DNA of 64,000 bases, from the NCBI GenBank assembly GCA_029547045.1, contig JAKPQL010000119.1, positions 1 through 64,000 of the forward strand, given 5' to 3'. The notes under the pieces are model-generated. The model had not been told where the DNA came from. It saw only the letters and a list, made by a program, of their open reading frames with translations, and ran no database searches. Position numbers and translations under genes: made by a program. Shown one piece after another: positions 1 through 64,000 of the stretch. Each line of letters starts with the position of its first letter. Positions within the stretch are counted from its first letter, which is position 1. Source of the stretch: Deltaproteobacteria bacterium. GTDB lineage: Bacteria; Desulfobacterota; Desulfomonilia; UBA1062.

Positions 1-44
1 GTTGACAAGGCACAGAGATACAGGCTATCGAGAACACCTGGCAC

Positions 45-119
45 AGGCACGTAGCTCAGGGGGAGAGCACCACCTTGACGCGGTGGGGGTCCAGGGTTCA
101 AATCCCTGCGTGCCTACCA
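45..119 (+). tRNA. tRNA-Val (anticodon GAC)
   Basis: The cloverleaf can be folded by eye. The acceptor stem AGGCACG (45-51) pairs with CGTGCCT (109-115). The D stem starts GCTC at 54. The anticodon stem CCACC/GGTGG (70-74, 82-86) closes loop TTGACGC with anticodon GAC at 77-79. The T stem CAGGG/CCCTG encloses TTCAAAT (97-103). The 3' CCA is encoded at 117-119. GAC reads the valine codon GTC, a favoured codon in this GC-rich genome. It lies directly before the catabolic genes, so it could mark the edge of an island, but no second copy of its 3' end was noticed in the window. Confidence 0.95.
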
Positions 120-431
120 GTTCATTCCCCGAATCTCAGCATCTGTCCTTTTCATGACCCAAAACGGGTACTCCCGGCCCAGGTATTGCCGACCCCTAAC
201 ACCTTGTATACACGTACTGTTTCCATGTTCAGAGAAATCCTCTGGCCTGTTTTGAGATGCCGTGTCCCATTCTTTGATGACTCGGGGATGACGTACATGT
301 AAATGCTCAACGAAATCAGATGAATGCCCGTGGCCCACGGTTTGGCACCGTCCTTGCTGTCCTGGCGGGGGACGCACACGCGGTCCATGTGCGTTTCCTT
401 GCAAGAGAAGAAATCATCGGGGAGGTCTACC
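120..431 (+). other. 312-bp regulatory gap upstream of the first glycyl radical enzyme
   Basis: No convincing gene is present. The stretch is less GC-rich than its neighbours and carries the sigma-54 promoter at 342-358. Between about 200 and 300 are short imperfect repeats (GTATACACGTAC near 207, GACGTACATGTA near 290, GTGTCCCATTC at 262-272) that could be enhancer sites for the activator encoded at 4184. A reading frame open from 324 runs through the promoter. It is better explained as a chance upstream extension of the gene starting at 432. Confidence 0.5.
342..358 (+). promoter_or_regulatory. Sigma-54 (RpoN) promoter for the first glycyl radical enzyme
   Basis: TTGGCACCGTCCTTGCT matches the -24/-12 consensus TTGGCAC-N5-TTGCT. 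The invariant GG (344-345) and GC (356-357) are separated by exactly 10 nt. The predicted transcription start is about 369, giving a leader of about 63 nt before the ATG at 432. The site is 15/17 identical to the promoter at 6221-6237, so both are likely served by the same enhancer-binding protein (4184-6028). Confidence 0.85.
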
Positions 432-2825
432 ATGGCATGTACGATGAGGAACAAGGTGCTGCGGGACGAGACATGCATCAAGTCGCTGGGGAGGCTGGCG
501 GACAAGCGGGCCGTGCGGGAGGGTCTCAGGATCTGCCTGGAGCGGGCGCGGATCATGACCCGGGTGTTCAAGGCCACCGAGGGCGAACCCATGTGCATCC
601 GCAGGGCCAAGGGCCTGGCGGCCGTCCTGGACGAGATGACCCTGTTCACCCGCGACGGCGAGCTCATCTGCGGCTGCTACGCCAGCTCGGACAAGGGGCT
701 GCCCACCTATCCCGAGCTCTACTGGCGATGGCTGGAAAAGGCGGTGACCTCTCTGCCGGACTATGCGGCCATGCTCGACGAGGAGGGGAAGAAGGAGCTC
801 TTTGCCATACACGAATACTGGAAGCCCTTTTCCATCCACGGCCGCGAGCGCGACTACATCCCGCCCGGGCGGGCATGGAGGATCGGCGACTTCATCACGG
901 GCGGGTGGATGTGGCAGTGGGAGATCTCCACGCCCGACTACGAGAAGATCCTCGGCATCGGGCTGAACGGCATTGTGGGGCAGATCGAGACGCGGCTGGC
1001 CGAGGTGCTCGCCGACGTGTCCATCCCCACGGGAAAGCGCATGAAGATGATCGACGAGCTCACGGCCATGAAGATCTCCACCGAGGCCGCTGCGCGCTGG
1101 GGCAAAAGGTATGCGGCCATGCTCCGGGAGCACAGGGATATGGTGAAGGGCAGGGCGCGCCGCGCGGAACTCGACAAGATGATCGAGGTCTGCACCCAGG
1201 TCCCTGCAGGACCTGCGCGGAACCTGCACGAGGCGTTGCAGTGCTTCATCTTCATCACCTTCATCATCAACTACATCGACCAGCCCCAGGTGGGCAACGG
1301 CGTCCGGTTCGACAAGGTCTTCGGCCCGTACATGGACAGGGACATAGCGTCCGGTGCGCTCACCCGGGAGCAGGCGAGGGAGCTGGTGGAGGCGGTGTGG
1401 GTGAAGATGCAGGAGGGCGGGTACGTGCAGCCGCCCGTGTGGGTGAACAACGGCGGCGGCGGCCTGGGCTTCCAGACCATCACGCTCGGCGGCACCGACG
1501 AGGCGGGCAGAGACATCACCAGCGACATGACCATGCTGGCCCTCGAGGTTACAGGAGAGCTCCAGACCATCGCTCCCCAGATCGCGGTGCGCATCCACGA
1601 CGGGACCCCGAAGCAGCTCTACCAGGCCATCTTCCGCTGCGCACGCACCGGGTGTGCCCAGCCCGCGGTGTTCAACGACAACGTGAACGTGCCCCGGCTC
1701 ACCGGGATCGGGTGCCCGCCCGGGGAGGCAAGGCTCTACTCCATCAACAACTGCATGCAGCCAGTGATCCCGGGGAAGAACTGCCACTACCGGGCCGGCC
1801 ATAGCGGCGGGTTCGTGCTCCCCATGTGCCTGAACCTGGCCCTCGACGAGGGCAGGTTCGGCGGCAAGGTGGTGGGTGCGCCCACGCCCCCCATATCCGA
1901 GCTGAAGACCTACGACGACGTGTGGAAGGCCTTCTGCAGCCAGGTGGCCTTTGCCGCCCAGACGCTCGGCATCATCTCCAACATCGCTGACGAACTCCTG
2001 AAGGAGTACATCCCCAGGCCCTTCCTCTCGGCCCTGTTGGACGGCAACATCGAGAAGGGATGCGACATGCGTGACTGGGAATACCTGGGCCTGCGGCACC
2101 ACCTGGTCTTCGGGGCCAACAACGCGGCAGACGGCCTGGCGGCAATCAGGAAGCTCGTCTTCGACGAACAGCGGCTCACCCTCGAGGAGTATCTTGCCGC
2201 AGTGCAGAACAACTACCAGGGCGAGCACGAGCGGGTCTACCGCATGATCGAGCAGGACTGCCCGAAGTTCGGCAACGACGACGATTATGTGGATGCCATC
2301 AGCCGCGACATCATGCGCGTGATCAGGGCCGAATGCGACAGGTGGACCGATATCTACGGCAAACCCTACATCCTGGACGGTACCACGGCGTCGGCACCCA
2401 TCGGCGCTGGCATGATCCTGCCCGCAACCTGCGATGCCCGCAGGCAGGCTGAGCCCTTCCACGACGGGAGCATCTCGCCGGTGCAGGGCCGGGACATCTC
2501 GGGACCCACAGCCACACTCCGCTCCGTGGCCAAGGTGAGGACGCTGGAGACCGGCAATTTCCTGCTCAACCAGAAGTTCATGCCCACCTTCTTCGACCCT
2601 GAGCACTACGACATCATGGAAGGCTACATGAAGACGCTCAAGGACATGGGCATCCACCACGTGCAGTTCAACTGCGTGGACAGGAACACCCTGGTGGAGG
2701 CCAAGGCGCACCCGGAGAAGTACCGCGACCTCATCGTGCGGGTTGCCGGGTACTCGGCGTACTTCATCGACCTCGACAACCGGATGCAGGACGAGATCAT
2801 CAAGCGGACGGAGCAGGCGTTCTGA
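432..2825 (+). CDS. Glycyl radical enzyme, orphan pyruvate-formate-lyase/X-succinate-synthase-like (GRE1)
   Basis: The 797-aa protein spans the PFL-like barrel and the C-terminal glycyl radical domain. The radical site RVAGYSAY places Gly773 24 residues from the end, as in the alkylsuccinate synthase alpha subunit at 12146. The putative thiyl cysteine is Cys441 in NNCMQPVIPG. The GCVEP signature of glycyl radical dehydratases and C-N/C-S lyases is absent, and Gln replaces the usual Glu two residues after the Cys. This argues against a simple diol dehydratase. The C-x-x-P pattern and the RVAGYSA motif instead recall fumarate-adding enzymes. The ATG at 432 has GGAGG upstream and lies downstream of the sigma-54 promoter, so earlier in-frame starts are unlikely. 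The activase at 3046 should install the radical under anoxic conditions. No small Cys-rich subunits flank it. Substrate unknown. Confidence 0.9.
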   Translation: MACTMRNKVLRDETCIKSLGRLADKRAVREGLRICLERARIMTRVFKATEGEPMCIRRAKGLAAVLDEMTLFTRDGELICGCYASSDKGLPTYPELYWRWLEKAVTSLPDYAAMLDEEGKKELFAIHEYWKPFSIHGRERDYIPPGRAWRIGDFITGGWMWQWEISTPDYEKILGIGLNGIVGQIETRLAEVLADVSIPTGKRMKMIDELTAMKISTEAAARWGKRYAAMLREHRDMVKGRARRAELDKMIEVCTQVPAGPARNLHEALQCFIFITFIINYIDQPQVGNGVRFDKVFGPYMDRDIASGALTREQARELVEAVWVKMQEGGYVQPPVWVNNGGGGLGFQTITLGGTDEAGRDITSDMTMLALEVTGELQTIAPQIAVRIHDGTPKQLYQAIFRCARTGCAQPAVFNDNVNVPRLTGIGCPPGEARLYSINNCMQPVIPGKNCHYRAGHSGGFVLPMCLNLALDEGRFGGKVVGAPTPPISELKTYDDVWKAFCSQVAFAAQTLGIISNIADELLKEYIPRPFLSALLDGNIEKGCDMRDWEYLGLRHHLVFGANNAADGLAAIRKLVFDEQRLTLEEYLAAVQNNYQGEHERVYRMIEQDCPKFGNDDDYVDAISRDIMRVIRAECDRWTDIYGKPYILDGTTASAPIGAGMILPATCDARRQAEPFHDGSISPVQGRDISGPTATLRSVAKVRTLETGNFLLNQKFMPTFFDPEHYDIMEGYMKTLKDMGIHHVQFNCVDRNTLVEAKAHPEKYRDLIVRVAGYSAYFIDLDNRMQDEIIKRTEQAF

Positions 2826-2843
2826 CGCATTTTGTACACGGAT

Positions 2844-2889
2844 CGTTCAAATCGATGAACCAGGTTTCATGAGTTCATCGATTTGAACG
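2844..2889. repeat. Long perfect hairpin downstream of GRE1
   Basis: Arms 2844-2860 and 2873-2889 are perfect 17-bp complements (CGTTCAAATCGATGAAC and its reverse complement) around a 12-nt loop. No T-run follows directly. It may partly terminate transcription or stabilise the GRE1 transcript end, so that the catalytic protein is made in excess over the activase encoded next. Confidence 0.6.
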
Positions 2890-2969
2890 GAACAAAGATT
2901 TGGTCCTGAGAAGGGCCATGCCTTGTGGACAGTTTTTTCAACGGGGTGAGAAGTGCGTCCAGGTTCTGT

Positions 2970-3023
2970 CCTTTTCCTGTGAGCGATCTCCCTGAGAAGA
3001 GGGAGACCGCTCACAGGAAAAGG
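2970..3023. repeat. Second long hairpin between GRE1 and its activase
   Basis: Arms 2970-2993 and 3000-3023 are 24 nt each and match at 23 positions, with a GAGAAG loop. One A-C mismatch sits in the middle. It ends 22 bp before the activase ATG. Its sequence is unrelated to the hairpin at 2844. No terminal T-run is seen. Confidence 0.6.
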
Positions 3024-3045
3024 CTGTGAATAAGACGGAGGCAGC

Positions 3046-3966
3046 ATGTCGATGGGAGCAGAAGGCGAGCAGGGCACGGTGTTCAACATCCAGGCGCTCA
3101 GCATCCGTGACGGGCCGGGCATCAGGACCACCCTGTTCTTCAAGGGGTGCCCGCTGCGCTGCCCCTGGTGCTCAAACCCGGAGAGCATGAACCCGGCGGT
3201 CCAGATACGGATGGCGCCCGAGAAGTGCCGGGGGTGCGGCGCCTGCGTGGAGGCCTGCGGCCAGGGTGCCCTGTGGATGGAAGACGGCCGCATCAGGTTC
3301 GACCATGACCGGTGCATCGACTGCCTTGCCTGTGTGGAGGCCTGCGGGAGCGGGTGCATCACCCGCGTGGGTTCGCTCATGGGTGCACGGGAGGCCGTGG
3401 ACAGGCTTCTCCGGGACAGGGCCTTCTACGAGAACACCAGGGGCGGCATCACCCTTTCCGGCGGCGAGCCCCTGTTCCAGCACGCATTCTGCCTGAACAT
3501 ACTGCAGAGGCTGCACGGCATGGGCGTGCACACGGCGGTGGACACATCGGGGTACGCCTGCAGGGACGTATTCGAGGAGATTACGGCACATGTGGATCTG
3601 GTCCTGTTCGATGTCAAGCACCCCGAGGGCCCCAGACACCGGGAGGTGATCGGCGTGGACAACGCCGTGATCCTGGACAACCTCAGGCTGTGTGCGAAAA
3701 GGACCGAGGTCTGGACAAGGACGCCGCTCATTCCGGGATTCAACGACGACCCCCGCGTCACCGATGCCATCGTGGATCTCGCCCGGGAGGTGGGTGCTGC
3801 GCGATGCTGCTTCCTCCCGTTCCACCGGTGGGGAGAGCACAAGTATGCGAGGCTCGGCATGGCTGACCCGTACTCCTGCCTGAGGGATTTTCAGGACGGG
3901 GAACTCGGCCGGATCCGGGACCGGTACCGGGGCCTGGACGGATTCGTGTCCTTCGAATCCGCCTAG
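3046..3966 (+). CDS. Glycyl radical enzyme activating enzyme (radical SAM) for GRE1
   Basis: A 306-aa radical-SAM activase. The CxxxCxxC motif that binds the SAM-cleaving [4Fe-4S] cluster is GCPLRCPWC near residue 40. Two ferredoxin-type clusters follow: CRGCGACVEAC and CIDCLACVEAC. This is the layout of the BssD/CutD/HpdA group rather than the shorter PflA. SGGEP, a SAM-contact motif, is present. The ATG at 3046 has GGAGG upstream. It sits 220 bp after GRE1 on the same strand, separated by two long hairpins, and is the obvious partner that abstracts hydrogen from Gly773. It is a paralogue of the activase at 10861. Confidence 0.93.
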   Translation: MSMGAEGEQGTVFNIQALSIRDGPGIRTTLFFKGCPLRCPWCSNPESMNPAVQIRMAPEKCRGCGACVEACGQGALWMEDGRIRFDHDRCIDCLACVEACGSGCITRVGSLMGAREAVDRLLRDRAFYENTRGGITLSGGEPLFQHAFCLNILQRLHGMGVHTAVDTSGYACRDVFEEITAHVDLVLFDVKHPEGPRHREVIGVDNAVILDNLRLCAKRTEVWTRTPLIPGFNDDPRVTDAIVDLAREVGAARCCFLPFHRWGEHKYARLGMADPYSCLRDFQDGELGRIRDRYRGLDGFVSFESA

Positions 3967-4064
3967 CCCCATGCCCCCCCCCGTGGCCCACTCCCCTTTC
4001 TCGAAACCTGTAACGACACGGATATCCTGGTGAAATTAACGTCTGAACGGTATACAGAAAAGAT

Positions 4065-4092
4065 TTGACATTTTATGAGTAATTTTTATTAT
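4065..4092 (+). promoter_or_regulatory. Sigma-70-type promoter of the sigma-54 activator gene
   Basis: TTGACA at 4065-4070 and TATTAT at 4087-4092 are separated by 16 bp in an AT-rich patch. The predicted start is near 4099, about 85 nt before the ATG at 4184. The activator is therefore probably made independently of the sigma-54 promoters it controls. Confidence 0.65.
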
Positions 4093-4116
4093 TGTATGAT
4101 GAGTAATTTTCATTAT
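4075..4116. repeat. 18-bp direct repeats overlapping the activator promoter
   Basis: ATGAGTAATTTTTATTAT (4075-4092) and ATGAGTAATTTTCATTAT (4099-4116) differ at one position and are offset by 24 bp. The first copy covers the spacer and -10 element and the second begins at the predicted transcription start. This geometry suits a repressor or autoregulatory binding site. Confidence 0.6.
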
Positions 4117-4183
4117 CCCATCGCCATGATGGGAACTCCATGTGGCGGTTCTGCCCTGGCAAGGGCATCAGGGAGGCGGTGAC

Positions 4184-6028
4184 ATGAAGGATCGACGCAT
4201 TGGCGGCGCAGGGGATGGCCAGGACCCGGATCTCTGCAGGAGGGTCATGCAGCTCGAGGAGGCCATATGCGGGTACGAGAGGAGGAGCACCTTCTTCGAG
4301 CTGCTCATCAAGAGCCTCCCCGGGCTCTTCTATGCCTTTGACGACAAGTTCGAGCTCCACATGTGGAACAAGAACGTGGAGCAGGTCACCGGGTACATGG
4401 CCCAGGAGATCCCCGAACACAGCCTGTTCGAACTCTTCGACGGAGAGGACCTCACGCTCATCCGGGAGTCCATCCAGGACGTGTTCAGGACCGGCCAGGG
4501 CGTTGCCGAGGCCGTGCTCATCACCAAGGAGGGCAGGCGCATCCCCTACTTCTTCACCGGGGTGAGCGCGGTCATTGAGGGCACCCCGTACCTGCTGGGC
4601 ATGGGCCTGGACATCAGCGTGCTCAAGGGGGCCGAGGCAGCGCTGCTGGAGAGCGAAGCCCTGTACCGCACCTTTGCCGCACGCATGACCGAGGGCGTAA
4701 CCCTGATTCAGCAAGACAGATTCGTGTTCGTGAACAACGCCTTTGCCTCCATGCTCGGTCTCACTGACCTAAACGACATCCTCGGGCAGGATGTCATGCA
4801 GTTCGTGAGCAAGGAATTCGAGATGTACTTCCGGGACCTCTTCGATTCCATTCTCAACGGCATGTCCAGCGAGCGGTTTTTCCAGGCCCGCTGGGTCAGG
4901 CCGAAAAAGCAGGAGATATGGGTTGAGGGGAGGGCGAACCTGATCCAGTGGAAGGGCAGCCCCACCGTGCTCCTCACGGCCCGCGACATCACCGAGACCA
5001 AGCTGCGGGAGATATCCATGCAGGAGGAGGCCGCCTACCTGAGGAGGGAGAACGTGACGCTGCGGTCCTCCATCAAGGACCGGTACCGGTTCGGAGACAT
5101 CATCGGCAAGAGCTCGGCCATCCAGGGGGTCTATGAGCTCATCCTCAACTCGGCGGCCACCGGGGCGAATGTCATCATCTACGGCGAGTCAGGCACGGGA
5201 AAGGAACTGGTGGCCAAGGCCATCCACCAGATGTCCGGGCGCTCCGCGGGCCCCTTTGTCACGGTGAACTGCGCGGCCATCCCGGACAACCTCATCGAAA
5301 GCGAGTTCTTCGGGTACAAAAAGGGCGCCTTCACCGGCGCGGTAAGCGACAAGCAGGGCTACCTCGACCAGGCGGACGGCGGGACGCTGTTCCTCGACGA
5401 GGTGGGCGAGCTCTCCCTGAACCTCCAGGCAAAGCTGCTCCGGGCCATCGAGGGGGGAGGCTACTCCCCGGTGGGCGGAAACGCCACGAGGCACTCGGAC
5501 TTCCGGATCATCGCCGCCACGAACAAGAACCTCCTGGAGTATACCAGGAAGGGCCTCATGCGGGAGGACTTCTTCTACCGTATCCACATTATCCCCATCG
5601 AGATCCCCCCCCTGAGGCAGCGCAAGGAGGACATCCCGCTTTTGGTGGAGCACTTCATGAGGATCTATTCGCCCGGCAAACGGCTGGCCCAGGTCTCGGG
5701 CCACGTGCTGGAGGCACTGCAGCACTACGACTGGCCGGGCAACGTGCGCGAGCTCCAGAACGTGATCCAGCGGTACCTCACGGTGAAGCGCATCGACTTC
5801 CTCAGCCCTGCCGCGCCGGAGACCCACGACGTCTTCGGATGCGCCCGGGCACTTCCGGACAAGAACAGGAAGGACCTCAAGCTCCACGACTACACAGAGA
5901 ACGTCGAGAAGGCCGTGATCACGGAAGCCCTCAACCAGCACCGCTGGAACAAGAGCAGGACCGCATCGGCCCTGATGATCTCCCGGAAGACCCTGCAGCG
6001 GAAGATGAAGCGCCTCGGGCTCGTGTGA
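4184..6028 (+). CDS. Sigma-54-dependent transcriptional activator with two PAS domains
   Basis: A 614-aa enhancer-binding protein. Two PAS-type sensor regions (about residues 30-140 and 150-270) precede an AAA+ domain with Walker A GESGTGKE (about 334), the sigma-54 contact loop GAFTGA (about 381) and Walker [13 protein letters not shown]. The C terminus is a Fis-type helix-turn-helix ([20 protein letters not shown]). No receiver domain is present, so it probably senses a ligand, redox state or protein partner rather than a phosphoryl signal. The ATG at 4184 follows GGGAGG at a good distance and is preferred to the GTG at 4142. It lies between the two RpoN promoters (342 and 6221) and is the prime candidate to switch on both glycyl radical modules. 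Confidence 0.93.
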
Positions 6029-6220
6029 CCGGAGGTGGGCGCTTCTGGCCCACCGCCTGCAGAATTGCTGTTTCAGCACGGAATATCAATTCGTTGCATG
6101 TCGCCACCCCCTCCTGCGCCACGTTGAGGTGGTTCCATGTGACCCACATTCCCGTGGGCGCACAGCAGGCGGTATTCCGAATAACCCAGAAAAATCATAA
6201 CAGTAAAATAAATTACCCTT

Positions 6221-6237
6221 TTGGCATCATCCTTGCT
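6221..6237 (+). promoter_or_regulatory. Sigma-54 (RpoN) promoter for the mutase-alkylsuccinate synthase gene series
   Basis: TTGGCATCATCCTTGCT has GG at 6223-6224 and GC at 6235-6236 with 10 nt between them, as RpoN promoters require. The predicted start is near 6248, about 70 nt before the ATG at 6318. It differs from the promoter at 342 at only two of 17 positions. Upstream, ATGTG-ACC-CACAT (6137-6149) is a 13-bp palindrome at a distance typical of enhancer sites. Confidence 0.85.
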
Positions 6238-6317
6238 CATTCGCGGTCAGGGGCATGCACCGGATGCACCCGTTGATGCTGTTCATCATTCATTGGCATT
6301 CGGCGAAGGGGGTTCAC

Positions 6318-6725
6318 ATGGTCCACGACTCGAAGATCCGGGTTCTCATCGCCAAGCCTGGGCTCGACGGACACGAGCGGGGCGCCCACGTGGTGGCCTA
6401 CGGGCTGAGGGACGAGGGGTTCGAGGTCATCTACACCGGGCTGCGTCAGACCCCGGAGCAGATCGTGTCCGCGGCCATTCAGGAGGACGTCGACGTGGTG
6501 GGTCTCTCCGTCCTGTCCGGCGCGCACCTGAGCCTGACCTCAAAGGTCATGGCCGGGCTCAGGGCGAAGGGGGCCGACGACGTCCTGGTTCTCGTGGGCG
6601 GCATTATACCGGAAGAGGACAGGAAGGCCCTCCAGGAGCAGGGCGTCTCGGGCGTGTTCACTGCGGGCTCCTCCATCAAGGACATTGCGGCGTTCATCAG
6701 ATCCAGGGTGCGCACGGGCGAGTGA
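6318..6725 (+). CDS. B12-binding small subunit of acyl-CoA mutase (methylmalonyl-CoA mutase family)
   Basis: A 135-aa stand-alone cobalamin-binding domain. The DGHERG motif supplies the lower-axial histidine, and GLSVLSGAH and LVGGIIP complete the B12 fold. With the separate large subunit at 6739 it forms the two-subunit mutase type known from ethylmalonyl/isobutyryl-type and archaeal enzymes. The ATG at 6318 follows a GAAGGGGG ribosome site. An earlier in-frame ATG at 6255 would sit almost on the predicted transcription start and adds an atypical N terminus. It is the first gene after the sigma-54 promoter, which places the mutase in the same regulon as alkylsuccinate synthase. Confidence 0.93.
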   Translation: MVHDSKIRVLIAKPGLDGHERGAHVVAYGLRDEGFEVIYTGLRQTPEQIVSAAIQEDVDVVGLSVLSGAHLSLTSKVMAGLRAKGADDVLVLVGGIIPEEDRKALQEQGVSGVFTAGSSIKDIAAFIRSRVRTGE

Positions 6726-6738
6726 TGGTGTCCATAGT

Positions 6739-8487
6739 ATGAGGGAAGGCAAGAAGAAGATCGAGCAGGCGGCAAGGCGATGGGAGGCCGAAGTCCTCAA
6801 GCCCCGCCTCGAGCGGTTCAACCTCGAGAAGAGTCCCACGACGTTCCACACCCCCCTGACCACGAACGGCTCCCGTTTCCTGGAAAAGGTGGGCTTCCCC
6901 GGGCAGTACCCGTTCACGGCCGGGAACCATCCCTTCGAATTCTGGAGGGCCCATGCGAAGACAGCGGCGCTGTTCGGCTTCAGGCCCGACTGGGGAGGGG
7001 CGGGCGGGGTGGGCAAGTACGGCGGGTTCGGGACGCCTGCGGACTACCGCGACTACCTGCTGAGGATGCAGTCAATGGGCCGCAGGGGCGGCCCGAACAT
7101 CGCCTTCGACCTGGTGACCCAGTGCGGGTTCGACTCGGACAGCCCGTACGCCGAGGGCGAGGTTGGCCGGGTGGGCGTGGCCGTCGACTCGCTGCGGGAC
7201 TTCAGCGTGATCTACGAGGCGTACACCGGAGAGCTGGACATCGACAGGGTGCCGTCGAACTTCACCATCAATGCGCCGGCTGCGGTGATCATCGCCATGT
7301 ACGCCTGCCTGGCAAAGAAACGGGGTATAGATCTCGCCAGGCTCAAGGGCACTCCCCAGAACGACATCCTCAAGGAGTTCATCGCCCGCGGGACGTACAT
7401 ATTCCCGCCGGGGCCCTCCATGCGGCTGTTCCGCGACACGTGTGTGTTCTGCTGCAGGCACATGCCCTCGCTCAACATCAATTCCATCGGCGGCTACCAC
7501 ATCCGGGAGGCGGGCGCCACGCGCACGCAGGACCTGGCGTTCTCGCTGGCCAACGGCATCGCGTACCTCGAGGCGGGCATCGAGGGCGGGCTCGCCGTGG
7601 ACGAGTTCGCGCCGGCCTTCACCTTCAACGCCTTCGGCGGGAGCATGGAGATCTACAACGAGATCGCGTTCCAGCGGGCGGCCCGGAGGATGTGGGCGCG
7701 CATCCTCAAGGAACGCTTCCATGCAAGGGACCCGCGGAGCATGATGATCCGCCAGCCCATCACGGCGCACATCGGGTGCTCCAGCACCACGCTCCAGAGG
7801 TCGCTGAACAACCTTGCCCGGGCGGTCATCGGCGGCATGGCTGCGGGCATGTCCGGCGGCATCCCTGGAGCGTACCCCCCCTTTGACGAGCCGCTGGGCC
7901 TGGGCCACTCCCAGGAGGCGGTGCAGCTCCAGCTCGACGCGACCAGGATCATGATCTACGAGGCCAAGGTTGCAGACGTCTGCGACCCCTGGGCAGGCTC
8001 CTACTTCATGGAGTCGCTCACGGACAGGACCGAGGAGGATGCCCTGGCCGAGCTGGAAAAGGTGGAGAGGATGGGCGGCGCCGTCGCCGCGATCGAAAAC
8101 GGGTACATGCCGCGGGCCGTGGCGAAGAGCGCGTACGAGCGGCAGAAGCAGATAGAGGCGCAGGAGGAGCTTGTGGTGGGCGTGAACTGCTTCACCGGCG
8201 CGAACGAGATCGATGTGTCCATCAACCGGGTGGTGGAGGCCACGTATGACCCGGAGCTCATGAAGACGGCCGAGGAGCGGCAGAAGGCGAGCCTGGCCCG
8301 ATTGAAACGGGAGCGGGACGGCAGGGCCGTCACGACCTCGCTCAACAACCTGAAGGGCCACGCCCGGGACCACGACAGGAATCTCATGCCCGCGATCTGC
8401 GAGTGCGTCGAGAACGACGCCACCCTCCAGGAGATCTGCGACGTGCTGCGAGAGGTCTTCGGCGAGGCGCAGCCCGTGAAACTCTAG
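6739..8487 (+). CDS. Large (catalytic) subunit of a divergent methylmalonyl-CoA mutase-like enzyme
   Basis: A 582-aa mutase barrel. Family landmarks include AFDLVTQCGFDSD, EGEVGRVGVAVDSL, FTINAPAAVIIAMYA and the active-site His region HIGCSSTT. The block that in normal methylmalonyl-CoA mutases reads like RPWTIRQYAGFGT is replaced here by a longer stretch (about residues 76-98) ending GKYGGFGT, and TQTAG after the His is changed to IGCSS. These alter the acyl pocket. In anaerobic alkane degraders a mutase of this family converts (1-methylalkyl)succinyl-CoA to (2-methylalkyl)malonyl-CoA. That role fits the operon. A propionate-pathway role is the alternative. The ATG at 6739 is 13 bp after the small subunit. 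Confidence 0.9.
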   Translation: MREGKKKIEQAARRWEAEVLKPRLERFNLEKSPTTFHTPLTTNGSRFLEKVGFPGQYPFTAGNHPFEFWRAHAKTAALFGFRPDWGGAGGVGKYGGFGTPADYRDYLLRMQSMGRRGGPNIAFDLVTQCGFDSDSPYAEGEVGRVGVAVDSLRDFSVIYEAYTGELDIDRVPSNFTINAPAAVIIAMYACLAKKRGIDLARLKGTPQNDILKEFIARGTYIFPPGPSMRLFRDTCVFCCRHMPSLNINSIGGYHIREAGATRTQDLAFSLANGIAYLEAGIEGGLAVDEFAPAFTFNAFGGSMEIYNEIAFQRAARRMWARILKERFHARDPRSMMIRQPITAHIGCSSTTLQRSLNNLARAVIGGMAAGMSGGIPGAYPPFDEPLGLGHSQEAVQLQLDATRIMIYEAKVADVCDPWAGSYFMESLTDRTEEDALAELEKVERMGGAVAAIENGYMPRAVAKSAYERQKQIEAQEELVVGVNCFTGANEIDVSINRVVEATYDPELMKTAEERQKASLARLKRERDGRAVTTSLNNLKGHARDHDRNLMPAICECVENDATLQEICDVLREVFGEAQPVKL

Positions 8488-8499
8488 GAAAGACCGGCC

Positions 8500-9471
8500 A
8501 TGGAAGAGATGCCGAGACAGCTGATCGATGCGGCCAGGCAGGGCAGTGAGAGGGCCCTCGCCCGGCTCATCTCGCACGTGGAGGACCGCAGGCCGGGATG
8601 GAAGGATGCCATGAAGGCCATGTACCCGCATACGGGCCGCGCGTGCGTCATCGGCATCACGGGCTCCCCGGGGGCCGGCAAGAGCACCCTGGTTTCCGAG
8701 ATAGCGCTCAGGCTCGCAACAAGCGGCCTCACCATCGGCATCGTCGCGGTGGACCCGTCGAGCCCGTTTTCCGGCGGTGCCCTGCTGGGCGACCGCGTCA
8801 GGATGCGCGGCATCAGCGCGGCGAGCGGCGTCTTCATCCGGTCCATGGCCACACGGGGCGTGCTGGGCGGACTGTGCCAGGCGGCCAAGGACGTGGTGCG
8901 CATCATGGATTTCGCGCGCAAGGACGTGATCCTCATCGAGACCGTGGGAGTCGGCCAGGACGAGATCGAGGTGGTGGGCGCTGCAGACCACGTGATGCTC
9001 GTCACCTTCCCGGGGGGCGGCGACGGCATCCAGGCCATCAAGGCCGGGGTCATGGAGATCGCGGACCTGTTCGTGGTGAACAAGGCGGACCGTGGGGGCG
9101 CCGATGAGACCGCCTCCGAGATAGCGGCAATGCTCGAGCTTTCCTCCGAGGGACAAGCCGGGAAGCCCCCGGTCTTCACGGTGTCCGCCCTGAACGGGGA
9201 CGGGCTCACGGACCTGACGGCCGCCCTCAGGGGGTACATCAACAGGAAGAAGGCGGGTCCTGTCCTTGAACAGGCACACGTCCGCCGCGAGATCCTGGGC
9301 ATCCTGGAGCGCGAGGTGACCTGTCTCATCCGGGAGCGGGTCGCATCCAACGGAAACATGGAGGCATGCATCGCGCGGATCATGGCGGGCACGAGCGATC
9401 CCTACACCGCGGCGGACGAGATCATCGCGCTTTTCGCCCCGGCATCACGGATAAAAGGGGGCATGCCATGA
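8500..9471 (+). CDS. meaB: MeaB/ArgK-family GTPase chaperone of the B12 mutase
   Basis: A 323-aa G3E-type P-loop GTPase. Walker A is GSPGAGKSTL, and VDPSSPFSGGALLGDR is the family signature. The base-recognition motif is NKAD. MeaB proteins load adenosylcobalamin and protect the mutase from inactivation, using GTP as a gate. It starts 12 bp after the mutase large subunit and overlaps the next gene by 4 bp (ATGA), so it is almost certainly co-translated with its client. Confidence 0.93.
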   Translation: MEEMPRQLIDAARQGSERALARLISHVEDRRPGWKDAMKAMYPHTGRACVIGITGSPGAGKSTLVSEIALRLATSGLTIGIVAVDPSSPFSGGALLGDRVRMRGISAASGVFIRSMATRGVLGGLCQAAKDVVRIMDFARKDVILIETVGVGQDEIEVVGAADHVMLVTFPGGGDGIQAIKAGVMEIADLFVVNKADRGGADETASEIAAMLELSSEGQAGKPPVFTVSALNGDGLTDLTAALRGYINRKKAGPVLEQAHVRREILGILEREVTCLIRERVASNGNMEACIARIMAGTSDPYTAADEIIALFAPASRIKGGMP

Positions 9472-10811
9472 GCGGAAACGGCGCAGGGTTCACTTCCCGG
9501 CTCGCGTCCTTCATCGTGAACACGGACGCGGCCGAGATCCCGGGGTCGGCATACGAGCACGCGAAGGTGGCGTTCATGGACTGGCTCGGCGTGACCTTCG
9601 CCGGCAAGGACGACCCCCTGGTGAAGATCCTCATCGAGTACGCGGACCTGGTGGGCGGAAACGAGCAGGCCACCATCATCGGCCATCAGAGGAAACGGGA
9701 TGTCTCGAGCGCAGCCCTCATCAACGGGAGCGCGTCTCACGCCCTGGACTACGACGATACCCTGGTGTCGTTCCTGGGGCACCCGTCCGTGACCATCTTC
9801 CCGGCCCTGCTGGCATTGTCCGAGTGGAAGGGCATGTCAGGGAAGGACTTTCTCAGCGCCTACCTCATCGGCCTGCAGACCGGCGGCACCGTGGGGGCGT
9901 GCGCGAGCCTGGACCACTACCTGGCGGGGTGGCACGCGACCTCGACGCTCGGCCACCTGGCATCCGCGGCGGCCTGTGCGCGGCTCCTGGGACTGTCCGA
10001 GCAGCAGACCGTGTACGCGCTGGGCATCGCCGGGACGCAGGCCTCCGGGCTGAAGCGGGTGTTCGGGACCATGTGCAAGCCGTTCCACGCGGGCAGGTCT
10101 TCCCAGGCGGGCCTCATGGCCGCGCTGCTGGCCGAGAAGGACTTCACGAGCGCTCAGGACATCCTGGAGGGGCCCCAGGGCTTCTTCGAGGCGCTCAGGG
10201 GCAAGGTGAACGAGGACATCGTGGGCCTCCTGGGCCTGGGGTGGGACGTGGTGAACCTGTCCCAGAAGTACCACGCGTCCTGCCACGCCACGCACTCGCC
10301 CCTGGAGGCGGCCTTGGCGGTGGTCAAGGGGGAGAACATCAGGCTTGACGAGATCAGGTCAATCACGGTCCATGCATCCACGCTCTCCCTGCAGGCCGCT
10401 GGAAAGACCGAGCCGGCATCCGGTCTCGAGGGCAAGTTCAGCATCCCCTACTGCGTGGCCAACGCCCTTCTCCGGGGCGAGACCGGGATGCAGGCCTTCA
10501 CGGACGAGAAGGTGAACGACCCTGCGGTGCGCTCGCTCATGAAGAAGGTCCAGGTGATCAACGACCCCGAGATGAAGGCACTGGAATCGCTCGTGGAGCT
10601 CGAGGTGACCGGCGGGAGGATCTTCAAGGCCTTCTCGGACATCCTCCAGCAGATCCCGCCGCTTACGGTGAAGCAGGAGCGCGTGGCCGCCAAGTTTCTG
10701 GACCTGTGCGGACCCGTCCTGGGGAAGAAAAGGTCGCAGGCCGTGAAGGATTCCATCGAGAACCTGGAGAAGGTCGTTGACATGGGGGACATGGCGGAGG
10801 GGCTCGCATGA
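9468..10811 (+). CDS. MmgE/PrpD family protein
   Basis: The 447-aa protein matches the family that includes 2-methylcitrate dehydratase and cis-aconitate decarboxylase. Landmarks are INGSASHALDYDDT, GHPSVTIFPALLAL, KPFHAGRSSQAGLMAA and YHASCHATHSPLEA. Members act on branched tri- or dicarboxylates and need no metal cluster. No methylcitrate synthase or methylisocitrate lyase is nearby, so a methylcitrate cycle is not supported. Its place between the mutase/MeaB genes and the alkylsuccinate synthase activase suggests it acts on a branched dicarboxylate made or consumed in this pathway, but the reaction cannot be read from sequence. It overlaps meaB by ATGA. Confidence 0.85.
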   Translation: MSGNGAGFTSRLASFIVNTDAAEIPGSAYEHAKVAFMDWLGVTFAGKDDPLVKILIEYADLVGGNEQATIIGHQRKRDVSSAALINGSASHALDYDDTLVSFLGHPSVTIFPALLALSEWKGMSGKDFLSAYLIGLQTGGTVGACASLDHYLAGWHATSTLGHLASAAACARLLGLSEQQTVYALGIAGTQASGLKRVFGTMCKPFHAGRSSQAGLMAALLAEKDFTSAQDILEGPQGFFEALRGKVNEDIVGLLGLGWDVVNLSQKYHASCHATHSPLEAALAVVKGENIRLDEIRSITVHASTLSLQAAGKTEPASGLEGKFSIPYCVANALLRGETGMQAFTDEKVNDPAVRSLMKKVQVINDPEMKALESLVELEVTGGRIFKAFSDILQQIPPLTVKQERVAAKFLDLCGPVLGKKRSQAVKDSIENLEKVVDMGDMAEGLA

Positions 10812-10860
10812 TGATGTGCGGCAGCAAAGATAGTGAAGTTTCATTACCTTTACAGCAGGG

Positions 10861-11847
10861 GTGACCGGGTTGGAAGGGTGCGTGCTCATCACTGACATCG
10901 CCAGGTTCTCGGTGAACGACGGTCCCGGGTTCAGGACCAACGTGTTCCTCAAGGGGTGTCCCTTGAGGTGCGCATGGTGCCACAATCCGGAAACCATATC
11001 GGCAGGGCCCCAGCTGTACTGGAAGCGCAGGCTCTGTGTCCAGTGCGGGGCATGCCTCGACGCATGCCCCAGGGGCGCCATCAGGCCGCCCGTCTCTCCC
11101 GAGCTCGGCAGGGACCCGGATTCACCCTGCCGGAAGATCGACCGGACGAAGTGCGACCTGTGCATGGAGTGCGTCAAGGCCTGCAGGTACGACGCCCTCC
11201 AGGTCGTGGGCAAGCCCATGAGCGCCTCGGAGATCCTGGACGAGGTGGAGCGCGACCGGCCCTTCTACGACAACTCGGGCGGCGGGATGACCCTGAGCGG
11301 CGGGGAGCCCACGGCACACCCGGCATTCTCCCGGGAACTGCTCGCGGGTGCGCGGGAGCGCGGCCTCCACACCTGCCTCGACACGAACGGCTTCTGCGGG
11401 TTCGAGGTCCTCGAAGAGCTCTGCGGGCTCGCTGACATCGTGCTTTTCGACCTCAAGCACCTGGACCCTGTCAGGCACTTCGAGAAGACAGGCGCAAGGA
11501 ACGAGCAGATCCTGGACAACCTCATGCGGCTCAGCAGGGTCCACCCCGGGATATGGATACGGATCCCCGTCATCCCGGACTTCAACGATGACTTTGCCTT
11601 TCATCGCAGGGCAGCGGCCTTCATTGCATCGCTGGGCGGTTCCGTCGGCAGGGTCGACCTGCTCCCGTACCACAACTGGTGCCAGGACAAGTACGACTGG
11701 CTCGGCACGGACTGGGCCTACCGGGATGTCGAGGCGCTGGATCCCTCTTTCCTGGAACTCCATGCGGGGATCTACCGGGAAACGGGGCTCGGGGTGACCA
11801 TCGGGGGATCCGGGTTCGAGGAGACCCAGACGGCGCACGGGCCGTGA
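10861..11847 (+). CDS. assD: Alkylsuccinate synthase activating enzyme (radical SAM)
   Basis: A 328-aa activase of the BssD/AssD/MasG type. The radical-SAM motif GCPLRCAWCHNPE is followed by two ferredoxin-like clusters (CVQCGACLDAC; CDLCMECVKAC) and SGGEP. It precedes the small Cys-rich subunit and the alpha subunit, the order seen in bss and ass/mas operons. Its job is to form the glycyl radical on Gly808 of the alpha subunit. The start is uncertain: GTG at 10861, TTG at 10870 or GTG at 10882 (after GGAAGG) are all possible. The 49-bp gap to the PrpD gene holds no recognised promoter, so it probably belongs to the long transcript from 6221. Confidence 0.92.
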   Translation: MTGLEGCVLITDIARFSVNDGPGFRTNVFLKGCPLRCAWCHNPETISAGPQLYWKRRLCVQCGACLDACPRGAIRPPVSPELGRDPDSPCRKIDRTKCDLCMECVKACRYDALQVVGKPMSASEILDEVERDRPFYDNSGGGMTLSGGEPTAHPAFSRELLAGARERGLHTCLDTNGFCGFEVLEELCGLADIVLFDLKHLDPVRHFEKTGARNEQILDNLMRLSRVHPGIWIRIPVIPDFNDDFAFHRRAAAFIASLGGSVGRVDLLPYHNWCQDKYDWLGTDWAYRDVEALDPSFLELHAGIYRETGLGVTIGGSGFEETQTAHGP

Positions 11848-11929
11848 AGGTGTTCCCCAGCGTCCGTACCGTGAGGAGTGAGAAGACGAACACAATTGTT
11901 CTCCATGCGAGAGAAGGAGGTGAAAGAGG

Positions 11930-12094
11930 ATGGCGACATGCAGTGAATGCAAGAAATTCTTTCCTCTGGAAGAAGACCGCAAAAGGGGTGACTGCGTCCA
12001 GAGGGTGATCGATCCGCGGCAGGCATACTACCAGGCGAAGCCGGTGACTGCGGACAAGGACGCAGCGAAGTGTCCCTCTTTTGAGAAGAGGTGA
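11930..12094 (+). CDS. assC: Small Fe-S subunit of alkylsuccinate synthase (BssC/MasC-like)
   Basis: A 54-aa protein read directly from the sequence. It has a GGAGGTG ribosome site at 11916-11922 and the start MATCSECKKFFPL. Four cysteines (residues 4, 7, 22 and 48) fit the HiPIP-like [4Fe-4S] fold of the BssC/TutF gamma subunit. The GDCVxR, YYQAKPV and C-terminal CPSF elements also match that family. These subunits cover the active-site entrance of the alpha subunit and affect its folding. The gene lies immediately upstream of the alpha subunit, the position of bssC and masC. Confidence 0.88.
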   Translation: MATCSECKKFFPLEEDRKRGDCVQRVIDPRQAYYQAKPVTADKDAAKCPSFEKR

Positions 12095-12145
12095 GGCAAC
12101 ACCCCCGTGGAATGAGGGGGAGACAAGGAAGAAGGGGAGTGAACT

Positions 12146-14644
12146 ATGGCGGCGACAGCTGAAACCGTGAAAGAGCTCGAAAAGAAACAGGAGTGGTGGT
12201 GGGCCGCGGAGAAGAAGCGCTCCAGGAGGCTCGACTACCTCAGGAAGGCCATGTGGAAGAAGGGCGCCATCGGCGGCCTGTACCCCGCTGGCCTGCAGAT
12301 TGACCTCGAACGGCCCGTGATGCAGACCGAGAAGGCGAAGGAGCTCGAGTCCTCGGCGGACCCCTATGTCATCAAGTTCGCCAAGATGCTCGCGCACGTG
12401 CTGGACAACAAGACCATCTTCATCACGGACCGCTCCCAGCTCGTGGGTTACCTGGGGAGCGCCCCCAACATGATCACCTGGGATCCGACCCTGGCCGCGA
12501 TCCTGAACCACGAGGTCTTCAACGACCCGGATTCCCTCCCGCAGCCACTGGACGAAAGCCTGAAGGTCATCCGGGACGTCACGAACTACTGGGGAGGCAA
12601 GTCGGATCTGGACAAGATACTGCCCCACATGGATCTCGGCGATGTCATGAAGGTCCTCTCGGGTGCCATCGGCTGGGGGGTTCCGCTCGGCCGGGGCGGA
12701 TATTCCGGCAAGGACTACGAGTACATCATGACCGGGGTGCGGGCCTTCGAGGACATCATCGAGGAACTGGACAGGAGGATCGACGAGGCGGACGCCAGGT
12801 CGCACCGGTTCGATGCCTCCAGGGAGATCAGCGACCTCATCGACAAGATCAACAACTGGGAGGCCATGAAGATCACGCTCGAGGCAGGCATCCGGCACGC
12901 CAGGCGCTATGCCCGGCTGGCCAGGATCATCGCGGAGAACTTCGAGTCCGATGCGGTACGGAGAGAGGAGCTGGTCAGGGTGGCCGAGACCTGCGAGCGC
13001 GTCCCTGCGAAGCCACCCAGGACCCTGCAGGAGTCCCTCCAGTATGACCTCTTCATCCAGCTCTTCAGCAGGAACGAGGCCATCGAGGGTGCATGGCCGG
13101 CCAGGCCCGACTTCTACCACGGACCGTACTACGAACGGGACGTGAACATCAGAAAGACCCTGACCAGGGAGGAGGCCCTGGACCTGGTGGGCGAGTTCCT
13201 CATCCGGGCCGCCGAGGTGTCCCAGTACAAGCCCAAATGGGCCAGGGAGGGCCTCCAGGGCATCGAGGGGACCTGGGTATGGACGCTGGGCGGCGTGAAG
13301 AAGGACGGCAGCGACGCGTGCAACGGTATGACCATCGCGCTCCTGCAGGCAGCACGGCTGGTCAGGGTGGCGAACCCCACCTTCGCGTTCCGGTGGCACC
13401 CCAAGGTCTCCGACGAGGTCATGCGGGAGTGCTTCGAGTGCATCCGCCAGGGCCTGGGGTACCCGTCCATGCGCAACGACCCGGTCCTCGTGGCGAACGC
13501 CATGCACTGGCACGGCCACCCCATCGAGGAGGCCCGGCTCTGGGTGCACCAGGCGTGCATGTCGCCGTCGCCGGCCACCAAGCACGGGTTCCAGCCCATG
13601 CGCATGGCCAACGCCACGGCCAACTGCGCCAAGATCATCGAGTACGTGTTCACGAGCGGGTACGACCACGTGGTGAACCTGCAGATCGGCGCCGAGACGC
13701 CGCCGGTGGAGACACTCGAAACCTACGAGCAGTTCTTCGACGCCTGGGTCACCCAGATGAAGACCATCTTCACCATCCTCGTGCGCCCGGTGAACCGCGC
13801 TCGGATCCTGGCGCCCAAGCTCACCCCGCGGCCGTTCCTCTCGGCGGTTTCCGAGCGCTCGGTGGAGAGCGGGCTCGACGTTTTGGAGCCCTCCATCAGC
13901 CGGGGCAACGCGTGGATCACGGCGTTTACCTGGGTGGAGAACATAGACAGCCTGGCCGCGGTGAAGAAGCTCGTGTTCGAGGAGAAGAAGTACACCATGG
14001 CCGAGCTCAAGGAGGCCCTCCTGAACAACTGGGAGGGCAGGGAGGAGATGCGGCTCGACTTCGTGCGGAACGCGCCCAAGTGGGGCAACGACGACGACTA
14101 CGTGGACTCCATCATGCTCGACTGTCTGAAGGCGGCATCCGAGTTCTCCCACGAGATCAAATGCCCGAGCGGCAACAACTGGCCCATTCTGCCCGAGAAC
14201 GTGAGCGGGAACATCCACTACGCGAACATCGTGGGCGCGCTTCCCAACGGCAGAAGGCTCGGCGACGCGCTCTACGACGGGGGCATATCCCCTGGCCCGG
14301 GCCTCGACAAGAAGGGGCCCACCGCGGTGCTCAAGTCGTGCTCCAAGATCGACCACGTCACCAACGGCAGGGCCTTCCTGCTGAACCAGCGGCTGTCGCC
14401 CACCCAGCTCTCGGGCGAGAAGGGCTACCAGCTCTGGAAGACCTACATGAAGACCTGGGCGGACCTGGGCATCGACCATGTCCAGTTCAACTGCGTGTCC
14501 GACGAGACGCTGCGGAGCGCCCAGCGGGACCCCGAGAAGTACCAGGAGGTGATCGTGCGGGTGGCGGGCTACAGCGCCCACTTCGTGGACATCAGCCGGA
14601 AGACGCAGGACAACATCATCCAGCGGACCGTGCAGGGGTTGTAG
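12146..14644 (+). CDS. assA: Alkylsuccinate synthase catalytic (alpha) subunit, glycyl radical enzyme
   Basis: An 832-aa glycyl radical enzyme of the X-succinate synthase group (AssA/MasD). The thiyl cysteine is Cys471 in WVHQACMSPSP and the radical glycine is Gly808 in RVAGYSAHFVD. Regions characteristic of AssA include GTWVWTLGGVKKDG, FAFRWHPKV and GFQPMRMANATANCAK. The enzyme adds a secondary carbon of an n-alkane to fumarate to form (1-methylalkyl)succinate in the cytoplasm, the first step of anaerobic alkane oxidation. It is flanked by its activase and by small Fe-S subunits on both sides, as in mas and bss operons. The ATG at 12146 follows AGGGGAGTGA. A preference for alkanes over alkylbenzenes is inferred from resemblance to AssA, not proven. 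Confidence 0.93.
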   Translation: MAATAETVKELEKKQEWWWAAEKKRSRRLDYLRKAMWKKGAIGGLYPAGLQIDLERPVMQTEKAKELESSADPYVIKFAKMLAHVLDNKTIFITDRSQLVGYLGSAPNMITWDPTLAAILNHEVFNDPDSLPQPLDESLKVIRDVTNYWGGKSDLDKILPHMDLGDVMKVLSGAIGWGVPLGRGGYSGKDYEYIMTGVRAFEDIIEELDRRIDEADARSHRFDASREISDLIDKINNWEAMKITLEAGIRHARRYARLARIIAENFESDAVRREELVRVAETCERVPAKPPRTLQESLQYDLFIQLFSRNEAIEGAWPARPDFYHGPYYERDVNIRKTLTREEALDLVGEFLIRAAEVSQYKPKWAREGLQGIEGTWVWTLGGVKKDGSDACNGMTIALLQAARLVRVANPTFAFRWHPKVSDEVMRECFECIRQGLGYPSMRNDPVLVANAMHWHGHPIEEARLWVHQACMSPSPATKHGFQPMRMANATANCAKIIEYVFTSGYDHVVNLQIGAETPPVETLETYEQFFDAWVTQMKTIFTILVRPVNRARILAPKLTPRPFLSAVSERSVESGLDVLEPSISRGNAWITAFTWVENIDSLAAVKKLVFEEKKYTMAELKEALLNNWEGREEMRLDFVRNAPKWGNDDDYVDSIMLDCLKAASEFSHEIKCPSGNNWPILPENVSGNIHYANIVGALPNGRRLGDALYDGGISPGPGLDKKGPTAVLKSCSKIDHVTNGRAFLLNQRLSPTQLSGEKGYQLWKTYMKTWADLGIDHVQFNCVSDETLRSAQRDPEKYQEVIVRVAGYSAHFVDISRKTQDNIIQRTVQGL

Positions 14645-14648
14645 TGCG

Positions 14649-14681
14649 CACAGGGGGGACGGGCCCCGTCCCCCCTGTGAT
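14649..14681. repeat. GC-rich hairpin between synthase alpha and beta-like genes
   Basis: CACAGGGGGGACGGG and its exact reverse complement flank a single C, giving a stem of about 14 bp with a 3-nt loop in RNA. It starts a few bases after the alpha stop codon and ends just before the ribosome site of the next gene. No T-run follows, so attenuation or an mRNA processing/stability element is more likely than full termination. Confidence 0.65.
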
Positions 14682-14704
14682 GAAAAACCGAAGGAGGCGT
14701 GAGT

Positions 14705-15073
14705 ATGGCAAGGATCAGCAGGGACGAGTACGCGAAGGCCTCGGGGGTGTTCGGCCTGGCTCCGGGCGGGGTCCAGAAACAGGAGGACCTGGAGAAGGTC
14801 CCGGAGAAGCCGTGCGGACTGTGCAGGCACTTCATGGAGAGTGCATGGTCCAGCGACGGGAGGGGGAGCTGCAAGATCCTCAAGGAGGGATCCGACATCA
14901 CCACCGACCCCCCGGTGTTCGTCCTGGAGGGGAAGGACGGGTACATGCTGCGGATCCTCACGGACGCAACCCGGTGCACGCACTACGAGCGGAACGAGTT
15001 CATCGACAAGGACGGGTACGAGTGCAGCGATCCCGCGTTCAGGCGGTTCATCCGGCAGCTGAGGGACAAGTGA
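14705..15073 (+). CDS. assB: Small Fe-S subunit of alkylsuccinate synthase (BssB/MasE-like)
   Basis: A 122-aa protein with a CxxC-x(18)-C-x(n)-C arrangement (KPCGLCRHFMES, GSCKIL, TRCTHYERNEF). This is the pattern of the [4Fe-4S] HiPIP-like small subunits of benzylsuccinate and alkylsuccinate synthases. Its position directly after the alpha gene matches bssB and masE. It should bind on the alpha subunit and keep it in an activatable state. AAGGAGG (14691-14697) precedes the ATG at 14705. The C-terminal half is longer than in the 54-aa subunit at 11930. Confidence 0.8.
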   Translation: MARISRDEYAKASGVFGLAPGGVQKQEDLEKVPEKPCGLCRHFMESAWSSDGRGSCKILKEGSDITTDPPVFVLEGKDGYMLRILTDATRCTHYERNEFIDKDGYECSDPAFRRFIRQLRDK

Positions 15074-15107
15074 CGGATTCGTGCGAGCGTACGCAAAGGA
15101 GAACAGT

Positions 15108-15338
15108 ATGAAGTGCACCGAATGTGGATTCGAGGCCCCCGTGGAGAAGTTCCGGTATCTGTACAACGCGCGCATCGACGCCCCCATCAGCATCAGGCAG
15201 TGCACGCAGTGCCAGGCCTGGATAGCGGTGGACGAGCTCAAGGGTGTAGCGACCCAGAAGGTCGGGCCGGGCGAGGCGCCGTGGGGCAAGTCCGCAGGGA
15301 TCGAGGGTCTGGCGGAGGATGTCAGGGGCCGGTCGTAG
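15108..15338 (+). CDS. Additional small zinc-ribbon-like subunit (MasB-like candidate)
   Basis: A 76-aa protein with two CxxC knuckles (MKCTECGFEAP and RQCTQCQAW) about 30 residues apart, a rubredoxin- or zinc-ribbon-like arrangement. Alkane-type synthases are known to carry one extra small subunit (MasB) that toluene-type enzymes lack. This gene, the third Cys-rich small protein beside the alpha subunit, is a good candidate. AAAGGAG precedes the ATG. The C-terminal 25 residues are low in structure (Gly/Glu-rich). Assignment as a subunit rather than an assembly factor is inference from position and size. Confidence 0.7.
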   Translation: MKCTECGFEAPVEKFRYLYNARIDAPISIRQCTQCQAWIAVDELKGVATQKVGPGEAPWGKSAGIEGLAEDVRGRS

Positions 15339-15446
15339 GATGGTTACCCGGGGACCGCTGGCCGCAGGGCCTGATGCCTCCACAGGCCAGGCGGCCGCGG
15401 CCCCCCTTACGGACGAGAGCTCAAGACCTCCGCAAGGAAGGGGTTC

Positions 15447-15800
15447 ATGGACCTGACGTGCCATGCATGCGGCTTCAGGGCGCACTATCTCGAGTTCGCC
15501 TACCTGTGCAGGAACGGGTGCCCGGCCTGCGGCGAGTCGGACCTGCGCCGGTGTCCGAAGTGCGGCGCCAGCTGCGTCTTTTCCCGCGCGGAGGCCCTCG
15601 AGGACGAGGAAGTCCGGATGAACGAGCTGGCATACCGGCTCTGGTCCATGAAAAGGACACAAGACCCCGGGGCCGTCAAGGAGGCGAAGCGGATCATCGC
15701 CACGCTCTCGAAGATGAACCTCAGGTGGAACATCCCCGGGATCAGTGAGCTTCTTTTGCACAAGCAGAAGGAGCTGTTTCTTGAGGCAGGAGACCTATGA
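15447..15800 (+). CDS. Zinc-ribbon protein of the synthase operon
   Basis: A 117-aa protein of unknown function. The N-terminal 55 residues hold three cysteine pairs (CHACGF, CRNGCPACG, CPKCGASC), probably binding zinc. The C-terminal 60 residues are helical and charged (EALEDEEVRMNELAYRLWSM onwards). It overlaps the MoxR ATPase gene by 4 bp, so the two are translationally coupled. That suggests an adaptor linking the synthase subunits to the MoxR/VWA machine. No recognised family was identified. Confidence 0.75.
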   Translation: MDLTCHACGFRAHYLEFAYLCRNGCPACGESDLRRCPKCGASCVFSRAEALEDEEVRMNELAYRLWSMKRTQDPGAVKEAKRIIATLSKMNLRWNIPGISELLLHKQKELFLEAGDL

Positions 15801-16669
15801 AGAGACTGCACGGTGTTGATCAGGATGTCTTCGACAAAACGGCGGCCGTGCCGGAGCCCGAGGACCACTTCTTCCTCAGGAGCGAGGTCATCGCCAACCT
15901 CGAGCGGATCGAGCGGCTCTCGCGGAGACACCCGGTGAACGTGCTCGTGGCGGGCAAGCAGGGCTGCGGCAAGTCCACCCTGGTGCGCCAGTTCGCGGCG
16001 AGGAACAGGAGGCCCTTGGCCACCTTCCAGATCGGCATCCTGTCGGAGCCGGGCCAGCTCTTCGGTGAGCACCGTCTCAGGGACGGCCAGACCTTCTACC
16101 AGGAATTCCTCTTCCCGCAGGCCATCAGGACGCCCGGGTGTGTCATCCACCTGGAGGAGATCAACCGGCCCGAGCACCCCAAGGCCCTGAACATGCTCCT
16201 GTCCGTCCTGGCCGAGGACAGGAGCGCCTGGCACGACGAGCTCGGGCACGTGCATGTGGCCGACGGCGTGGTCTTCTTCGCCACGATGAACGAGGGTGAC
16301 GAGTTCGTCGGCACCGAGATGCTCGATGCGGCGCTGCGTGACCGGTTCTACGTCACGATGCTCGACTACCTGCCCGCCGAGGTCGAGACAGAGGTGCTCC
16401 AGCTCAAGGGCTCCGTGTCCGGGGCGGATGCGCTCACCATCGTGAACGTGGCGAACAGGCTCCGCAGCAACAGGAACGAACCCATGACGGTGTCCACCCG
16501 GCACACCCTCATGATCGCCGAGATGGTCTGTGTGGGCGCGACGGTGAAGGAGGCCTTCATGCACAGCCTCCAGGTGAACCCGGACGTGCTGGAGTCGGTC
16601 CTGCTGTCGCTCCACGTGGAGCTCGGGCTCCGGGAGAAAGAGGCCCCCGGCCGGTACCGGACATACTAG
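15797..16669 (+). CDS. MoxR-type AAA+ ATPase (BssE/TutH-like)
   Basis: A 290-aa MoxR ATPase. Walker A is AGKQGCGKSTL, Walker B is VIHLEEINRPE and sensor 1 is FFATMNEGDEF. MoxR proteins pair with VWA-domain partners to remodel or metallate enzymes (NorQ/NorD, CbbQ/CbbO). Benzylsuccinate synthase operons encode a similar ATPase (BssE/TutH), so a chaperone role for the alkylsuccinate synthase complex is likely. The gene is coupled to the zinc-ribbon gene before it and lies 9 bp before the VWA gene. Confidence 0.9.
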   Translation: MKRLHGVDQDVFDKTAAVPEPEDHFFLRSEVIANLERIERLSRRHPVNVLVAGKQGCGKSTLVRQFAARNRRPLATFQIGILSEPGQLFGEHRLRDGQTFYQEFLFPQAIRTPGCVIHLEEINRPEHPKALNMLLSVLAEDRSAWHDELGHVHVADGVVFFATMNEGDEFVGTEMLDAALRDRFYVTMLDYLPAEVETEVLQLKGSVSGADALTIVNVANRLRSNRNEPMTVSTRHTLMIAEMVCVGATVKEAFMHSLQVNPDVLESVLLSLHVELGLREKEAPGRYRTY

Positions 16670-16678
16670 GGGTGAGCC

Positions 16679-18391
16679 ATGCAGGGACAGGAACAGGACA
16701 GGATGATAACGGCACCCCGCGAGGGCATGTCCGCCTTCTGGCGGAAGAACACCTCCTCGCTGGAGGCCGTAGAGCTCGCGAACCTCATCCGCGCCCTGCG
16801 CAAGGTCACTGGGCACCTGGGGGCGGGTGCGCCGTGCGTGGAGTATGCGGGCATGGCGGGGGGGAGCCCGGCAGCCATCGTGGTGGACCCGTCCGTTCTC
16901 ATGGGTGCATACCCGGTTCCTCCCGACAGGGTGGACCTTCTCGCCGGCGAGGTGGTGCACGAGGCCCTGCTCGGTATGGAATGGAGCGGGCGCGTCTGGA
17001 AGACCCTGGAGCCCTGCTGCGCGGCCATGGAGGGGATCACCCTGATCAAGTTCCAGAAGATCGTGAAGACGGCCGAGGACATTTACGTGGACTCCATCCT
17101 CGAGGGGTCGACCCTCGGGGACTACCTGGGCGTGGCGCGGAGGAAGATCCTGCATGGGGCCGCGTCATACGCCGTCCTTACCAAGTCGCCGGCCACCTTC
17201 GACGCCCTGATCCTCCACTGGTGGGCGGCATCGTTCAAGGAGCAGGGGCCGTTCGTGCCGGACGCCCGCCATGACGAGGCGTTCGGCCTGCTCCTGGGGC
17301 TCACCGAGAAGCTCAGGGCCCTGGGCGGGAACGGGACCGGCACCGTTGCGCAGTGCGCCCTCAGATCCGGCCTGTACAAGGAGCTCTGGAAGAAGGTCGC
17401 CCCGGGTCTCAGGGATCTCGCCCTCATCGACCGGAGGCTCTGCTGGATACCCGGCCTTCAGCAGGGCGCGCCCGTGAACGGGAGGCGCCCTGCGTGGCAT
17501 GGCTGCGGAACCCGCAGGCTGCCCCCCGAGCTCCTGAACGACATCGAAGCGCAGCTCGCCGCCACGTCCGCCGACATCACCCCGCTGATCCGCAGGGTTG
17601 CGGGACAGGACAGCGACGACGTCGTTCCCACCTCCCGCTGGGACTACACCATTCCTGCGCACCCGGTGGTGGACCAGGTCATGGCCTCCCGCATCGGTGC
17701 CGTCTTCCGGGCCTACTCGGCGCGCGAGGTGCTGGTGAGCAGAGGGCTCACCGCGGGGAAGATCGATGCGAGGAGGCTCCACAGGGCGCCAGTGACCGGG
17801 AGGTGCTTCAAACACCTCGACAGCAGGCCTGCCATGGACTGGAACGTGACCCTGCTCATCGACGCGAGCGGGTCCATGCGCGGGGCCAAGTGGCGCCTCG
17901 TGGAGAACACGGTGTCCACGCTCCATAAGGCGCTTTCCGGCTACCGGAACAGCCTGTCGGCCTATGCCTACTTCGAGGCGGACGGCATCTGCATGATCTC
18001 GTCGCTCATCAAGGACGGCCGCGTGCTCTCGGTGCCGCCGTGCGGCCTGACCGCGTCCGGGCAGGCCATCATCGCGGCCGCCCTGTTCATGCCGAAGGCG
18101 CTCCGGCGCAGGCTCCTCATCCACGTCACGGACGGCGAGTCGAACTACGGTGTGGACGTGTCCGTGGGCATCGGGTTCTGCAGGGCCCGGGGCATAGACC
18201 TGGTTACACTGGGCTGCGGGTGCCGCGACCTGAAGGTCATGGAGGCCCAGTACGGCAGCACCATCGAGTTCATCGGGGGTTTCAGGGCGCTGCCCCGGGC
18301 CATCGAGCGGCTCCTCAGGCGGACCTTCCTGTACCGGACAGGGCCCATGCCGGCGACGGAATCCGGGAACGGCATGAAGGAGGACAGGTGA
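16679..18391 (+). CDS. VWA-domain protein, partner of the MoxR ATPase
   Basis: A 570-aa cytoplasmic protein with no signal peptide. The C-terminal von Willebrand A domain begins at about residue 385 with the metal-ion site DASGSM. A downstream DGESNYGVDV segment completes the fold. The N-terminal 350 residues match no motif recognised here. Its size and layout recall NorD/CbbO/CoxE-type proteins that bind a target and recruit a MoxR ATPase through the VWA domain. Placement directly behind the ATPase and inside the synthase operon supports the glycyl radical synthase as the client. The gene ends 1 bp before the next ATG. Confidence 0.85.
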   Translation: MQGQEQDRMITAPREGMSAFWRKNTSSLEAVELANLIRALRKVTGHLGAGAPCVEYAGMAGGSPAAIVVDPSVLMGAYPVPPDRVDLLAGEVVHEALLGMEWSGRVWKTLEPCCAAMEGITLIKFQKIVKTAEDIYVDSILEGSTLGDYLGVARRKILHGAASYAVLTKSPATFDALILHWWAASFKEQGPFVPDARHDEAFGLLLGLTEKLRALGGNGTGTVAQCALRSGLYKELWKKVAPGLRDLALIDRRLCWIPGLQQGAPVNGRRPAWHGCGTRRLPPELLNDIEAQLAATSADITPLIRRVAGQDSDDVVPTSRWDYTIPAHPVVDQVMASRIGAVFRAYSAREVLVSRGLTAGKIDARRLHRAPVTGRCFKHLDSRPAMDWNVTLLIDASGSMRGAKWRLVENTVSTLHKALSGYRNSLSAYAYFEADGICMISSLIKDGRVLSVPPCGLTASGQAIIAAALFMPKALRRRLLIHVTDGESNYGVDVSVGIGFCRARGIDLVTLGCGCRDLKVMEAQYGSTIEFIGGFRALPRAIERLLRRTFLYRTGPMPATESGNGMKEDR

Positions 18392-18392
18392 G

Positions 18393-18803
18393 ATGCAGGT
18401 GAGTTCAGCGGTGAGGCAATGCCTCGAGAAGGAAGACAGGACGAATGTCCTTGCCACCTCGGACCGGGCGGGCAACGTGAACGTGGCCATGTTCGGATCG
18501 TACCGGCTCATGGACGACTCGTCGGTGATCGTCATGCTCTCGGACAACCGGACCTTCGCGAACCTCAGGGAGAACCCCCATGCCGCCTGCATGGTGATGA
18601 TCCACGGCACGAGCGGCATGGGCACACAGGGCTGCAGGCTCTACATGAAGGTCCGCAGCATCGAGGATGAGGGGGAGCGGTGGACCGAGGTGAGGCAATC
18701 CATCAGGAAGCGGATCGGGAATGCGGCAGACATGCTCAGGCACCTCGTGTGGTTCGACATCGTGGAGGCGAGGCCCATCCTCGACCTGGGCCAGGGCATC
18801 TAG
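18393..18803 (+). CDS. Pyridoxamine 5'-phosphate oxidase-like flavin-binding protein
   Basis: A 136-aa split-barrel protein: NVLATSDRAGNVNVAMFGSY and FANLRENPHAACMVM are typical of the small PNPOx-like FMN-binding family. Such proteins reduce flavins or organic substrates, or simply store FMN. It is tightly packed between the VWA and acyl-CoA synthetase genes, so it is co-expressed with the alkane pathway. A specific role cannot be read from the sequence. Confidence 0.75.
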   Translation: MQVSSAVRQCLEKEDRTNVLATSDRAGNVNVAMFGSYRLMDDSSVIVMLSDNRTFANLRENPHAACMVMIHGTSGMGTQGCRLYMKVRSIEDEGERWTEVRQSIRKRIGNAADMLRHLVWFDIVEARPILDLGQGI

Positions 18804-18840
18804 TGCGGGCCAGAACGCCCGCGACAAGGGGAGGTTCATC

Positions 18841-20538
18841 ATGGAGAAGGAAACCGGACACGCTCAGAAGACGGCCCGCTACCGCACAGAGGGCGCCGTG
18901 AGCGTTTTCCCTGCCAGGGAAAGGGAACAGCACGAGGACAGGGATCGGGAGAGGCTCCTGCGTGCAGCATCCGTGGAGTGGAACGTGGGGTACATCCCCT
19001 ACAAGCGTGCCATGGTAACTCCGGACAAGACCGCGGTCATCTACGAGGACAGCCCGTGCACCTACCGGGAACTCAACGAGCGGGTGAACCGCTGCGCCCA
19101 CTTCCTGCTCAGGAAGGGGATCCGCAAGGGCGACCGGGTGGCGGTGCTGCTCCTGAACTGCATAGAATTCCTGGAGGTGTACTTCGCTTCTGCCAAGATC
19201 GGCTCCATCCTGGTACCGCTCAACTGGCGGCTCGTGGGACCGGAGCTGGAGTACCAGCTCAACAACTGCAGCGCGCGCCTGCTCGTGTTCCACGACTCCT
19301 TCCTGGGAAGCGTGGACCTCATCAGGGGCAGGCTCAAGGTGGAGCAGGACAAGTTCGTGTTCCTCAACAGCGGAGCCCCCTTGCCCAGGGGATTCGAGGC
19401 GCCCCGGTGCCCCGAGTGGGCCGAGGACTATCACGAACTCGTCAGGGACCAGCCCGTGAAGGAGCCCCATGCCGAGGAACCGGTGCACCTGGACGACCCG
19501 CTCGCCATCCTCTACACCTCCGGGGTCACGGGCAGCCCCAAGGGCGCGGTGGTCTCGCACCAGCAGACCTTCTTCAAGAACTTCCAGGTGGCCATCTACG
19601 TGGATGCCCAGCAGGACGACGTGGTCATCGCCCAGATGCCGCTCTTCCACTCGGGCGGCCTGTTCATCGTTGCCACGCCTATCCTGTGCGGCGGCATGAC
19701 CCTGGTCATGCGCCGGGGCTTCGATGGAGGCGAGTTCGCCGAGGACATCCAGCGGTACCGTGGCACCATCGTGTTCGCGCTCACCACCATGTGGCGCATC
19801 ATCCTGGACACGGGCAAGCTGGACCAGATCGACGTGAGCTCGGTGCGGTGCGTGGTGGGAGGCGGAGAGCGGACCCCGCCGAGCCTCTTCACGGAGCTCG
19901 CCAAGCGCAACCTCTACATGCAGCAGGGGTTCGGCCAGACCGAGAACTCGGCCATGATGCTCCTGCCCCGGGAGGATATCCAGCGCAAGATGGGCTCCAT
20001 CGGCAAGCCCGGATTCTTCACCGAGATCTGGATCGCGGACAGCACCGGCAGGCGGCTTCCCGCAGGCGAGATCGGCGAGATCTGCGCGAGAGGCCCCACG
20101 GTGATGAGCGGGTACTGGGATATGCCCGATGAGACCGCCAAGGCCATAACTGCAGGCGGAGTGCTCCACACCGGCGACCTCGGGTATACGGACGAGGAGG
20201 GGTACTTCTACATCGTGGACAGGGCCAAGGACATGTACCGCTCCGGCGGGGAGAACGTCTACCCGGCCGAGGTCGAGAAGATCCTCATGACCCACCCCAA
20301 GATCTCGCTCGCCGCCATCATCGGGGTGCCGGACGAGCGGTGGGGTGAGACGGGCATGGCCTTCATCGTGCCCGCGCCGAACCAGACTATCACCGAAGAG
20401 GAGATCCTGGAACACCTCAGGGACAAGGTGGCCAGGTACAAGTATCCCTCAAGGTTCAGGTTCATGACCGAGCTCCCGCTCACCGCCACCATGAAGGTGA
20501 GGAAGGCGGAGCTCAAGGAGAGATACGCGCGGATCTGA
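18841..20538 (+). CDS. AMP-forming acyl-CoA synthetase (AssK-like; candidate alkylsuccinate-CoA ligase)
   Basis: A 565-aa member of the ANL ligase superfamily. The ATP/AMP signature is LYTSGVTGSPKGAVVSH, the A5-type motif is GFGQTEN, the hinge is TGDLGY, and the catalytic lysine lies in ATMKVRK near the C terminus. An extra 45 residues precede the core. Within an ass operon its expected role is ATP-dependent conversion of (1-methylalkyl)succinate to its CoA ester, the substrate of the mutase at 6318-8487. Activation of other carboxylic acids cannot be excluded. The ATG at 18841 follows GGGGAGG. The next gene begins 1 bp after the stop codon. Confidence 0.9.
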   Translation: MEKETGHAQKTARYRTEGAVSVFPAREREQHEDRDRERLLRAASVEWNVGYIPYKRAMVTPDKTAVIYEDSPCTYRELNERVNRCAHFLLRKGIRKGDRVAVLLLNCIEFLEVYFASAKIGSILVPLNWRLVGPELEYQLNNCSARLLVFHDSFLGSVDLIRGRLKVEQDKFVFLNSGAPLPRGFEAPRCPEWAEDYHELVRDQPVKEPHAEEPVHLDDPLAILYTSGVTGSPKGAVVSHQQTFFKNFQVAIYVDAQQDDVVIAQMPLFHSGGLFIVATPILCGGMTLVMRRGFDGGEFAEDIQRYRGTIVFALTTMWRIILDTGKLDQIDVSSVRCVVGGGERTPPSLFTELAKRNLYMQQGFGQTENSAMMLLPREDIQRKMGSIGKPGFFTEIWIADSTGRRLPAGEIGEICARGPTVMSGYWDMPDETAKAITAGGVLHTGDLGYTDEEGYFYIVDRAKDMYRSGGENVYPAEVEKILMTHPKISLAAIIGVPDERWGETGMAFIVPAPNQTITEEEILEHLRDKVARYKYPSRFRFMTELPLTATMKVRKAELKERYARI

Positions 20539-20539
20539 C

Positions 20540-21499
20540 ATGGAAAAGCCCTGGAAAAACACTATTACCGAGCTCCTCGGGTGCGACTACCCGGTCATCT
20601 CCGGGCCCATGCGGCTCATCACCCTGGGCCGGATGGCGGCAATCGTATCGAATGCGGGCGGGTTCGGCGTCATCGCTGCCTCGGGCCTGAGCAGGGAGGA
20701 CCTCGTCCGGGAGCTCAGGATTGCGCGCTCCCTGACGGCTCGGCCCTTCGGCGTGAACATCCCGGTGTACCGGCCCAATGCAGCCGAGGCCCTGGAGGTG
20801 TGCATAGACATGGGGGTGAGGGTCGTGTACACCTCCGCGGGCAGCCCTGCCAAGTTCATGGACGCCATCAAGCGTGCCGGCCTGAGGGTGATCCACAAGG
20901 TCTCCTCCATGGACATGGCCCGCAAGGCCCAAAGCGCAGGCGTCGATGCCGTGGTGGCCATGGGGTTTGAGGCGGGCGGGCACATCGGCCGGGAGGGAGT
21001 CACCACCTTCTGCCTCATACCGGCCCTGGTCAGGGCCCTGCGCATACCCGTCATCGCGTCCGGCGGCATCGGCGACGGGGGCGGTCTGCTCGCGGCCCTG
21101 GCCCTGGGTGCCCGGGGTGTGGAGATAGGCACCGCCCTGGTGGTCACCGCCGAGTGTCCCGTGCCCGAGTTCTTCAAGGAAGCCATTGTCCAGTCCGCAT
21201 CGAACGCCACCGTGGTGCTGGGCAGGGAGGCCATGCCCATCCGCGTGCTCAGGAACATCGTCACCTCCCGTGTCGCGGGCATGGATGACGCCGCGGCGGA
21301 CAGGGCCATAGCCGCCCAGGGGGATGCCCGATACGTGGCGGACGGCGGCACCAGGGACACCGCGGTCATGCCGTGCGGCCAGGTGGCGGGCCTTCTTGCC
21401 GGGGTCGTGCCTGTGGACGAGCTGCTCTCCGGAATGATCACGGGCGCCCGGTCCGTCCTGGAGTCCCTGGGATCCATCGTATGTGGAGGAAGGCCATGA
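20540..21499 (+). CDS. Nitronate monooxygenase / FabK-like FMN oxidoreductase family protein
   Basis: A 319-aa TIM-barrel flavoprotein of the 2-nitropropane dioxygenase/FabK family: YPVISGPM at the N terminus, GFEAGGHIGREG (catalytic His region) and VIASGGIGDGGGL (phosphate binding) are visible. True nitronate oxygenation needs O2 and makes little sense in an anaerobic operon. A reductase or isomerase acting on acyl-CoA intermediates, in the manner of FabK enoyl reductase, is more plausible. It overlaps the next crotonase gene by 4 bp, which ties the two functionally. Confidence 0.8.
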   Translation: MEKPWKNTITELLGCDYPVISGPMRLITLGRMAAIVSNAGGFGVIAASGLSREDLVRELRIARSLTARPFGVNIPVYRPNAAEALEVCIDMGVRVVYTSAGSPAKFMDAIKRAGLRVIHKVSSMDMARKAQSAGVDAVVAMGFEAGGHIGREGVTTFCLIPALVRALRIPVIASGGIGDGGGLLAALALGARGVEIGTALVVTAECPVPEFFKEAIVQSASNATVVLGREAMPIRVLRNIVTSRVAGMDDAAADRAIAAQGDARYVADGGTRDTAVMPCGQVAGLLAGVVPVDELLSGMITGARSVLESLGSIVCGGRP

Positions 21500-22287
21500 G
21501 CTTCGAGCACGTCATCCTCGACATTCAGGACCATGTGGCCCTCATCACCCTGAACCGGCCCGAGCGCATGAACGCCTTCGGCGGGAGGATGCGCCAGGAG
21601 ATCGTGGAGACCCTTGAGACCGTCGCCTCAGACCGGGACGTCCGCTGCGTGGTGATCACCGGGGCGGGCAGGGCGTTCTGCACGGGCGGGGACGTGAACG
21701 AGTTCGCTTCCGGCGATGTCCAGGCCCTCGCCAAGACGGTGAGCAGCGAGCGTCATGCCATGTGCCGGGCGGTGCTTGCCGTCAATGCCATGGAGAAGCC
21801 GGTCATCGCCGCAGTGAACGGCGTGGCCGCGGGCGGCGGCTGCAACCTGGCGCTGGCCTGCGACGTGCGCATCGCGAGCGACAAGGCACGCTTCAGCCAG
21901 ATCTTCACCCGTCGCGGCGTCCACCCGGACTGGGGAGGGATCTACTTCCTGCCGCGCCTGGTGGGCTATGCCAAGGCCTGCGAGCTCATCTTCACCGCGG
22001 AGATCATCGACGCGGCAGAGGCGCTGCGTATCGGGCTCGTCAACTCCGTGGTACCCCACGACGAGCTTCGGGGCGCAGCCATGGCCATGGCGGGCCGTAT
22101 GGCCGGGAATGCACCCATACCCATCGCCTTCGCCAAGCGTGGGCTCCAGAACTTCCAGAAGTGGGACCTCCCGCAGGCCCTGGATTACGAGGCCTACGTG
22201 CTGGAGGTCACCATGAAGAGTGAGGACATCATCGAGGGATTCACTGCATTTCTGGAAAAACGCGAACCGGTTTTTCGAGGAAGATAG
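21496..22287 (+). CDS. Enoyl-CoA hydratase/isomerase family protein with a non-standard active site
   Basis: A 263-aa crotonase. The oxyanion-hole segments ITGAGRAFCTGGD and NGVAAGGGCNLALACD are intact. The first catalytic Glu of hydratases (in the usual FGQPE segment) appears to be replaced: here the segment reads FSQIFTRRGVHPDWGG. An acid remains only in PDWGG. This suggests an isomerase, a hydrolase, or a hydratase working with one acid. It starts inside the stop region of the nitronate-monooxygenase-like gene and should belong to the same step in processing branched acyl-CoAs. Confidence 0.85.
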   Translation: MSFEHVILDIQDHVALITLNRPERMNAFGGRMRQEIVETLETVASDRDVRCVVITGAGRAFCTGGDVNEFASGDVQALAKTVSSERHAMCRAVLAVNAMEKPVIAAVNGVAAGGGCNLALACDVRIASDKARFSQIFTRRGVHPDWGGIYFLPRLVGYAKACELIFTAEIIDAAEALRIGLVNSVVPHDELRGAAMAMAGRMAGNAPIPIAFAKRGLQNFQKWDLPQALDYEAYVLEVTMKSEDIIEGFTAFLEKREPVFRGR

Positions 22288-22291
22288 GTAA

Positions 22292-22387
22292 ATGGCAGAG
22301 TTCATACTGGGACTGGTAGCAGGATGGCTCGCAAGTCTTTTTCCCGGAGCCAGACCCATGGAGATACGGACAGGCAGGCCTGGGTGA
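22292..22387 (+). CDS. Possible 31-aa small hydrophobic protein
   Basis: A short frame starts [20 protein letters not shown] and ends with a TGA at 22385. A purine-rich GAGGAAGATAGG sits just upstream. The first 18 residues could form a membrane-associated helix. It lies in the 146-bp gap between the crotonase and malate dehydrogenase genes. With no homologue recognised it could equally be a chance frame. Confidence 0.3.
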
Positions 22388-22433
22388 GACACAGATTCTC
22401 CACGTAGTTCAAAGACCGGGAAGGAGGGGTGCC

Positions 22434-23480
22434 ATGAGAAAGAAAATCACGTTCCTCGGATCGGGAAACGTGGGTTCCACCGCGGCCATGCGCCTGGCCG
22501 AGCTGGACCTGGCAGATATCGTTCTGGTGGGCGGCGTGCACGAGGGGATGTCCGCGGGCAAGGCCCTGGACATGGACGAGGCCTCGCCACTGGAGAAGCA
22601 CCACAGCAGGATAAGCGGGTATACGAACAGATACACGGACACCGAGGGATCGGACATCATCGTCATCTCTGCAGGCGTGGCCAGGAGGCCGGGCATGAGC
22701 AGGGACGACCTGCTCTTCACCAACCGTGACATCGTGCACTCGCTAGTGAAGAAGGTCGTGCCCGGCTCGCCGGATGCCATCCTGATCCTGGTTACCAACC
22801 CGCTGGACGCCATGTGCCACGTGGCGCTCGAAGCGAGCGGGTTCCCCCGGAACAGGGTCATCGGCATGGCAGGGGTGCTGGATTCGGCCCGGTTCGCAAC
22901 GTTCATTTCCCGGGAGTTGAACGTGTCCGTGGAGAACGTGTGCGCCTTCGTGCTCGGAGGTCACGGCGACACCATGGTGCCGTTGCCCCGGTATACGTGC
23001 GTGGCCGGAATCCCGGTGACCGAGCTGCTCGGACAGGAGCGGCTCGATGCCATCATGGAAAGGACGCGCAACGGCGGGTCCGAGATCGTGAGCCTCCTCA
23101 AGGTGGGCAGCGCATACTACGCCCCTGCCTGCGCGGTGAAGGAGATGTGCGAGGCCATCCTGAAGGACAAGAAGAAGATCATGCCGTGCTCTGCCTACCT
23201 CACGGGTGAGTACGGCATCCGCGACCTGTTCGTGGGGGTCCCGGTGAAGCTCGGCTCCGACGGGATAGAGGACATCATCGAGGTGAGCCTCACCGGCGAG
23301 GAGCACGAGGCCCTGGAACGCTCGGCGGAGTCGGTGAGGACGCTCGTGCGGATCATCAGGGGCATGGACGGGAAGAAGCCGGACAGCCCCGCGGGTTCAG
23401 GCCCGAGGCCCCGGGCCCAGACCCGGGTGAAGCGCATCCGCGACGAGGTGATCGGTCAGGGCACATGCATACCCAAGTGA
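22434..23480 (+). CDS. mdh: Malate dehydrogenase (NAD-dependent, lactate/malate dehydrogenase family)
   Basis: A 348-aa enzyme. The dinucleotide fold is FLGSGNVGS, the substrate loop [12 protein letters not shown] has the two arginines of malate dehydrogenases, and the catalytic histidine is in [10 protein letters not shown]. It interconverts malate and oxaloacetate with NAD(H). About 35 Pro/Arg-rich residues extend past the normal C terminus, which is unusual. Its place next to an oxaloacetate-type carboxyltransferase (23504) suggests reduction of newly made oxaloacetate to malate, which fumarase would turn into fumarate for alkylsuccinate synthase. Fumarase is not in this window. Confidence 0.9.
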
Positions 23481-23503
23481 GCGTCAGAAGGGGGGTGAGG
23501 CGC

Positions 23504-25498
23504 ATGAAAGGCATGCGGCACGGCGGTCTTACGGCGGGCCTGCTCGACGGGCCCGTGGTGAAGGCGACGAACCCGGTGAAGGTCCAGGACGTGACCATGA
23601 GGGACGCTCACCAGTCCCTCTTCGCCACGAGGTGCAGGACCGACGACTTCATTCCCATTGCCGAGCTCATGGACAGCGCGGGGTTCCACTCCCTGGAGGT
23701 GTGGGGGGGTGCCACCTTCGACACCATGCACCGTTTCCTGGGAGAGGACCCCTGGGAGCGCATACGGACGATGAAGAAACACATCAGAAAGACCCCGTTG
23801 TCCATGCTGCTGCGGGGTCAGAACCTGGTGGGATACCGGAACTACCCGGACGACGTGGCCGAGGCCTTCGTGGACCGGGCGTGCGCCAACGGCATGGACA
23901 TCTTCCGGGTCTTCGACGCACTGAACGACTTCCGGAACTTCGAGACCGTGGTGAGGGTCATCAAGGACAGGGGCAGGCACTTCCAGGGCGCCATCTGCTA
24001 CTCCCTCACCGAGTCGCGCATGGGGGGGGAAGTCTACAACCTGGAATACTACCTGAACAAGGCCAGGGAGCTCGAGGCCCTCGGCGCTGACTCCATCTGC
24101 ATCAAGGATATGGCAGGCCTCATCGCGCCGTACGACGCGTACGCGCTGGTGAAGGCCCTCAAGGAGACGGTGAGCGTCCCCATCCACCTGCACAGCCACT
24201 TCACCTCGGGCATGGCGGACATGTCGCTCCTGAAGGCCATCGAGGCAGGGGTCGACATCGTGGACACGTGCCTGTCCACCTGGGCGTACCGCACGTCCCA
24301 CCCCGCGGTGGAGCCGCTGGTGGCTGCGCTCAGACACACGAGCCGCGACACGGGGCTCGACATCGAGCTGCTCGCGAGGCTGAGCGGGCACCTCGAGACG
24401 ATCTCACCCAGGTACAGGCACCTCATGGACGAGCGGATGTCCCCCATCGACATCAACGTGCTGCTCCACCAGACGCCGGGCGGCATGCTCTCGAACCTCG
24501 TGATCCAGCTGAAGGAGATGGACGCCCTGGACAGGCTCGACGAGGTCTTCCGGCAGCTGCCCATCGTGCGCAGGGAGCTGGGCCAGGTGCCGCTCGTGAC
24601 ACCCACGAGCCAGATCGTGGGGATCCAGACCGTGAACAACGTGCTCTTCGACACACCGGGCGAGCGCTACCGGATGATCACGGAACAGGTCAAGGACCTC
24701 TGCTACGGGCTGTACGGCAGGACCGCTTCCCCCATCGACCCCGGGGTGCAGAAAAAGGCGCTGAGGGATTACCCGAGGGGGATGGAGCCCATAACGGCGC
24801 GCCCCGCCGACGTGCTGGAGCCGGAGCTGGACAAGGCGAGGAAGGAGACCGAGGGGCTGGCGAAGGGCATGGACGACATCCTCATATGCGCGCTGTATCC
24901 CACCACTGGCAAGCGATTCCTCCGGTGGAAGTACGGGCTCGAGCCGGTGCCGGAGGAGGTCAAACCCAAGACGCTCGAGATGGTGCAGTCCGACGACGAG
25001 CGCGCGAAAAAGGCGAGGGAAGGCCGCCCCACGGACAAGCCCGCGCCGTCGGTCAGGGGCGCGGAGGCCCGCACTTTCCGGATCCACATGAACGGCGACA
25101 GCTTCGACGTTTCCGTGGAGCAGATCGGCGGGGAGCCCCTGTTCCCTCCGACGAAGACATCGGCCCGGAAGACCACGCTCGACCTTTGCAGGCCGCAGGC
25201 CAGGGGCGCCCTGAACTATGCCCCGAGCCGGCCCGTCATGGAGGAGAGGCCCGCAAAGACCGCACCCCAGGAGGATTCCTCCGGCCAGACGCCGGTGCTC
25301 ACGCCCATGCCCGGCATGGTGGTGAGCTACCGGGTGCGCGAGGGCGACCGGGTGAGCCGGGGAGACGTGGTGGCGGTCCTGGAGGCCATGAAAATGGAGA
25401 ATTTCATCACGGCCCCGGTGGACGGCACGGTGCGCAGGATAACGCTCGGCGAAGGGGCGAACGCGAAGAAGGGTGACGTGCTCGCGCTCATCGCATGA
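23504..25498 (+). CDS. Pyruvate/oxaloacetate carboxyltransferase with C-terminal biotin domain (5S + 1.3S-like)
   Basis: A 664-aa protein. The HMGL-like carboxyltransferase barrel begins with VTMRDAHQSLFATR. A PYC/OADA conserved domain follows, and the C-terminal biotinyl domain has EAMKMEN with Lys630 as the biotin site, 34 residues from the end. This is the layout of oxaloacetate decarboxylase alpha and of pyruvate carboxylase B subunits, and equals the 5S plus 1.3S parts of transcarboxylase. No OadB/OadG membrane subunits or biotin carboxylase accompany it. The neighbour at 25518 is the 12S-like subunit. The ATG at 23504 is chosen over 23465 because GTGAGG precedes it and it avoids overlap with mdh. 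Confidence 0.9.
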   Translation: MKGMRHGGLTAGLLDGPVVKATNPVKVQDVTMRDAHQSLFATRCRTDDFIPIAELMDSAGFHSLEVWGGATFDTMHRFLGEDPWERIRTMKKHIRKTPLSMLLRGQNLVGYRNYPDDVAEAFVDRACANGMDIFRVFDALNDFRNFETVVRVIKDRGRHFQGAICYSLTESRMGGEVYNLEYYLNKARELEALGADSICIKDMAGLIAPYDAYALVKALKETVSVPIHLHSHFTSGMADMSLLKAIEAGVDIVDTCLSTWAYRTSHPAVEPLVAALRHTSRDTGLDIELLARLSGHLETISPRYRHLMDERMSPIDINVLLHQTPGGMLSNLVIQLKEMDALDRLDEVFRQLPIVRRELGQVPLVTPTSQIVGIQTVNNVLFDTPGERYRMITEQVKDLCYGLYGRTASPIDPGVQKKALRDYPRGMEPITARPADVLEPELDKARKETEGLAKGMDDILICALYPTTGKRFLRWKYGLEPVPEEVKPKTLEMVQSDDERAKKAREGRPTDKPAPSVRGAEARTFRIHMNGDSFDVSVEQIGGEPLFPPTKTSARKTTLDLCRPQARGALNYAPSRPVMEERPAKTAPQEDSSGQTPVLTPMPGMVVSYRVREGDRVSRGDVVAVLEAMKMENFITAPVDGTVRRITLGEGANAKKGDVLALIA

Positions 25499-25517
25499 GC
25501 TCTGGGGGGCGAGCGCC

Positions 25518-27083
25518 ATGGACGAAAAGTACCGGGAACGCATCGAGCGCCTGCGGAAGCTGAAGGAAGATGCGCTCAAGGGCGGCGGCGAGGCGAAGAT
25601 CGCCCGCCACCACGACGAGGGCAGGCTCACGGCCCGGGAGCGGCTCGATCGCCTGCTGGACGAGGGGAGCTTTGTGGAGCACAACCTCCTCATCGGCCAC
25701 CGGGAAGGCCTCCCCGCTGACGGGGTGGCTGCAGGACACGGGAAGATCCATGGAAGGCCTGTGTGCGTCTACTCACAGGATGCCACGGTGAAGGGCGGGT
25801 CCATCGGCGGTATGCACGGGTTCAAGATGTACCGGTGCGTGGAGTGGGCCCTCCAGATGGGCATGCCCTTCATCGGGCTCCACGAGTCCCCCGGGGCCCG
25901 GATCCCCGACGCCAGCGCCCGGAGCGTGTTCGGCGAGGCCATGGAGAAGCACGGCGGGGCCATCTTTTACCCCAACACGCAGGCCTCGGGAATCATCCCC
26001 CAGATCTCGGCCATCATGGGGAGCTGCGCCGGGATCTCTGTGTACTCGCCCGCGCTCACCGACTTCATCTTCATGGTGGACAGGCAGAGCCACATGTTCA
26101 TCACCGGGCCGAATGTGGTGCAGGCAGTCACGGGTGAGCGGCTCACCAAGGATGAGCTGGGGGGCGCAGAGGTGCACTGCAGGGTCTCCGGCGTGGCTGA
26201 CGGCCGGTTCGCCAGCGAACAGGAGCTGCTGGACGGCATCAGGGAGCTCATGAGCTTCCTGCCGCAGAACGCTGATGATACGCCCCCGGTCGTGGATCTC
26301 GGCGATGACCCGGAGCGACTCACCGGAGAGCTCACCGACATCGTGCCGTCTGACGCCGCAAAGGCCTATGACGTGCGGCAGGCCATCTCGTGCATAGTGG
26401 ATGCGGGGGCCTTCTTCGAGATCAAGCCCGAGTTCGCGCCCGAGATGGTGACGGGCCTTGCCCGGCTCGACGGGAGGCCCGTGGGCATCGTGGCCAACCA
26501 GCCGGGCTATCTCGCGGGGAGTCTCACCGTGGACAGCTCTGACAAGCAGACGCGGTTCATGCGCTTCTGCGACTGCTTCAATATCCCCATCATACTCCTG
26601 GTGGATACCTCGGCCTACCTGCCGGGCAGGGACCAGGAGCACCTGGGGATCATCCGCCACGGCGCCAAGGTGCTCTACGCCCTGTGCGAGTCCAGCGTGC
26701 CGAGGATCGGCATCGTCCTCCGCAAGGCCTATGGCGGCGGCAACCTCGGCATGGGGGTAATCCCCGCCCAGGCCGGCACGGACATGCTCTTCTACTGGCC
26801 GATAACCGAGCTCGGGGTCATGGGCGCCAGGGCCTCGGTGGAGCTCTTCTTCGGGGACACGATCCGGAACGCGCCGAACCCGGACGAGGTCAGGAGTCAG
26901 ATCATGAGAGAGTACGAGGAGCGCTACGCCAACCCCCTGCGGGAGGCGTCCTTCAATCCCTTCATCAACGACATCATCGAGCCCGGGGACACGAGGCGTG
27001 TGCTCATCCGATCCCTGGACTTCCTGTCCACCAAGAGAAGGCCCCCCCGCTACCCCAGGCGGCACGGAAACATGCCCATGTGA
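25518..27083 (+). CDS. Methylmalonyl/propionyl-CoA-type carboxyltransferase subunit (12S-like)
   Basis: A 521-aa acyl-CoA carboxyltransferase with two crotonase-like halves. Typical segments are [36 protein letters not shown] and [14 protein letters not shown]. The protein resembles the 12S subunit of methylmalonyl-CoA carboxyltransferase, PCC beta and methylmalonyl-CoA decarboxylase alpha. With the biotin-bearing 5S-like neighbour it could move CO2 from a (substituted) malonyl-CoA to pyruvate without ATP or a biotin carboxylase. In an alkane pathway the donor may be (2-methylalkyl)malonyl-CoA from the mutase, methylmalonyl-CoA, or both. The ATG at 25518 lies 19 bp after the previous gene. 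It is the last gene of the catabolic series. Confidence 0.9.
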
Positions 27084-27183
27084 AGTGCCCGCAACCCCTC
27101 GGCGTCCCTTTACAAAAGGTCTTCGAGGTGTTATCTCTCCTTTCGATCCGGTTTATGAAAAGAACCGGCCCCAGGGAGATCAT

Positions 27184-29070
27184 ATGCCAGAACTGAACGT
27201 AACCGTGGACGGGAAGCCGGTCGCAGCCAACGCTTCGACCATCCGGGATGTCATCAGGGACAAGCGCGCCATCGCGGCGAGGGTGGACGGGGTGCTCCGC
27301 GACCTCGCCGCGCCGCTGACAGAAGGCATGACCATCGAGACCATCACTCCGGACTCCAAGGAGGGCCTCGACCTGCTGCGGCACTCCACGGCGCACGTCA
27401 TGGCCGAGGCCGTGAAGATCCTGTTCCCGGACGCAAAGCCCACCATCGGTCCCGCCACCGAGGACGGGTTCTACTACGACTTCGACCGCGACGAGCCCTT
27501 CTCCTCGGAGGACCTGGAAAGGATCGAGGAGAAGATGGCCGAGCTCGTCAAGGCCGATGCACCGTTCGTGCGCAGGGAGATGCCCGCGGCGGAGGCCAAG
27601 CGGTTTTTCGCGGACAAGGGCGAGCCCTACAAGGTGGAGATCATCGACGACCTGGGCGAGGGCGTGGAAACGGTGTCCCTGTACGAGCAGGGCGGTTTCA
27701 CCGACCTGTGCCGGGGACCCCACGTGCCCAGCAGCGGGGCCATCAAGGCCTTCAAGCTCCTGTCCGTGGCGGGCGCCTACTGGCGGGGTGATGAGAAGAA
27801 CAAGATGCTCCAGCGCATCTACGGGACCGCGTTTGCGTCCCGGAAGGAGCTTGACGCGTACCTGAACTTCCTGGAGGAGGCCCGCAGGCGGGACCACCGG
27901 AGGCTCGGCAAGGAGCTCGAGCTCTTCATGTTCTCCGACGACGTGGGCCCGGGCATGGTCATCTACATGCCCAAGGGCGGCAGGCTCCGCGCCATCCTCG
28001 AGGAGTTCGAGAAGCGCATCCACTTCAAGCGCGGCTACGACATCGTCTACGGCCCGGCCATCCTGCGGGGCAAGATGTGGGAGACCTCGGGCCACATGGA
28101 CAACTACAAGGAGAACATGTACTTCACCGAGGTGGACAGCCAGCTCTACGGCATCAAGCCCATGAACTGTCTGTCGCACATCATGATCTACAAGTCCAAG
28201 GTGAGGAGCTACCGCGACCTGCCGTTGCGCTACTTCGAGCTCGGCAACGTGACGCGTCACGAGAAGTCGGGCGTGATCCACGGGCTGCTCCGCACCCGCC
28301 AGTTCACCCAGGACGACGCCCACATCTTCTGCCGGCCGGACCAGCTCATCGAGGAGATCACGGCCATCATCACCATGGTGCAGGACGTCATGGCCGTGTT
28401 CGGCTTCGAGTACACCATGGAGATCAGCACCAGGCCTGCCAAGTCCATCGGCAGCGACCAGGACTGGGAGATGGCCACCAAGGCGCTCATCGACTCCCTG
28501 AACGTCAAGGGCCTCCCCTATGACATCAACGAGGGCGACGGCGCCTTCTACGGGCCCAAGATCGACGTGAAGATCAAGGACGCCATCGGCCGCCAGTGGC
28601 AGTGCGCCACCATCCAGTGCGACTTCTCCCTGCCCATGCGCTTCGACACGCACTTCGTGGGCGCCGACGGCGAGAAGCACCGGCCCGTCATGCTCCACCG
28701 GGTGATCCTGGGCTCCATCGAGCGGTTCATCGGCGTGCTCATCGAGCACTATGCAGGTGCTTTCCCGGTGTGGCTGGCCCCGGTCCAGGCCATTGTCATG
28801 AACATCACAGACGCCCAGGCCGACTACGCCAGGCAGGTGGGCCAGAGGCTCAACGAGCGCGAGGTCCGCTTCGAGACCGACCTCAGGAACGAGAAGATCG
28901 GCTTCAAGATCAGGGAGGCAAGGCTCCAGAAGGTTCCCTACATGCTCGTGGTGGGAGACAAGGAGAAGGAAGAGGGCACCGTGGCCGTGCGCGACCGCTC
29001 GGGCGAGCAGAAGACCATGCGGGTGGACGAGTTCGTATCCCTTGTGAAGTCCTTCGAGCCGGTTGTATAG
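27184..29070 (+). CDS. thrS: Threonine-tRNA ligase
   Basis: A 628-aa class II aminoacyl-tRNA synthetase. It has an N-terminal TGS domain, the editing domain with [11 protein letters not shown], the catalytic core with motif 2 ([16 protein letters not shown]) and zinc-binding MNCLSH, and a C-terminal anticodon-binding domain. The ATG at 27184 follows CAGGGAG. It heads the widely conserved thrS-infC-rpmI-rplT-pheS-pheT order, which marks the switch from catabolic to housekeeping DNA. A small CCGGTT/AACCGG hairpin (27148-27168) precedes it. Confidence 0.97.
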
Positions 29071-29102
29071 GATAGGATGTTCCAGAGATTTTAAAAACTT
29101 AG

Positions 29103-29153
29103 CCCGTGCGAAATGATGAGTTCCCGAAAAGGGAACTCATCATTTCGCACGGG
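29103..29153. terminator. Long perfect hairpin between thrS and infC
   Basis: Arms 29103-29125 and 29131-29153 form a perfect 23-bp stem with loop GAAAA. TCAGGTTTTT follows, a weak T-run. It starts about 30 bp after the thrS stop codon and probably ends most thrS transcripts, with infC driven by its own promoter at 29223. Confidence 0.7.
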
Positions 29154-29222
29154 TCAGGTTTTTCGGGGCGATATCATGTCACAGCATGATGATACATGGG
29201 AATATTCCTTTATCTAAACGTA

Positions 29223-29251
29223 TTGACAAGACAAACGATGCAGGTTAGATA
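29223..29251 (+). promoter_or_regulatory. Candidate promoter for infC-rpmI-rplT-pheST
   Basis: A perfect -35 TTGACA (29223-29228) is followed after 17 bp by TAGATA, a weak -10. The start would be near 29258, about 28 nt before the AUC start codon of infC. The -35 is convincing and the -10 is not. Confidence 0.45.
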
Positions 29252-29285
29252 AGCGCATACATTTTTTCAGTACGGGGAGGGTAGC

Positions 29286-29822
29286 ATCGCTAAGAACGGC
29301 TTTTCCAGACCGAGCGAGAAGGACAGGATCCGGGTGAACGAGCGCATCGTTGCCGAGAGCGTCAGGGTCATCTCGTCCGACGGACAGCAGTTGGGCATCA
29401 TGACCGTTCCGGCAGCCCTCCAGGCGGCGCAGGACATGGGTATGGATCTCGTCGAGGTGGCGCCGCAGGCAGCCCCTCCGGTATGCCGTATCATGGAATA
29501 CGGCAAGTATAAATACGAGCAGTCCAAGCGGGAGGCCCTGGCACGGAAGAAGCAGACGGTCATCGTGATCAAGGAGATCAAGTTCCGTCCCAAGACCGAC
29601 GAACACGACTATCAGTTCAAGCTCAAACACATCATGCGGTTCCTGGAGGAGAAGAACAAGGTCAAGGTGGTCATGCGGTTCAGGGGCAGGGAGATCATCC
29701 ACATGGACAAGGGCCTGGACATGCTCAACCGGGTCCGCGACGACCTGAAGGACATGGCCGCCGTCGAGGCCGAGCCCAAGGCGGAAGGCCGCACCATGGT
29801 GATGATGCTGGCCCCGAAGTAG
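29286..29822 (+). CDS. infC: Translation initiation factor IF-3 with a rare AUC start codon
   Basis: A 178-aa IF-3. The family core begins RIRVNERIVAESVRVIS, with the linker EALARKKQTVIVIKEIKFRP and the C-terminal domain VKVVMRFRGREI. No ATG, GTG or TTG lies in frame between the upstream stop codon (29250) and the conserved N terminus. ATC at 29286 sits 5 nt after a strong GGGGAGG site (29274-29280). Near-cognate starts (AUU, AUC) are a hallmark of infC and let IF-3 repress its own synthesis by rejecting them. The GTG at 29334 would remove 16 N-terminal residues and is the less likely alternative. Confidence 0.93.
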   Translation: MAKNGFSRPSEKDRIRVNERIVAESVRVISSDGQQLGIMTVPAALQAAQDMGMDLVEVAPQAAPPVCRIMEYGKYKYEQSKREALARKKQTVIVIKEIKFRPKTDEHDYQFKLKHIMRFLEEKNKVKVVMRFRGREIIHMDKGLDMLNRVRDDLKDMAAVEAEPKAEGRTMVMMLAPK

Positions 29823-29854
29823 ATATGAAGTAGGAGAAACGAGGAGCATACACG

Positions 29855-30049
29855 ATGAAACTGAAGACGAATCGGAGTGCAGCCAAGCGGTTCAAGGCCA
29901 CCGGCACGGGAAAGGTGAAGAGGAACAAGGCGTACGCGCGCCATCTCCTGTCCTGCAAGACGACCAAGCAGAAGAGGAAGCTCAGGAGATCCGGCCTGGT
30001 CGATTCCGCGAACATCGCCGGCGTCCGGCAGATGCTGCCGTATCTGTAA
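29855..30049 (+). CDS. rpmI: 50S ribosomal protein bL35
   Basis: A 64-aa basic protein starting [20 protein letters not shown], typical of bL35. It is located between infC and rplT as in most bacteria. GGAGAAACGAGGAG precedes the ATG. It binds the large ribosomal subunit. Confidence 0.97.
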
Positions 30050-30062
30050 GAGGTGTAACGAC

Positions 30063-30410
30063 ATGCGAGTGAAACGTGGCGTAGTTGGAAAGAGAAAGAG
30101 AACACGGTTCCACAAGATCACCAAGGGTTTCTACGGCGGACGGAGAAACCTGGTGAGGGTTGCCCAGGAAGCCGCTGACAGGAGTCTCGCGTTTGCCTAC
30201 CGTGACCGGAGGCAGCGCAAGCGTGATTTCCGGCGCCTGTGGGTCGCCAGGATCAGCGCCGCCGTCAGGATGCGGGGGCTGACCTATTCCAAGTTCATCC
30301 ATGCCTTGAAGAAAGCGAGCATCGAGCTCGACAGGAAGGTCCTGGCGGATCTGGCAGTAACCGATCCCAAGGGCTTCTCCGGCCTCGTCGAAGCCGTCTC
30401 GAAGGCGTAA
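30063..30410 (+). CDS. rplT: 50S ribosomal protein bL20
   Basis: A 115-aa basic protein ([29 protein letters not shown]) needed for early 50S assembly on 23S rRNA. In many bacteria bL20 also represses its own operon by binding the rpmI leader. The TAA stop overlaps the pheS ATG by one base, so translation is coupled to pheS. Confidence 0.97.
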
Positions 30411-31414
30411 TGGAACGCCAGCTCGAAGAACTCCGGAAGCAGTTCCTCGACGACCTGGAACACATCCACAAATCCGAGGACATCGATCCTCTGAGGATCC
30501 AGTATCTGGGCCGCAAGGGCAGGCTCACGGCCGTCCTGCGCCAGATGGGGTCACTGAGCGCCGAGGAGCGCCCGCGCATGGGCGCCCTGTCCAACGAGCT
30601 CAAGGCCTTCATGGAGCAGTCGCTGGTCGCCAAGGCTGCCGCGCTCTCCACCGCGCAGGCCGCCACGGGTATCGACGTGACGCTTCCCGGCAGGGTCCTG
30701 CGGAGAGGGACCATACACGTCATCAACCAGGTCATGGAGGAAATACAGGACATCTTCCGCAACCTGGGCTTCGCCGTTGCCTCGGGCCCCGAGGTGGAGG
30801 ACGACTACCACAACTTCGAGGCCCTGAACATGCCCGCCAACCACCCTGCCCGGGACATGCAGGACACCTTCTATTTCAGCAAGGGGATACTGCTGCGCAC
30901 CCACACCTCCCCGGTGCAGATCCGGGTCATGGAGTCGCAGGGCATTCCGGTGCGCATCATCGCGCCGGGCAAGGTCTACCGGTGCGACTTCGACATCACC
31001 CACAGCCCCATGTTCCACCAGGTGGAGGGCCTCTGGGTGGAGCAGGGCATCACGTTCGCCCACCTCAAGGGCGTTCTGTATGAGTTCGCCCGCAAGTGCT
31101 TCGGCCCGGACATCCCCTTGCGGTTCCGCTCCTCCTTCTTCCCGTTCACAGAGCCGTCGGCCGAGGTGGACATGGGCTGCATCATCTGCAATGGCTCCGG
31201 GTGCCGGGTGTGCGGGAATACCGGGTGGCTCGAGATCCTGGGGTGTGGCATGGTGGACCCGGAGGTATACCGCTTCGTCGGCATCGACCCGGAAACGGTC
31301 ACGGGCTTTGCATTCGGCATGGGCGTGGAGCGCATCGCCATGATCAAGTACGGGATCGACGACATCCGGCTCTTCTACGACTCGGATCTGCGGTTCCTGG
31401 GCCAGTTCGCATAG
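30410..31414 (+). CDS. pheS: Phenylalanine-tRNA ligase alpha subunit
   Basis: A 334-aa class II synthetase subunit. It has an N-terminal coiled coil, the catalytic core with [12 protein letters not shown] and [10 protein letters not shown] (motif 2 region), and [16 protein letters not shown] (motif 3). It forms the alpha2beta2 enzyme with pheT. The ATG at 30410 uses the last A of the rplT stop codon. Two CxxC pairs ([12 protein letters not shown]) appear in the linker, as in many PheS proteins. Confidence 0.97.
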
Positions 31415-31427
31415 AAAAGGGCGTGTC

Positions 31428-33782
31428 ATGAAGATCAGCTACTCCTGGATCAGGGAATTCGTTGACCTGGACGTGGATGCTGCCACAGCGGCGTCAGCGC
31501 TCACCATGAGCGGCACAGAGGTGGAAGAACTCGCCCACCAGAGCGTGCCCCGGGAGGTCGTCTGCGCCCGCATCGTGGAGGCGAGGCGCCACCCCAACGC
31601 GGACAAGCTCTTTGTCTGCATGGTGGATACGGGAAGGGAGACGCTCCAGGTGGTGTGCGGCGCGCCCAACACCAGATCAGGCATGATGAGCGCCTTCGCC
31701 CCGGTGGGGACCAGCCTGGGGCCTGACATGCAGGTGAAGAAGGCCAAGATCCGCGGCGAGGAGTCGTTCGGCGTGCTGCTCTCCGAGCGGGAGCTGGGGC
31801 TCACCGACGACCATACCGGGATCATGGAGTTCGACGTCGAAACGAAGCCCGGGGATGTCCTGACCGATGCACTGGGCCTGGAGGACTGGGTCCTGGACGT
31901 GAACGTCACGCCCAACCGGGGCGACTGCCTATCGGTCATCGGCGTGGCGCGGGAACTGGCAGCCCTGTTCGGCAGGGAGCTCAGGGTGCCCTCCATCGCG
32001 GTCCCGGAGTGCGCGGAGCCCATCGGGCAGGCCCTGAGCGTAAAGATCGTGGACACTCTGGGCTGCCCGCGCTACGCGGCCCGCTTCCTCAGGGACGTGA
32101 AGATCGGCAAGAGCCCCTTCTCCATGCGCAGGAGGCTCTTCCAGTCAGGGGTCCGGGCCATCAACAACGTGGTGGACATCACCAACTACGTCATGCTGGA
32201 GTACGGCCAGCCCCTGCACGCCTTCGACTCCACCTTCCTGGCCGGCGGCGGCATCGTGGTGCGAAGGGCCGCCCAGGGGGAGACCTTCGTCACCCTGGAC
32301 TCGGTCAAGAGGACCCTGCGCGACACGGACCTGCTCATCTGCGATCATGAAAAGGCCGTGGCCCTGGCAGGCGTCATGGGCGGGGAGAACTCCGAGGTGC
32401 TGCCCACCACCACCAGCGTGGTCCTGGAGAGCGCTTTCTTCGACCCGGCTGGCATCCAGAAGACCAGCAAGGGCCTGGGACTTTCCACCGAGGCCTCGTA
32501 CCGCTTCGAGCGCGGCATCGACCCGGGGATGCAGGTGGACGCCGCGAACCGCGCCGCGTACCTCATGGCCGTGCATGCGGGGGCCACTGTGCTCAAGGGG
32601 GTCATCGACGAGAACCACCTCGCCCCCTCCGGCAGGAATATCACGCTCAGGAGGAGCTTCCTGGAGAAGGTACTGGGCATCTCAGACTTTCCGGCAAATG
32701 ATGTGGAGCTCATCTTCAGGGGCCTCGGCTGCGGTATCACGGCCGGCGACGCCGGATGGACCATCTCGGTACCGGCGTTCCGGCACGACCTTCTCCGGGA
32801 GATCGACCTGGTGGAGGAGTTCATCCGGGTGTACGGCATGGACAAGGTGAAGCCGGAGCTGCCCATGTTCAGGCCCATGGACGGGGTGTCCCCGGAGAAG
32901 GGCCTCAAGGAGCTGCGGGTCACGCTCGCCGCCATGGGCCTCACCGAGGTCATCACCTACTCCTTCATCGCGCCACGCTGGAGGGAGTATTTCGGCAAGG
33001 CTGCGCTGGAGCTGCTGAACCCCATCTCGGACGAGATGAGGATCATGCGTCCATCGCTGCTGCCCGGGCTCCTCGCTGCACTCGAGCGCAACAGAAAGCT
33101 CCAGACCCGGGACATCTCGCTCTTCGAGATCGGGAAGACGTTCCACCCGAAAGGTCAAGGGGAGCTCCCCGAGGAGGTCAGGCGGCTCGGAGCGATCGTC
33201 TCGGGCAACCGCTTCGACATGCACTGGTCGGAAAAGGGCAGGACGGTGGACTTCTACGACATCAAGGGCGTGGCGGAGTCCCTCCTGAAGGGCATGGAGC
33301 TGAAGCCCTCGACCCATGCACACTACAAGGCGCTCTGCCAGGCCGACGTGGTCCTGGACGGAGCCGTTGTAGGCTCCATGGGGTGTGTCCATCCGGACAT
33401 CCTCGCCATGGCGGACATCGAAGATGACGTCTATGCCATGGAGATCGTGCTGGAGCCTCTCCTGAGGAGACAGTGGAAGGGCCTGAGCGATATCCCGCGG
33501 TTCCCGTCCACCTGGCGAGACCTGTCGCTCGTGGCCCGCGAGGACGTCCCGTATGCGGACATCGTGCGGACCATCTCCTCCCTGGGCATTCGGGACCTCT
33601 CCCAGATCAGCGTGGTGGACGTGTACCAGGGCGACAGGCTGCCCGCCAACAGGAAGGGCGTGACCATCCGCATCACCTACCAGTCTCCGGAGCGTACCCT
33701 GGAGGATTCCATGATCAACCGGTGGCAGGAAAGGATCCTGAACGTCCTCAGGGCCGAGCTCGACATCGAGCTGCGGCAGTAG
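31428..33782 (+). CDS. pheT: Phenylalanine-tRNA ligase beta subunit
   Basis: A 784-aa protein. It has an N-terminal EMAP-like tRNA-binding domain, B3/B4 editing domain (NVTPNRGDCLSVIGVAREL), B5 domain, and a C-terminal ferredoxin-fold anticodon-binding domain (FPSTWRDLSLVA). It partners PheS and edits Tyr-tRNA(Phe). Start ATG 13 bp after pheS. The ihfA gene that often follows pheT is absent here. Confidence 0.97.
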   Translation: MKISYSWIREFVDLDVDAATAASALTMSGTEVEELAHQSVPREVVCARIVEARRHPNADKLFVCMVDTGRETLQVVCGAPNTRSGMMSAFAPVGTSLGPDMQVKKAKIRGEESFGVLLSERELGLTDDHTGIMEFDVETKPGDVLTDALGLEDWVLDVNVTPNRGDCLSVIGVARELAALFGRELRVPSIAVPECAEPIGQALSVKIVDTLGCPRYAARFLRDVKIGKSPFSMRRRLFQSGVRAINNVVDITNYVMLEYGQPLHAFDSTFLAGGGIVVRRAAQGETFVTLDSVKRTLRDTDLLICDHEKAVALAGVMGGENSEVLPTTTSVVLESAFFDPAGIQKTSKGLGLSTEASYRFERGIDPGMQVDAANRAAYLMAVHAGATVLKGVIDENHLAPSGRNITLRRSFLEKVLGISDFPANDVELIFRGLGCGITAGDAGWTISVPAFRHDLLREIDLVEEFIRVYGMDKVKPELPMFRPMDGVSPEKGLKELRVTLAAMGLTEVITYSFIAPRWREYFGKAALELLNPISDEMRIMRPSLLPGLLAALERNRKLQTRDISLFEIGKTFHPKGQGELPEEVRRLGAIVSGNRFDMHWSEKGRTVDFYDIKGVAESLLKGMELKPSTHAHYKALCQADVVLDGAVVGSMGCVHPDILAMADIEDDVYAMEIVLEPLLRRQWKGLSDIPRFPSTWRDLSLVAREDVPYADIVRTISSLGIRDLSQISVVDVYQGDRLPANRKGVTIRITYQSPERTLEDSMINRWQERILNVLRAELDIELRQ

Positions 33783-33811
33783 CGCTGCGGGTACAAAGGC
33801 GCCTGGCCTGC

Positions 33812-34468
33812 ATGATCAGGATGCTCCTGGCAGCCGTGCTGAGCCTTTGTGTTCTCGCATGGGCGGGCGAGCTCCGGGCCCAGTACCGGATCATCACCGC
33901 AGACGCCGAGGTGTCTGCCCCGTGCTACTGGATCCATGGCTCCACACTCCATGTCTGCGAGAGCGACCAGAGCTTCGACCTTTCCACGGTTGCCGCCATT
34001 GAGCGGGAAGGTCTGGATCCGCTGGCTGCAGGGCTGCACAGGGAAGGACTGAGGAGGTACTTCGCCCATGTCTCGTGGCTTCTGGACAGGGAGCACGAGC
34101 TCCTTGAGAAGGACTCCAAGATCACGGAGCGCCTGGAGGGCATGCCGCGGAATACCATATCGCGGTCCGAGCGGACAGAGCTCTCTGGAGAGCTCCCCGG
34201 GGCCCTCGAGGAACTCAGTCTCGGGGTGCAGCGGCTCAGGCAGGCCTGGGGCGATATCCGCATCACCGAGCGCCGCCTCGTGCAGCCATCCCGGGTGAAG
34301 TCGCTGCAGTTCCTGGCATGGACCATGGCCCTGCAGGACAGGCTGCGTTACCTGAAGACCTTCGACCCCACCCACCGGGACTATGCGCTCGAGCACATGC
34401 GGCAGGCAGGCACCTTCCGGGACAGCTTCGGCCGGCACCTCGAGGAGGCCGCGGGGTCCATGCCCTAG
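33812..34468 (+). CDS. Exported protein of unknown function
   Basis: A 218-aa protein. The first 23 residues (MIRMLLAAVLSLCVLAWAGE) form a signal peptide with cleavage near LRAQ. A cysteine pair (APCYWIHGSTLHVC) may form a disulfide in the periplasm. The rest is helical and charged (EHELLEKDSKITERLEG), possibly a short coiled coil. It starts 29 bp after pheT and may be cotranscribed. Its stop codon overlaps that of the convergent TetR gene by 4 bp. No family was recognised. Confidence 0.7.
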   Translation: MIRMLLAAVLSLCVLAWAGELRAQYRIITADAEVSAPCYWIHGSTLHVCESDQSFDLSTVAAIEREGLDPLAAGLHREGLRRYFAHVSWLLDREHELLEKDSKITERLEGMPRNTISRSERTELSGELPGALEELSLGVQRLRQAWGDIRITERRLVQPSRVKSLQFLAWTMALQDRLRYLKTFDPTHRDYALEHMRQAGTFRDSFGRHLEEAAGSMP

Positions 34469-35127
34469 AGGGCGATGGCGGCGCAGAGCAGTTTCTCCGC
34501 CTCCCGGAGCGTTGATCTGAGGTACCTGTCGGTCCTGGTGTGCCGGGTGGCCTTCATGTCCATGACCTGGGTTATCCCCAGGAGCATGGCCCAGACAATG
34601 TCAGAGAGGGCATACGGGTCCATCCTTCTCAGGAGGCCCTGTTCCATGGCCTTTTCGAGGAGCCCCCGGGCCAGTTCGAAGTCGTACCTGCCGCGGCTGC
34701 TGATGGCCAGCCGGGTGTCGTCACCGAGCGCACTGATGAGGTCCGACTGCTGGAAGAACGAGTTGGCGACCCTGAGCGAGTCCGGCGCTGCATCGTAGCT
34801 CCTCTTGAAGCCTTTGAAGATGTCCCTCACGAAGGCGGTGCCGTCTGCATACTTCCCCGTGTCGAGCTTCTTCGCTATCCGCTCGAACTGGGACCCGAAC
34901 TCCTCCAGGAAGGGAAGCATGAGGGCCGAGTAGAGCTCGTCCTTGGTCCTGAAGTACTGGTAGATGGTGGGCTTGCTGATCTGGGCCGCATAGGCGATCT
35001 CGTCCATGGTGCTCTTCATGTATCCCTTGGAGAAGAACACCTCCTTGGCGGCCTTCAGGATGCCCTGGATGCGCTGGTCCTTTTCCCGCTGCTTCCTCTC
35101 CCGGATGATCTCCCGATGTCTCTGCAT
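34465..35127 (-). CDS. TetR-family transcriptional regulator
   Basis: A 220-aa TetR repressor. The N-terminal helix-turn-helix (AKEVFFSKGYMKSTMDEIAY...ISKPTIYQYFRTKDELYSAL) is canonical. The C-terminal domain should bind a ligand, likely an acyl-CoA given the divergent genes. The ATG at 35127 (MQRHREII) has AGAGGGA upstream and is preferred to an ATG about 100 bp earlier. It is transcribed away from the acyl-CoA dehydrogenase/carboxylase genes, and the shared 278-bp region contains palindromes suited to TetR dimers. Confidence 0.93.
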   Translation of the reverse strand: MQRHREIIRERKQREKDQRIQGILKAAKEVFFSKGYMKSTMDEIAYAAQISKPTIYQYFRTKDELYSALMLPFLEEFGSQFERIAKKLDTGKYADGTAFVRDIFKGFKRSYDAAPDSLRVANSFFQQSDLISALGDDTRLAISSRGRYDFELARGLLEKAMEQGLLRRMDPYALSDIVWAMLLGITQVMDMKATRHTRTDRYLRSTLREAEKLLCAAIAL

Positions 35128-35162
35128 GCCGTTCCCTCTGCGGTCGTACGGAGATAAGAACA

Positions 35163-35191
35163 TACCGACAGTATGAAAAATACTGGCAGTA
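35163..35191. promoter_or_regulatory. Inverted repeat upstream of the TetR gene
   Basis: TACCGACAGTAT and ATACTGGCAGTA match as inverted repeats at 10 of 12 positions around GAAAA, about 36 bp before the tetR-type start codon. It could be a second operator for autorepression. Its sequence differs from the palindromes at 35300. Confidence 0.4.
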
Positions 35192-35288
35192 GACAGATAA
35201 TGATCCTGCGGAACAAAGAAAGTCAATAAGATAAATCACGAAAAGGCGCCAGGCGCGATTACCATGAACAGGAGGCAACACTCATAAC

Positions 35289-35331
35289 TTGACACGAACT
35301 TAACTCTGAGTTAAAAAACTACTCGGAGTAG
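35289..35331 (+). promoter_or_regulatory. Promoter with two palindromic operators for the acyl-CoA catabolic genes
   Basis: TTGACA (35289-35294) is followed after 17 bp by TAAAAA. The perfect palindrome TTAACTCTGAGTTAA (35300-35314) fills the spacer and touches the -10. A second palindrome, CTACTCGGAGTAG (35319-35331), shares the ACTC-N-GAGT core and is centred 18 bp downstream. Repressor bound here would block RNA polymerase. The TetR protein encoded divergently is the obvious ligand-controlled repressor. Confidence 0.65.
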
Positions 35332-35405
35332 CAAAGGTAAAAGGGAGGGGAGCCCCGCAATCCCATACGGGCGATTCCCTTTCCTTCGATGGAGAGGAGG
35401 AACCC

Positions 35406-36554
35406 ATGGACTTCAGCCTCACCCGGGAACAGGAGCTCTTCAGGGATACCGTGTACCGCTACGGACGGGACGAGGTGGCGCCCCTGTGCGAAGAGGCCGA
35501 CCTCAGGGGGGAGTTCAGCTTCGAGATCTGGAACAGGCTCGCATCCTTCGGCATCCTGGGGCTGCCCTTTCCCGAAGACCTCGGGGGCTCCGGCGCGGAC
35601 ATCGTCACCTGCTGCCTGGCCGGCGAGGCCCTCGGCCATGCGGGCGTGGACGGAGGAAGCCTGCTCGCCTGGGGTGCGCACACGTACCTGTGCGCGCACA
35701 ACATCTATGCCTTCGGGACCGAGGAGCAGAAGAGGAAGTACGTGCCGAAGCTGGCGTCCGGCGAGTGGATCGGCTGCATGGGCCTCACCGAGCCTGGCTC
35801 GGGCTCCGATGCCGCATCCATGCGCGCCACTGCCGTGAAGAAGGCCGATGCCTACGTCCTCAACGGTACCAAGACCTTCATCACAAACGCCCCGGTATCC
35901 GACGTGTTCGTGGTGTTCGCCAATGTGGACCGTTCACGCAAGCACGAGGGGATCACCGCCTTCATCGTGGAGAAGGGCACGCCTGGTCTGTCCACGAGCA
36001 CGCCCTTCCATAAGATGGGGTGCAAGTGCTCTGCCACGTCCGAGGTCATCATGGAGGACTGCGAGGTGCCGGCCGACAACGTCCTGGGGGGCGAAGGCAA
36101 GGGCTGGATCATCGCGCTTTCCGGCGTGGAGTGGGACCGCTGCACCCTGCTCTCCCCCATGCTGGGCGCGGCACTGTTCAACCTGGACGCCTGCGCCCGC
36201 TATGCCAACGAGCGCCACCAGTTCGGCAGGCCCATCAGGAGCTTCCAGGCCATCCAGCACCGCATCGCGGACATGAAGGTCTTCATCGAGGCGGCGCGGC
36301 TGGCCATCTACCGGGTGGCCTCGGCCAAGGACAGGGGCCAGATGCTCAATCCCCTCCAGGCCGCGGTGAGCAAGGTGTACGCGGGCGACCGAGGCTTCGA
36401 GATGGCATCGGAAGCGGTGCAGGTCTTCGGGGGGTACGGATTCATGCACGAATACCCGGTGGAGCGGAACTTCCGCGACTCGAAGCTCGCGGCCATCGGC
36501 GGGGGCACGTCGGACATCATGCGCATGATCGTGTCCCGCATCATGATGATGTGA
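35406..36554 (+). CDS. Acyl-CoA dehydrogenase, isovaleryl-CoA dehydrogenase-like type
   Basis: A 382-aa flavoprotein: GCMGLTEPGSGSDAASM is the FAD/substrate signature and FGGYGFMHEYPVERNFRD the C-terminal one. The usual catalytic Glu of the YEGT motif is replaced (AIGGGTSDI). In isovaleryl-CoA dehydrogenase the base is instead on another helix, and an acidic SGVEWDR segment occupies that place here. This points to a 3-methyl-branched substrate. GGAGAGGAGG precedes the ATG at 35406. It is the first gene of the TetR-controlled cluster. Confidence 0.9.
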   Translation: MDFSLTREQELFRDTVYRYGRDEVAPLCEEADLRGEFSFEIWNRLASFGILGLPFPEDLGGSGADIVTCCLAGEALGHAGVDGGSLLAWGAHTYLCAHNIYAFGTEEQKRKYVPKLASGEWIGCMGLTEPGSGSDAASMRATAVKKADAYVLNGTKTFITNAPVSDVFVVFANVDRSRKHEGITAFIVEKGTPGLSTSTPFHKMGCKCSATSEVIMEDCEVPADNVLGGEGKGWIIALSGVEWDRCTLLSPMLGAALFNLDACARYANERHQFGRPIRSFQAIQHRIADMKVFIEAARLAIYRVASAKDRGQMLNPLQAAVSKVYAGDRGFEMASEAVQVFGGYGFMHEYPVERNFRDSKLAAIGGGTSDIMRMIVSRIMMM

Positions 36555-36581
36555 CGACACCTTGTTTCTGAGGGAGGCGAC

Positions 36582-37742
36582 ATGAACTACCAGCTGTCCG
36601 CGGACCAGGCCAGGCTGCAGCAGGACGTCACTGCATTCTGCGCCGATGTGATCGCATCACGCGCGAAAAAGCTCGAAGAAGGCGTGCCCGCAGAACGGGA
36701 CGCCCTCATGAGGGACAGCCTGAAAAGACTCGGGAAGGCCGGGTGGCTCGCTGCGGGTTACGGGGAGGGCGGACTCGACCACGTCGCGCTCTACCTTGTC
36801 GGTGAAGCCCTCGCCCGGGCATGCCCGGCGACCTTTGTCAGCATGCGTTCGAGCGTGCACCTGTGTGCCGGGGCGATCAGGCTGTTCGGGACCCCGTCCC
36901 AGAAGGACCGGTATCTCAAGGGCCTCCTGGGCGGAGACAGTGTGGGCGCGCTCGCCTATTCCGAGGTTCAGGCGGGTTCCGACCTGGGGGGGATCACGGC
37001 CGCGGCGCAGGCGGACGGCAATACGTGGCTGCTTGGCGGGACCAAGGACATCGTGGTCAATGCGCCTCTGGCAGACGTCTTCCTCGTCCTCGCCTGGCAT
37101 GACCGTGCAACCGGTCCGGACACGGGCATGAGCCTCTTCCTGGTCGAACGGTCCGCACAGGGCCCCGGCATCGTCGGGAGGGTCGAGACCATGGGGCTCA
37201 AGGGGGTTCCCATTGCCTCCCTGTCCATGGACAGGTGCCCTTCGGCGGGCATCCTCGGCGACAACCCCGGGCAGGGGCTTTCCCAGATCAGGAGACTCAT
37301 GTCCCTGGGCTCGGTGGGAATGGCTGCGCTGGGTGTGGGCATCGGAACCGCCTGCATGGAGGTCTCCACTGCCCATGCCAAGGCACGGTCGGCCTTCGGA
37401 CGGAAGATCGGCATGTACCAGGATGTGGGATTCAAGCTGGCGGACATGTTCGCATACAACGACCTTGGCCGGATGCTGGCCCTGCGTGCGGCCTGGGGGT
37501 TCAACACGAACGACCGCGAGGCGGATACCCTTGCAGCCTGCGCCAAGCTCTTTGCCAGCGAGGCGGCGACGAAGATCGTGAACTGGGGCATGCAGATCCT
37601 TGCCGGCCACGGATACCTCGCGGGAAGCACCATGGAGCGGCTCTATCGCGACGCGAAGTTCGGAGAGATCTGCGAGGGCACCTCGGAGATGCTGAGACAG
37701 GAGATTGCAAGGCGGGAGCTGGACAGGTTCGAAGGGGTGTAG
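36582..37742 (+). CDS. Acyl-CoA dehydrogenase (second of the cluster)
   Basis: A 386-aa dehydrogenase. LAYSEVQAGSDLGGI is the nucleotide/substrate region, and the catalytic base is present in CEGTSEML. It therefore uses the classical medium/short-chain active site, unlike its neighbour at 35406. It transfers electrons to electron-transfer flavoprotein. The gene begins 27 bp after the first dehydrogenase gene, after GGGAGG. The two enzymes probably act on different intermediates of one branched acyl-CoA route. Confidence 0.9.
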   Translation: MNYQLSADQARLQQDVTAFCADVIASRAKKLEEGVPAERDALMRDSLKRLGKAGWLAAGYGEGGLDHVALYLVGEALARACPATFVSMRSSVHLCAGAIRLFGTPSQKDRYLKGLLGGDSVGALAYSEVQAGSDLGGITAAAQADGNTWLLGGTKDIVVNAPLADVFLVLAWHDRATGPDTGMSLFLVERSAQGPGIVGRVETMGLKGVPIASLSMDRCPSAGILGDNPGQGLSQIRRLMSLGSVGMAALGVGIGTACMEVSTAHAKARSAFGRKIGMYQDVGFKLADMFAYNDLGRMLALRAAWGFNTNDREADTLAACAKLFASEAATKIVNWGMQILAGHGYLAGSTMERLYRDAKFGEICEGTSEMLRQEIARRELDRFEGV

Positions 37743-37767
37743 GGGGCAGTCCTGAAAGAGGAAGGAC

Positions 37768-37819
37768 ACCCTTCGTGAGAGTCATCTGCGCAAGGATGGA
37801 GATGATTCTCACGAAGGGT
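37768..37819. repeat. Long hairpin between acyl-CoA dehydrogenase and carboxyltransferase genes
   Basis: Arms 37768-37787 and 37800-37819 are 20 nt and fully pair in RNA with one G-U (ACCCTTCGTGAGAGTCATCT on the left), around a 12-nt loop. AAGAAAAAGA follows rather than a T-run. It ends 22 bp before the carboxyltransferase ATG and may tune expression within the operon. Confidence 0.6.
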
Positions 37820-37841
37820 TCAAGAAAAAGAGGATATTGCA

Positions 37842-39458
37842 ATGGATGTCATCGAGACCAGGATAGATACCGCTTCCGACGAGTACAGGAGGAACCGTGA
37901 GGCCATGGAGGCCCTGGTGGCCGATCTCAAGGCCGAGCTGAAGAAGGCCCGGGAGGAGAGGCCCCAGAAGGATATCGACCGGCTGAAGAAACAGGGGAAG
38001 CTGCCCGTGCGCACCAAGCTCGACCTGCTCCTGGACAGGAACACCCCCTTTCTGGAGATCGCACCGCTGGCCGCCCGGGGCATGTACGACGGCAAGGTGC
38101 ACGCCGCCGGGCTCGTGGCGGGCATCGGCGTCGTGGAGGGCCACGAGGTGCTCGTGGTGGCCAGCGATGCCATGATCAAGGGCGGTGCGGTCTACCCCAT
38201 GGGCGTGAAGAAGAACCTGCGCTGCCAGACCATCTGCATGGAGAACAGGCTGCCCATGGTGAGCCTCCTTGACTCGGCGGGCGCGTACCTCCCCCTGCAG
38301 TCCGAGATCTTCCCGGACATAGACGACGGGGGCAGGATCTTCTACAACCAGGCCATCATCTCCAAGATGGGCATACCCCAGATCACCGCGGTCATGGGGC
38401 TCTGCACGGCGGGGGGCGCCTACGTGCCCGCCATGTCCGACGAGGTGATCCACGTGAAGGGCACCGGCGCCATCTTCCTGGGCGGACCTCCCCTCGTCAA
38501 GGCGGCCACGGGCGAGGAGGTTACCGCTGACGAACTGGGCGGGGCCGAGGTTCACTGCATCGAGTCCGGCGTGTCTGACTACTTCGCCGAGGACGACGCC
38601 CACGCCATCGCCATCATGCGCAAGATCGTGAAGGCCCTTCCAGCCGGGCAGAAGGCCAGGCTCTCCACCAGGGAGCCGAGGCCGCCCCTCTACGACCCCA
38701 AAGAGATCTACGGCATCGTGAGCCGCGACCTGAAGGTGCCCTACGACTGCCGCGAGATCATCGCGCGCATGGTTGACGGCAGCGAGTTCCTCGAGTTCAA
38801 GGAACTCTACGGACCCACGCTCGTCTGCGGGTTCGCGTACATCCACGGATACCCGGTGGGTATCCTGGGCAACAACGGCATCCTGTTCTCGGACAGCTCG
38901 CTGAAGGCCACCCAGTTCATCCAGCTCTGCGACCGGCGGGGCATCCCGCTGGTGTTCCTGCAGAACATCAACGGGTACATCATCGGCCGCCAGTACGAGC
39001 GCCTCGGCATAACCAAGGACGGGCACAAGATGGTGAACGCCGTGTCCACCTGCACGGTACCGAAGTTCACGGTGATCGTGGGCGCGTCCTTCGGCGCCGG
39101 CAACTACGGCATGTGCGGCAGGGCGTACTCCCCGCGGTTCCTGTGGATGTGGCCGAACGCCCAGATCGGCGTCATGGGCGGCGAGCAGGCCGCGGGCGTG
39201 CTCATCACCCTGAAGAACGACCAGAACCTCAAGGCTGGTCTGCCTCCCATGACACCGGAGGAAGAGGATGCCATCCGCAAGCCCATTGTGGATGCGGCCA
39301 AGGCCCAGGGCGACGCGTACTACAGCACCTCGAACCTCTGGGACGACGGCATCCTCGACCCGGCAGACACCCGGGACGTCCTGGGGCTCGCCATCTCGGC
39401 CGCCCTGAACGCGCCCATCAGGGACGATGTGCCGGGGTTCGGGATATTCAGGATGTAG
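37842..39458 (+). CDS. Acyl-CoA carboxylase carboxyltransferase (beta) subunit, methylcrotonyl/geranyl-CoA type
   Basis: The 538-aa protein matches MCC/GCC beta subunits: LDSAGAYLPLQSEIFPD, MGLCTAGGAYVPAMSDE, FLQNINGYIIGRQYE and the strongly conserved GAGNYGMCGRAY and IGVMGGEQAAGVL. It transfers carboxyl from carboxybiotin to the gamma carbon of a 3-methyl-2-enoyl-CoA. Methylcrotonyl- and geranyl-type specificity cannot be separated by eye. The matching biotin carboxylase and carrier are encoded at 39694 and 41206. It is unlike the malonyl-type subunit at 25518. Confidence 0.92.
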   Translation: MDVIETRIDTASDEYRRNREAMEALVADLKAELKKAREERPQKDIDRLKKQGKLPVRTKLDLLLDRNTPFLEIAPLAARGMYDGKVHAAGLVAGIGVVEGHEVLVVASDAMIKGGAVYPMGVKKNLRCQTICMENRLPMVSLLDSAGAYLPLQSEIFPDIDDGGRIFYNQAIISKMGIPQITAVMGLCTAGGAYVPAMSDEVIHVKGTGAIFLGGPPLVKAATGEEVTADELGGAEVHCIESGVSDYFAEDDAHAIAIMRKIVKALPAGQKARLSTREPRPPLYDPKEIYGIVSRDLKVPYDCREIIARMVDGSEFLEFKELYGPTLVCGFAYIHGYPVGILGNNGILFSDSSLKATQFIQLCDRRGIPLVFLQNINGYIIGRQYERLGITKDGHKMVNAVSTCTVPKFTVIVGASFGAGNYGMCGRAYSPRFLWMWPNAQIGVMGGEQAAGVLITLKNDQNLKAGLPPMTPEEEDAIRKPIVDAAKAQGDAYYSTSNLWDDGILDPADTRDVLGLAISAALNAPIRDDVPGFGIFRM

Positions 39459-39480
39459 GGGGGGTGTTTTTTTACTACCC

Positions 39481-39532
39481 CTGGCTGTTTCCATCAACGT
39501 CGTTATTTCGCGACGTTGATGGAAACAGCCAG
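39481..39532. repeat. Perfect 22-bp hairpin downstream of the carboxyltransferase gene
   Basis: CTGGCTGTTTCCATCAACGTCG (39481-39502) is exactly complementary to 39511-39532 around an 8-nt loop. A run of seven T lies upstream (39468-39474) rather than downstream, so on the plus strand it is not a classical terminator. On the minus strand the A-run would follow the stem. Confidence 0.65.
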
Positions 39533-39611
39533 GAAGCAGTGCTCCCTCCAGCGTAGGTGGGGGGCCTGACAGGACGAACCGTCACCGTACTTGCGAGGGA
39601 AGCAGTTGGTT

Positions 39612-39667
39612 CCTTGCGGGTTTCATCGAATCCCCTAAAAAGCGGGGATTCGATGAAACCCGCAAGG
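39612..39667. repeat. Perfect 24-bp hairpin upstream of the biotin carboxylase gene
   Basis: CCTTGCGGGTTTCATCGAATCCCC (39612-39635) is exactly complementary to 39644-39667, loop TAAAAAGC. It ends 26 bp before the biotin carboxylase ATG. Together with the hairpin at 39481 it occupies most of this 235-bp gap, in which no gene is seen. Confidence 0.65.
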
Positions 39668-39693
39668 CAGAAGAAAAGATAAAGGAAAGAGAC

Positions 39694-41181
39694 ATGTTCG
39701 ACAAGATCCTCATCGCCAACCGCGGGGAGATAGCGGTACGCATCATGGCAACCTGCCGCGAGATGGGCATCCGCACCGTGGCCGTGTATTCCGACGCCGA
39801 CCGTGACGCCCTCCACGTGCTGGAGGCTGACCAGGCCGTGCACCTGGGGCCCTCCGAGCCTTCGCAGAGCTACCTGGACATGGACAGGATCGTTGCCGCG
39901 GCGAAGCAGACCGGAGCCCAGGCCGTCCACCCCGGGTACGGGTTCCTGGCGGAGAATGCCCTGTTCGCCGAGCGCTGCGCGCAGGAGGGTCTGGTTTTCA
40001 TCGGCCCCTCTCCGCATGCCATCAGGGACCTGGGAGACAAGACCGTGGCCCGGCGCACCATGCAGGGCAGCGGTGTGCCCGTGATCCCGGGCATGATGGA
40101 GACCGAGGGCGATGCCTCGAAGCTCGCCCGCGAGGCGGACCGCATCGGGTTCCCGGTCCTCATCAAAGCCTCCTCCGGAGGCGGTGGAAAGGGCATGAGG
40201 GTCGTCCGCTCCCCTGCCGATCTCCATGACGCATGTGCCGCTGCGTCCCGGGAGGCCCAGGCGGCCTTCGGCAACGGGGCCATATACCTGGAGAAGTACA
40301 TCGAGAAGCCCAGGCACGTGGAGTTCCAGGTCCTGGCCGATGCCCACGGGAACGTCGTCCACCTCCTGGAGCGCGAGTGCTCCATCCAGCGCAGGCACCA
40401 GAAGATCATCGAGGAAACGCCGTCACCGGCCCTGTCGCCCGGGACCAGAGAGGCCATGGGGAATGCCGCCATCGCCGCGGCGCGTGCATCCCGCTACACG
40501 AACGCGGGCACGGTGGAGTTCCTCCTCGACGAACAGGGCGCGTTCTATTTCCTGGAGGTGAACACCCGCCTCCAGGTGGAGCACCCCGTCACCGAGATGG
40601 TCACGGGCATCGATCTGGTGCGACAGCAGATCGAGATCGCATCGGGCATGCCCCTGTCCATAACCCAGGCGGATGTGGCTGCGCGGGGGCACGCCATCGA
40701 GTGCCGTATCTACGCGGAAGACCCCCTGAGCGGTTTTCTGCCATCTCCAGGCAGGATCAGCTTCGCCAGGGAGCCCCGGGGGCCCGGCATACGCGTGGAT
40801 TCGGGCATCTACTCGGGATTCACCGTGCCCGTGGAGTACGACCCCATCCTGGCAAAGCTCATCGCCCACGCCGGGAGCCGCACAGCCTGCATCGAGCGGA
40901 TGGTCAGGGCGCTCCACGATTACGTGATCCTCGGGGTGCTGACCCCCATACCCTTCCTCATTGACGTGGTCATGAGCGAGGCCTTCGGCAGCGGTGATAC
41001 CTTCACGGACTTCATCGACACCCGCTTTGCCGGCTGGCAGCCTCGGACAACGGATGCGGAGCTCGTGGGCCTGGCCTACGTCATCGACGCCCTGGCCGGC
41101 AGGAGGCCGGCAGGCGGTGCCATGCACTCGGACATGGAGGCCGGTTCGCCCTGGAAGACCCTGGGCAATTTCAGGCCCTGA
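39694..41181 (+). CDS. Acetyl/acyl-CoA carboxylase biotin carboxylase subunit
   Basis: A 495-aa ATP-grasp enzyme starting MFDKILIANRGEIAVRI. The glycine-rich loop is SSGGGGKGMR. ERECSIQRRHQKIIEE and the catalytic LEVNTRLQVEHPVTE follow. It carboxylates biotin on the carrier encoded next, using ATP and bicarbonate. It is the only biotin carboxylase in the window and lies within the MCC/GCC-like set, not beside the carboxyltransferases at 23504-27083. Confidence 0.94.
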   Translation: MFDKILIANRGEIAVRIMATCREMGIRTVAVYSDADRDALHVLEADQAVHLGPSEPSQSYLDMDRIVAAAKQTGAQAVHPGYGFLAENALFAERCAQEGLVFIGPSPHAIRDLGDKTVARRTMQGSGVPVIPGMMETEGDASKLAREADRIGFPVLIKASSGGGGKGMRVVRSPADLHDACAAASREAQAAFGNGAIYLEKYIEKPRHVEFQVLADAHGNVVHLLERECSIQRRHQKIIEETPSPALSPGTREAMGNAAIAAARASRYTNAGTVEFLLDEQGAFYFLEVNTRLQVEHPVTEMVTGIDLVRQQIEIASGMPLSITQADVAARGHAIECRIYAEDPLSGFLPSPGRISFAREPRGPGIRVDSGIYSGFTVPVEYDPILAKLIAHAGSRTACIERMVRALHDYVILGVLTPIPFLIDVVMSEAFGSGDTFTDFIDTRFAGWQPRTTDAELVGLAYVIDALAGRRPAGGAMHSDMEAGSPWKTLGNFRP

Positions 41182-41205
41182 AACGGGCTGTGACGGAGAC
41201 ACCCC

Positions 41206-41739
41206 ATGAACTATACCCTCAGGATAGCAGGAAAGGACATCCCGGTGACCTGCGAGGTCACGGAAGGCACCCGCATACGGGCCCGGGTGGGCCAGACGGA
41301 CCTGGAGGCGGACTTCCGCGTGATCTCGGCCCACCAGATCCACCTGGAGGTTGACGGGAAAGGCATGAACGTGTTCCTGGCGGACGACCCTGCCGGAAAG
41401 CTCGTCAACGTGGGCGGGACCACGTGGCTCGTGCAGGATGCCGATGCCCTGGCCCAGGCAGGTCCACGCAGGAAGGGACCCAAGGATCTCCCCCAGGAGG
41501 TGACGCCGCCCATGCCCTCGGTGGTGGTGCGCATCCTTGCGGCACAGGGAGAGCGAGTGGAAAAGGGCAGACCGGTGGTGGTGGTATCTGCCATGAAGAT
41601 GGAGACCACCCTGAGTGCCCCCTTTCCCGGCATTGTTACGAGGATCAACTGCGCCGAGGGCGACAAGGTCATGCCGGGCCAGATCCTGGTGGATATCGAG
41701 CGCGATGAGGGGCCGCAGGACCAGCCTGAACAGGCCTAG
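41206..41739 (+). CDS. Biotin carboxyl carrier protein of acyl-CoA carboxylase
   Basis: A 177-aa carrier. The C-terminal biotinyl domain has SAMKMETTLSAP, with Lys131 the biotin attachment site. The first 90 residues resemble the BT-like domain that precedes biotinyl domains in MCC/PCC alpha chains (YTLRIAGKDIPVTCEVTEGT). Thus what is one alpha chain in most MCC/PCC enzymes is split here into separate biotin carboxylase and carrier. The start lies 24 bp after the carboxylase gene. Confidence 0.9.
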   Translation: MNYTLRIAGKDIPVTCEVTEGTRIRARVGQTDLEADFRVISAHQIHLEVDGKGMNVFLADDPAGKLVNVGGTTWLVQDADALAQAGPRRKGPKDLPQEVTPPMPSVVVRILAAQGERVEKGRPVVVVSAMKMETTLSAPFPGIVTRINCAEGDKVMPGQILVDIERDEGPQDQPEQA

Positions 41740-41783
41740 CCGGACAGCGCCGGGTAAAGGAATCCCCTGCAGGGAGGATGCAT

Positions 41784-42554
41784 ATGCCAGAGGAACACCT
41801 GCTCTATCACCTGGAGAACCAGGCGGCACGCATCACCATCAACCGCGAGCAGCAGCGCAACGCCATCACCCCTGAGGCGGTGTCGCTCTTCCTCGATTTT
41901 CTGGACAGGGCGGAGCAGGACCCCGGGGTCAGGGCCGTGCTCATCACCGGAGCCGGGGACAGGGCCTTCTGCACGGGGGCCCAGCTCGGCGACGGCCTGA
42001 CCGCCGAAGGGTTGGCTGTGTTCGCCCGCTATGCCCGGCTTCTGCACCGGCTCTCCACCTTCCCGAAACCCACCGTGGCCCGGGTGAAGGGGTTCTGCCT
42101 GGCAGGGGGCATGGGATTCATGCTCGCCTGCGACCTGGTGATCGCGAGCGACGACTCGCAGTTCGGCACCCCGGAGGTGAACGTTGGCCTGTGGCCCATG
42201 ATGATCGGCGCGCTCATCTTCCGCAATGTGCCCAGGAAGAAGGCCATGGAGATGATCCTCCTGGGCGAGCGGATCAGGGCTCACGACGCACTGGCCATGG
42301 GGCTCATCACCCGGGTGGTCCCTGCGGCCGACCTGGACGCTGCGGTGGAGAAGGTGCTGCAGGACCTGGGAGCCAAGAGCCCCATCGGGATGAGGATCGG
42401 CAAGGAGGCGTTCCACGCCTCTGAGAGCATGCCGCTCAGGGAGGCCCTGGAGTTTCTGTCCGGCAGGATCGCCGAGGTGGCATCCACCGATGACGCCCGG
42501 GAGGGCATCACCGCGTTCCTGGAAAAGCGGCCGCCGGTCTTTTCGGGAAAGTGA
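41784..42554 (+). CDS. Enoyl-CoA hydratase family protein (methylglutaconyl/isohexenylglutaconyl-CoA hydratase-like)
   Basis: A 256-aa crotonase with ITGAGDRAFCTGAQLG and KGFCLAGGMGFMLACD for the oxyanion hole and a conserved Glu in FGTPEVNVGLWPMM. The last motif is typical of hydratases found with MCC/GCC-like carboxylases. It would hydrate the glutaconyl-CoA formed by the carboxylase. The ATG at 41784 is preferred to 41778 because AGGGAGG ends immediately before 41778. Confidence 0.88.
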   Translation: MPEEHLLYHLENQAARITINREQQRNAITPEAVSLFLDFLDRAEQDPGVRAVLITGAGDRAFCTGAQLGDGLTAEGLAVFARYARLLHRLSTFPKPTVARVKGFCLAGGMGFMLACDLVIASDDSQFGTPEVNVGLWPMMIGALIFRNVPRKKAMEMILLGERIRAHDALAMGLITRVVPAADLDAAVEKVLQDLGAKSPIGMRIGKEAFHASESMPLREALEFLSGRIAEVASTDDAREGITAFLEKRPPVFSGK

Positions 42555-42565
42555 GGGGTGAACCC

Positions 42566-44338
42566 ATGACCACACAGAGACGCACGGACAAGGTCATCAT
42601 CGCCAACTGCAGCGGTTTCTTCGGCGACCGCCTGAGTGCGGCGAAAGAGATGGTGACGGGCGGTCCCATCGACTTCCTCACGGGCGACTACCTGGCCGAG
42701 CTTACCATGGCCATCCTGTTCCGCTCGAAGATGAAGGACCCGAACGGCGGCTATGTGCCCACCTTCCTTCGGCAGATGGAGCAGGTCATGGGCGAGTGCA
42801 TGGACCGGAAGATCCGCATCGTGTCCAATGCCGGCGGTCTGAACCCGAAAGGCCTTGCAGCCGAGCTGCAGAAGATCGCCGACACGCTGGGGCTGAAGCC
42901 CAGGATTGCGTACATCGAGGGCGACGACCTCATGCCCCGCCTTGCCGAGCTGCAGGCAGCGGGAGAGCCGTTCACTCACCTGGACAAGGGGATACCCCTG
43001 ACCGCGTCCAAGGCCGTCACCATCTCGGCGAACGCCTACCTCGGGTGCTGGGGCATCGTGAAGGCTTTGGCCGAGGGTGCGGACATCGTGGTGGGGGGGC
43101 GCATCGCTGATGCCTCGGTGGTGGTGGGGCCGGCTGCCTTCTGGTTCGGCTGGAAACAGGACGACTGGGACAGGATCGCGGGCGCGTCCACTGCAGGCCA
43201 CATCATCGAGTGCGGTGCCCAGGCCACGGGCGGCAACTTCTCCTTCATCCGCGAGGTGCCGGACTTTCGCAGGGTGGGGTTTCCCCTGGCCGAGATCCAT
43301 GACGACGGGTCCTTCGTCATCACCAAGCACCCGGGCACCGGCGGCCTCGTGTCCGTGGACACGGTGAAGGCCCAGCTCCTCTACGAGATCAGCGAACCCA
43401 GGTACCTCACCCCGGATGCGGTGGCGCGGTTCGACACCATCGGGATCTTCCAGGAGGGCCCGGACAGGGTGGGGGTGAGCGGCGTGAGAGGTGAGCCACC
43501 CACGCCCACGGCAAAGGTCTGCATCAACACCATGGCAGGGTACCGCAACTCCATGACCGTGATCCTCACGGGCCTGGACATCGAGGACAAGGCCCGGATC
43601 CTGGAGGAGGCCCTGTTCGACGCAATAGGAGGCCGCGATCAGTTCCAGGTCTGCGAGGTCCAGCTCATCCGGTCGGACAAGGAGGACCCCGCCACCAACG
43701 AGGAGGCCTTCGCCTATCTCCGCATCACGGTGCTGGACAGCGACCAGAAGAAGGTGGACAGGCTGTCGTCCCGGGTGGTTGAGCTTGCCCTGGCCAACAT
43801 CCCGGGCTTCACGGGCACAGCGCCGCCGGCCAAGGGCTCGCCTGCCATCGTCTACTGGCCGGCCCTGATTTCAGCCAGGCACATCACCCAGAAGGTGGTG
43901 GTGGAAGGCTCCGAGTTCACGGTGGCATCGGTACAGCCCACCGGAGACATGCCGGTGGTAGAGCCTGCACAGGTGGAGATCCCGGCAGTACCGGCAGGCC
44001 CCACGGTCAGGGTCCCCTTCGGCAGGCTGTTCGCGACACGATCCGGGGACAAAGGCGGAAACGCGAACCTGGGCGTGTGGGCAAGGACGCCCGAGGCCTA
44101 TGCCTTCCTGCGGGAGTTTCTGGACACGCCACGGCTGAAGGAACTGCTCAGGGACCTGCGGCCCTTTCAGATAGACCGTTACGAGCTGCCCAACCTGCTG
44201 GCAGTGAACTTCTACATCCACGGCATCCTGGGTGAGGGTGCCGCGGCGTCGCTGCGCATGGACCCCCAGGCGAAGACCCTGGGTGAATACCTGCGGGCGC
44301 GGGTGGTGGAGGTCCCGGAGTCGATCCTGCCGCGATGA
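42566..44338 (+). CDS. AtuA-family protein (acyclic terpene utilisation, DUF1446)
   Basis: A 590-aa protein. The N-terminal AtuA domain covers about 1-455 (IANCSGFFGDRLSA; DFLTGDYLAELTM; VVGGRIADASVVVGPAAF). A C-terminal domain (about 485-590) carries FGRLFATRSGDKGGNANLGV. AtuA proteins occur with acyl-CoA carboxylases of terpene and leucine breakdown, but their reaction is not established. It is the last gene of the TetR-regulated cluster, 11 bp after the hydratase gene, and ends 11 bp before the convergent gene at 44350. Confidence 0.9.
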   Translation: MTTQRRTDKVIIANCSGFFGDRLSAAKEMVTGGPIDFLTGDYLAELTMAILFRSKMKDPNGGYVPTFLRQMEQVMGECMDRKIRIVSNAGGLNPKGLAAELQKIADTLGLKPRIAYIEGDDLMPRLAELQAAGEPFTHLDKGIPLTASKAVTISANAYLGCWGIVKALAEGADIVVGGRIADASVVVGPAAFWFGWKQDDWDRIAGASTAGHIIECGAQATGGNFSFIREVPDFRRVGFPLAEIHDDGSFVITKHPGTGGLVSVDTVKAQLLYEISEPRYLTPDAVARFDTIGIFQEGPDRVGVSGVRGEPPTPTAKVCINTMAGYRNSMTVILTGLDIEDKARILEEALFDAIGGRDQFQVCEVQLIRSDKEDPATNEEAFAYLRITVLDSDQKKVDRLSSRVVELALANIPGFTGTAPPAKGSPAIVYWPALISARHITQKVVVEGSEFTVASVQPTGDMPVVEPAQVEIPAVPAGPTVRVPFGRLFATRSGDKGGNANLGVWARTPEAYAFLREFLDTPRLKELLRDLRPFQIDRYELPNLLAVNFYIHGILGEGAAASLRMDPQAKTLGEYLRARVVEVPESILPR

Positions 44339-44349
44339 GGCTGCAGGAC

Positions 44350-44799
44350 CTAGACCCTGGGCTTGCGGAGTTCCTCCTCGTATCCCATGGTGACGAAGTA
44401 GATGACCCGGTCGAAGAAGAGGACCACCTTGTTGTTGAGCTCCAGGGCCTGGCTGAACTCGTAGGTGTTCTCGAAGAACTGCTTCTCCTGGATGAACTGC
44501 CAGAGGTTCCGCTTCACCAGCATGAAGGCAAGGACCACCTCGTTGAGGTCGATGCCTTCACGGAAGCGTTTCTTGCCGAGCTCGGTGTATACCTTTCTGA
44601 TCTCGCCCGTGGTGTGGTCGTCCGATCCCAGCCAGGAGCTGAGCTTGCTGTACACGTCATAGACACGGTCATACAGCAGATCAGAAGAGATTTTCCGATA
44701 CCCCTTGGTCTCTTCCCGTTCGAGGAGTTCCTTGCAAAGCCTCCTGGTCAGTTCATTCGCGTTGTCCTTTATCAGGTCCAGCATCTGGAAATAGAACAT
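44350..44799 (-). CDS. RsbRD N-terminal domain-like protein
   Basis: A 149-aa all-helical protein. The pattern KLSSWLGSDD...KKRFREGIDLNEVVLAFMLVKRNLW resembles the sensory N-terminal domain of RsbR-type stressosome proteins and many delta-proteobacterial kinases, here standing alone with no output domain. GGAGGAG precedes the ATG at 44799. It may act as a sensor subunit for a partner encoded elsewhere. Convergent with the AtuA-family gene. Confidence 0.65.
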   Translation of the reverse strand: MFYFQMLDLIKDNANELTRRLCKELLEREETKGYRKISSDLLYDRVYDVYSKLSSWLGSDDHTTGEIRKVYTELGKKRFREGIDLNEVVLAFMLVKRNLWQFIQEKQFFENTYEFSQALELNNKVVLFFDRVIYFVTMGYEEELRKPRV

Positions 44800-45082
44800 G
44801 TCTCCTCCTTCTTCCCATTGTTCAATGCAGCCAGCAGTGGATGTAATGACATGAATAATAAGAAGAAAAACGTCAGGCGCAAGGGTCTTGAACTCAGAAA
44901 ACACCATGTGCGGGAAGATCATCAGCAAGAACAGGGAAGGGATCTGGCCGAGGGGGAGGACACGGCGATGCACGAACGGCATGGGGGAGCCCCCCCGGGC
45001 GGAGGCCGGTGCCGCCCTGATGACTCATCCTGATCAGCGCATCATGGAACGATGGCGTTGCACGGAGTCAAGGCAAAGAAGT

Positions 45083-45256
45083 TCAGGCCTTGAGCCGGTC
45101 GATGAGATCCTTCATGAATGCCTCGCGTTCCTTGAGGGACCGGCGGAACTCGCGGTCATCGGTATTGACGATCTCGATGCGCAGCATGGGGTAGTATCGC
45201 TCCAGGACCTCCAGGAGTTTTCTTTCTTCCTCGGGTGTCAGACTGAGTTTTGACAT
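45083..45256 (-). CDS. Small hypothetical protein, 57 aa
   Basis: It encodes MSKLSLTPEEERKLLEVLER at the N terminus and ends RLKA. It is rich in Glu, Arg and Lys and predicted mostly helical. GGGAGAG lies before the ATG and codon use matches neighbouring genes. No family recognised. The 283 bp between it and the gene at 44350 hold nothing else that could be supported. Confidence 0.6.
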   Translation of the reverse strand: MSKLSLTPEEERKLLEVLERYYPMLRIEIVNTDDREFRRSLKEREAFMKDLIDRLKA

Positions 45257-45324
45257 GGTCACTCTCCCTTTATATGACCCGATCGCATCTCTTGGATCGA
45301 TCCAAAGGATGAAGGCATGCCTGT

Positions 45325-45582
45325 TCAGAGCTTCAGGGATTCCTTGGTGAGCCCGGTGGGATAGACCGGGAAGATCTCGAACTTCATGACATCCCGCCAG
45401 GGGGCGCGCGCCGCGATCAGTCCCTTGGCATCCGTGTTCACCACGTAGAACGTGCGCCGTCCCTGCAGGTCATAGTACTCCGAGATCACCTTCACGTCCT
45501 CGGGCCACTTCCAGGTAACACTGCGGGTCCTCACTTCCCGCTCGTCGCAGGGTTCCCAGGAACAGATCATCATGAACAGCAT
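45325..45582 (-). CDS. DUF3303-like small protein
   Basis: An 85-aa protein starting MLFMMICSWEP and ending with a domain-swapping ferredoxin-like pattern (RRTFYVVNTDAKGLIAARAPWRDVMKFEIFPV) that resembles DUF3303 proteins. Function is unknown. A strong GGAGGTGA ribosome site precedes the ATG. It is probably cotranscribed with the 57-aa gene 69 bp downstream. Confidence 0.7.
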   Translation of the reverse strand: MLFMMICSWEPCDEREVRTRSVTWKWPEDVKVISEYYDLQGRRTFYVVNTDAKGLIAARAPWRDVMKFEIFPVYPTGLTKESLKL

Positions 45583-45810
45583 GGTGTCACCTCCTGCATT
45601 GGTTTGTGCTTTGGATCCTTTTGCAAACAGTCCTCTTCCACCGGGATGAGGGTCCCGGCGCCCGGAAAAAGGGTAATTTCAAGGTGCCTCTGCGCATGGG
45701 GTAGTGTCATGAAATTGCAAGAGACTCAGTGCAATCAAGTGCGTTTCACCTGATAAAGTAATAAGGGCGGTGGCGGAGTCAATGCCGGTGCTGAAGAAAT
45801 CCTGTCCGGA

Positions 45811-46854
45811 TCAGATGTAGCCCGTCTTTGCAAGGAAAGAGTACCATGCCCGTCCCCTGAGATCCGGGTTGAACACGAGCCAGTGACCGCCCCGGAGGAA
45901 GACGTGCTCCGGCCAGCCCCAGCGCTCGCACAGGAGGCGCGTGTATTCGAAGGGGCAGAGTAAATCGCCCCGGGAGGCGATGACGAGGATCCTGTCCCGG
46001 GACAGTCGTGGTGAGAAGCGCAAGGGCGAGTGCATCTCGTAGACCTGCCGCATCTTTTCCCGCAGCCGGCCGGACACCGGGAAGGTAAACCTGGCCGTGT
46101 CCGTGCCCAGGGGGCTGGAGAGGTTCACCGCAGGAACCATCATGGCGGAGAAGTCCGCATCGTCCCTGAGGCAGGCATACAGAGCCGCCAGGTACCCGCC
46201 CAGGCTCGCGCCGATGAGGCCGGTGCCTGTGGAACCCAGTTCCTTCAGGACCGCCAGTGCGCCGGCAAGATCGTGCATGGCGTGGCCCACGCATTCGCAG
46301 GTCATGGCAGGGTCGTGGGGGCTCAGGAAGAGGCCCCTCTGGGAAACGGCGGCGGGAGAACGTCTCCAGTGGAAGGGGGTGATGAACAGGGCAACGTCGA
46401 GGCCCATGTCGAAGAGTCTCCTGACCTTGAACATCCGGTGGGCCTGGGAGGGATCCCCCAGCAGGTACCCGTGGAGGCAGAGCACGGTCCTGGGGGCAGG
46501 CCTCCTGTGTGTCCAGCGCGCGATATACCCGGTTGCATTGGCCGCATGGGAGAGGTAGCGCTCACGGAGCATGGGGATGCGCGGCATATACCCGCTCTCG
46601 AAACAGATCAGCTCGTAGGAACCGTCTCCGTATGGCGACTCTTCCAGCACCCGGTGAGCCGGGGCACCGGCCGGAAAGGAGAAGAAGGTCTTCGGGTCGG
46701 ACACATACCCTTCCCGGAAGAGGTGATCGAGGGTGGACTCAAACGCGGACAGCGCAGTCGCCACGGGTGGTCTGCATGCGGCGATGATCCTCGGCGCGAG
46801 GAGGAAGAGGCTGTCCACGACGCCCCCGAGGATCTCAGGGATGCCTTTTGTCAT
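45811..46854 (-). CDS. Alpha/beta hydrolase family protein
   Basis: A 347-aa protein. The nucleophile elbow GASLGGY (GxSxG) and the upstream oxyanion segment VLCLHGYLLGDPSQ are clear. Late segments SRGDLLCPFEY and FLRGGHWLVF supply the expected Asp and His. The natural substrate, an ester or amide, is unknown. The ATG at 46854 follows GGAAG. A longer in-frame extension to 47142 is Arg/Pro/Ser-rich and overlaps another gene, so it was discarded. The 228 bp downstream hold no gene. Confidence 0.85.
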   Translation of the reverse strand: MTKGIPEILGGVVDSLFLLAPRIIAACRPPVATALSAFESTLDHLFREGYVSDPKTFFSFPAGAPAHRVLEESPYGDGSYELICFESGYMPRIPMLRERYLSHAANATGYIARWTHRRPAPRTVLCLHGYLLGDPSQAHRMFKVRRLFDMGLDVALFITPFHWRRSPAAVSQRGLFLSPHDPAMTCECVGHAMHDLAGALAVLKELGSTGTGLIGASLGGYLAALYACLRDDADFSAMMVPAVNLSSPLGTDTARFTFPVSGRLREKMRQVYEMHSPLRFSPRLSRDRILVIASRGDLLCPFEYTRLLCERWGWPEHVFLRGGHWLVFNPDLRGRAWYSFLAKTGYI

Positions 46855-46960
46855 GGGGCTTCCTTTCATGGAGATGTCGTGATGCATGGCATCAGGGAAG
46901 CTTCCCCGAGTGTTCGGCTCAGGAACACGGGACGATGCCCCTTGCCTGCCCGGTGCGGCA

Positions 46961-47167
46961 TCATTTCCGCCGGATGGATCCCGGAGCGATGGGTGCGGGC
47001 CCGTCGGCACCTTTTTGCCGTCCCCGGCCCTCCAGGCAGAGCTCGCACCGGTTGTCGCTGCACCACTGGCAGGAAAAGCAGTCCCGGCAGGGGTGCTTCT
47101 TCGGCCGCCCCGTGTCCTCGGGGACATACACCAGCCCTTCAACGCCTTTCATGCGGATGAATCCCAT
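46961..47167 (-). CDS. Small cysteine-rich protein, 68 aa
   Basis: It begins MGFIRMKGVEGLVYVPE and contains KKHPCRDCFSCQWCSDNRC followed by ELCL, six cysteines in about 20 residues, suited to bind zinc or an Fe-S cluster. The C-terminal tail is Arg/Pro-rich. GAAAGG lies before the ATG at 47167. It lies on the minus strand upstream of the hydrolase gene and is probably cotranscribed with it. Function unknown, but the motif density argues against a chance frame. Confidence 0.65.
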   Translation of the reverse strand: MGFIRMKGVEGLVYVPEDTGRPKKHPCRDCFSCQWCSDNRCELCLEGRGRQKGADGPAPIAPGSIRRK

Positions 47168-47336
47168 ACCAGACCTTTCGGGCAGGGCCGGGCTCCTCAC
47201 GACCCGGGCATGCATCCGCACCCATGATAGCACAGGAAAAAGGTGTTTCTCAAACCTGATACCCGTGGTACACTGTGAAGGATCACACGCTCGTTTGCAG
47301 TGGCATACACTCCTTTTCAGGGCGCGGGGCACGGGG

Positions 47337-49394
47337 ATGGGAAATGATAACGACTCCAGGGAGAGGCTCTTCGACGAGTTGACCCATGCCCTGAAGCGCA
47401 TCATGGAGCTCGAGGACTCCCTTCAAAGGGCGAACGACACCCTGAGAGAGAGGGAGGAGAGCCTCCGCACCCATTCCCTGCTCAGCAGCGATATCTTCTT
47501 CTGCTATGACAACACCCTCAAGGTGCTCGATGTCTCCGAGAACGTGGAGAGGATCACGGGATATCGGAAAGAAGAACTCGTGGGGAGGTATTTCCACGAC
47601 CTGCAGCTGATGGTCCACCCCGAGGACGTCGACGACGCCTTTGAGAACGCCCAGCATGTCCTTTCGGGCAAGACCGTCTACCCGAACATCTACCGGTTCT
47701 TCACCAAGGACGGGAAGAAGAAGTTCGCCGAGGTGAACGGCGTGCCGGTTCTCAGGGACGGCAAGGTCGTGGCCATGATCTCCCGGGCCAGCGACATCAC
47801 CGAGCACATCGAGAGGGAGCGGTCGCTCCGCCGGGACGAGGAGAACTGGCGGACAGTGCTCCAGACCCTGCCCCATGCTGTCTGCATCATGCGGGAGGAC
47901 GACTCGCGGTATGTCTACATCAACGAGGGGTTCTCCGCCCTCACCGGGTACCCCCCGGAGAAGGTCGTGGGCAGGACCCCTGCGGACATCAACCTTCCAC
48001 CGGAAGATGGCGGGCTCTTTTCCGAGCAGTGCAGGGACCCCCGGGATCCCGCCAGAAGGGTCTTCAGGTTCACGAGCAAGGGCGGCACGATGATCGAGAC
48101 CATGGCCCACTGCAAGCCCCTGCGGTTCGACGGCCAGGACTGCACGCTCATGGTCATGATGGATATGACCCCGTTCAGGGAAATGGAAGAGGAACAGGAC
48201 AGTGCCTGCAGGGAGATGGCCGAGCAGGAAAAGATGGATGCCCTGCGCATCCTGGCAGGGGGCATCGCCCATGACTTCAACAACATGCTCACCTCCATAC
48301 TGGGGTATGCCCGGATGGCATTGCGCGACGTGTCGAGTCTCGTGGACCGGGATACCGACCTCGGCACGGTGAGAAGCGATCTGGATGAAGTCCGCAGGTC
48401 GGCACAGCGTGCCCGTGACCTGGTGAACCAGCTCCTGGCATACGCAAGGCACGGCCGCAGGAAAGACACCACCCTGGTGCTCGGCGATGCCGTAAGGGAC
48501 TCCCTGCACATGCTCAGGCCCCTGGTCCCTCCCAACGTGGTGCTGCGGGACAACCTGGACGACGGCGGGCAGATCCTCGGAGACCCCGTCCAGATCCACC
48601 AGGTGATCATGAACCTGTGCACCAATGCGATTGCGGCCATGCGGGAGCGGGGCGGAACCCTCGAGGTGAACCTTGAACGCTCCATGCTCCCGCAGGAAGG
48701 CCCGGCCATGGATCTCGGTCTGGCCCCGGGGGCGTATATCCGGCTTTCGGTGAGCGATACCGGCCACGGCGTGGACCCGGGGGTCAGGGAACGGATCTAC
48801 GAACCGTACTTCACCACCGCGCGGAGGAGCGGATCAAAGGGCCTCGGCCTGTCCGTGGTGCACGGGATCGTGCAGGACCATGGCGGCGCCATCGCCTGCT
48901 CGAGCGTCGTGGGGGAAGGAACGACCTTCGAGGTCTATCTCCCGGAAGTGGTCCCCATCCGTGAGAGAGCAGGCGCGCAGGACGAGCTGGCCGGTGTGCG
49001 TGGCAACGAGAGGATTCTCATCATCGACGACGAGCCCGCACTGGTGGAACGCGCCCGGAGGGCCCTGCAGGAACTGGGGTACACGGTGGAGTCCAGGACC
49101 AGCGGCTTTGAAGCGCTGGAGGACTTCCGCAGGAATGCGGGGCAGTATGATCTGGTGATCACGGACACGAGCATGCCCGACATGGAAGGGGACAGTCTGT
49201 CCGGGAGGCTCTCGGAGATCCGCCGGGACATACCGGTGATCCTGTTCGACACCCATGAGAGGGGCATGTCCCCCGAAGATGCCCGCCGCTTCCAGAACCG
49301 GGTGCACATGAGAAAGCCCTTCGAGATGCTGGGGCTCGTGAAAACTGTGCGCAAGGTCCTGGACCGGGAACGGAACCTCTCCGGAGAGGACTGA
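47337..49394 (+). CDS. Hybrid sensor histidine kinase with two PAS domains and a C-terminal receiver
   Basis: A 685-aa protein. A short N-terminal coil (LTHALKRIMELEDSLQ), PAS 1 (about 45-165) and PAS 2 (about 175-285) precede a HisKA domain with GGIAHDFNNMLTSILGYA, where His is the phosphorylation site. The HATPase domain carries an N-box region (MNLCTNAIAAM) and G-boxes (DTGHGVDPG; GSKGLGLSVVHG). The C-terminal receiver has IIDDEP and phospho-Asp in VITDTSMPDM. No membrane segment is seen, so sensing is cytoplasmic. No cognate regulator is adjacent. The start at 47337 avoids an implausible upstream extension. Confidence 0.92.
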   Translation: MGNDNDSRERLFDELTHALKRIMELEDSLQRANDTLREREESLRTHSLLSSDIFFCYDNTLKVLDVSENVERITGYRKEELVGRYFHDLQLMVHPEDVDDAFENAQHVLSGKTVYPNIYRFFTKDGKKKFAEVNGVPVLRDGKVVAMISRASDITEHIERERSLRRDEENWRTVLQTLPHAVCIMREDDSRYVYINEGFSALTGYPPEKVVGRTPADINLPPEDGGLFSEQCRDPRDPARRVFRFTSKGGTMIETMAHCKPLRFDGQDCTLMVMMDMTPFREMEEEQDSACREMAEQEKMDALRILAGGIAHDFNNMLTSILGYARMALRDVSSLVDRDTDLGTVRSDLDEVRRSAQRARDLVNQLLAYARHGRRKDTTLVLGDAVRDSLHMLRPLVPPNVVLRDNLDDGGQILGDPVQIHQVIMNLCTNAIAAMRERGGTLEVNLERSMLPQEGPAMDLGLAPGAYIRLSVSDTGHGVDPGVRERIYEPYFTTARRSGSKGLGLSVVHGIVQDHGGAIACSSVVGEGTTFEVYLPEVVPIRERAGAQDELAGVRGNERILIIDDEPALVERARRALQELGYTVESRTSGFEALEDFRRNAGQYDLVITDTSMPDMEGDSLSGRLSEIRRDIPVILFDTHERGMSPEDARRFQNRVHMRKPFEMLGLVKTVRKVLDRERNLSGED

Positions 49395-49569
49395 GGCTCG
49401 AACCTTCACCCGCACGACCCTTTCCTTGACTCTCCCGCCCTGCCCCTTACTATGGGGGGTAGTGTGCTCGGAGGCACGGAACACAAGGCCGTACCACACG
49501 GATCATCCTGACCCGGCTGACCACGGGGCTGTCGGTTCAGTCCCGTGGCTGACCTGAAGGAGGCACTGC

Positions 49570-49806
49570 ATGCCCGAGAGTATCTATAAGGTCGTCGATA
49601 TCATCGGAACCAGCGAGAAATCCTGGGAAGATGCGGCGAAGAGCGCGGTGGAGACCGCCTGCAAGAGCCTCAGGGACCTGAGGATCGCCGAGGTCACGGA
49701 GTTCGACCTCAAGGTGGAGAACAACAAGGTGGTGGCCTTCCGCACCAAGCTCAAGCTGTCCTTCAAGTACGACCCCAGCGTCCAGAAGAACTGGAACGAG
49801 TTCTGA
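49570..49806 (+). CDS. Dodecin (flavin-storage protein)
   Basis: A 78-aa protein: MPESIYKVVDIIGTSEKSWE and VTEFDLKVENNKVVAFRTKL match dodecins, small beta-alpha-beta-beta proteins that assemble into dodecamers and store FMN/FAD or lumichrome. The Trp of KSWEDA is the flavin-stacking residue. GAAGGAGG precedes the ATG. It is monocistronic, with a 175-bp upstream gap. Confidence 0.92.
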   Translation: MPESIYKVVDIIGTSEKSWEDAAKSAVETACKSLRDLRIAEVTEFDLKVENNKVVAFRTKLKLSFKYDPSVQKNWNEF

Positions 49807-49825
49807 CGCCGGCAGACCATCCCCG

Positions 49826-50737
49826 TCAGCCCCTGTCGCTCTCGGCTGTATGCCTGATGCCGGCCGTGCTGACGCCGAGCATGCCCGTGTCCAGGCTCAG
49901 GCCGGGGATGGACCGGAGCAGATCGTCCATTCCCGCATCCCCTTTCCAGAAGGCGTAGGCGGCCTCCATCATGGTGCATGCCAGGCCCCTGGCCTGGGTG
50001 AAGAGCTCCGCCACCGTGGTGGTCCGTTCCCTGCCCTCCACCAGGTCCGCCACCCTCAGGGGCGAGGGCAGGCACACAGTGCGGGGCGCATCCGCGTAGA
50101 AGAGGCCGAGATACGACGGGTCATCCACCATACCCTGGCGTACGGCCATGCGTGCCAGGCAATAGGCCACTGTGCTGGTGAAGAGCAGGTTGAGGACGAT
50201 CTGTCTGCGGAGGCTGGCGCGGATGTCCCCGATGGGGGTCTGATGCTGCGAGGTCACGATCTCCTCGAAGGCCAGCCCCTCGAGGAAACGGGTCCTGATG
50301 AGCCGGTGGAGGCGAAGGGGGTTCTCCAGGGAGGCGTCCATGCAGGTTTCCAGCCGCCGGTGCCTGTGGACCGCCTGCTGTTTCTTCACCGGGTCCTGGT
50401 CGTAGTAGTTGCCCGAGAGGTAGTAGACCACGGGGTGGAAGGTGATGTCCAGGGCGCAGTGGGTGATGTAGCCCAGGATGAACGCAACGTCCCGCGGTCC
50501 CCTGGCGGCCTGGAGCACCTGGATGATGGTGGTGTTGGTCGGGTTGCCGTCCCTGCCGTGGAAGGTCTCGGAGATCCGGGTCAGCCCTTTCCTGGACCCG
50601 TAGTAGAACGTGTCCGGGATGATGGAGCCGAGGAGGTAGGCGTTCAGGTTCCCGGAGATCTCCTTGAGCATGGGCCTGCCCGTGAGGTCTTCGAGCAGTC
50701 CGTGGGCAAAGAGAAGGTGGGTGTTTTCCTTGGGCAT
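49826..50737 (-). CDS. Zinc-dependent phospholipase C-like protein
   Basis: A 303-aa protein. HLLFAHGLLEDL near the N terminus, IIPDTFYYG, and GYITHCALDITFHPVVYY provide the His/Asp pattern of the Zn_dep_PLPC family. No signal peptide is visible, so it is probably cytoplasmic and may not be a secreted phospholipase. AAGGGGA precedes the ATG at 50737. It converges on dodecin, leaving 19 bp between the stops. Confidence 0.7.
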   Translation of the reverse strand: MPKENTHLLFAHGLLEDLTGRPMLKEISGNLNAYLLGSIIPDTFYYGSRKGLTRISETFHGRDGNPTNTTIIQVLQAARGPRDVAFILGYITHCALDITFHPVVYYLSGNYYDQDPVKKQQAVHRHRRLETCMDASLENPLRLHRLIRTRFLEGLAFEEIVTSQHQTPIGDIRASLRRQIVLNLLFTSTVAYCLARMAVRQGMVDDPSYLGLFYADAPRTVCLPSPLRVADLVEGRERTTTVAELFTQARGLACTMMEAAYAFWKGDAGMDDLLRSIPGLSLDTGMLGVSTAGIRHTAESDRG

Positions 50738-50898
50738 GCGTGTTCCCCTTCGTTCAATGCTCAACAAAGTATAGGGCACTGGGGCGTGCGGTGTAAAGCG
50801 GCCCGTGCATATCCTTGTGAGGATTGACAAATCAAGCCGAAACGGAAAGAATACACCTGCCGTACCATCCATCATCTCTTCAGGAAGCGGGGGTCTCC

Positions 50899-52389
50899 AT
50901 GGAATGCAAGGTCGCTCACCACGATCAGGACCATGTCTTTGAAAGGATCTTTCACCCCAGGTCAGTTGCGGTCATCGGGGTCTCCAGCCAGGCCGCAGGG
51001 TTCGGCAGCGGCATCGTGGACGCGCTGAGGGCCATCGGGTTCCAAGGTGCGCTCTACGGTGTCAACCCCAAGGGCGGCACGTACCGGGACATGAAACTCT
51101 TCACGAGTCTGGCCGATATCCCCGATCCCATCGACTTTGCCGTCATCGCGGTCCCGGCTGGGTTCGTCCCCGAGACCCTGGAAGAGTGCAGGCGGCGAGG
51201 GATCGCCGGGGCGGAGATCCTTTCCGCGGGCTTTTCCGAGACCGGAACGCCTGAGGGCTCCGCCCTGGAGGAAGAGGTCAGGCGGATCAGCGCGCGCGGC
51301 ATCCGGGTGGTGGGGCCCAACTGCTTCGGCATTTACTGTCCCCAAAGCGGGCTCACCCTGCTGCCCGGGCCCGACCTGTCCCGGGAGAGCGGGCACGTGG
51401 GGTTCCTGTCCCAGAGCGGCGGCATGTCCATCGACTTCGGCCACATCGGCAAGTGGATGGGGGTGAGGTTCTCAAAGGTCGTCAGTTTCGGCAACGGCGT
51501 GGACCTGCGGGAGACGGAGCTCCTGGAGTACCTGGGAAGGGACCCCGAGACCAGGGTCATCGCCATGTACGTGGAAGGGGTGGAGGACGGCCGCGGGTTC
51601 TTCCGGGTGCTCAGGGACGTTGCCGCCAGGAAGCCCGTGATCATCAACAAGGGGGGGTTGTCCGAGGCAGGGTCCCGGGCCGTTGCCAGCCACACCGCGT
51701 CCATGGGGGGCAGCCGGGTCATCTGGGAGTCGGCCCTCAGGCAGGCAGGGGCCATCCAGGTGGGCGACCTGTGGGAGCTGGCCCAGACCTGCCTCGCCTT
51801 TTCCCTGCTCCCCTGGCAGGTGTACCGGGGCATCAGCGTGGCGGGCGGGGGTGGAGCCCTGGGGGTGAGCGCCGGTGACCTGGCCGAACGCTATGGGCTG
51901 AGCCTGCCTGTGTTCGACGATCAGATGAGCGACAGGATCCTGGAGGTACTCCCCAGACCCGGGTCCAGCGCCCGCAACCCGGTGGACGCGGCGAACCCCT
52001 TCGTGGGTCCCGATGCGTACCGGCACGTGTTCACCCATGCGGGATCTGATGCGCGCGTCGATGCACAGGTGCTCATCCAGCTCCTGCACCACTACAAGTC
52101 AGCTGCCCTTTCCCTCGGGGTGGATTCTGTGCACAGCATCACGCCCTACGAACAGCAGGCCCAGGCCCTGGCCGATGCCAGGCAGGCCACGGGAAAGCCG
52201 GCCATCCTGGTGATGCCCGATTTCAAGCAGGGGAAGGAGTCCCTGGACATCGAGGAGCTCATCCGGGACGCCAGGCAGGCCTTCCTGGGGAAGGGCATCC
52301 CGGTGTTCTCGGACCTGGGGGACGCCATGCAGGCCCTGAGCCATGTCAGCGCCTATGCTGCGCATCAACATGCCTCACGGGAGGCCTGA
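50899..52389 (+). CDS. NDP-forming acyl-CoA synthetase alpha-type protein (CoA-binding)
   Basis: A 496-aa protein. The N-terminal CoA-binding Rossmann domain is IFHPRSVAVIGVS...YGVNPKG. The succinyl-CoA-ligase-like domains include GPNCFGIY, FLSQSGGMS and the phosphohistidine region VASHTASMGG. The C-terminal ATP-grasp (beta) domain is absent, so a separate beta subunit is needed for catalysis or the protein only binds acyl-CoA. The ATG at 50899 is chosen over an in-frame TTG at 50824. A paralogue lies at 54423. Confidence 0.85.
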   Translation: MECKVAHHDQDHVFERIFHPRSVAVIGVSSQAAGFGSGIVDALRAIGFQGALYGVNPKGGTYRDMKLFTSLADIPDPIDFAVIAVPAGFVPETLEECRRRGIAGAEILSAGFSETGTPEGSALEEEVRRISARGIRVVGPNCFGIYCPQSGLTLLPGPDLSRESGHVGFLSQSGGMSIDFGHIGKWMGVRFSKVVSFGNGVDLRETELLEYLGRDPETRVIAMYVEGVEDGRGFFRVLRDVAARKPVIINKGGLSEAGSRAVASHTASMGGSRVIWESALRQAGAIQVGDLWELAQTCLAFSLLPWQVYRGISVAGGGGALGVSAGDLAERYGLSLPVFDDQMSDRILEVLPRPGSSARNPVDAANPFVGPDAYRHVFTHAGSDARVDAQVLIQLLHHYKSAALSLGVDSVHSITPYEQQAQALADARQATGKPAILVMPDFKQGKESLDIEELIRDARQAFLGKGIPVFSDLGDAMQALSHVSAYAAHQHASREA

Positions 52390-52404
52390 GGGGAGGGCAT
52401 ACCC

Positions 52405-53445
52405 ATGCCAGCGATCCGCCGCCAGTTCGCCAGCGACAACTATGCCGGCATCTGCCCCGAGGCCTTGGACGCCCTTGTCCGCGCCAACATGGGACATGCC
52501 GTTCCCTACGGCGAGGACGAGTATACCGCCCGGGCCTGCGACATGCTCCGTGCCTTCTTCGAAACCGACTGCGAGGTCTTCTTCGTGTTCAACGGCACCG
52601 CGGCGAACTCGCTCGCCCTGGCCTCCCTGTGCCGGTCGTACCACAGCGTCGTGTGCCACCACCACGCGCACATCGAGACGGACGAGTGCGGGGCGCCCGA
52701 GTTCTTCTCCTCGGGCACCAAGATCCTCCTGGCAGGCGGGGATGAGGGAAAGCTCAACCCCGGCGAGGTGGAGGATGTGGCGCTCAGGAGGGCCGACATC
52801 CACTACCCGAAACCCAGGGTCATCAGCATCACCCAGGCCACGGAGGTGGGCACCGTGTACTCGCCGGAGGAGGTGCGCGGTCTCGGCGCCTGCGCCCGGC
52901 GCCTCGGGCTGCGCCTCCACATGGACGGCGCCCGCCTGGCCAACGCCCTGGCCACCCTGCAGGTCCGTCCCGCTGAGATCACCTGGAAGGCCGGAGTGGA
53001 CGTGCTGTGCTTCGGCGGGGTGAAGAACGGCATCGCCGCCGGAGAGGCGGTGGTCTTCTTCGACAAACGACTCGCGGACGAGTTTGACTACCGCTGCAAG
53101 CAGGCAGGCCAGCTCTCCAGCAAGATGCGTTTCCTGTCCGCGCCGTGGATCGGGCTCCTCACCGCAGACACATGGCTCAGGAACGCGGTCCACGCGAACC
53201 GGTGCGCACTCTCCCTCCACGATGGACTGGCAAGGATCCCGGGCATCAGGGTCATGTTCCCGGTCCAGGCCAACGCGGTCTTCGTGGAGATGCCCCGGCA
53301 TGTCATCGAGAGGCTCCACGGCATGGGTTGGCGCTTCTACACCTTCATCGGCGAGGGCGGGGTGAGGCTCATGTGCTCCTGGGACACCACGGAGCAGGAC
53401 ATCAACGACCTCGTCCGTGACGTTGCATCGGCCATGGAGGGATGA
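52405..53445 (+). CDS. Threonine aldolase/beta-eliminating lyase family PLP enzyme
   Basis: A 346-aa fold-type I PLP enzyme. FNGTAANSLAL and HMDGARLANAL are typical of low-specificity L-threonine aldolases, with the Schiff-base lysine at about Lys207 in CFGGVKNG. It cleaves L-threonine/L-allo-threonine to glycine and acetaldehyde, or a related beta-hydroxy amino acid. It lies 15 bp after the acyl-CoA synthetase gene and is followed by a terminator at 53494. Confidence 0.88.
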   Translation: MPAIRRQFASDNYAGICPEALDALVRANMGHAVPYGEDEYTARACDMLRAFFETDCEVFFVFNGTAANSLALASLCRSYHSVVCHHHAHIETDECGAPEFFSSGTKILLAGGDEGKLNPGEVEDVALRRADIHYPKPRVISITQATEVGTVYSPEEVRGLGACARRLGLRLHMDGARLANALATLQVRPAEITWKAGVDVLCFGGVKNGIAAGEAVVFFDKRLADEFDYRCKQAGQLSSKMRFLSAPWIGLLTADTWLRNAVHANRCALSLHDGLARIPGIRVMFPVQANAVFVEMPRHVIERLHGMGWRFYTFIGEGGVRLMCSWDTTEQDINDLVRDVASAMEG

Positions 53446-53493
53446 CACCCGGGGGGGCATGACCGTCCTGCCTTCCTGGGTTGTGAAGAACAA

Positions 53494-53520
53494 AACCGGG
53501 CAGCCCGATGCTGCCCGGTT
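53494..53520 (+). terminator. Hairpin terminator after the threonine aldolase gene
   Basis: AACCGGGCAGC and GCTGCCCGGTT form an 11-bp GC-rich stem with loop CCGAT. CTCCT follows, so the T-tract is weak. An A-run just before the stem would serve as a T-tract on the opposite strand. Confidence 0.6.
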
Positions 53521-53835
53521 CTCCTATGGAGAAGTCTCACAGATGCGGAGTCTTCGTTGGTACCATTCTTATCGTCACGCCTCAAGAAATCATGAGGGTT
53601 TTTTTCAGAAAATAAAATTATATTCTATTGGGTTACAGCATACATGCCGTGTGGAACGGGCACCCTTTGTTCCGTTCCGGAACTCCCCCGGGGCCATGCG
53701 GGGAATATCCCGGTCATATTCAAAAGGTAAGACAATCATACGGTATACTGCCAGACAGCTGTTGACAACTCCATGGGATGAATATATTTTAATTTACAAT
53801 ATGGTTGCAGAAACTATCGGGTCGAGGGGCAGCTC
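53521..53835 (+). other. AT-rich intergenic region before the PadR gene
   Basis: No gene is supported in these 315 bp. Base composition falls well below that of the neighbours. Runs such as a seven-T stretch near 53600 and AAAATAAAATTATAT follow. It contains the promoter at 53762 and near-palindromic AT-rich sequence around 53783-53805 that could be a PadR operator. Confidence 0.5.
53762..53790 (+). promoter_or_regulatory. Promoter of the PadR-family regulator gene
   Basis: TTGACA at 53762-53767 is followed after 17 bp by TATTTT (53785-53790), overlapping an alternative TATATT at 53783. The start would be near 53797, about 39 nt before the ATG at 53836. Confidence 0.6.
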
Positions 53836-54351
53836 ATGGACACGGACCAGGTGATCCTTGGGCTTCTCATGTCCGGGCCCAAGAGCGGGTACCGGATCAA
53901 GAACATCACGGGGAAGCTCATGATGGCGTACAACCTGAGCTTGAACCAGATCTACCCGGCGCTGCGCAAACTCGAGGCATCGGGGCTCGTGAAGAAGGAC
54001 GTGGTGATCCAGACCGGCAAGCCCAACCTCCATGAGTACTCGCTGAGCGAACGCGGCAGGGAGAGCTTCTTCCAGGCCATGAAAGCGCCGCCCGTGCCCC
54101 TGGACTACCAGCTGGATTTCCTGACCAGGGCCTTCTTTTTCCGCTTCCTGGGTGCGGAAGAGGTCAACCGCCTGTTCGAGCAGGAGATCTGCTCCCTGGA
54201 CGAGCAGCTCCAGGACCTGGCCCAGATCCGCTCCGAGGTCCAGGAACGCAGTGACGAGAACGGTCTCTTCATCTTCTCCACCATCGTGGAGATGATCCAG
54301 ATGCTCAAGGACCGGTACGCGAAGGAGCTTGAGCGGAGAAGGCAGGGCTGA
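53836..54351 (+). CDS. PadR-family transcriptional regulator
   Basis: A 171-aa protein. The winged helix (VILGLLMSGPKSGYRIKNI; LNQIYPALRKLEASGLVKKD) is typical of PadR, and the C-terminal helical part mediates dimerisation. Members repress genes for small aromatic or other toxic compounds until a ligand binds. It precedes the acyl-CoA synthetase gene at 54423 by 71 bp, so that gene and itself are likely targets. GAGGGG precedes the ATG. Confidence 0.9.
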   Translation: MDTDQVILGLLMSGPKSGYRIKNITGKLMMAYNLSLNQIYPALRKLEASGLVKKDVVIQTGKPNLHEYSLSERGRESFFQAMKAPPVPLDYQLDFLTRAFFFRFLGAEEVNRLFEQEICSLDEQLQDLAQIRSEVQERSDENGLFIFSTIVEMIQMLKDRYAKELERRRQG

Positions 54352-54422
54352 GTTCCCCACCCCCTCCGCAGTGACAATACAACTTGGGACATTGAGACGA
54401 CACAACTATGAGAGGTGCATCC

Positions 54423-55868
54423 ATGAACACGTTCTTCAATCCCTCGTCCGTCGTGGTGATCGGAGCATCCAATTCCCCCTTCAACCTCGGTGCCACCATC
54501 TGCAGGTCGTTGAGCGAGTTCACCTCGTTCCAGGGCGCCAAGTACGCCGTGAACCGCAAGGGGGAGGACGTCTTCGGCTGCAGGGGGTACACCAGGGTCA
54601 CGGACATCGAGGGGCCGGTGGACCTGGCGGTGATCATCGCGCCTTCGAAGGTGGTGCCCGGGTTCGTGAGACAGTGCGGCGAGAAGGGCATCCGGCACAT
54701 CGTCATAGAGAGCTCAGGCTTCTCCGAGGGCGGCGAGCAGGGCAGGGCCCTGCAGCGGGAGCTCGACGAGATCAGGAAGGCCTACGGCATACGCATCATG
54801 GGACCCAACTGCCTGGGCGTGCTCAACACCGAGAACAGGTTCTGCTGCTTCTACGGTCTCCAGAAGGACGACATGGAAACCTTTGCCACCGAGTCGGGCG
54901 ACATCTCCTACATCATCCAGAGCGGCGGCATCGTGGTCATCGTGCTTGAATCCTTCAAGAAGGATGTGGTCAAGGCCGCGAAGATCGTGAGCATCGGCAA
55001 CAAGAGCGACATCGACGAGGCAGACATGATCGAGTACTACGGCGCCGACACGAAGACCAAGGTCATCGGCATGTACCTGGAGAACATCTCCAGCGGCAGG
55101 AAGTTCCTGGAGAAAGCCCGCAGGGTGAACAAACCCATCCTGGCCTTCAAGGTGGGCAGGACCGGCGAGGGGGTGAAGGCGGCCCAGTCCCACACCGCCG
55201 GCATGGCCAACAACGACCTCATCTTCGATGCCGCATGCAAGCAGGCGGGCATCATCAGGGTGAACTCCATCTCGGAGCTCCACGCGCTGCCCAAGATTTT
55301 CACCCGCATGCCCCCGCTCAAGGGCAGGCGCATCGCGGTGTTCACCAACTCCGGGGCCTTCGGCGGCATTACGGCCGACCTCCTGGTGGAAAACGGCCTG
55401 GAGATGGCCAGGCTCTCTCCCGAGACCCAGGAGCGCCTTTCCCGCACGGGCCAGATCTTCAACGTGAGGAACCCCATCGACCTGGGACCCGCGCTGTCCA
55501 TGCAGACCTTCCTGGAGATCTTCGACATCCTGCTTGCCTCCGACGAGGTGGACGGCCTCCTGCCCGTGCCCAGCCTGTGGCACCCCATGGTCATCGAGGC
55601 CATCATGGAGCTCGTCAAGAAGTGCCACGCCTACGGAAAGCCCGCGGCCGTCTACACCCCGAACGCGACCCACAAGACCATCTCCTACCGGGAGAAGTAC
55701 GACGTGCCGCTCTTCGAGTCCCCGGAGGAGGCGGTGCGAGCCCTGTCAGTGTCCTTCAGGCAGTACGGATACAGCCTCATGAAGGAGGAAGCAGCACGGA
55801 AGACGAGCGTCCAGGAGCACATGCGGCGCCCGGCGGAGGGGTGCTCGGATTACGCGGCCGAGGCGTAG
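54423..55868 (+). CDS. NDP-forming acyl-CoA synthetase alpha-type protein (second copy)
   Basis: A 481-aa protein. CoA-binding domain: FFNPSSVVVIGASNSPFNLG. GPNCLGVL, QSGGIVVIVLESFKKD and phosphohistidine region QSHTAGMANND follow. It lacks the ATP-grasp half, as does the paralogue at 50899, to which it is only moderately similar. It may activate an acyl substrate together with a separate beta subunit. The PadR gene upstream suggests substrate-induced expression. Confidence 0.87.
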   Translation: MNTFFNPSSVVVIGASNSPFNLGATICRSLSEFTSFQGAKYAVNRKGEDVFGCRGYTRVTDIEGPVDLAVIIAPSKVVPGFVRQCGEKGIRHIVIESSGFSEGGEQGRALQRELDEIRKAYGIRIMGPNCLGVLNTENRFCCFYGLQKDDMETFATESGDISYIIQSGGIVVIVLESFKKDVVKAAKIVSIGNKSDIDEADMIEYYGADTKTKVIGMYLENISSGRKFLEKARRVNKPILAFKVGRTGEGVKAAQSHTAGMANNDLIFDAACKQAGIIRVNSISELHALPKIFTRMPPLKGRRIAVFTNSGAFGGITADLLVENGLEMARLSPETQERLSRTGQIFNVRNPIDLGPALSMQTFLEIFDILLASDEVDGLLPVPSLWHPMVIEAIMELVKKCHAYGKPAAVYTPNATHKTISYREKYDVPLFESPEEAVRALSVSFRQYGYSLMKEEAARKTSVQEHMRRPAEGCSDYAAEA

Positions 55869-55889
55869 GGGAGAGGCTGGTTTCCGGGT

Positions 55890-56363
55890 TCAGTGAGGTG
55901 ACCGGCTCCTGTCCTGCGGGATGATGGTCCTGAGCACGTCTTCCTTGCCGATGACGCCACTCAGCCTCCCCTGGGCGTCCAGCACCGGGATGGTGTGGAT
56001 CTTCCTGTCCACCATGAGTGAGGCCACCTCCTCGATGTCCGTGTCCTCGGTCACGGTGACGGGCCGGGGCGTCATGGCGTGCTCCACCGTGGTGGCTGAG
56101 ATCTTGTCCATCTCCTTCTCCACGTGCCGGGGCGACATGAGCGGTATGACCCCGTCCAGCACCACGAAGTACGAGGGTAGGGGGAGCTTCTTCTGCTGGG
56201 AGATCAGGTCGTCGCGGCAGAGGATCCCCACCAGCTTCCCGCTGCTGTCCAGCACCGGGGCGCCGTTGATGTGGTGGTCCATGAGCACCCTGGCGGCATC
56301 CACGATCCCCATGTCCGGAGTCAAGGTGATCACTGCTTTCGTCATAATGTCTCCGACCTTCAT
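55890..56363 (-). CDS. CBS-domain pair protein
   Basis: A 157-aa protein made of two CBS motifs: VGDIMTKAVITLTPDMGIVDAA...GILCRDDL and VEHAMTPRPVTVTEDTDIEEVA...GVIGKEDV. CBS pairs bind adenine nucleotides and report energy state. No effector domain is attached. GGAGGG precedes the ATG at 56363. Convergent with the synthetase gene. Confidence 0.9.
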   Translation of the reverse strand: MKVGDIMTKAVITLTPDMGIVDAARVLMDHHINGAPVLDSSGKLVGILCRDDLISQQKKLPLPSYFVVLDGVIPLMSPRHVEKEMDKISATTVEHAMTPRPVTVTEDTDIEEVASLMVDRKIHTIPVLDAQGRLSGVIGKEDVLRTIIPQDRSRSPH

Positions 56364-56535
56364 GGCACGCCCTCCGGATTGAAGAGATTGGATATGCAAA
56401 AAGGTATGCTCCATGCGGGAATTGTCAAGGCGTGGATGTGAAATCGGACCCCGCGAACGCTCCCAGCCTGTGAACAGAGGGAGCAGCAGGAAAGGGTTGC
56501 ATCCGGGCAGGAAAGGAACTCCCGCCCCTTAACGG

Positions 56536-56925
56536 CTATTCTTCGAAGGCCGAGCGGCTCAGGGCCAGGAGCGAGGCCTGGTCGAGCTTGCGCATGGTAC
56601 TGATGAGCTTCTTGATGTCCTTGTTGTTCTGATCCGCGAACTCGATGCCCATGCCCTTTTCGGCCTCGTGCCTGACTACTTTGCCCTCCACGTCGATGAC
56701 CTTGCCCACATCCACCGCGTCGAGCGTCATGTGGAGGCTGCTGCCCCGCTCCCGGGGGCGTGGCGTCTCGATGTAGATGCCCCCGATGCTGATGTTCCGC
56801 ACGATCCCCTTGAGCACCTTGCCGTCGGCGTCCAGAAACCTGGCCTCGATCTTCAGCGGCTTGCGCGTGTAGCGTCTCTGTTCTTTCACGGTCATGTCCC
56901 CATACGAAGGAGAATATATGTACAC
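56536..56925 (-). CDS. PilZ-domain protein (c-di-GMP effector)
   Basis: A 129-aa single-domain protein. The c-di-GMP-binding signature is split as RRYTRKPL (RxxxR) and NISIGGIYIE (D/NxSxxG), the classical PilZ layout. It would change conformation on c-di-GMP binding and act on a motility or surface target. The ATG at 56925 follows GGGAGAG; an internal ATG at 56895 has a poorer ribosome site. Confidence 0.9.
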   Translation of the reverse strand: MYIYSPSYGDMTVKEQRRYTRKPLKIEARFLDADGKVLKGIVRNISIGGIYIETPRPRERGSSLHMTLDAVDVGKVIDVEGKVVRHEAEKGMGIEFADQNNKDIKKLISTMRKLDQASLLALSRSAFEE

Positions 56926-56988
56926 TCTCCCTTTCGTCTTTCCGCGGGTGAATCTTTAACCATGACGCGTGGTCTTTGCTGCAGACGA

Positions 56989-57021
56989 GGGAAGGCGCCC
57001 CGTCCGACGGGGCGCCTTCCC
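56989..57021. terminator. Perfect GC-rich palindrome between PilZ and TPR genes
   Basis: GGGAAGGCGCCCCGTC (56989-57004) and its exact reverse complement (57006-57021) flank one C, giving about 15 bp of stem. It lies 26 bp beyond the stop codon of the minus-strand gene ending at 57047 and likely terminates it. No T-run is visible on that strand. Confidence 0.6.
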
Positions 57022-57046
57022 GATACTGCCCCGGCGGGGGGGGGTG

Positions 57047-57781
57047 CTAGAGGTCTTCCAGCAGGGACTTCGCCATGTTCGCGTAGTACTTGTCGCTCCC
57101 GGCAGCAGCCTTCTGGAGGATGACCTTGGCCTCGGCCTTGTCGCCTGTCTTGGTGAGCAGTTCGCCCAGGTACACCTGGCCCTCTATGTCATTGGGGAAG
57201 GCCTTCTGGTATTCCCTCAGGTACTGCATGGACAGCTTCTTGTCCTGCAGGGGCCACGGCAGGACGAACCAGAACCGGCCCAGTGCCTTGATGGGGCCGC
57301 CGTCCTGGTAGTTCTTGTCGATCTTGTACGACTTCTCGAAACTGCTCTGGGTCTTGTCCTTCAGGCCCTCCTTCAGGGCGGTGAGGACGCTCACGCCGTC
57401 GGAGTAGCTGCCCACAGAGCAGCCGTACCAGAAGTTGCCCTCGATGCCGTTGGGGTTGATGGCCATGGCCTTTTCCCCGAACTTCATGCCGATCTTGCCG
57501 TACTCCTTGCAGATGGCCTTCCAGTTGGCGGCGTTCTTCTTCTTGGACTCGTCGGCATACCACCGGTACGCGCGGGACGCCTTCCAGGCCGCCTCGTAGC
57601 TGGTGGGCGCGGCCTCCAGGGCCTTGGCGAACATGTCTCCGGCCTGCTTGTAGCTTTCGATGTTCGTCTTGCCATTGTCGAACAGGGCATTGCCCTGGGC
57701 AATGAAATCTTCGGCGCACAGGGCCAGCGGAATCATGGACACCAGGCACAGGCAAAGGGCGAAGCGCAGAACTCTCCTCAT
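57047..57781 (-). CDS. Exported TPR protein, TatT-like (TRAP transporter-associated)
   Basis: A 244-aa protein with a signal peptide (MRRVLRFALCLCLVSMIPLA, cleavage near LCA) and TPR-like helices (SYKQAGDMFAKALEAAPTSY; GQVYLGELLTKTGDKAEAK). The central NPNGIEGNFWYGCSVGSYSD recalls the TatT component that associates with some TRAP transporters. No TRAP transporter genes are in the window, so the role is open. GGAGGA precedes the ATG at 57781. Confidence 0.75.
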   Translation of the reverse strand: MRRVLRFALCLCLVSMIPLALCAEDFIAQGNALFDNGKTNIESYKQAGDMFAKALEAAPTSYEAAWKASRAYRWYADESKKKNAANWKAICKEYGKIGMKFGEKAMAINPNGIEGNFWYGCSVGSYSDGVSVLTALKEGLKDKTQSSFEKSYKIDKNYQDGGPIKALGRFWFVLPWPLQDKKLSMQYLREYQKAFPNDIEGQVYLGELLTKTGDKAEAKVILQKAAAGSDKYYANMAKSLLEDL

Positions 57782-58023
57782 TTCAATTCCTCCTTCGAGA
57801 TGGGATGTAAACCAGCGTAGCACCAGAACGCGAGATGATCAAGATGATCCATGCGAGACCGTCCTGAACAGGCAGCGACCCTCCGGGGTGAGAAAGCTGG
57901 CAGGGTGGATATGCCAGGAAATCAGCGCAGTATGGAGCATTCACGAGACGCTGAGCAGCAGGTGATGGGATTGTGAACTTTACCCTTGCCAAACGGTCCC
58001 TTCGCCCTTATAGAGTAAGGACA

Positions 58024-58386
58024 ATGCCGTACGAGGATCTTTCCACGAGATATCCCTCCATGAGAGGCATCGCGGTAGAGTTGCCCTTTGTCAAGTTCAA
58101 GTATGTCAGGGTCGACCGGTCGGAGCAGGAAAGACCCAGATATACCAAACAGATAGAAGCCAAGATCACCTCCGAAAGCAAGACCCCACAGACCGCTTCC
58201 CGGATGATCGTGCCGAGGGAGGCCGAGGTAACCACCTTCGGCATTGACCCCATGATATCCTCGGCATCGGTCATCCACGAACTGACCTACGGAAGGATCG
58301 ACATGCCCCGGGCATACTCCCGGCAGGCCGCCGGCTACCCGGCACCCGCGCTGGACCAGGGGCACTCGCTCGATATCCTCATCTAG
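58024..58386 (+). CDS. Hypothetical protein, 120 aa, coupled to the deacetylase gene
   Basis: It begins MPYEDLSTRYPSMRGI and ends SLDILI. It is rich in basic residues and Ser/Thr, with no membrane segment. Codon use is G/C-ending like real genes here. An in-frame GTG at 57973 is an alternative start. The gene ends 7 bp before the HDAC-family gene, so the two are probably cotranscribed. No family recognised. Confidence 0.6.
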   Translation: MPYEDLSTRYPSMRGIAVELPFVKFKYVRVDRSEQERPRYTKQIEAKITSESKTPQTASRMIVPREAEVTTFGIDPMISSASVIHELTYGRIDMPRAYSRQAAGYPAPALDQGHSLDILI

Positions 58387-58393
58387 GTGCCCC

Positions 58394-59401
58394 ATGGTAG
58401 GAATCGTATCCGACCCGCTGTTCATGAACCACGATACCGGGGGATATCATCCAGAGGCCCCCATGCGCGTCCATTCCATACACACCGTGTTTGCCGGGAA
58501 AGACCCGGGAATCCGCATGGTGGAGCCGGTCCGTGCGGACTCCGACGAGATCGCCCTGAACCACGACCGTTCCCACATCGAGCGCGTGAGGCGCGCGAGC
58601 GTGCCCGGAAGGCTGGTGGGCCTGGATCCGGACACGGTATCCTCGGAGGACTCCTTCGAGACCGCCCTGTACGCCGTGGGTTCCCTCATCAGGCTCGTTC
58701 AGATGGCCGTTGCAGGAGAAATCGAGAGTGGCTTCGCCAGTCTCAGGCCGCCCGGTCACCATGCCACAGCCAGCGAGGCCATGGGATTCTGCCTGTTCAA
58801 CAACGTGGCTATCGCAGCGAAGAAGGCCATTGCGTGCCTCGGCGTAGAGAAGGTCATGATCATCGATTTCGACGTGCACCACGGGAACGGGACCCAGGAC
58901 AGCTTCTACGACAGCCGCAGGGTCCTGTACTTCTCCTCCCACCAGTACCCCTTCTATCCCGGCACCGGGAGGCTCCAGGAGGCCGGGGGCAGGAAGGCCC
59001 AGGGGTATACGGTGAACTGCCCGCTGCGCTCGGGGAAGACCGACGGCGAGATGCTGGCCCTGTACCGGTCCGTCCTCGTGCCCATCATCCATGCGTTCAG
59101 GCCCGGCCTCATCCTGGTGTCCGCAGGGTTCGACGCCCATGCCATGGACCCCATCGGCGGCATGCAGCTCACCTCTGCGGGTTTCGCCGCCCTGGCCGCT
59201 CTTATCCGGGACGAGGCGCGCGACGTGCAGTCTCCCGTTGTCTATGCCCTCGAAGGTGGATATAATCTCGATGCCCTGAGGGATTCCGTCAGGGCGGTGA
59301 CAGATGTATTGAAGGGGGGGGAGGCCCCCGGGATCCAGGAAAAGCCTTTTGCAGAGCTCGATGGGATCATTGCGGCTCATGCGCGTTTCTGGACCCTGTG
59401 A
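58394..59401 (+). CDS. Histone deacetylase superfamily (acetoin utilisation-like) protein
   Basis: A 335-aa zinc amidohydrolase. RPPGHHATASEAMGFC holds the catalytic His pair, DFDVHHGNGTQ the zinc-binding Asp/His, and AGFDAH the second Asp; LEGGYN is the C-terminal signature. Bacterial members remove acyl groups from small molecules (polyamines) or from proteins such as acyl-CoA synthetases, which would fit a genome rich in such ligases. Confidence 0.9.
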   Translation: MVGIVSDPLFMNHDTGGYHPEAPMRVHSIHTVFAGKDPGIRMVEPVRADSDEIALNHDRSHIERVRRASVPGRLVGLDPDTVSSEDSFETALYAVGSLIRLVQMAVAGEIESGFASLRPPGHHATASEAMGFCLFNNVAIAAKKAIACLGVEKVMIIDFDVHHGNGTQDSFYDSRRVLYFSSHQYPFYPGTGRLQEAGGRKAQGYTVNCPLRSGKTDGEMLALYRSVLVPIIHAFRPGLILVSAGFDAHAMDPIGGMQLTSAGFAALAALIRDEARDVQSPVVYALEGGYNLDALRDSVRAVTDVLKGGEAPGIQEKPFAELDGIIAAHARFWTL

Positions 59402-59449
59402 CGCCGCCATGTGTTCAAGTTTGCACTGTGTACTGCCGAAAGGCCTGGT

Positions 59450-60181
59450 ATGCTGGAAGCCAGTTCCATCGAATCCGTAGAGGTCCGTGAGTACAAGCAG
59501 GGGGAGATTATCGTCCGGGAGGGCGACCCCGGGCGGTACTTCTATGCAATCCTCCAGGGAGAGGTGCAGATCTACCAGCTGGAAAAACCCATCCGCATCC
59601 TTTCGGCCCAGGACGTGTTCGGCCTGGAGAACCACTACCGGGGCATCCCGTACACCACCACGGCCAAGGCCACCAAGACCTCGCGCATCGCCACCTACGA
59701 GGCGGAGGCCATCGATGAGATAGCCTATGCGAAGCCGGCCCTTGCGGCGATGATCATGAAGTCCGCTTTCCTGCAGCTGGAGCAGACCACCTCCATCGCA
59801 GAGGCGAACATCCCCTATGGCGAGGTGATCAACCTCGATATCCGCGAGTACAACGACGGTGAGGTCGTCATCGCCGAGGGCGACACCGGCACAGAGATCT
59901 ACAAGCTGTACTCCACCGAGGGCGGGCTCGAGGTGTTGAAGAAGGATGTCCGCATCGGTGTCATCACCAAGCCCGGCGAGTATTTCGGCGAAATGAGCTT
60001 CATCCTGAACGAACCAAGGAGCGCCACCATCCGTTCCATCGGCAAGAGCATGGTGGAGGTTCTCCCGGTCCAGGAGGGCGGCCTTGACCGCATCATCAAC
60101 GAGAACCCCGAGGTTGCCAACAAGATCATCACCACCCTGGCCCAGAGACTCAAGCAGGCGAACCTGCTCATCGTGAAGTAG
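59450..60181 (+). CDS. Protein with two cyclic-nucleotide-binding (CAP-ED) domains
   Basis: A 243-aa protein. Two cNMP-binding folds are seen, VREYKQGEIIVREGDPGRYF and IREYNDGEVVIAEGDTGTEI, each followed by a barrel. FGEMSFILNEPRSATI is the phosphate-binding cassette of the second, while the first lacks it. No helix-turn-helix or other effector is attached. The ATG at 59450 (after GAAAGG) is preferred to GTG at 59411. Its end overlaps the convergent patatin gene by 14 bp. Confidence 0.88.
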   Translation: MLEASSIESVEVREYKQGEIIVREGDPGRYFYAILQGEVQIYQLEKPIRILSAQDVFGLENHYRGIPYTTTAKATKTSRIATYEAEAIDEIAYAKPALAAMIMKSAFLQLEQTTSIAEANIPYGEVINLDIREYNDGEVVIAEGDTGTEIYKLYSTEGGLEVLKKDVRIGVITKPGEYFGEMSFILNEPRSATIRSIGKSMVEVLPVQEGGLDRIINENPEVANKIITTLAQRLKQANLLIVK

Positions 60182-61274
60182 TCCGCCCTCTCTTCGCAAC
60201 ACGTGCAAGGATCTCCGGCACAGCCTCAAGTGCCTTTACCCGTCCCTCCTCAATGGCGCCGGCGCTCTTCGTGAACTCCAGGGCAAGGATATCCACCACA
60301 TCCGGCTCGATGAGCACGTCCGGCGGATCGTACTTCAGCATGAGGCGGTTCTTCTGGTACTGCTGGATGTTGGTGGCGCTCAGAAGGATCTCCACGATGT
60401 TCATGCGGTTCTGGGGCTTTGCGGCAAAGAGTGCCGGGGGCTTCAGCTCGCCGAGCACCTGCGTCCCCTGGAGGAGATAGTCCTTCAGCGCCTTCCCGTA
60501 CTCGGCATCGAGGATCTTCCCGGCGCGGGGGGAGGCAAGCTTCCTGAGGATGGTCTCGGCCAAGGGCTTTATCCCCGTACGGATTGCACCGGGATTGATC
60601 AGCCCCATCACGCGCTCGATCATGCCCTGGGCAAGGTCCTCCTCGCATGCGCAGGCCTCCTGCTCGGCCTGAACAAGGGTGTGCCGTTTCGCGGCCGAGT
60701 ACCGCGAGGGCATGCGCGAGTGGAGGTTGCAGGCAACGGTGATGTCCGGGGAGCAGGCCTTGAGGATGTCCAGGGGCAGGGGGTCGGATACTCCTCCGTC
60801 GGTGAGGAGCCGGTCCATGTGCACTACGGGCTTGAAAATGCCCGGGATGGCCATGCTGGCCAACACCGCCTCGGCCAGGGGGCCCCTGTCAAGTGCGACG
60901 GTTTCTCCACTGAGAAGGTCGGTGGCAACGGCGACGAACTGTATCGGGAGATCCTCGATGCGCATGTCTCCCACCACGGACCTGATGAATCTCAGCGCCC
61001 GCTTGCCGGCCAGCAGTCCAGAATAGGGGAACACAGGGTCTGCATAGTAGCCCAGAGACTGGATAAAGGACATGTCCGTGACGAGCTTCCGGAAATCTTC
61101 GAGCCTGCCCGCTGCAAAGAAGGCGCCGATGACGGCGCCGGCGCTCGAGCCCACGACTATGTCAGGCGCCACGCCCTGCTCGGCGAGCACCAGAAGGACG
61201 CCTATGTGGGCACCCCCCATGGCTCCGCCGCTGTCCAGGGCAATGCCGATGGTGGGTTTCCGTTTCCGTGCCAT
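60168..61274 (-). CDS. Patatin-like phospholipase / NTE-RssA family protein
   Basis: A 368-aa protein. The oxyanion glycine-rich loop is LDSGGAMGGAHIG, the nucleophile serine is in GSSAGAV (GxSxG), and the catalytic Asp is in LLTDGGVSDPLP, the complete patatin dyad. A C-terminal region of about 150 residues extends beyond the RssA-like core. It likely hydrolyses phospholipid or other acyl esters in the cytoplasm. The ATG at 61274 is used because the longer frame has no ribosome site. Confidence 0.9.
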   Translation of the reverse strand: MARKRKPTIGIALDSGGAMGGAHIGVLLVLAEQGVAPDIVVGSSAGAVIGAFFAAGRLEDFRKLVTDMSFIQSLGYYADPVFPYSGLLAGKRALRFIRSVVGDMRIEDLPIQFVAVATDLLSGETVALDRGPLAEAVLASMAIPGIFKPVVHMDRLLTDGGVSDPLPLDILKACSPDITVACNLHSRMPSRYSAAKRHTLVQAEQEACACEEDLAQGMIERVMGLINPGAIRTGIKPLAETILRKLASPRAGKILDAEYGKALKDYLLQGTQVLGELKPPALFAAKPQNRMNIVEILLSATNIQQYQKNRLMLKYDPPDVLIEPDVVDILALEFTKSAGAIEEGRVKALEAVPEILARVAKRGRTTSR

Positions 61275-61363
61275 GGATGCATAGTAACGGAAAGGCACAC
61301 CCGGGGCAACCCGATCAGGCACCCGGGGTAAAGAAAAAAAACCCGCTTCCCGAAGGGGGAGGT

Positions 61364-62746
61364 ATGGACGTGTACTGGCTCGGCAAGGCTGCGCCCCCCC
61401 CGGGGGTGGCCATGGCGCAGGTGGACTCGGTGGATCAGACCCCTGAGGACTGCCTGCTCTTCATCGACCACTCGGGATTCGTGCGTTTGCGGAAGTCCGG
61501 ATCCCGCCGCATCTACCTGGTATGCGACGGAAAGATGCCGAAGCGGCTCCCTGCCTCGGTCATGGGGGCCATCCCCCGGGACGCCTCGGTGATCAACGCC
61601 ATGGTCATGCTGTACCTGGAGATGAAGCAGTCCTTCGAGGTGGGGGACCTGCTCATCCGGTCCCTGGACGAGAAGGACCGCACCATCCAGGAAAAGCAGC
61701 GTATCATGCTCATGAACTCGAAGCGGTACAACGCCATCATCCAGAACGCCAACGATCTCATCTTCATCCTCGGGCCCACGGGGAAGATCACCTTCTGCAA
61801 CGACACGTTCAGGAATTACCTGGAGGCAAAAGGGACATCCGTGCTCGGCAGACCCCTCATGGAATTTGTTCTTGAAGAAGACCGTGCCCAGCTCGAGACC
61901 ATGATCAGGAAGGGATTCAGCAAGGGAGTCCCGGTGCGGGGAGAGGCGCGGCTTGTCCTCCTGTCGGGACGTCCCGGCATCTTCTCACTGCTGTGCACGC
62001 CTCTGGAAGAGCGTGGCCGGATCTATGCCCTCTCGGCCATCGGCCGTGATATCACCGACATCAGGGCCATGCAGCGCAGGCTCACCATCCAGGCGAACGA
62101 CCTGAGCCAGATGATGAACGGCCTTGCCCATGAGCTGAGAAACCCCCTCACCGTCATCGGCGCCTACAGCAGGAGGCTGGAGAAGGAGAAGGCAGGGACC
62201 AGCGGGAAATGGGAAGAGGCCCTGTCCGGGATCTACTCCTCCATCAGGCGCATCGAGGACATGATAGAGCATGTGGAGCGATACGAGCATCTCGCGCGGA
62301 TGGAGCCCGCCTGCCGCCAGGTGGAGCTGTGTGGTCTGGTCCGCCAGGCCATCGGCGAGATGGATCATGGGGTGCCGGTGCGCCTCACCGCGCCCGAGGG
62401 CCTTCTTGCCTTCTGTGACCAGAACCATGTGCGGGTGGCATTCTGCAGGATCCTGGAGAACGCCCTGGAAACCGGCACACCCGAGGTGGCGGTGAGTATC
62501 TCCAGGGACGAAAACTATGCCTATGTGGCGGTGCGGGATTACGGTCCCGGTGTCAAAGACAAGGTGCAGACAATACTGTCCCCGTTCTATTCCACCGACC
62601 CCATGAAGACGGGCCTGGGACTCACCGAGGCGCGCATGGCCATGGTGAAGATCCACGGCGAGCTCGAGGTGGTCCGCCAGGCGGACCCGGGAGCCGTGTT
62701 CACCCTCAAGATCCTCCTTGACCGAAGACTCAAGGCCCGGAACTGA
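61364..62746 (+). CDS. PAS-domain sensor histidine kinase
   Basis: A 460-aa soluble kinase. The N-terminal 110 residues are of unknown type and include CLLFIDHSGFVRLRKSGSRR. PAS (about 122-235: IIQNANDLIFILGPTGKITF) and HisKA with MNGLAHELRNPLTVIGAY follow, then a degenerate HATPase (RILENALETG; DYGPGVKD; TGLGLTEARM). No receiver domain or adjacent regulator. GAAGGGGGAGG precedes the ATG. Divergent from patatin with 89 bp between starts. Confidence 0.9.
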   Translation: MDVYWLGKAAPPPGVAMAQVDSVDQTPEDCLLFIDHSGFVRLRKSGSRRIYLVCDGKMPKRLPASVMGAIPRDASVINAMVMLYLEMKQSFEVGDLLIRSLDEKDRTIQEKQRIMLMNSKRYNAIIQNANDLIFILGPTGKITFCNDTFRNYLEAKGTSVLGRPLMEFVLEEDRAQLETMIRKGFSKGVPVRGEARLVLLSGRPGIFSLLCTPLEERGRIYALSAIGRDITDIRAMQRRLTIQANDLSQMMNGLAHELRNPLTVIGAYSRRLEKEKAGTSGKWEEALSGIYSSIRRIEDMIEHVERYEHLARMEPACRQVELCGLVRQAIGEMDHGVPVRLTAPEGLLAFCDQNHVRVAFCRILENALETGTPEVAVSISRDENYAYVAVRDYGPGVKDKVQTILSPFYSTDPMKTGLGLTEARMAMVKIHGELEVVRQADPGAVFTLKILLDRRLKARN

Positions 62747-62809
62747 CCCTTGCCGGGAATGTTTCACATCGGCTATGATCCTTGTGTCCGAATCAGTGCG
62801 AGGTGTGCC

Positions 62810-63499
62810 ATGGGTGAGTACGAGCAGGTGGTCCCCGGCGTGTTCCAGGTGGGCGGATCGGACTACTCCGACCCTGCGGATGCGGCGGTGTACGTCGTCG
62901 CGTGCGGCGAGGAACTGGTCATGGTCGACTGCGGTGCCGGAAGGTCCACGGCGGTCTTGGTAGAGAACATGGAAGAGGCGGGCCTCGATCCGGCGCGGAT
63001 CACCACCCTGATCCTCACCCACTGCCACGTGGACCATATCGGGTCGGTGGAGTACTTCCGGAACACCTGCCACTGCACGGTGATCTCCCACGACCTGGAC
63101 GCGGACGCCATCGAAACGGGCGACCCGTCGCTCACGGCGGCGAGGTGGTACAACACGAAGCTGCCCAGGACCACGGTGGACAGGCGGCTCACCGGTGAGC
63201 ACGAGACCGTCGCCTGCTCCGGCGATCTGGTCCACTGCATCCACACCCCCGGGCACACCCCGGGCTCCATTGCCGTGTACCTGGACCGCCAGGGCAGCCG
63301 CGTCCTCTTCGGCCAGGACATCCATGGCCCGTTCAGCCGCGAGTTCCGCTCCGACATCGGCCAGTGGCGCACATCCATGCACAAACTCCTGGACCTCGGC
63401 GCGGACATCCTCTGCGAGGGCCACTTTGGCATCTTCAAACCGGCCCAGCGCGTGGAGCGGTACATCCGGGGCTACCTGGACCAGTACGCGGGCCAATAG
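62810..63499 (+). CDS. Metallo-beta-lactamase fold hydrolase
   Basis: A 229-aa protein. The metal motif THCHVDHIG (HxHxDH) is followed by HTPGHTPGS and a late GHFGIF with the last His ligand. This resembles glyoxalase II-like hydrolases acting on thioesters or similar bonds. GCGAGGTG precedes the ATG at 62810, chosen over an in-frame start at 62750. It is 63 bp after the kinase gene and may be cotranscribed. Confidence 0.88.
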   Translation: MGEYEQVVPGVFQVGGSDYSDPADAAVYVVACGEELVMVDCGAGRSTAVLVENMEEAGLDPARITTLILTHCHVDHIGSVEYFRNTCHCTVISHDLDADAIETGDPSLTAARWYNTKLPRTTVDRRLTGEHETVACSGDLVHCIHTPGHTPGSIAVYLDRQGSRVLFGQDIHGPFSREFRSDIGQWRTSMHKLLDLGADILCEGHFGIFKPAQRVERYIRGYLDQYAGQ

Positions 63500-63512
63500 G
63501 GTCTTTCAACAG

Positions 63513-63568
63513 CCTTGCCATATGAATGAACCTCCCGCCGCGGCGGAAGGTTCATTCATATGGCAAGG
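63513..63568. terminator. Long hairpin after the MBL-fold gene
   Basis: CCTTGCCATATGAATGAACCT (63513-63533) is exactly complementary to 63548-63568, giving a 21-bp stem. The loop region can extend through CCGCCG/CGGCGG. No T-run follows. It ends 148 bp before the next gene. The rest of this 217-bp gap holds no recognised gene. Confidence 0.6.
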
Positions 63569-63716
63569 ACACAACGTGGACGAAGGTCTTTCCTCCGAAG
63601 AACTCTCCGCCCCATTCCCCTTGACTTCATCTTCCCTTTTAGTATATCCGCCATGCATTGCGGCTGGTTCTGGCCGCTTGCATGCATGAATCCATACCAG
63701 TAAAGGGGTGGCACGA

Positions 63717-64000
63717 ATGGCGCGTTCATACAGCATCGCGGTCATTCCCGGCGACGGGACAGGACCCGAGGTGGTGGCGGAGGGAATCAAGGTCCTCAAG
63801 GCCGTCGCAGCGGTGGAAGGCATTTCTCTGGATTTCACGACCTATGATTTCGGAGGGGACCGCTACCTGCGCACCGGCGAAGTCCTGCCGGACTCGGCTG
63901 CAGACGAGCTGAAGAAATACCATGCCATCTACCTGGGCGCCATCGGCCATCCGGACGTGAAGCCGGGAATCCTGGAGAAGGGTATCCTGCTCCGGCTCCG
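63717..64000 (+). CDS. Isopropylmalate/isocitrate dehydrogenase family protein (partial, 3' end outside window)
   Basis: The first 94 codons are present. VIPGDGTGPEVVAEG is the N-terminal signature of beta-decarboxylating dehydrogenases, and YLGAIGHPDVKPGI is typical of 3-isopropylmalate and tartrate dehydrogenase-like members. The enzymes oxidise a 2-hydroxy acid with NAD(P) and release CO2. AAAGGGGTGGC precedes the ATG. The exact substrate cannot be set from this fragment. Confidence 0.85.
   Translation, partial: MARSYSIAVIPGDGTGPEVVAEGIKVLKAVAAVEGISLDFTTYDFGGDRYLRTGEVLPDSAADELKKYHAIYLGAIGHPDVKPGILEKGILLRL

Follow-up and report, generated by a model that had tools for sequence, protein, structure and literature searches.

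A putative selenoprotein family resembling the delta subunit accompanies the MoxR–VWA pair of alkylsuccinate synthase loci

Sequenced anaerobic toluene degraders have in common the operon bssDCABEF, in which bssE and bssF encode an AAA+ ATPase and a VWA protein and in which, as described, no gene intervenes between bssB and bssE (PMC7285207). The MoxR–VWA pair itself is thus already known from bss operons, and elsewhere from NorQ/NorD, which act on cNOR; NorQD has been proposed to twist and stretch NorD, thereby opening the target (PMC13036017). For (1-methylalkyl)succinate synthase (MASS), an alkylsuccinate synthase, the structure shows the delta subunit seated on the glycyl radical domain and occupying room required by the activating enzyme, from which it must move or leave in a manner that was left open; beta and delta order this domain, and the PWGKSAGI tail of delta contacts it (PMC12358834). 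In BSS, the beta subunit inhibits activation (PMC10239695). The MASS of strain HxN1 makes alkylsuccinates in Escherichia coli, and its seven-gene mas cluster is described without a MoxR or VWA gene (PMC12358834). Here we analyse a locus in a 64,000-nt stretch of DNA (the window) from a deltaproteobacterium, in which a MoxR–VWA pair follows the synthase genes. We find that the new element of this module is its third component, a delta-like seleno/thiol protein of 117 amino acids, about half of whose homologues, in other bacteria, are almost certainly encoded with selenocysteine.

The alpha, beta, gamma and delta subunits of a MASS/ASS-type synthase are all present at the window locus (Table 1). 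By sequence comparison the locus encodes an alkylsuccinate synthase of MASS type, because its alpha subunit is far closer to MasD than to BSS alpha and its beta and delta subunits match MasB and MasE. The initial annotation had placed a module of a zinc-ribbon protein, a MoxR ATPase and a VWA protein inside the synthase operon. Its three open reading frames, encoding 117, 290 and 570 amino acids, were verified at their coordinates, the MoxR and VWA assignments proved correct, and the gamma, alpha, beta and delta genes indeed precede the module; the description of the smallest protein needed revision, as set out below.

Table 1 Features of the alkylsuccinate synthase locus in the window.
Feature	Position	Strand	Basis
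Radical-SAM activating enzyme (AE) of the synthase	10861..11847	+	TIGR02494, 322 bits; BssD model below cut-off
Gamma subunit, 54 aa	11930..12094	+	Sequence reading; equivalent position in related loci
Alpha subunit, glycyl radical enzyme, MASS/ASS type	12146..14644	+	MasD (9o8u_A), 1253 bits; BSS alpha, 482 bits
Beta subunit, MasB-like	14705..15073	+	9o8u_B, 4e-26
Delta subunit, MasE-like, rubredoxin-like	15108..15338	+	9o8u_D, 2.5e-25
Delta-like Cys/Sec protein (earlier 'zinc ribbon'), Cys form in the window	15447..15800	+	Family alignment A1; homology to delta
Codon 25 of the 117-aa gene, TGC in the window	15519..15521	+	In-frame TGA in 13 of 24 collected homologues
MoxR-type AAA+ ATPase, BssE/NorQ-like	15797..16669	+	AAA_5, 1.1e-19; CbbQ_C, 21.4 bits (cut-off 20.6)
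VWA protein, helical N-terminal part, BssF/NorD-like	16679..18391	+	Model matches NorD VWA best, Z 20.0 over 226 residues
PNPOx-fold flavin-type protein, conserved neighbour	18393..18803	+	PF01243, 4.8e-09; downstream in most related loci
Acyl-CoA ligase, conserved neighbour	18841..20538	+	AMP-binding, 2e-87; related loci

The ATPase and the VWA protein form a pair of the NorQ/NorD kind, as had been supposed, on the basis of Pfam domains, a NorQ profile match and a NorD fold match. The ATPase combines an AAA+ core with a CbbQ/NorQ C-terminal domain, as NorQ/CbbQ-type proteins do, and its P-loop (GxQGCGKS) is invariant; its profile matches include midasin (3e-29), NorQ (1e-17), CbbQ and CobS. 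The VWA protein matches the Pfam VWA domain (6.7e-06), has NorD as its closest solved fold, and keeps the MIDAS residues (DxSxS-T-D: D395, S399, T458 and D485) invariant. NorQ is among the best ATPase profile matches, but the window ATPase scores midasin above it, and the target here is a glycyl radical enzyme rather than cNOR, with a third protein in the module. The initial annotation had mentioned a related ATPase in bss operons; the likeness to BssE/BssF (TutH) is one of operon place and description, genes for a MoxR-type ATPase and for a VWA protein lying downstream of those for an X-succinate synthase in both. In the window, unlike the bss operon, a delta-like Cys/Sec gene stands before the ATPase gene.

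The cysteines of the window protein are C5, C8, C21, C25, C28, C36, C39 and C43. The three CxxC pairs reported earlier are present in this copy; across the family (alignment A1), however, only C5/C8, C36/C39 and Cys/Sec25 are invariant, together with F17, S46-R47 and RWN at 93–95, whereas C28 is replaced by threonine in five selenocysteine members and C21 by serine in two. Every member retains a thiol in the loop, at position 21, 24, 28 or 30. The family would thus appear to combine four rubredoxin-type ligands with a redox-active residue that has a movable partner. Translational coupling to the ATPase gene, the other feature that had been singled out, would fit the window, where the two genes overlap by 4 bases (ATGA), but the overlap is not conserved, the gap to MoxR in relatives being about 12 to 355 bases where measured. 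An AlphaFold2 model of the protein (pLDDT 83.6 overall) predicts a head followed by a three-helix bundle (residues 52–115); within the head, confidence is lowest in the loop that carries residue 25 (pLDDT 66 across residues 21–30). Foldseek searches with this model returned only noise (kinases, E 0.4). Kinship of the helical tail with the GAT domain or other three-helix bundles (VIA-align, Z up to 7.1) was considered and set aside, the arrangement being too common.

The 117-aa protein is probably akin to MASS-delta (MasE). Its N-terminal 45 residues resemble the rubredoxin-like head of that subunit (9o8u_D), with two CxxC knuckles, C5/C8 and C36/C39; it differs from MASS-delta by an inserted Cys/Sec loop and by a three-helix domain in place of the C-terminal clamp, the PWGKSAGI tail, which is conserved among delta proteins (alignment A5) and missing from the 117-aa family. 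The direct sequence match is weak (E 0.54). Profile comparison (hhalign) relates the family to delta with E 3e-08 over 40 columns; the match appears to owe part of its strength to a shared metal motif, because a control against the unrelated zinc knuckles of protein DG also reaches E 1.5e-05 (over 20 columns), and these figures by themselves are suggestive. For model residues 3–50, the best PDB match is MasE chain 9o8u_D (Z 5.4, rmsd 2.8, 46 residues aligned), with NrdR zinc ribbons at 4.3; Z values near 5.4 indicate a modest resemblance between the predicted head and MasE. With a further delta-like gene family, whose members lie upstream of the activating enzyme at other loci, hhalign gives E 1e-10. 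Genes of this further family encode about 75 amino acids (L038 3446–3658, L040 1314–1529, L049 6520–6744, L058 837–1049 and L065 8865–9077). Downstream of them come tandem genes for two activating enzymes, of which the second is 42–45% identical to that of the window.

Searches of 395 genomes of the same phylum identified true homologues of the 117-aa gene in 18, giving 19 genes including that of the window, and 24 homologues were collected in all; one contributing contig scan used a pattern that required a Cys codon and could therefore yield Cys forms only. An in-frame TGA stands at codon 25 in 13 of the 24, 12 of them in the one phylum and 1 in Chloroflexota, the latter in the order alpha–delta–AE–AE2–small gene–MoxR–VWA. 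Among the phylum genes, the TGA occupies the Cys25 column in 12 of 19 (YLCxGG(TGA)PACGE versus YLCRNG(C)PACGE), and these 12 are spread over seven families. The window gene is a Cys form (TGC), as is that of Desulfatibacillum alkenivorans DSM 16219 (L059). Neighbouring genes in the same loci stop at TGA, so the genetic code is standard; sequencing error or an altered code is rejected on this ground and because the codon is identical in unrelated genomes. A tRNA-Sec was found above cut-off in 18 of 19 genomes (below it in G366), and SelB in 17 of 19 (G189, 85% complete, being one below cut-off); both models match all genomes, and control genomes too at low scores, so only matches above cut-off were counted. 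On the family tree at least three Sec/Cys changes are needed (3–4 in bootstraps), which argues against a single-clade accident; the residue has probably switched more than once, although the branches with strong support do not by themselves require it. Genes of this kind are easily shortened in annotation where TGA is read as stop. Three loci (L028, L029 and L030, in genomes G130, G311 and G347) also encode a stand-alone 66-aa delta-like protein that has two CxxC knuckles. Between these lies an in-frame TGA of its own, at codon 25, which a good hairpin follows; this paralogue is confined to one family in the phylum sample, and its nearest relatives are the 117-aa family.

Bacterial SECIS elements carry a loop that starts with G. 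Directly 3′ of the TGA, the selenocysteine members share a stem of seven pairs (columns 11–17 with 24–30) closing a six-base loop, the first base of which is G in most. Across 15 Sec genes, a set that includes the three short 66-aa paralogues, 86.7% of cells are paired and 13 covary, a result reached by 0 of 500 shuffles; shifting the stem along the alignment lowers pairing to 27–50%. For 11 Cys genes from this family the paired fraction is 62.3%, and no cells covary. Relative to synonymous recoding, pairing is in excess in the Sec genes (combined p 2.6e-06, the rows being related) and not in the Cys genes (p 0.41), and the difference between Sec and Cys genes persists when the short paralogues are left out (p 0.002). 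The signal is weaker in G130, G311 and G347 and in L100; the last may use a different hairpin.

Neither Pfam, where zf-Mss51 comes closest (17 of 27 bits), nor NCBIfam has a model that the 117-aa protein matches above cut-off. The nearest NCBIfam model, zinc ribbon (seleno)protein DG (NF049953), scores 26.7 bits against one Sec member, with a cut-off of 130 bits. Protein DG has zinc knuckles like those of the 117-aa family but spans 172 positions with a different cysteine layout; we therefore rejected identity with DG or with any known zinc ribbon family, all scores being below cut-off. No match to the family was found among the 119 prokaryotic selenoprotein families listed in PMC13188914, or among the entries searched in the selenoprotein lists of PMC9312934 and PMC12013277.

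Across genomes, the small gene follows the synthase. Alpha of this type is present in 19 of the 395 genomes of the phylum; 16 genomes have both alpha and the small gene, 3 have alpha only (G367, G234 and G275), 2 have the small gene only (G041 and G130, both fragmented assemblies) and 374 have neither (Fisher p 1e-23, uncorrected for kinship). The 117-aa gene is thus seldom inherited without a synthase of this kind. A MoxR homologue occurs in all 19 alpha-bearing genomes, although G275 yielded only a diverged form, and the small protein in 16 of them; absence of the module from most ass loci, the outcome that the initial annotation had set against its own proposal, is therefore not what we observe. 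As read from tblastn, the 117-aa gene immediately precedes MoxR at nearly every locus that has it, including L037, where delta is 8 kb distant, and L100, where the order is altered. The arrangement varies in a few genomes: in G367, MoxR and VWA directly follow delta and the small gene is absent; in family f3 (L041, L044 and L045), the small gene precedes MoxR but VWA does not adjoin it; and in G182, a Sec gene (L048 9406–9747) is retained alone, away from the synthase and MoxR genes, while MoxR and VWA come after the activating enzymes. A second, diverged MoxR or MoxR–VWA pair (MoxR about 57% identical, VWA about 28%) is found at L037 14737–17411, L047 7640–8500, L076 3072–5655 and L104 9074–11721, near synthase genes in the first three.

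We propose that the products of the three genes form an ATP-driven machine that remodels alkylsuccinate synthase, with the 117-aa protein as the target adaptor. Its head would dock at the site on alpha for which delta and the activating enzyme compete, while its three-helix tail would be held by MoxR and VWA. ATP-driven twisting of the VWA protein would then pull off delta, or beta, allowing the glycyl loop to reach the activating enzyme, and Sec/Cys25 might reduce or probe a thiol or Fe-thiolate at the docking site, so that re-arming would be confined to the reduced enzyme. A co-inherited delta look-alike attached to an AAA+ motor makes a good candidate for clearing the activating-enzyme site. 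The mechanism as a whole, a delta-like selenium/thiol adaptor that guides a NorQD-like machine onto the glycyl radical domain and displaces delta for activation or reactivation, is partly inferred, and we give it a probability of roughly 0.35; the lack of the small gene in G367, the separation of VWA from MoxR in f3 and the lone Sec gene of G182 speak against it. Because the HxN1 enzyme works in E. coli from mas genes without MoxR or VWA, the module is not indispensable everywhere, and a role in efficiency, repair or recovery from oxygen would fit these data better than a strict requirement. The more specific proposal of a selenium-dependent re-activase, in which a delta-mimicking selenoprotein recruits the motor to the glycyl radical domain, removes delta in favour of the activating enzyme and restores oxidized sites, is tentative.

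Other roles can be considered for the same genes. Insertion of Fe–S subunits or exchange of damaged alpha subunits, as suggested earlier, is a guess. A machine that loads the single Fe of delta or the beta and gamma clusters, with the small protein as metal carrier and Sec/Cys25 as a labile ligand, is conceivable but doubtful. NorQ/NorD, to which the module is closest, insert non-haem iron, and CobS/CobT, to which it is related, act in cobaltochelatase; delta binds a single Fe (PMC12358834), and the small protein retains four rubredoxin-type cysteines. The delta site and the beta and gamma clusters of MASS are, however, loaded in E. coli without the module (PMC12358834), and the wandering of the nearby cysteines (C21, C24, C28 or C30) around a constant residue 25 is easier to reconcile with a redox partner than with a fixed metal site. 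The Sec in a U/CPxC-type loop, the solitary gene of G182 and the operons in which VWA lies apart from the small gene and MoxR could point to a redox repair or sensing protein acting alone on the synthase or its activating enzyme, with the MoxR–VWA linkage reflecting operon economy only. This is unlikely given the position of the gene directly before MoxR in nearly all loci that have it, L037 and L100 included.

Its delta-like head, and the existence of the second delta-like family upstream of the activating enzyme, could also mark the 117-aa protein as an alternative delta subunit built into the synthase complex; the protein lacks the tail that contacts the glycyl radical domain in MASS (PMC12358834), and delta is itself present in nearly every locus, which makes an isoform improbable. 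That the protein is a structural zinc ribbon with three Cys pairs and no redox role, as first described, is very improbable: the three CxxC pairs of the window copy suggested it, but half of the family carries TGA at codon 25 with a SECIS-like hairpin, and threonine replaces C28 in five Sec members. The family is rather a probable rubredoxin-like relative of delta with a redox-type Cys/Sec centre.

The adaptor reading offers a lead on how an oxygen-sensitive, alkane-attacking enzyme is switched on or repaired. A literature search largely confined to papers outside subscription returned none linking a selenoprotein or selenium with alkylsuccinate synthase; if the re-activase proposal is true, the 117-aa protein would give the fumarate-addition pathway its first selenoprotein component, as far as the literature searched shows, and a selenium requirement, if true, would be a new nutritional and evolutionary link.

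The surroundings of the module hold two further features. The window genome encodes five other glycyl radical enzymes, of different kinds, one at 519–2819 of the window and others on G000 contigs C34 and C69. The PNPOx-fold gene is conserved between VWA (or MoxR) and the ligase in most loci; a protein of the same fold, LssP, has been reported in the limonene operon without a clear function (PMC12583861).
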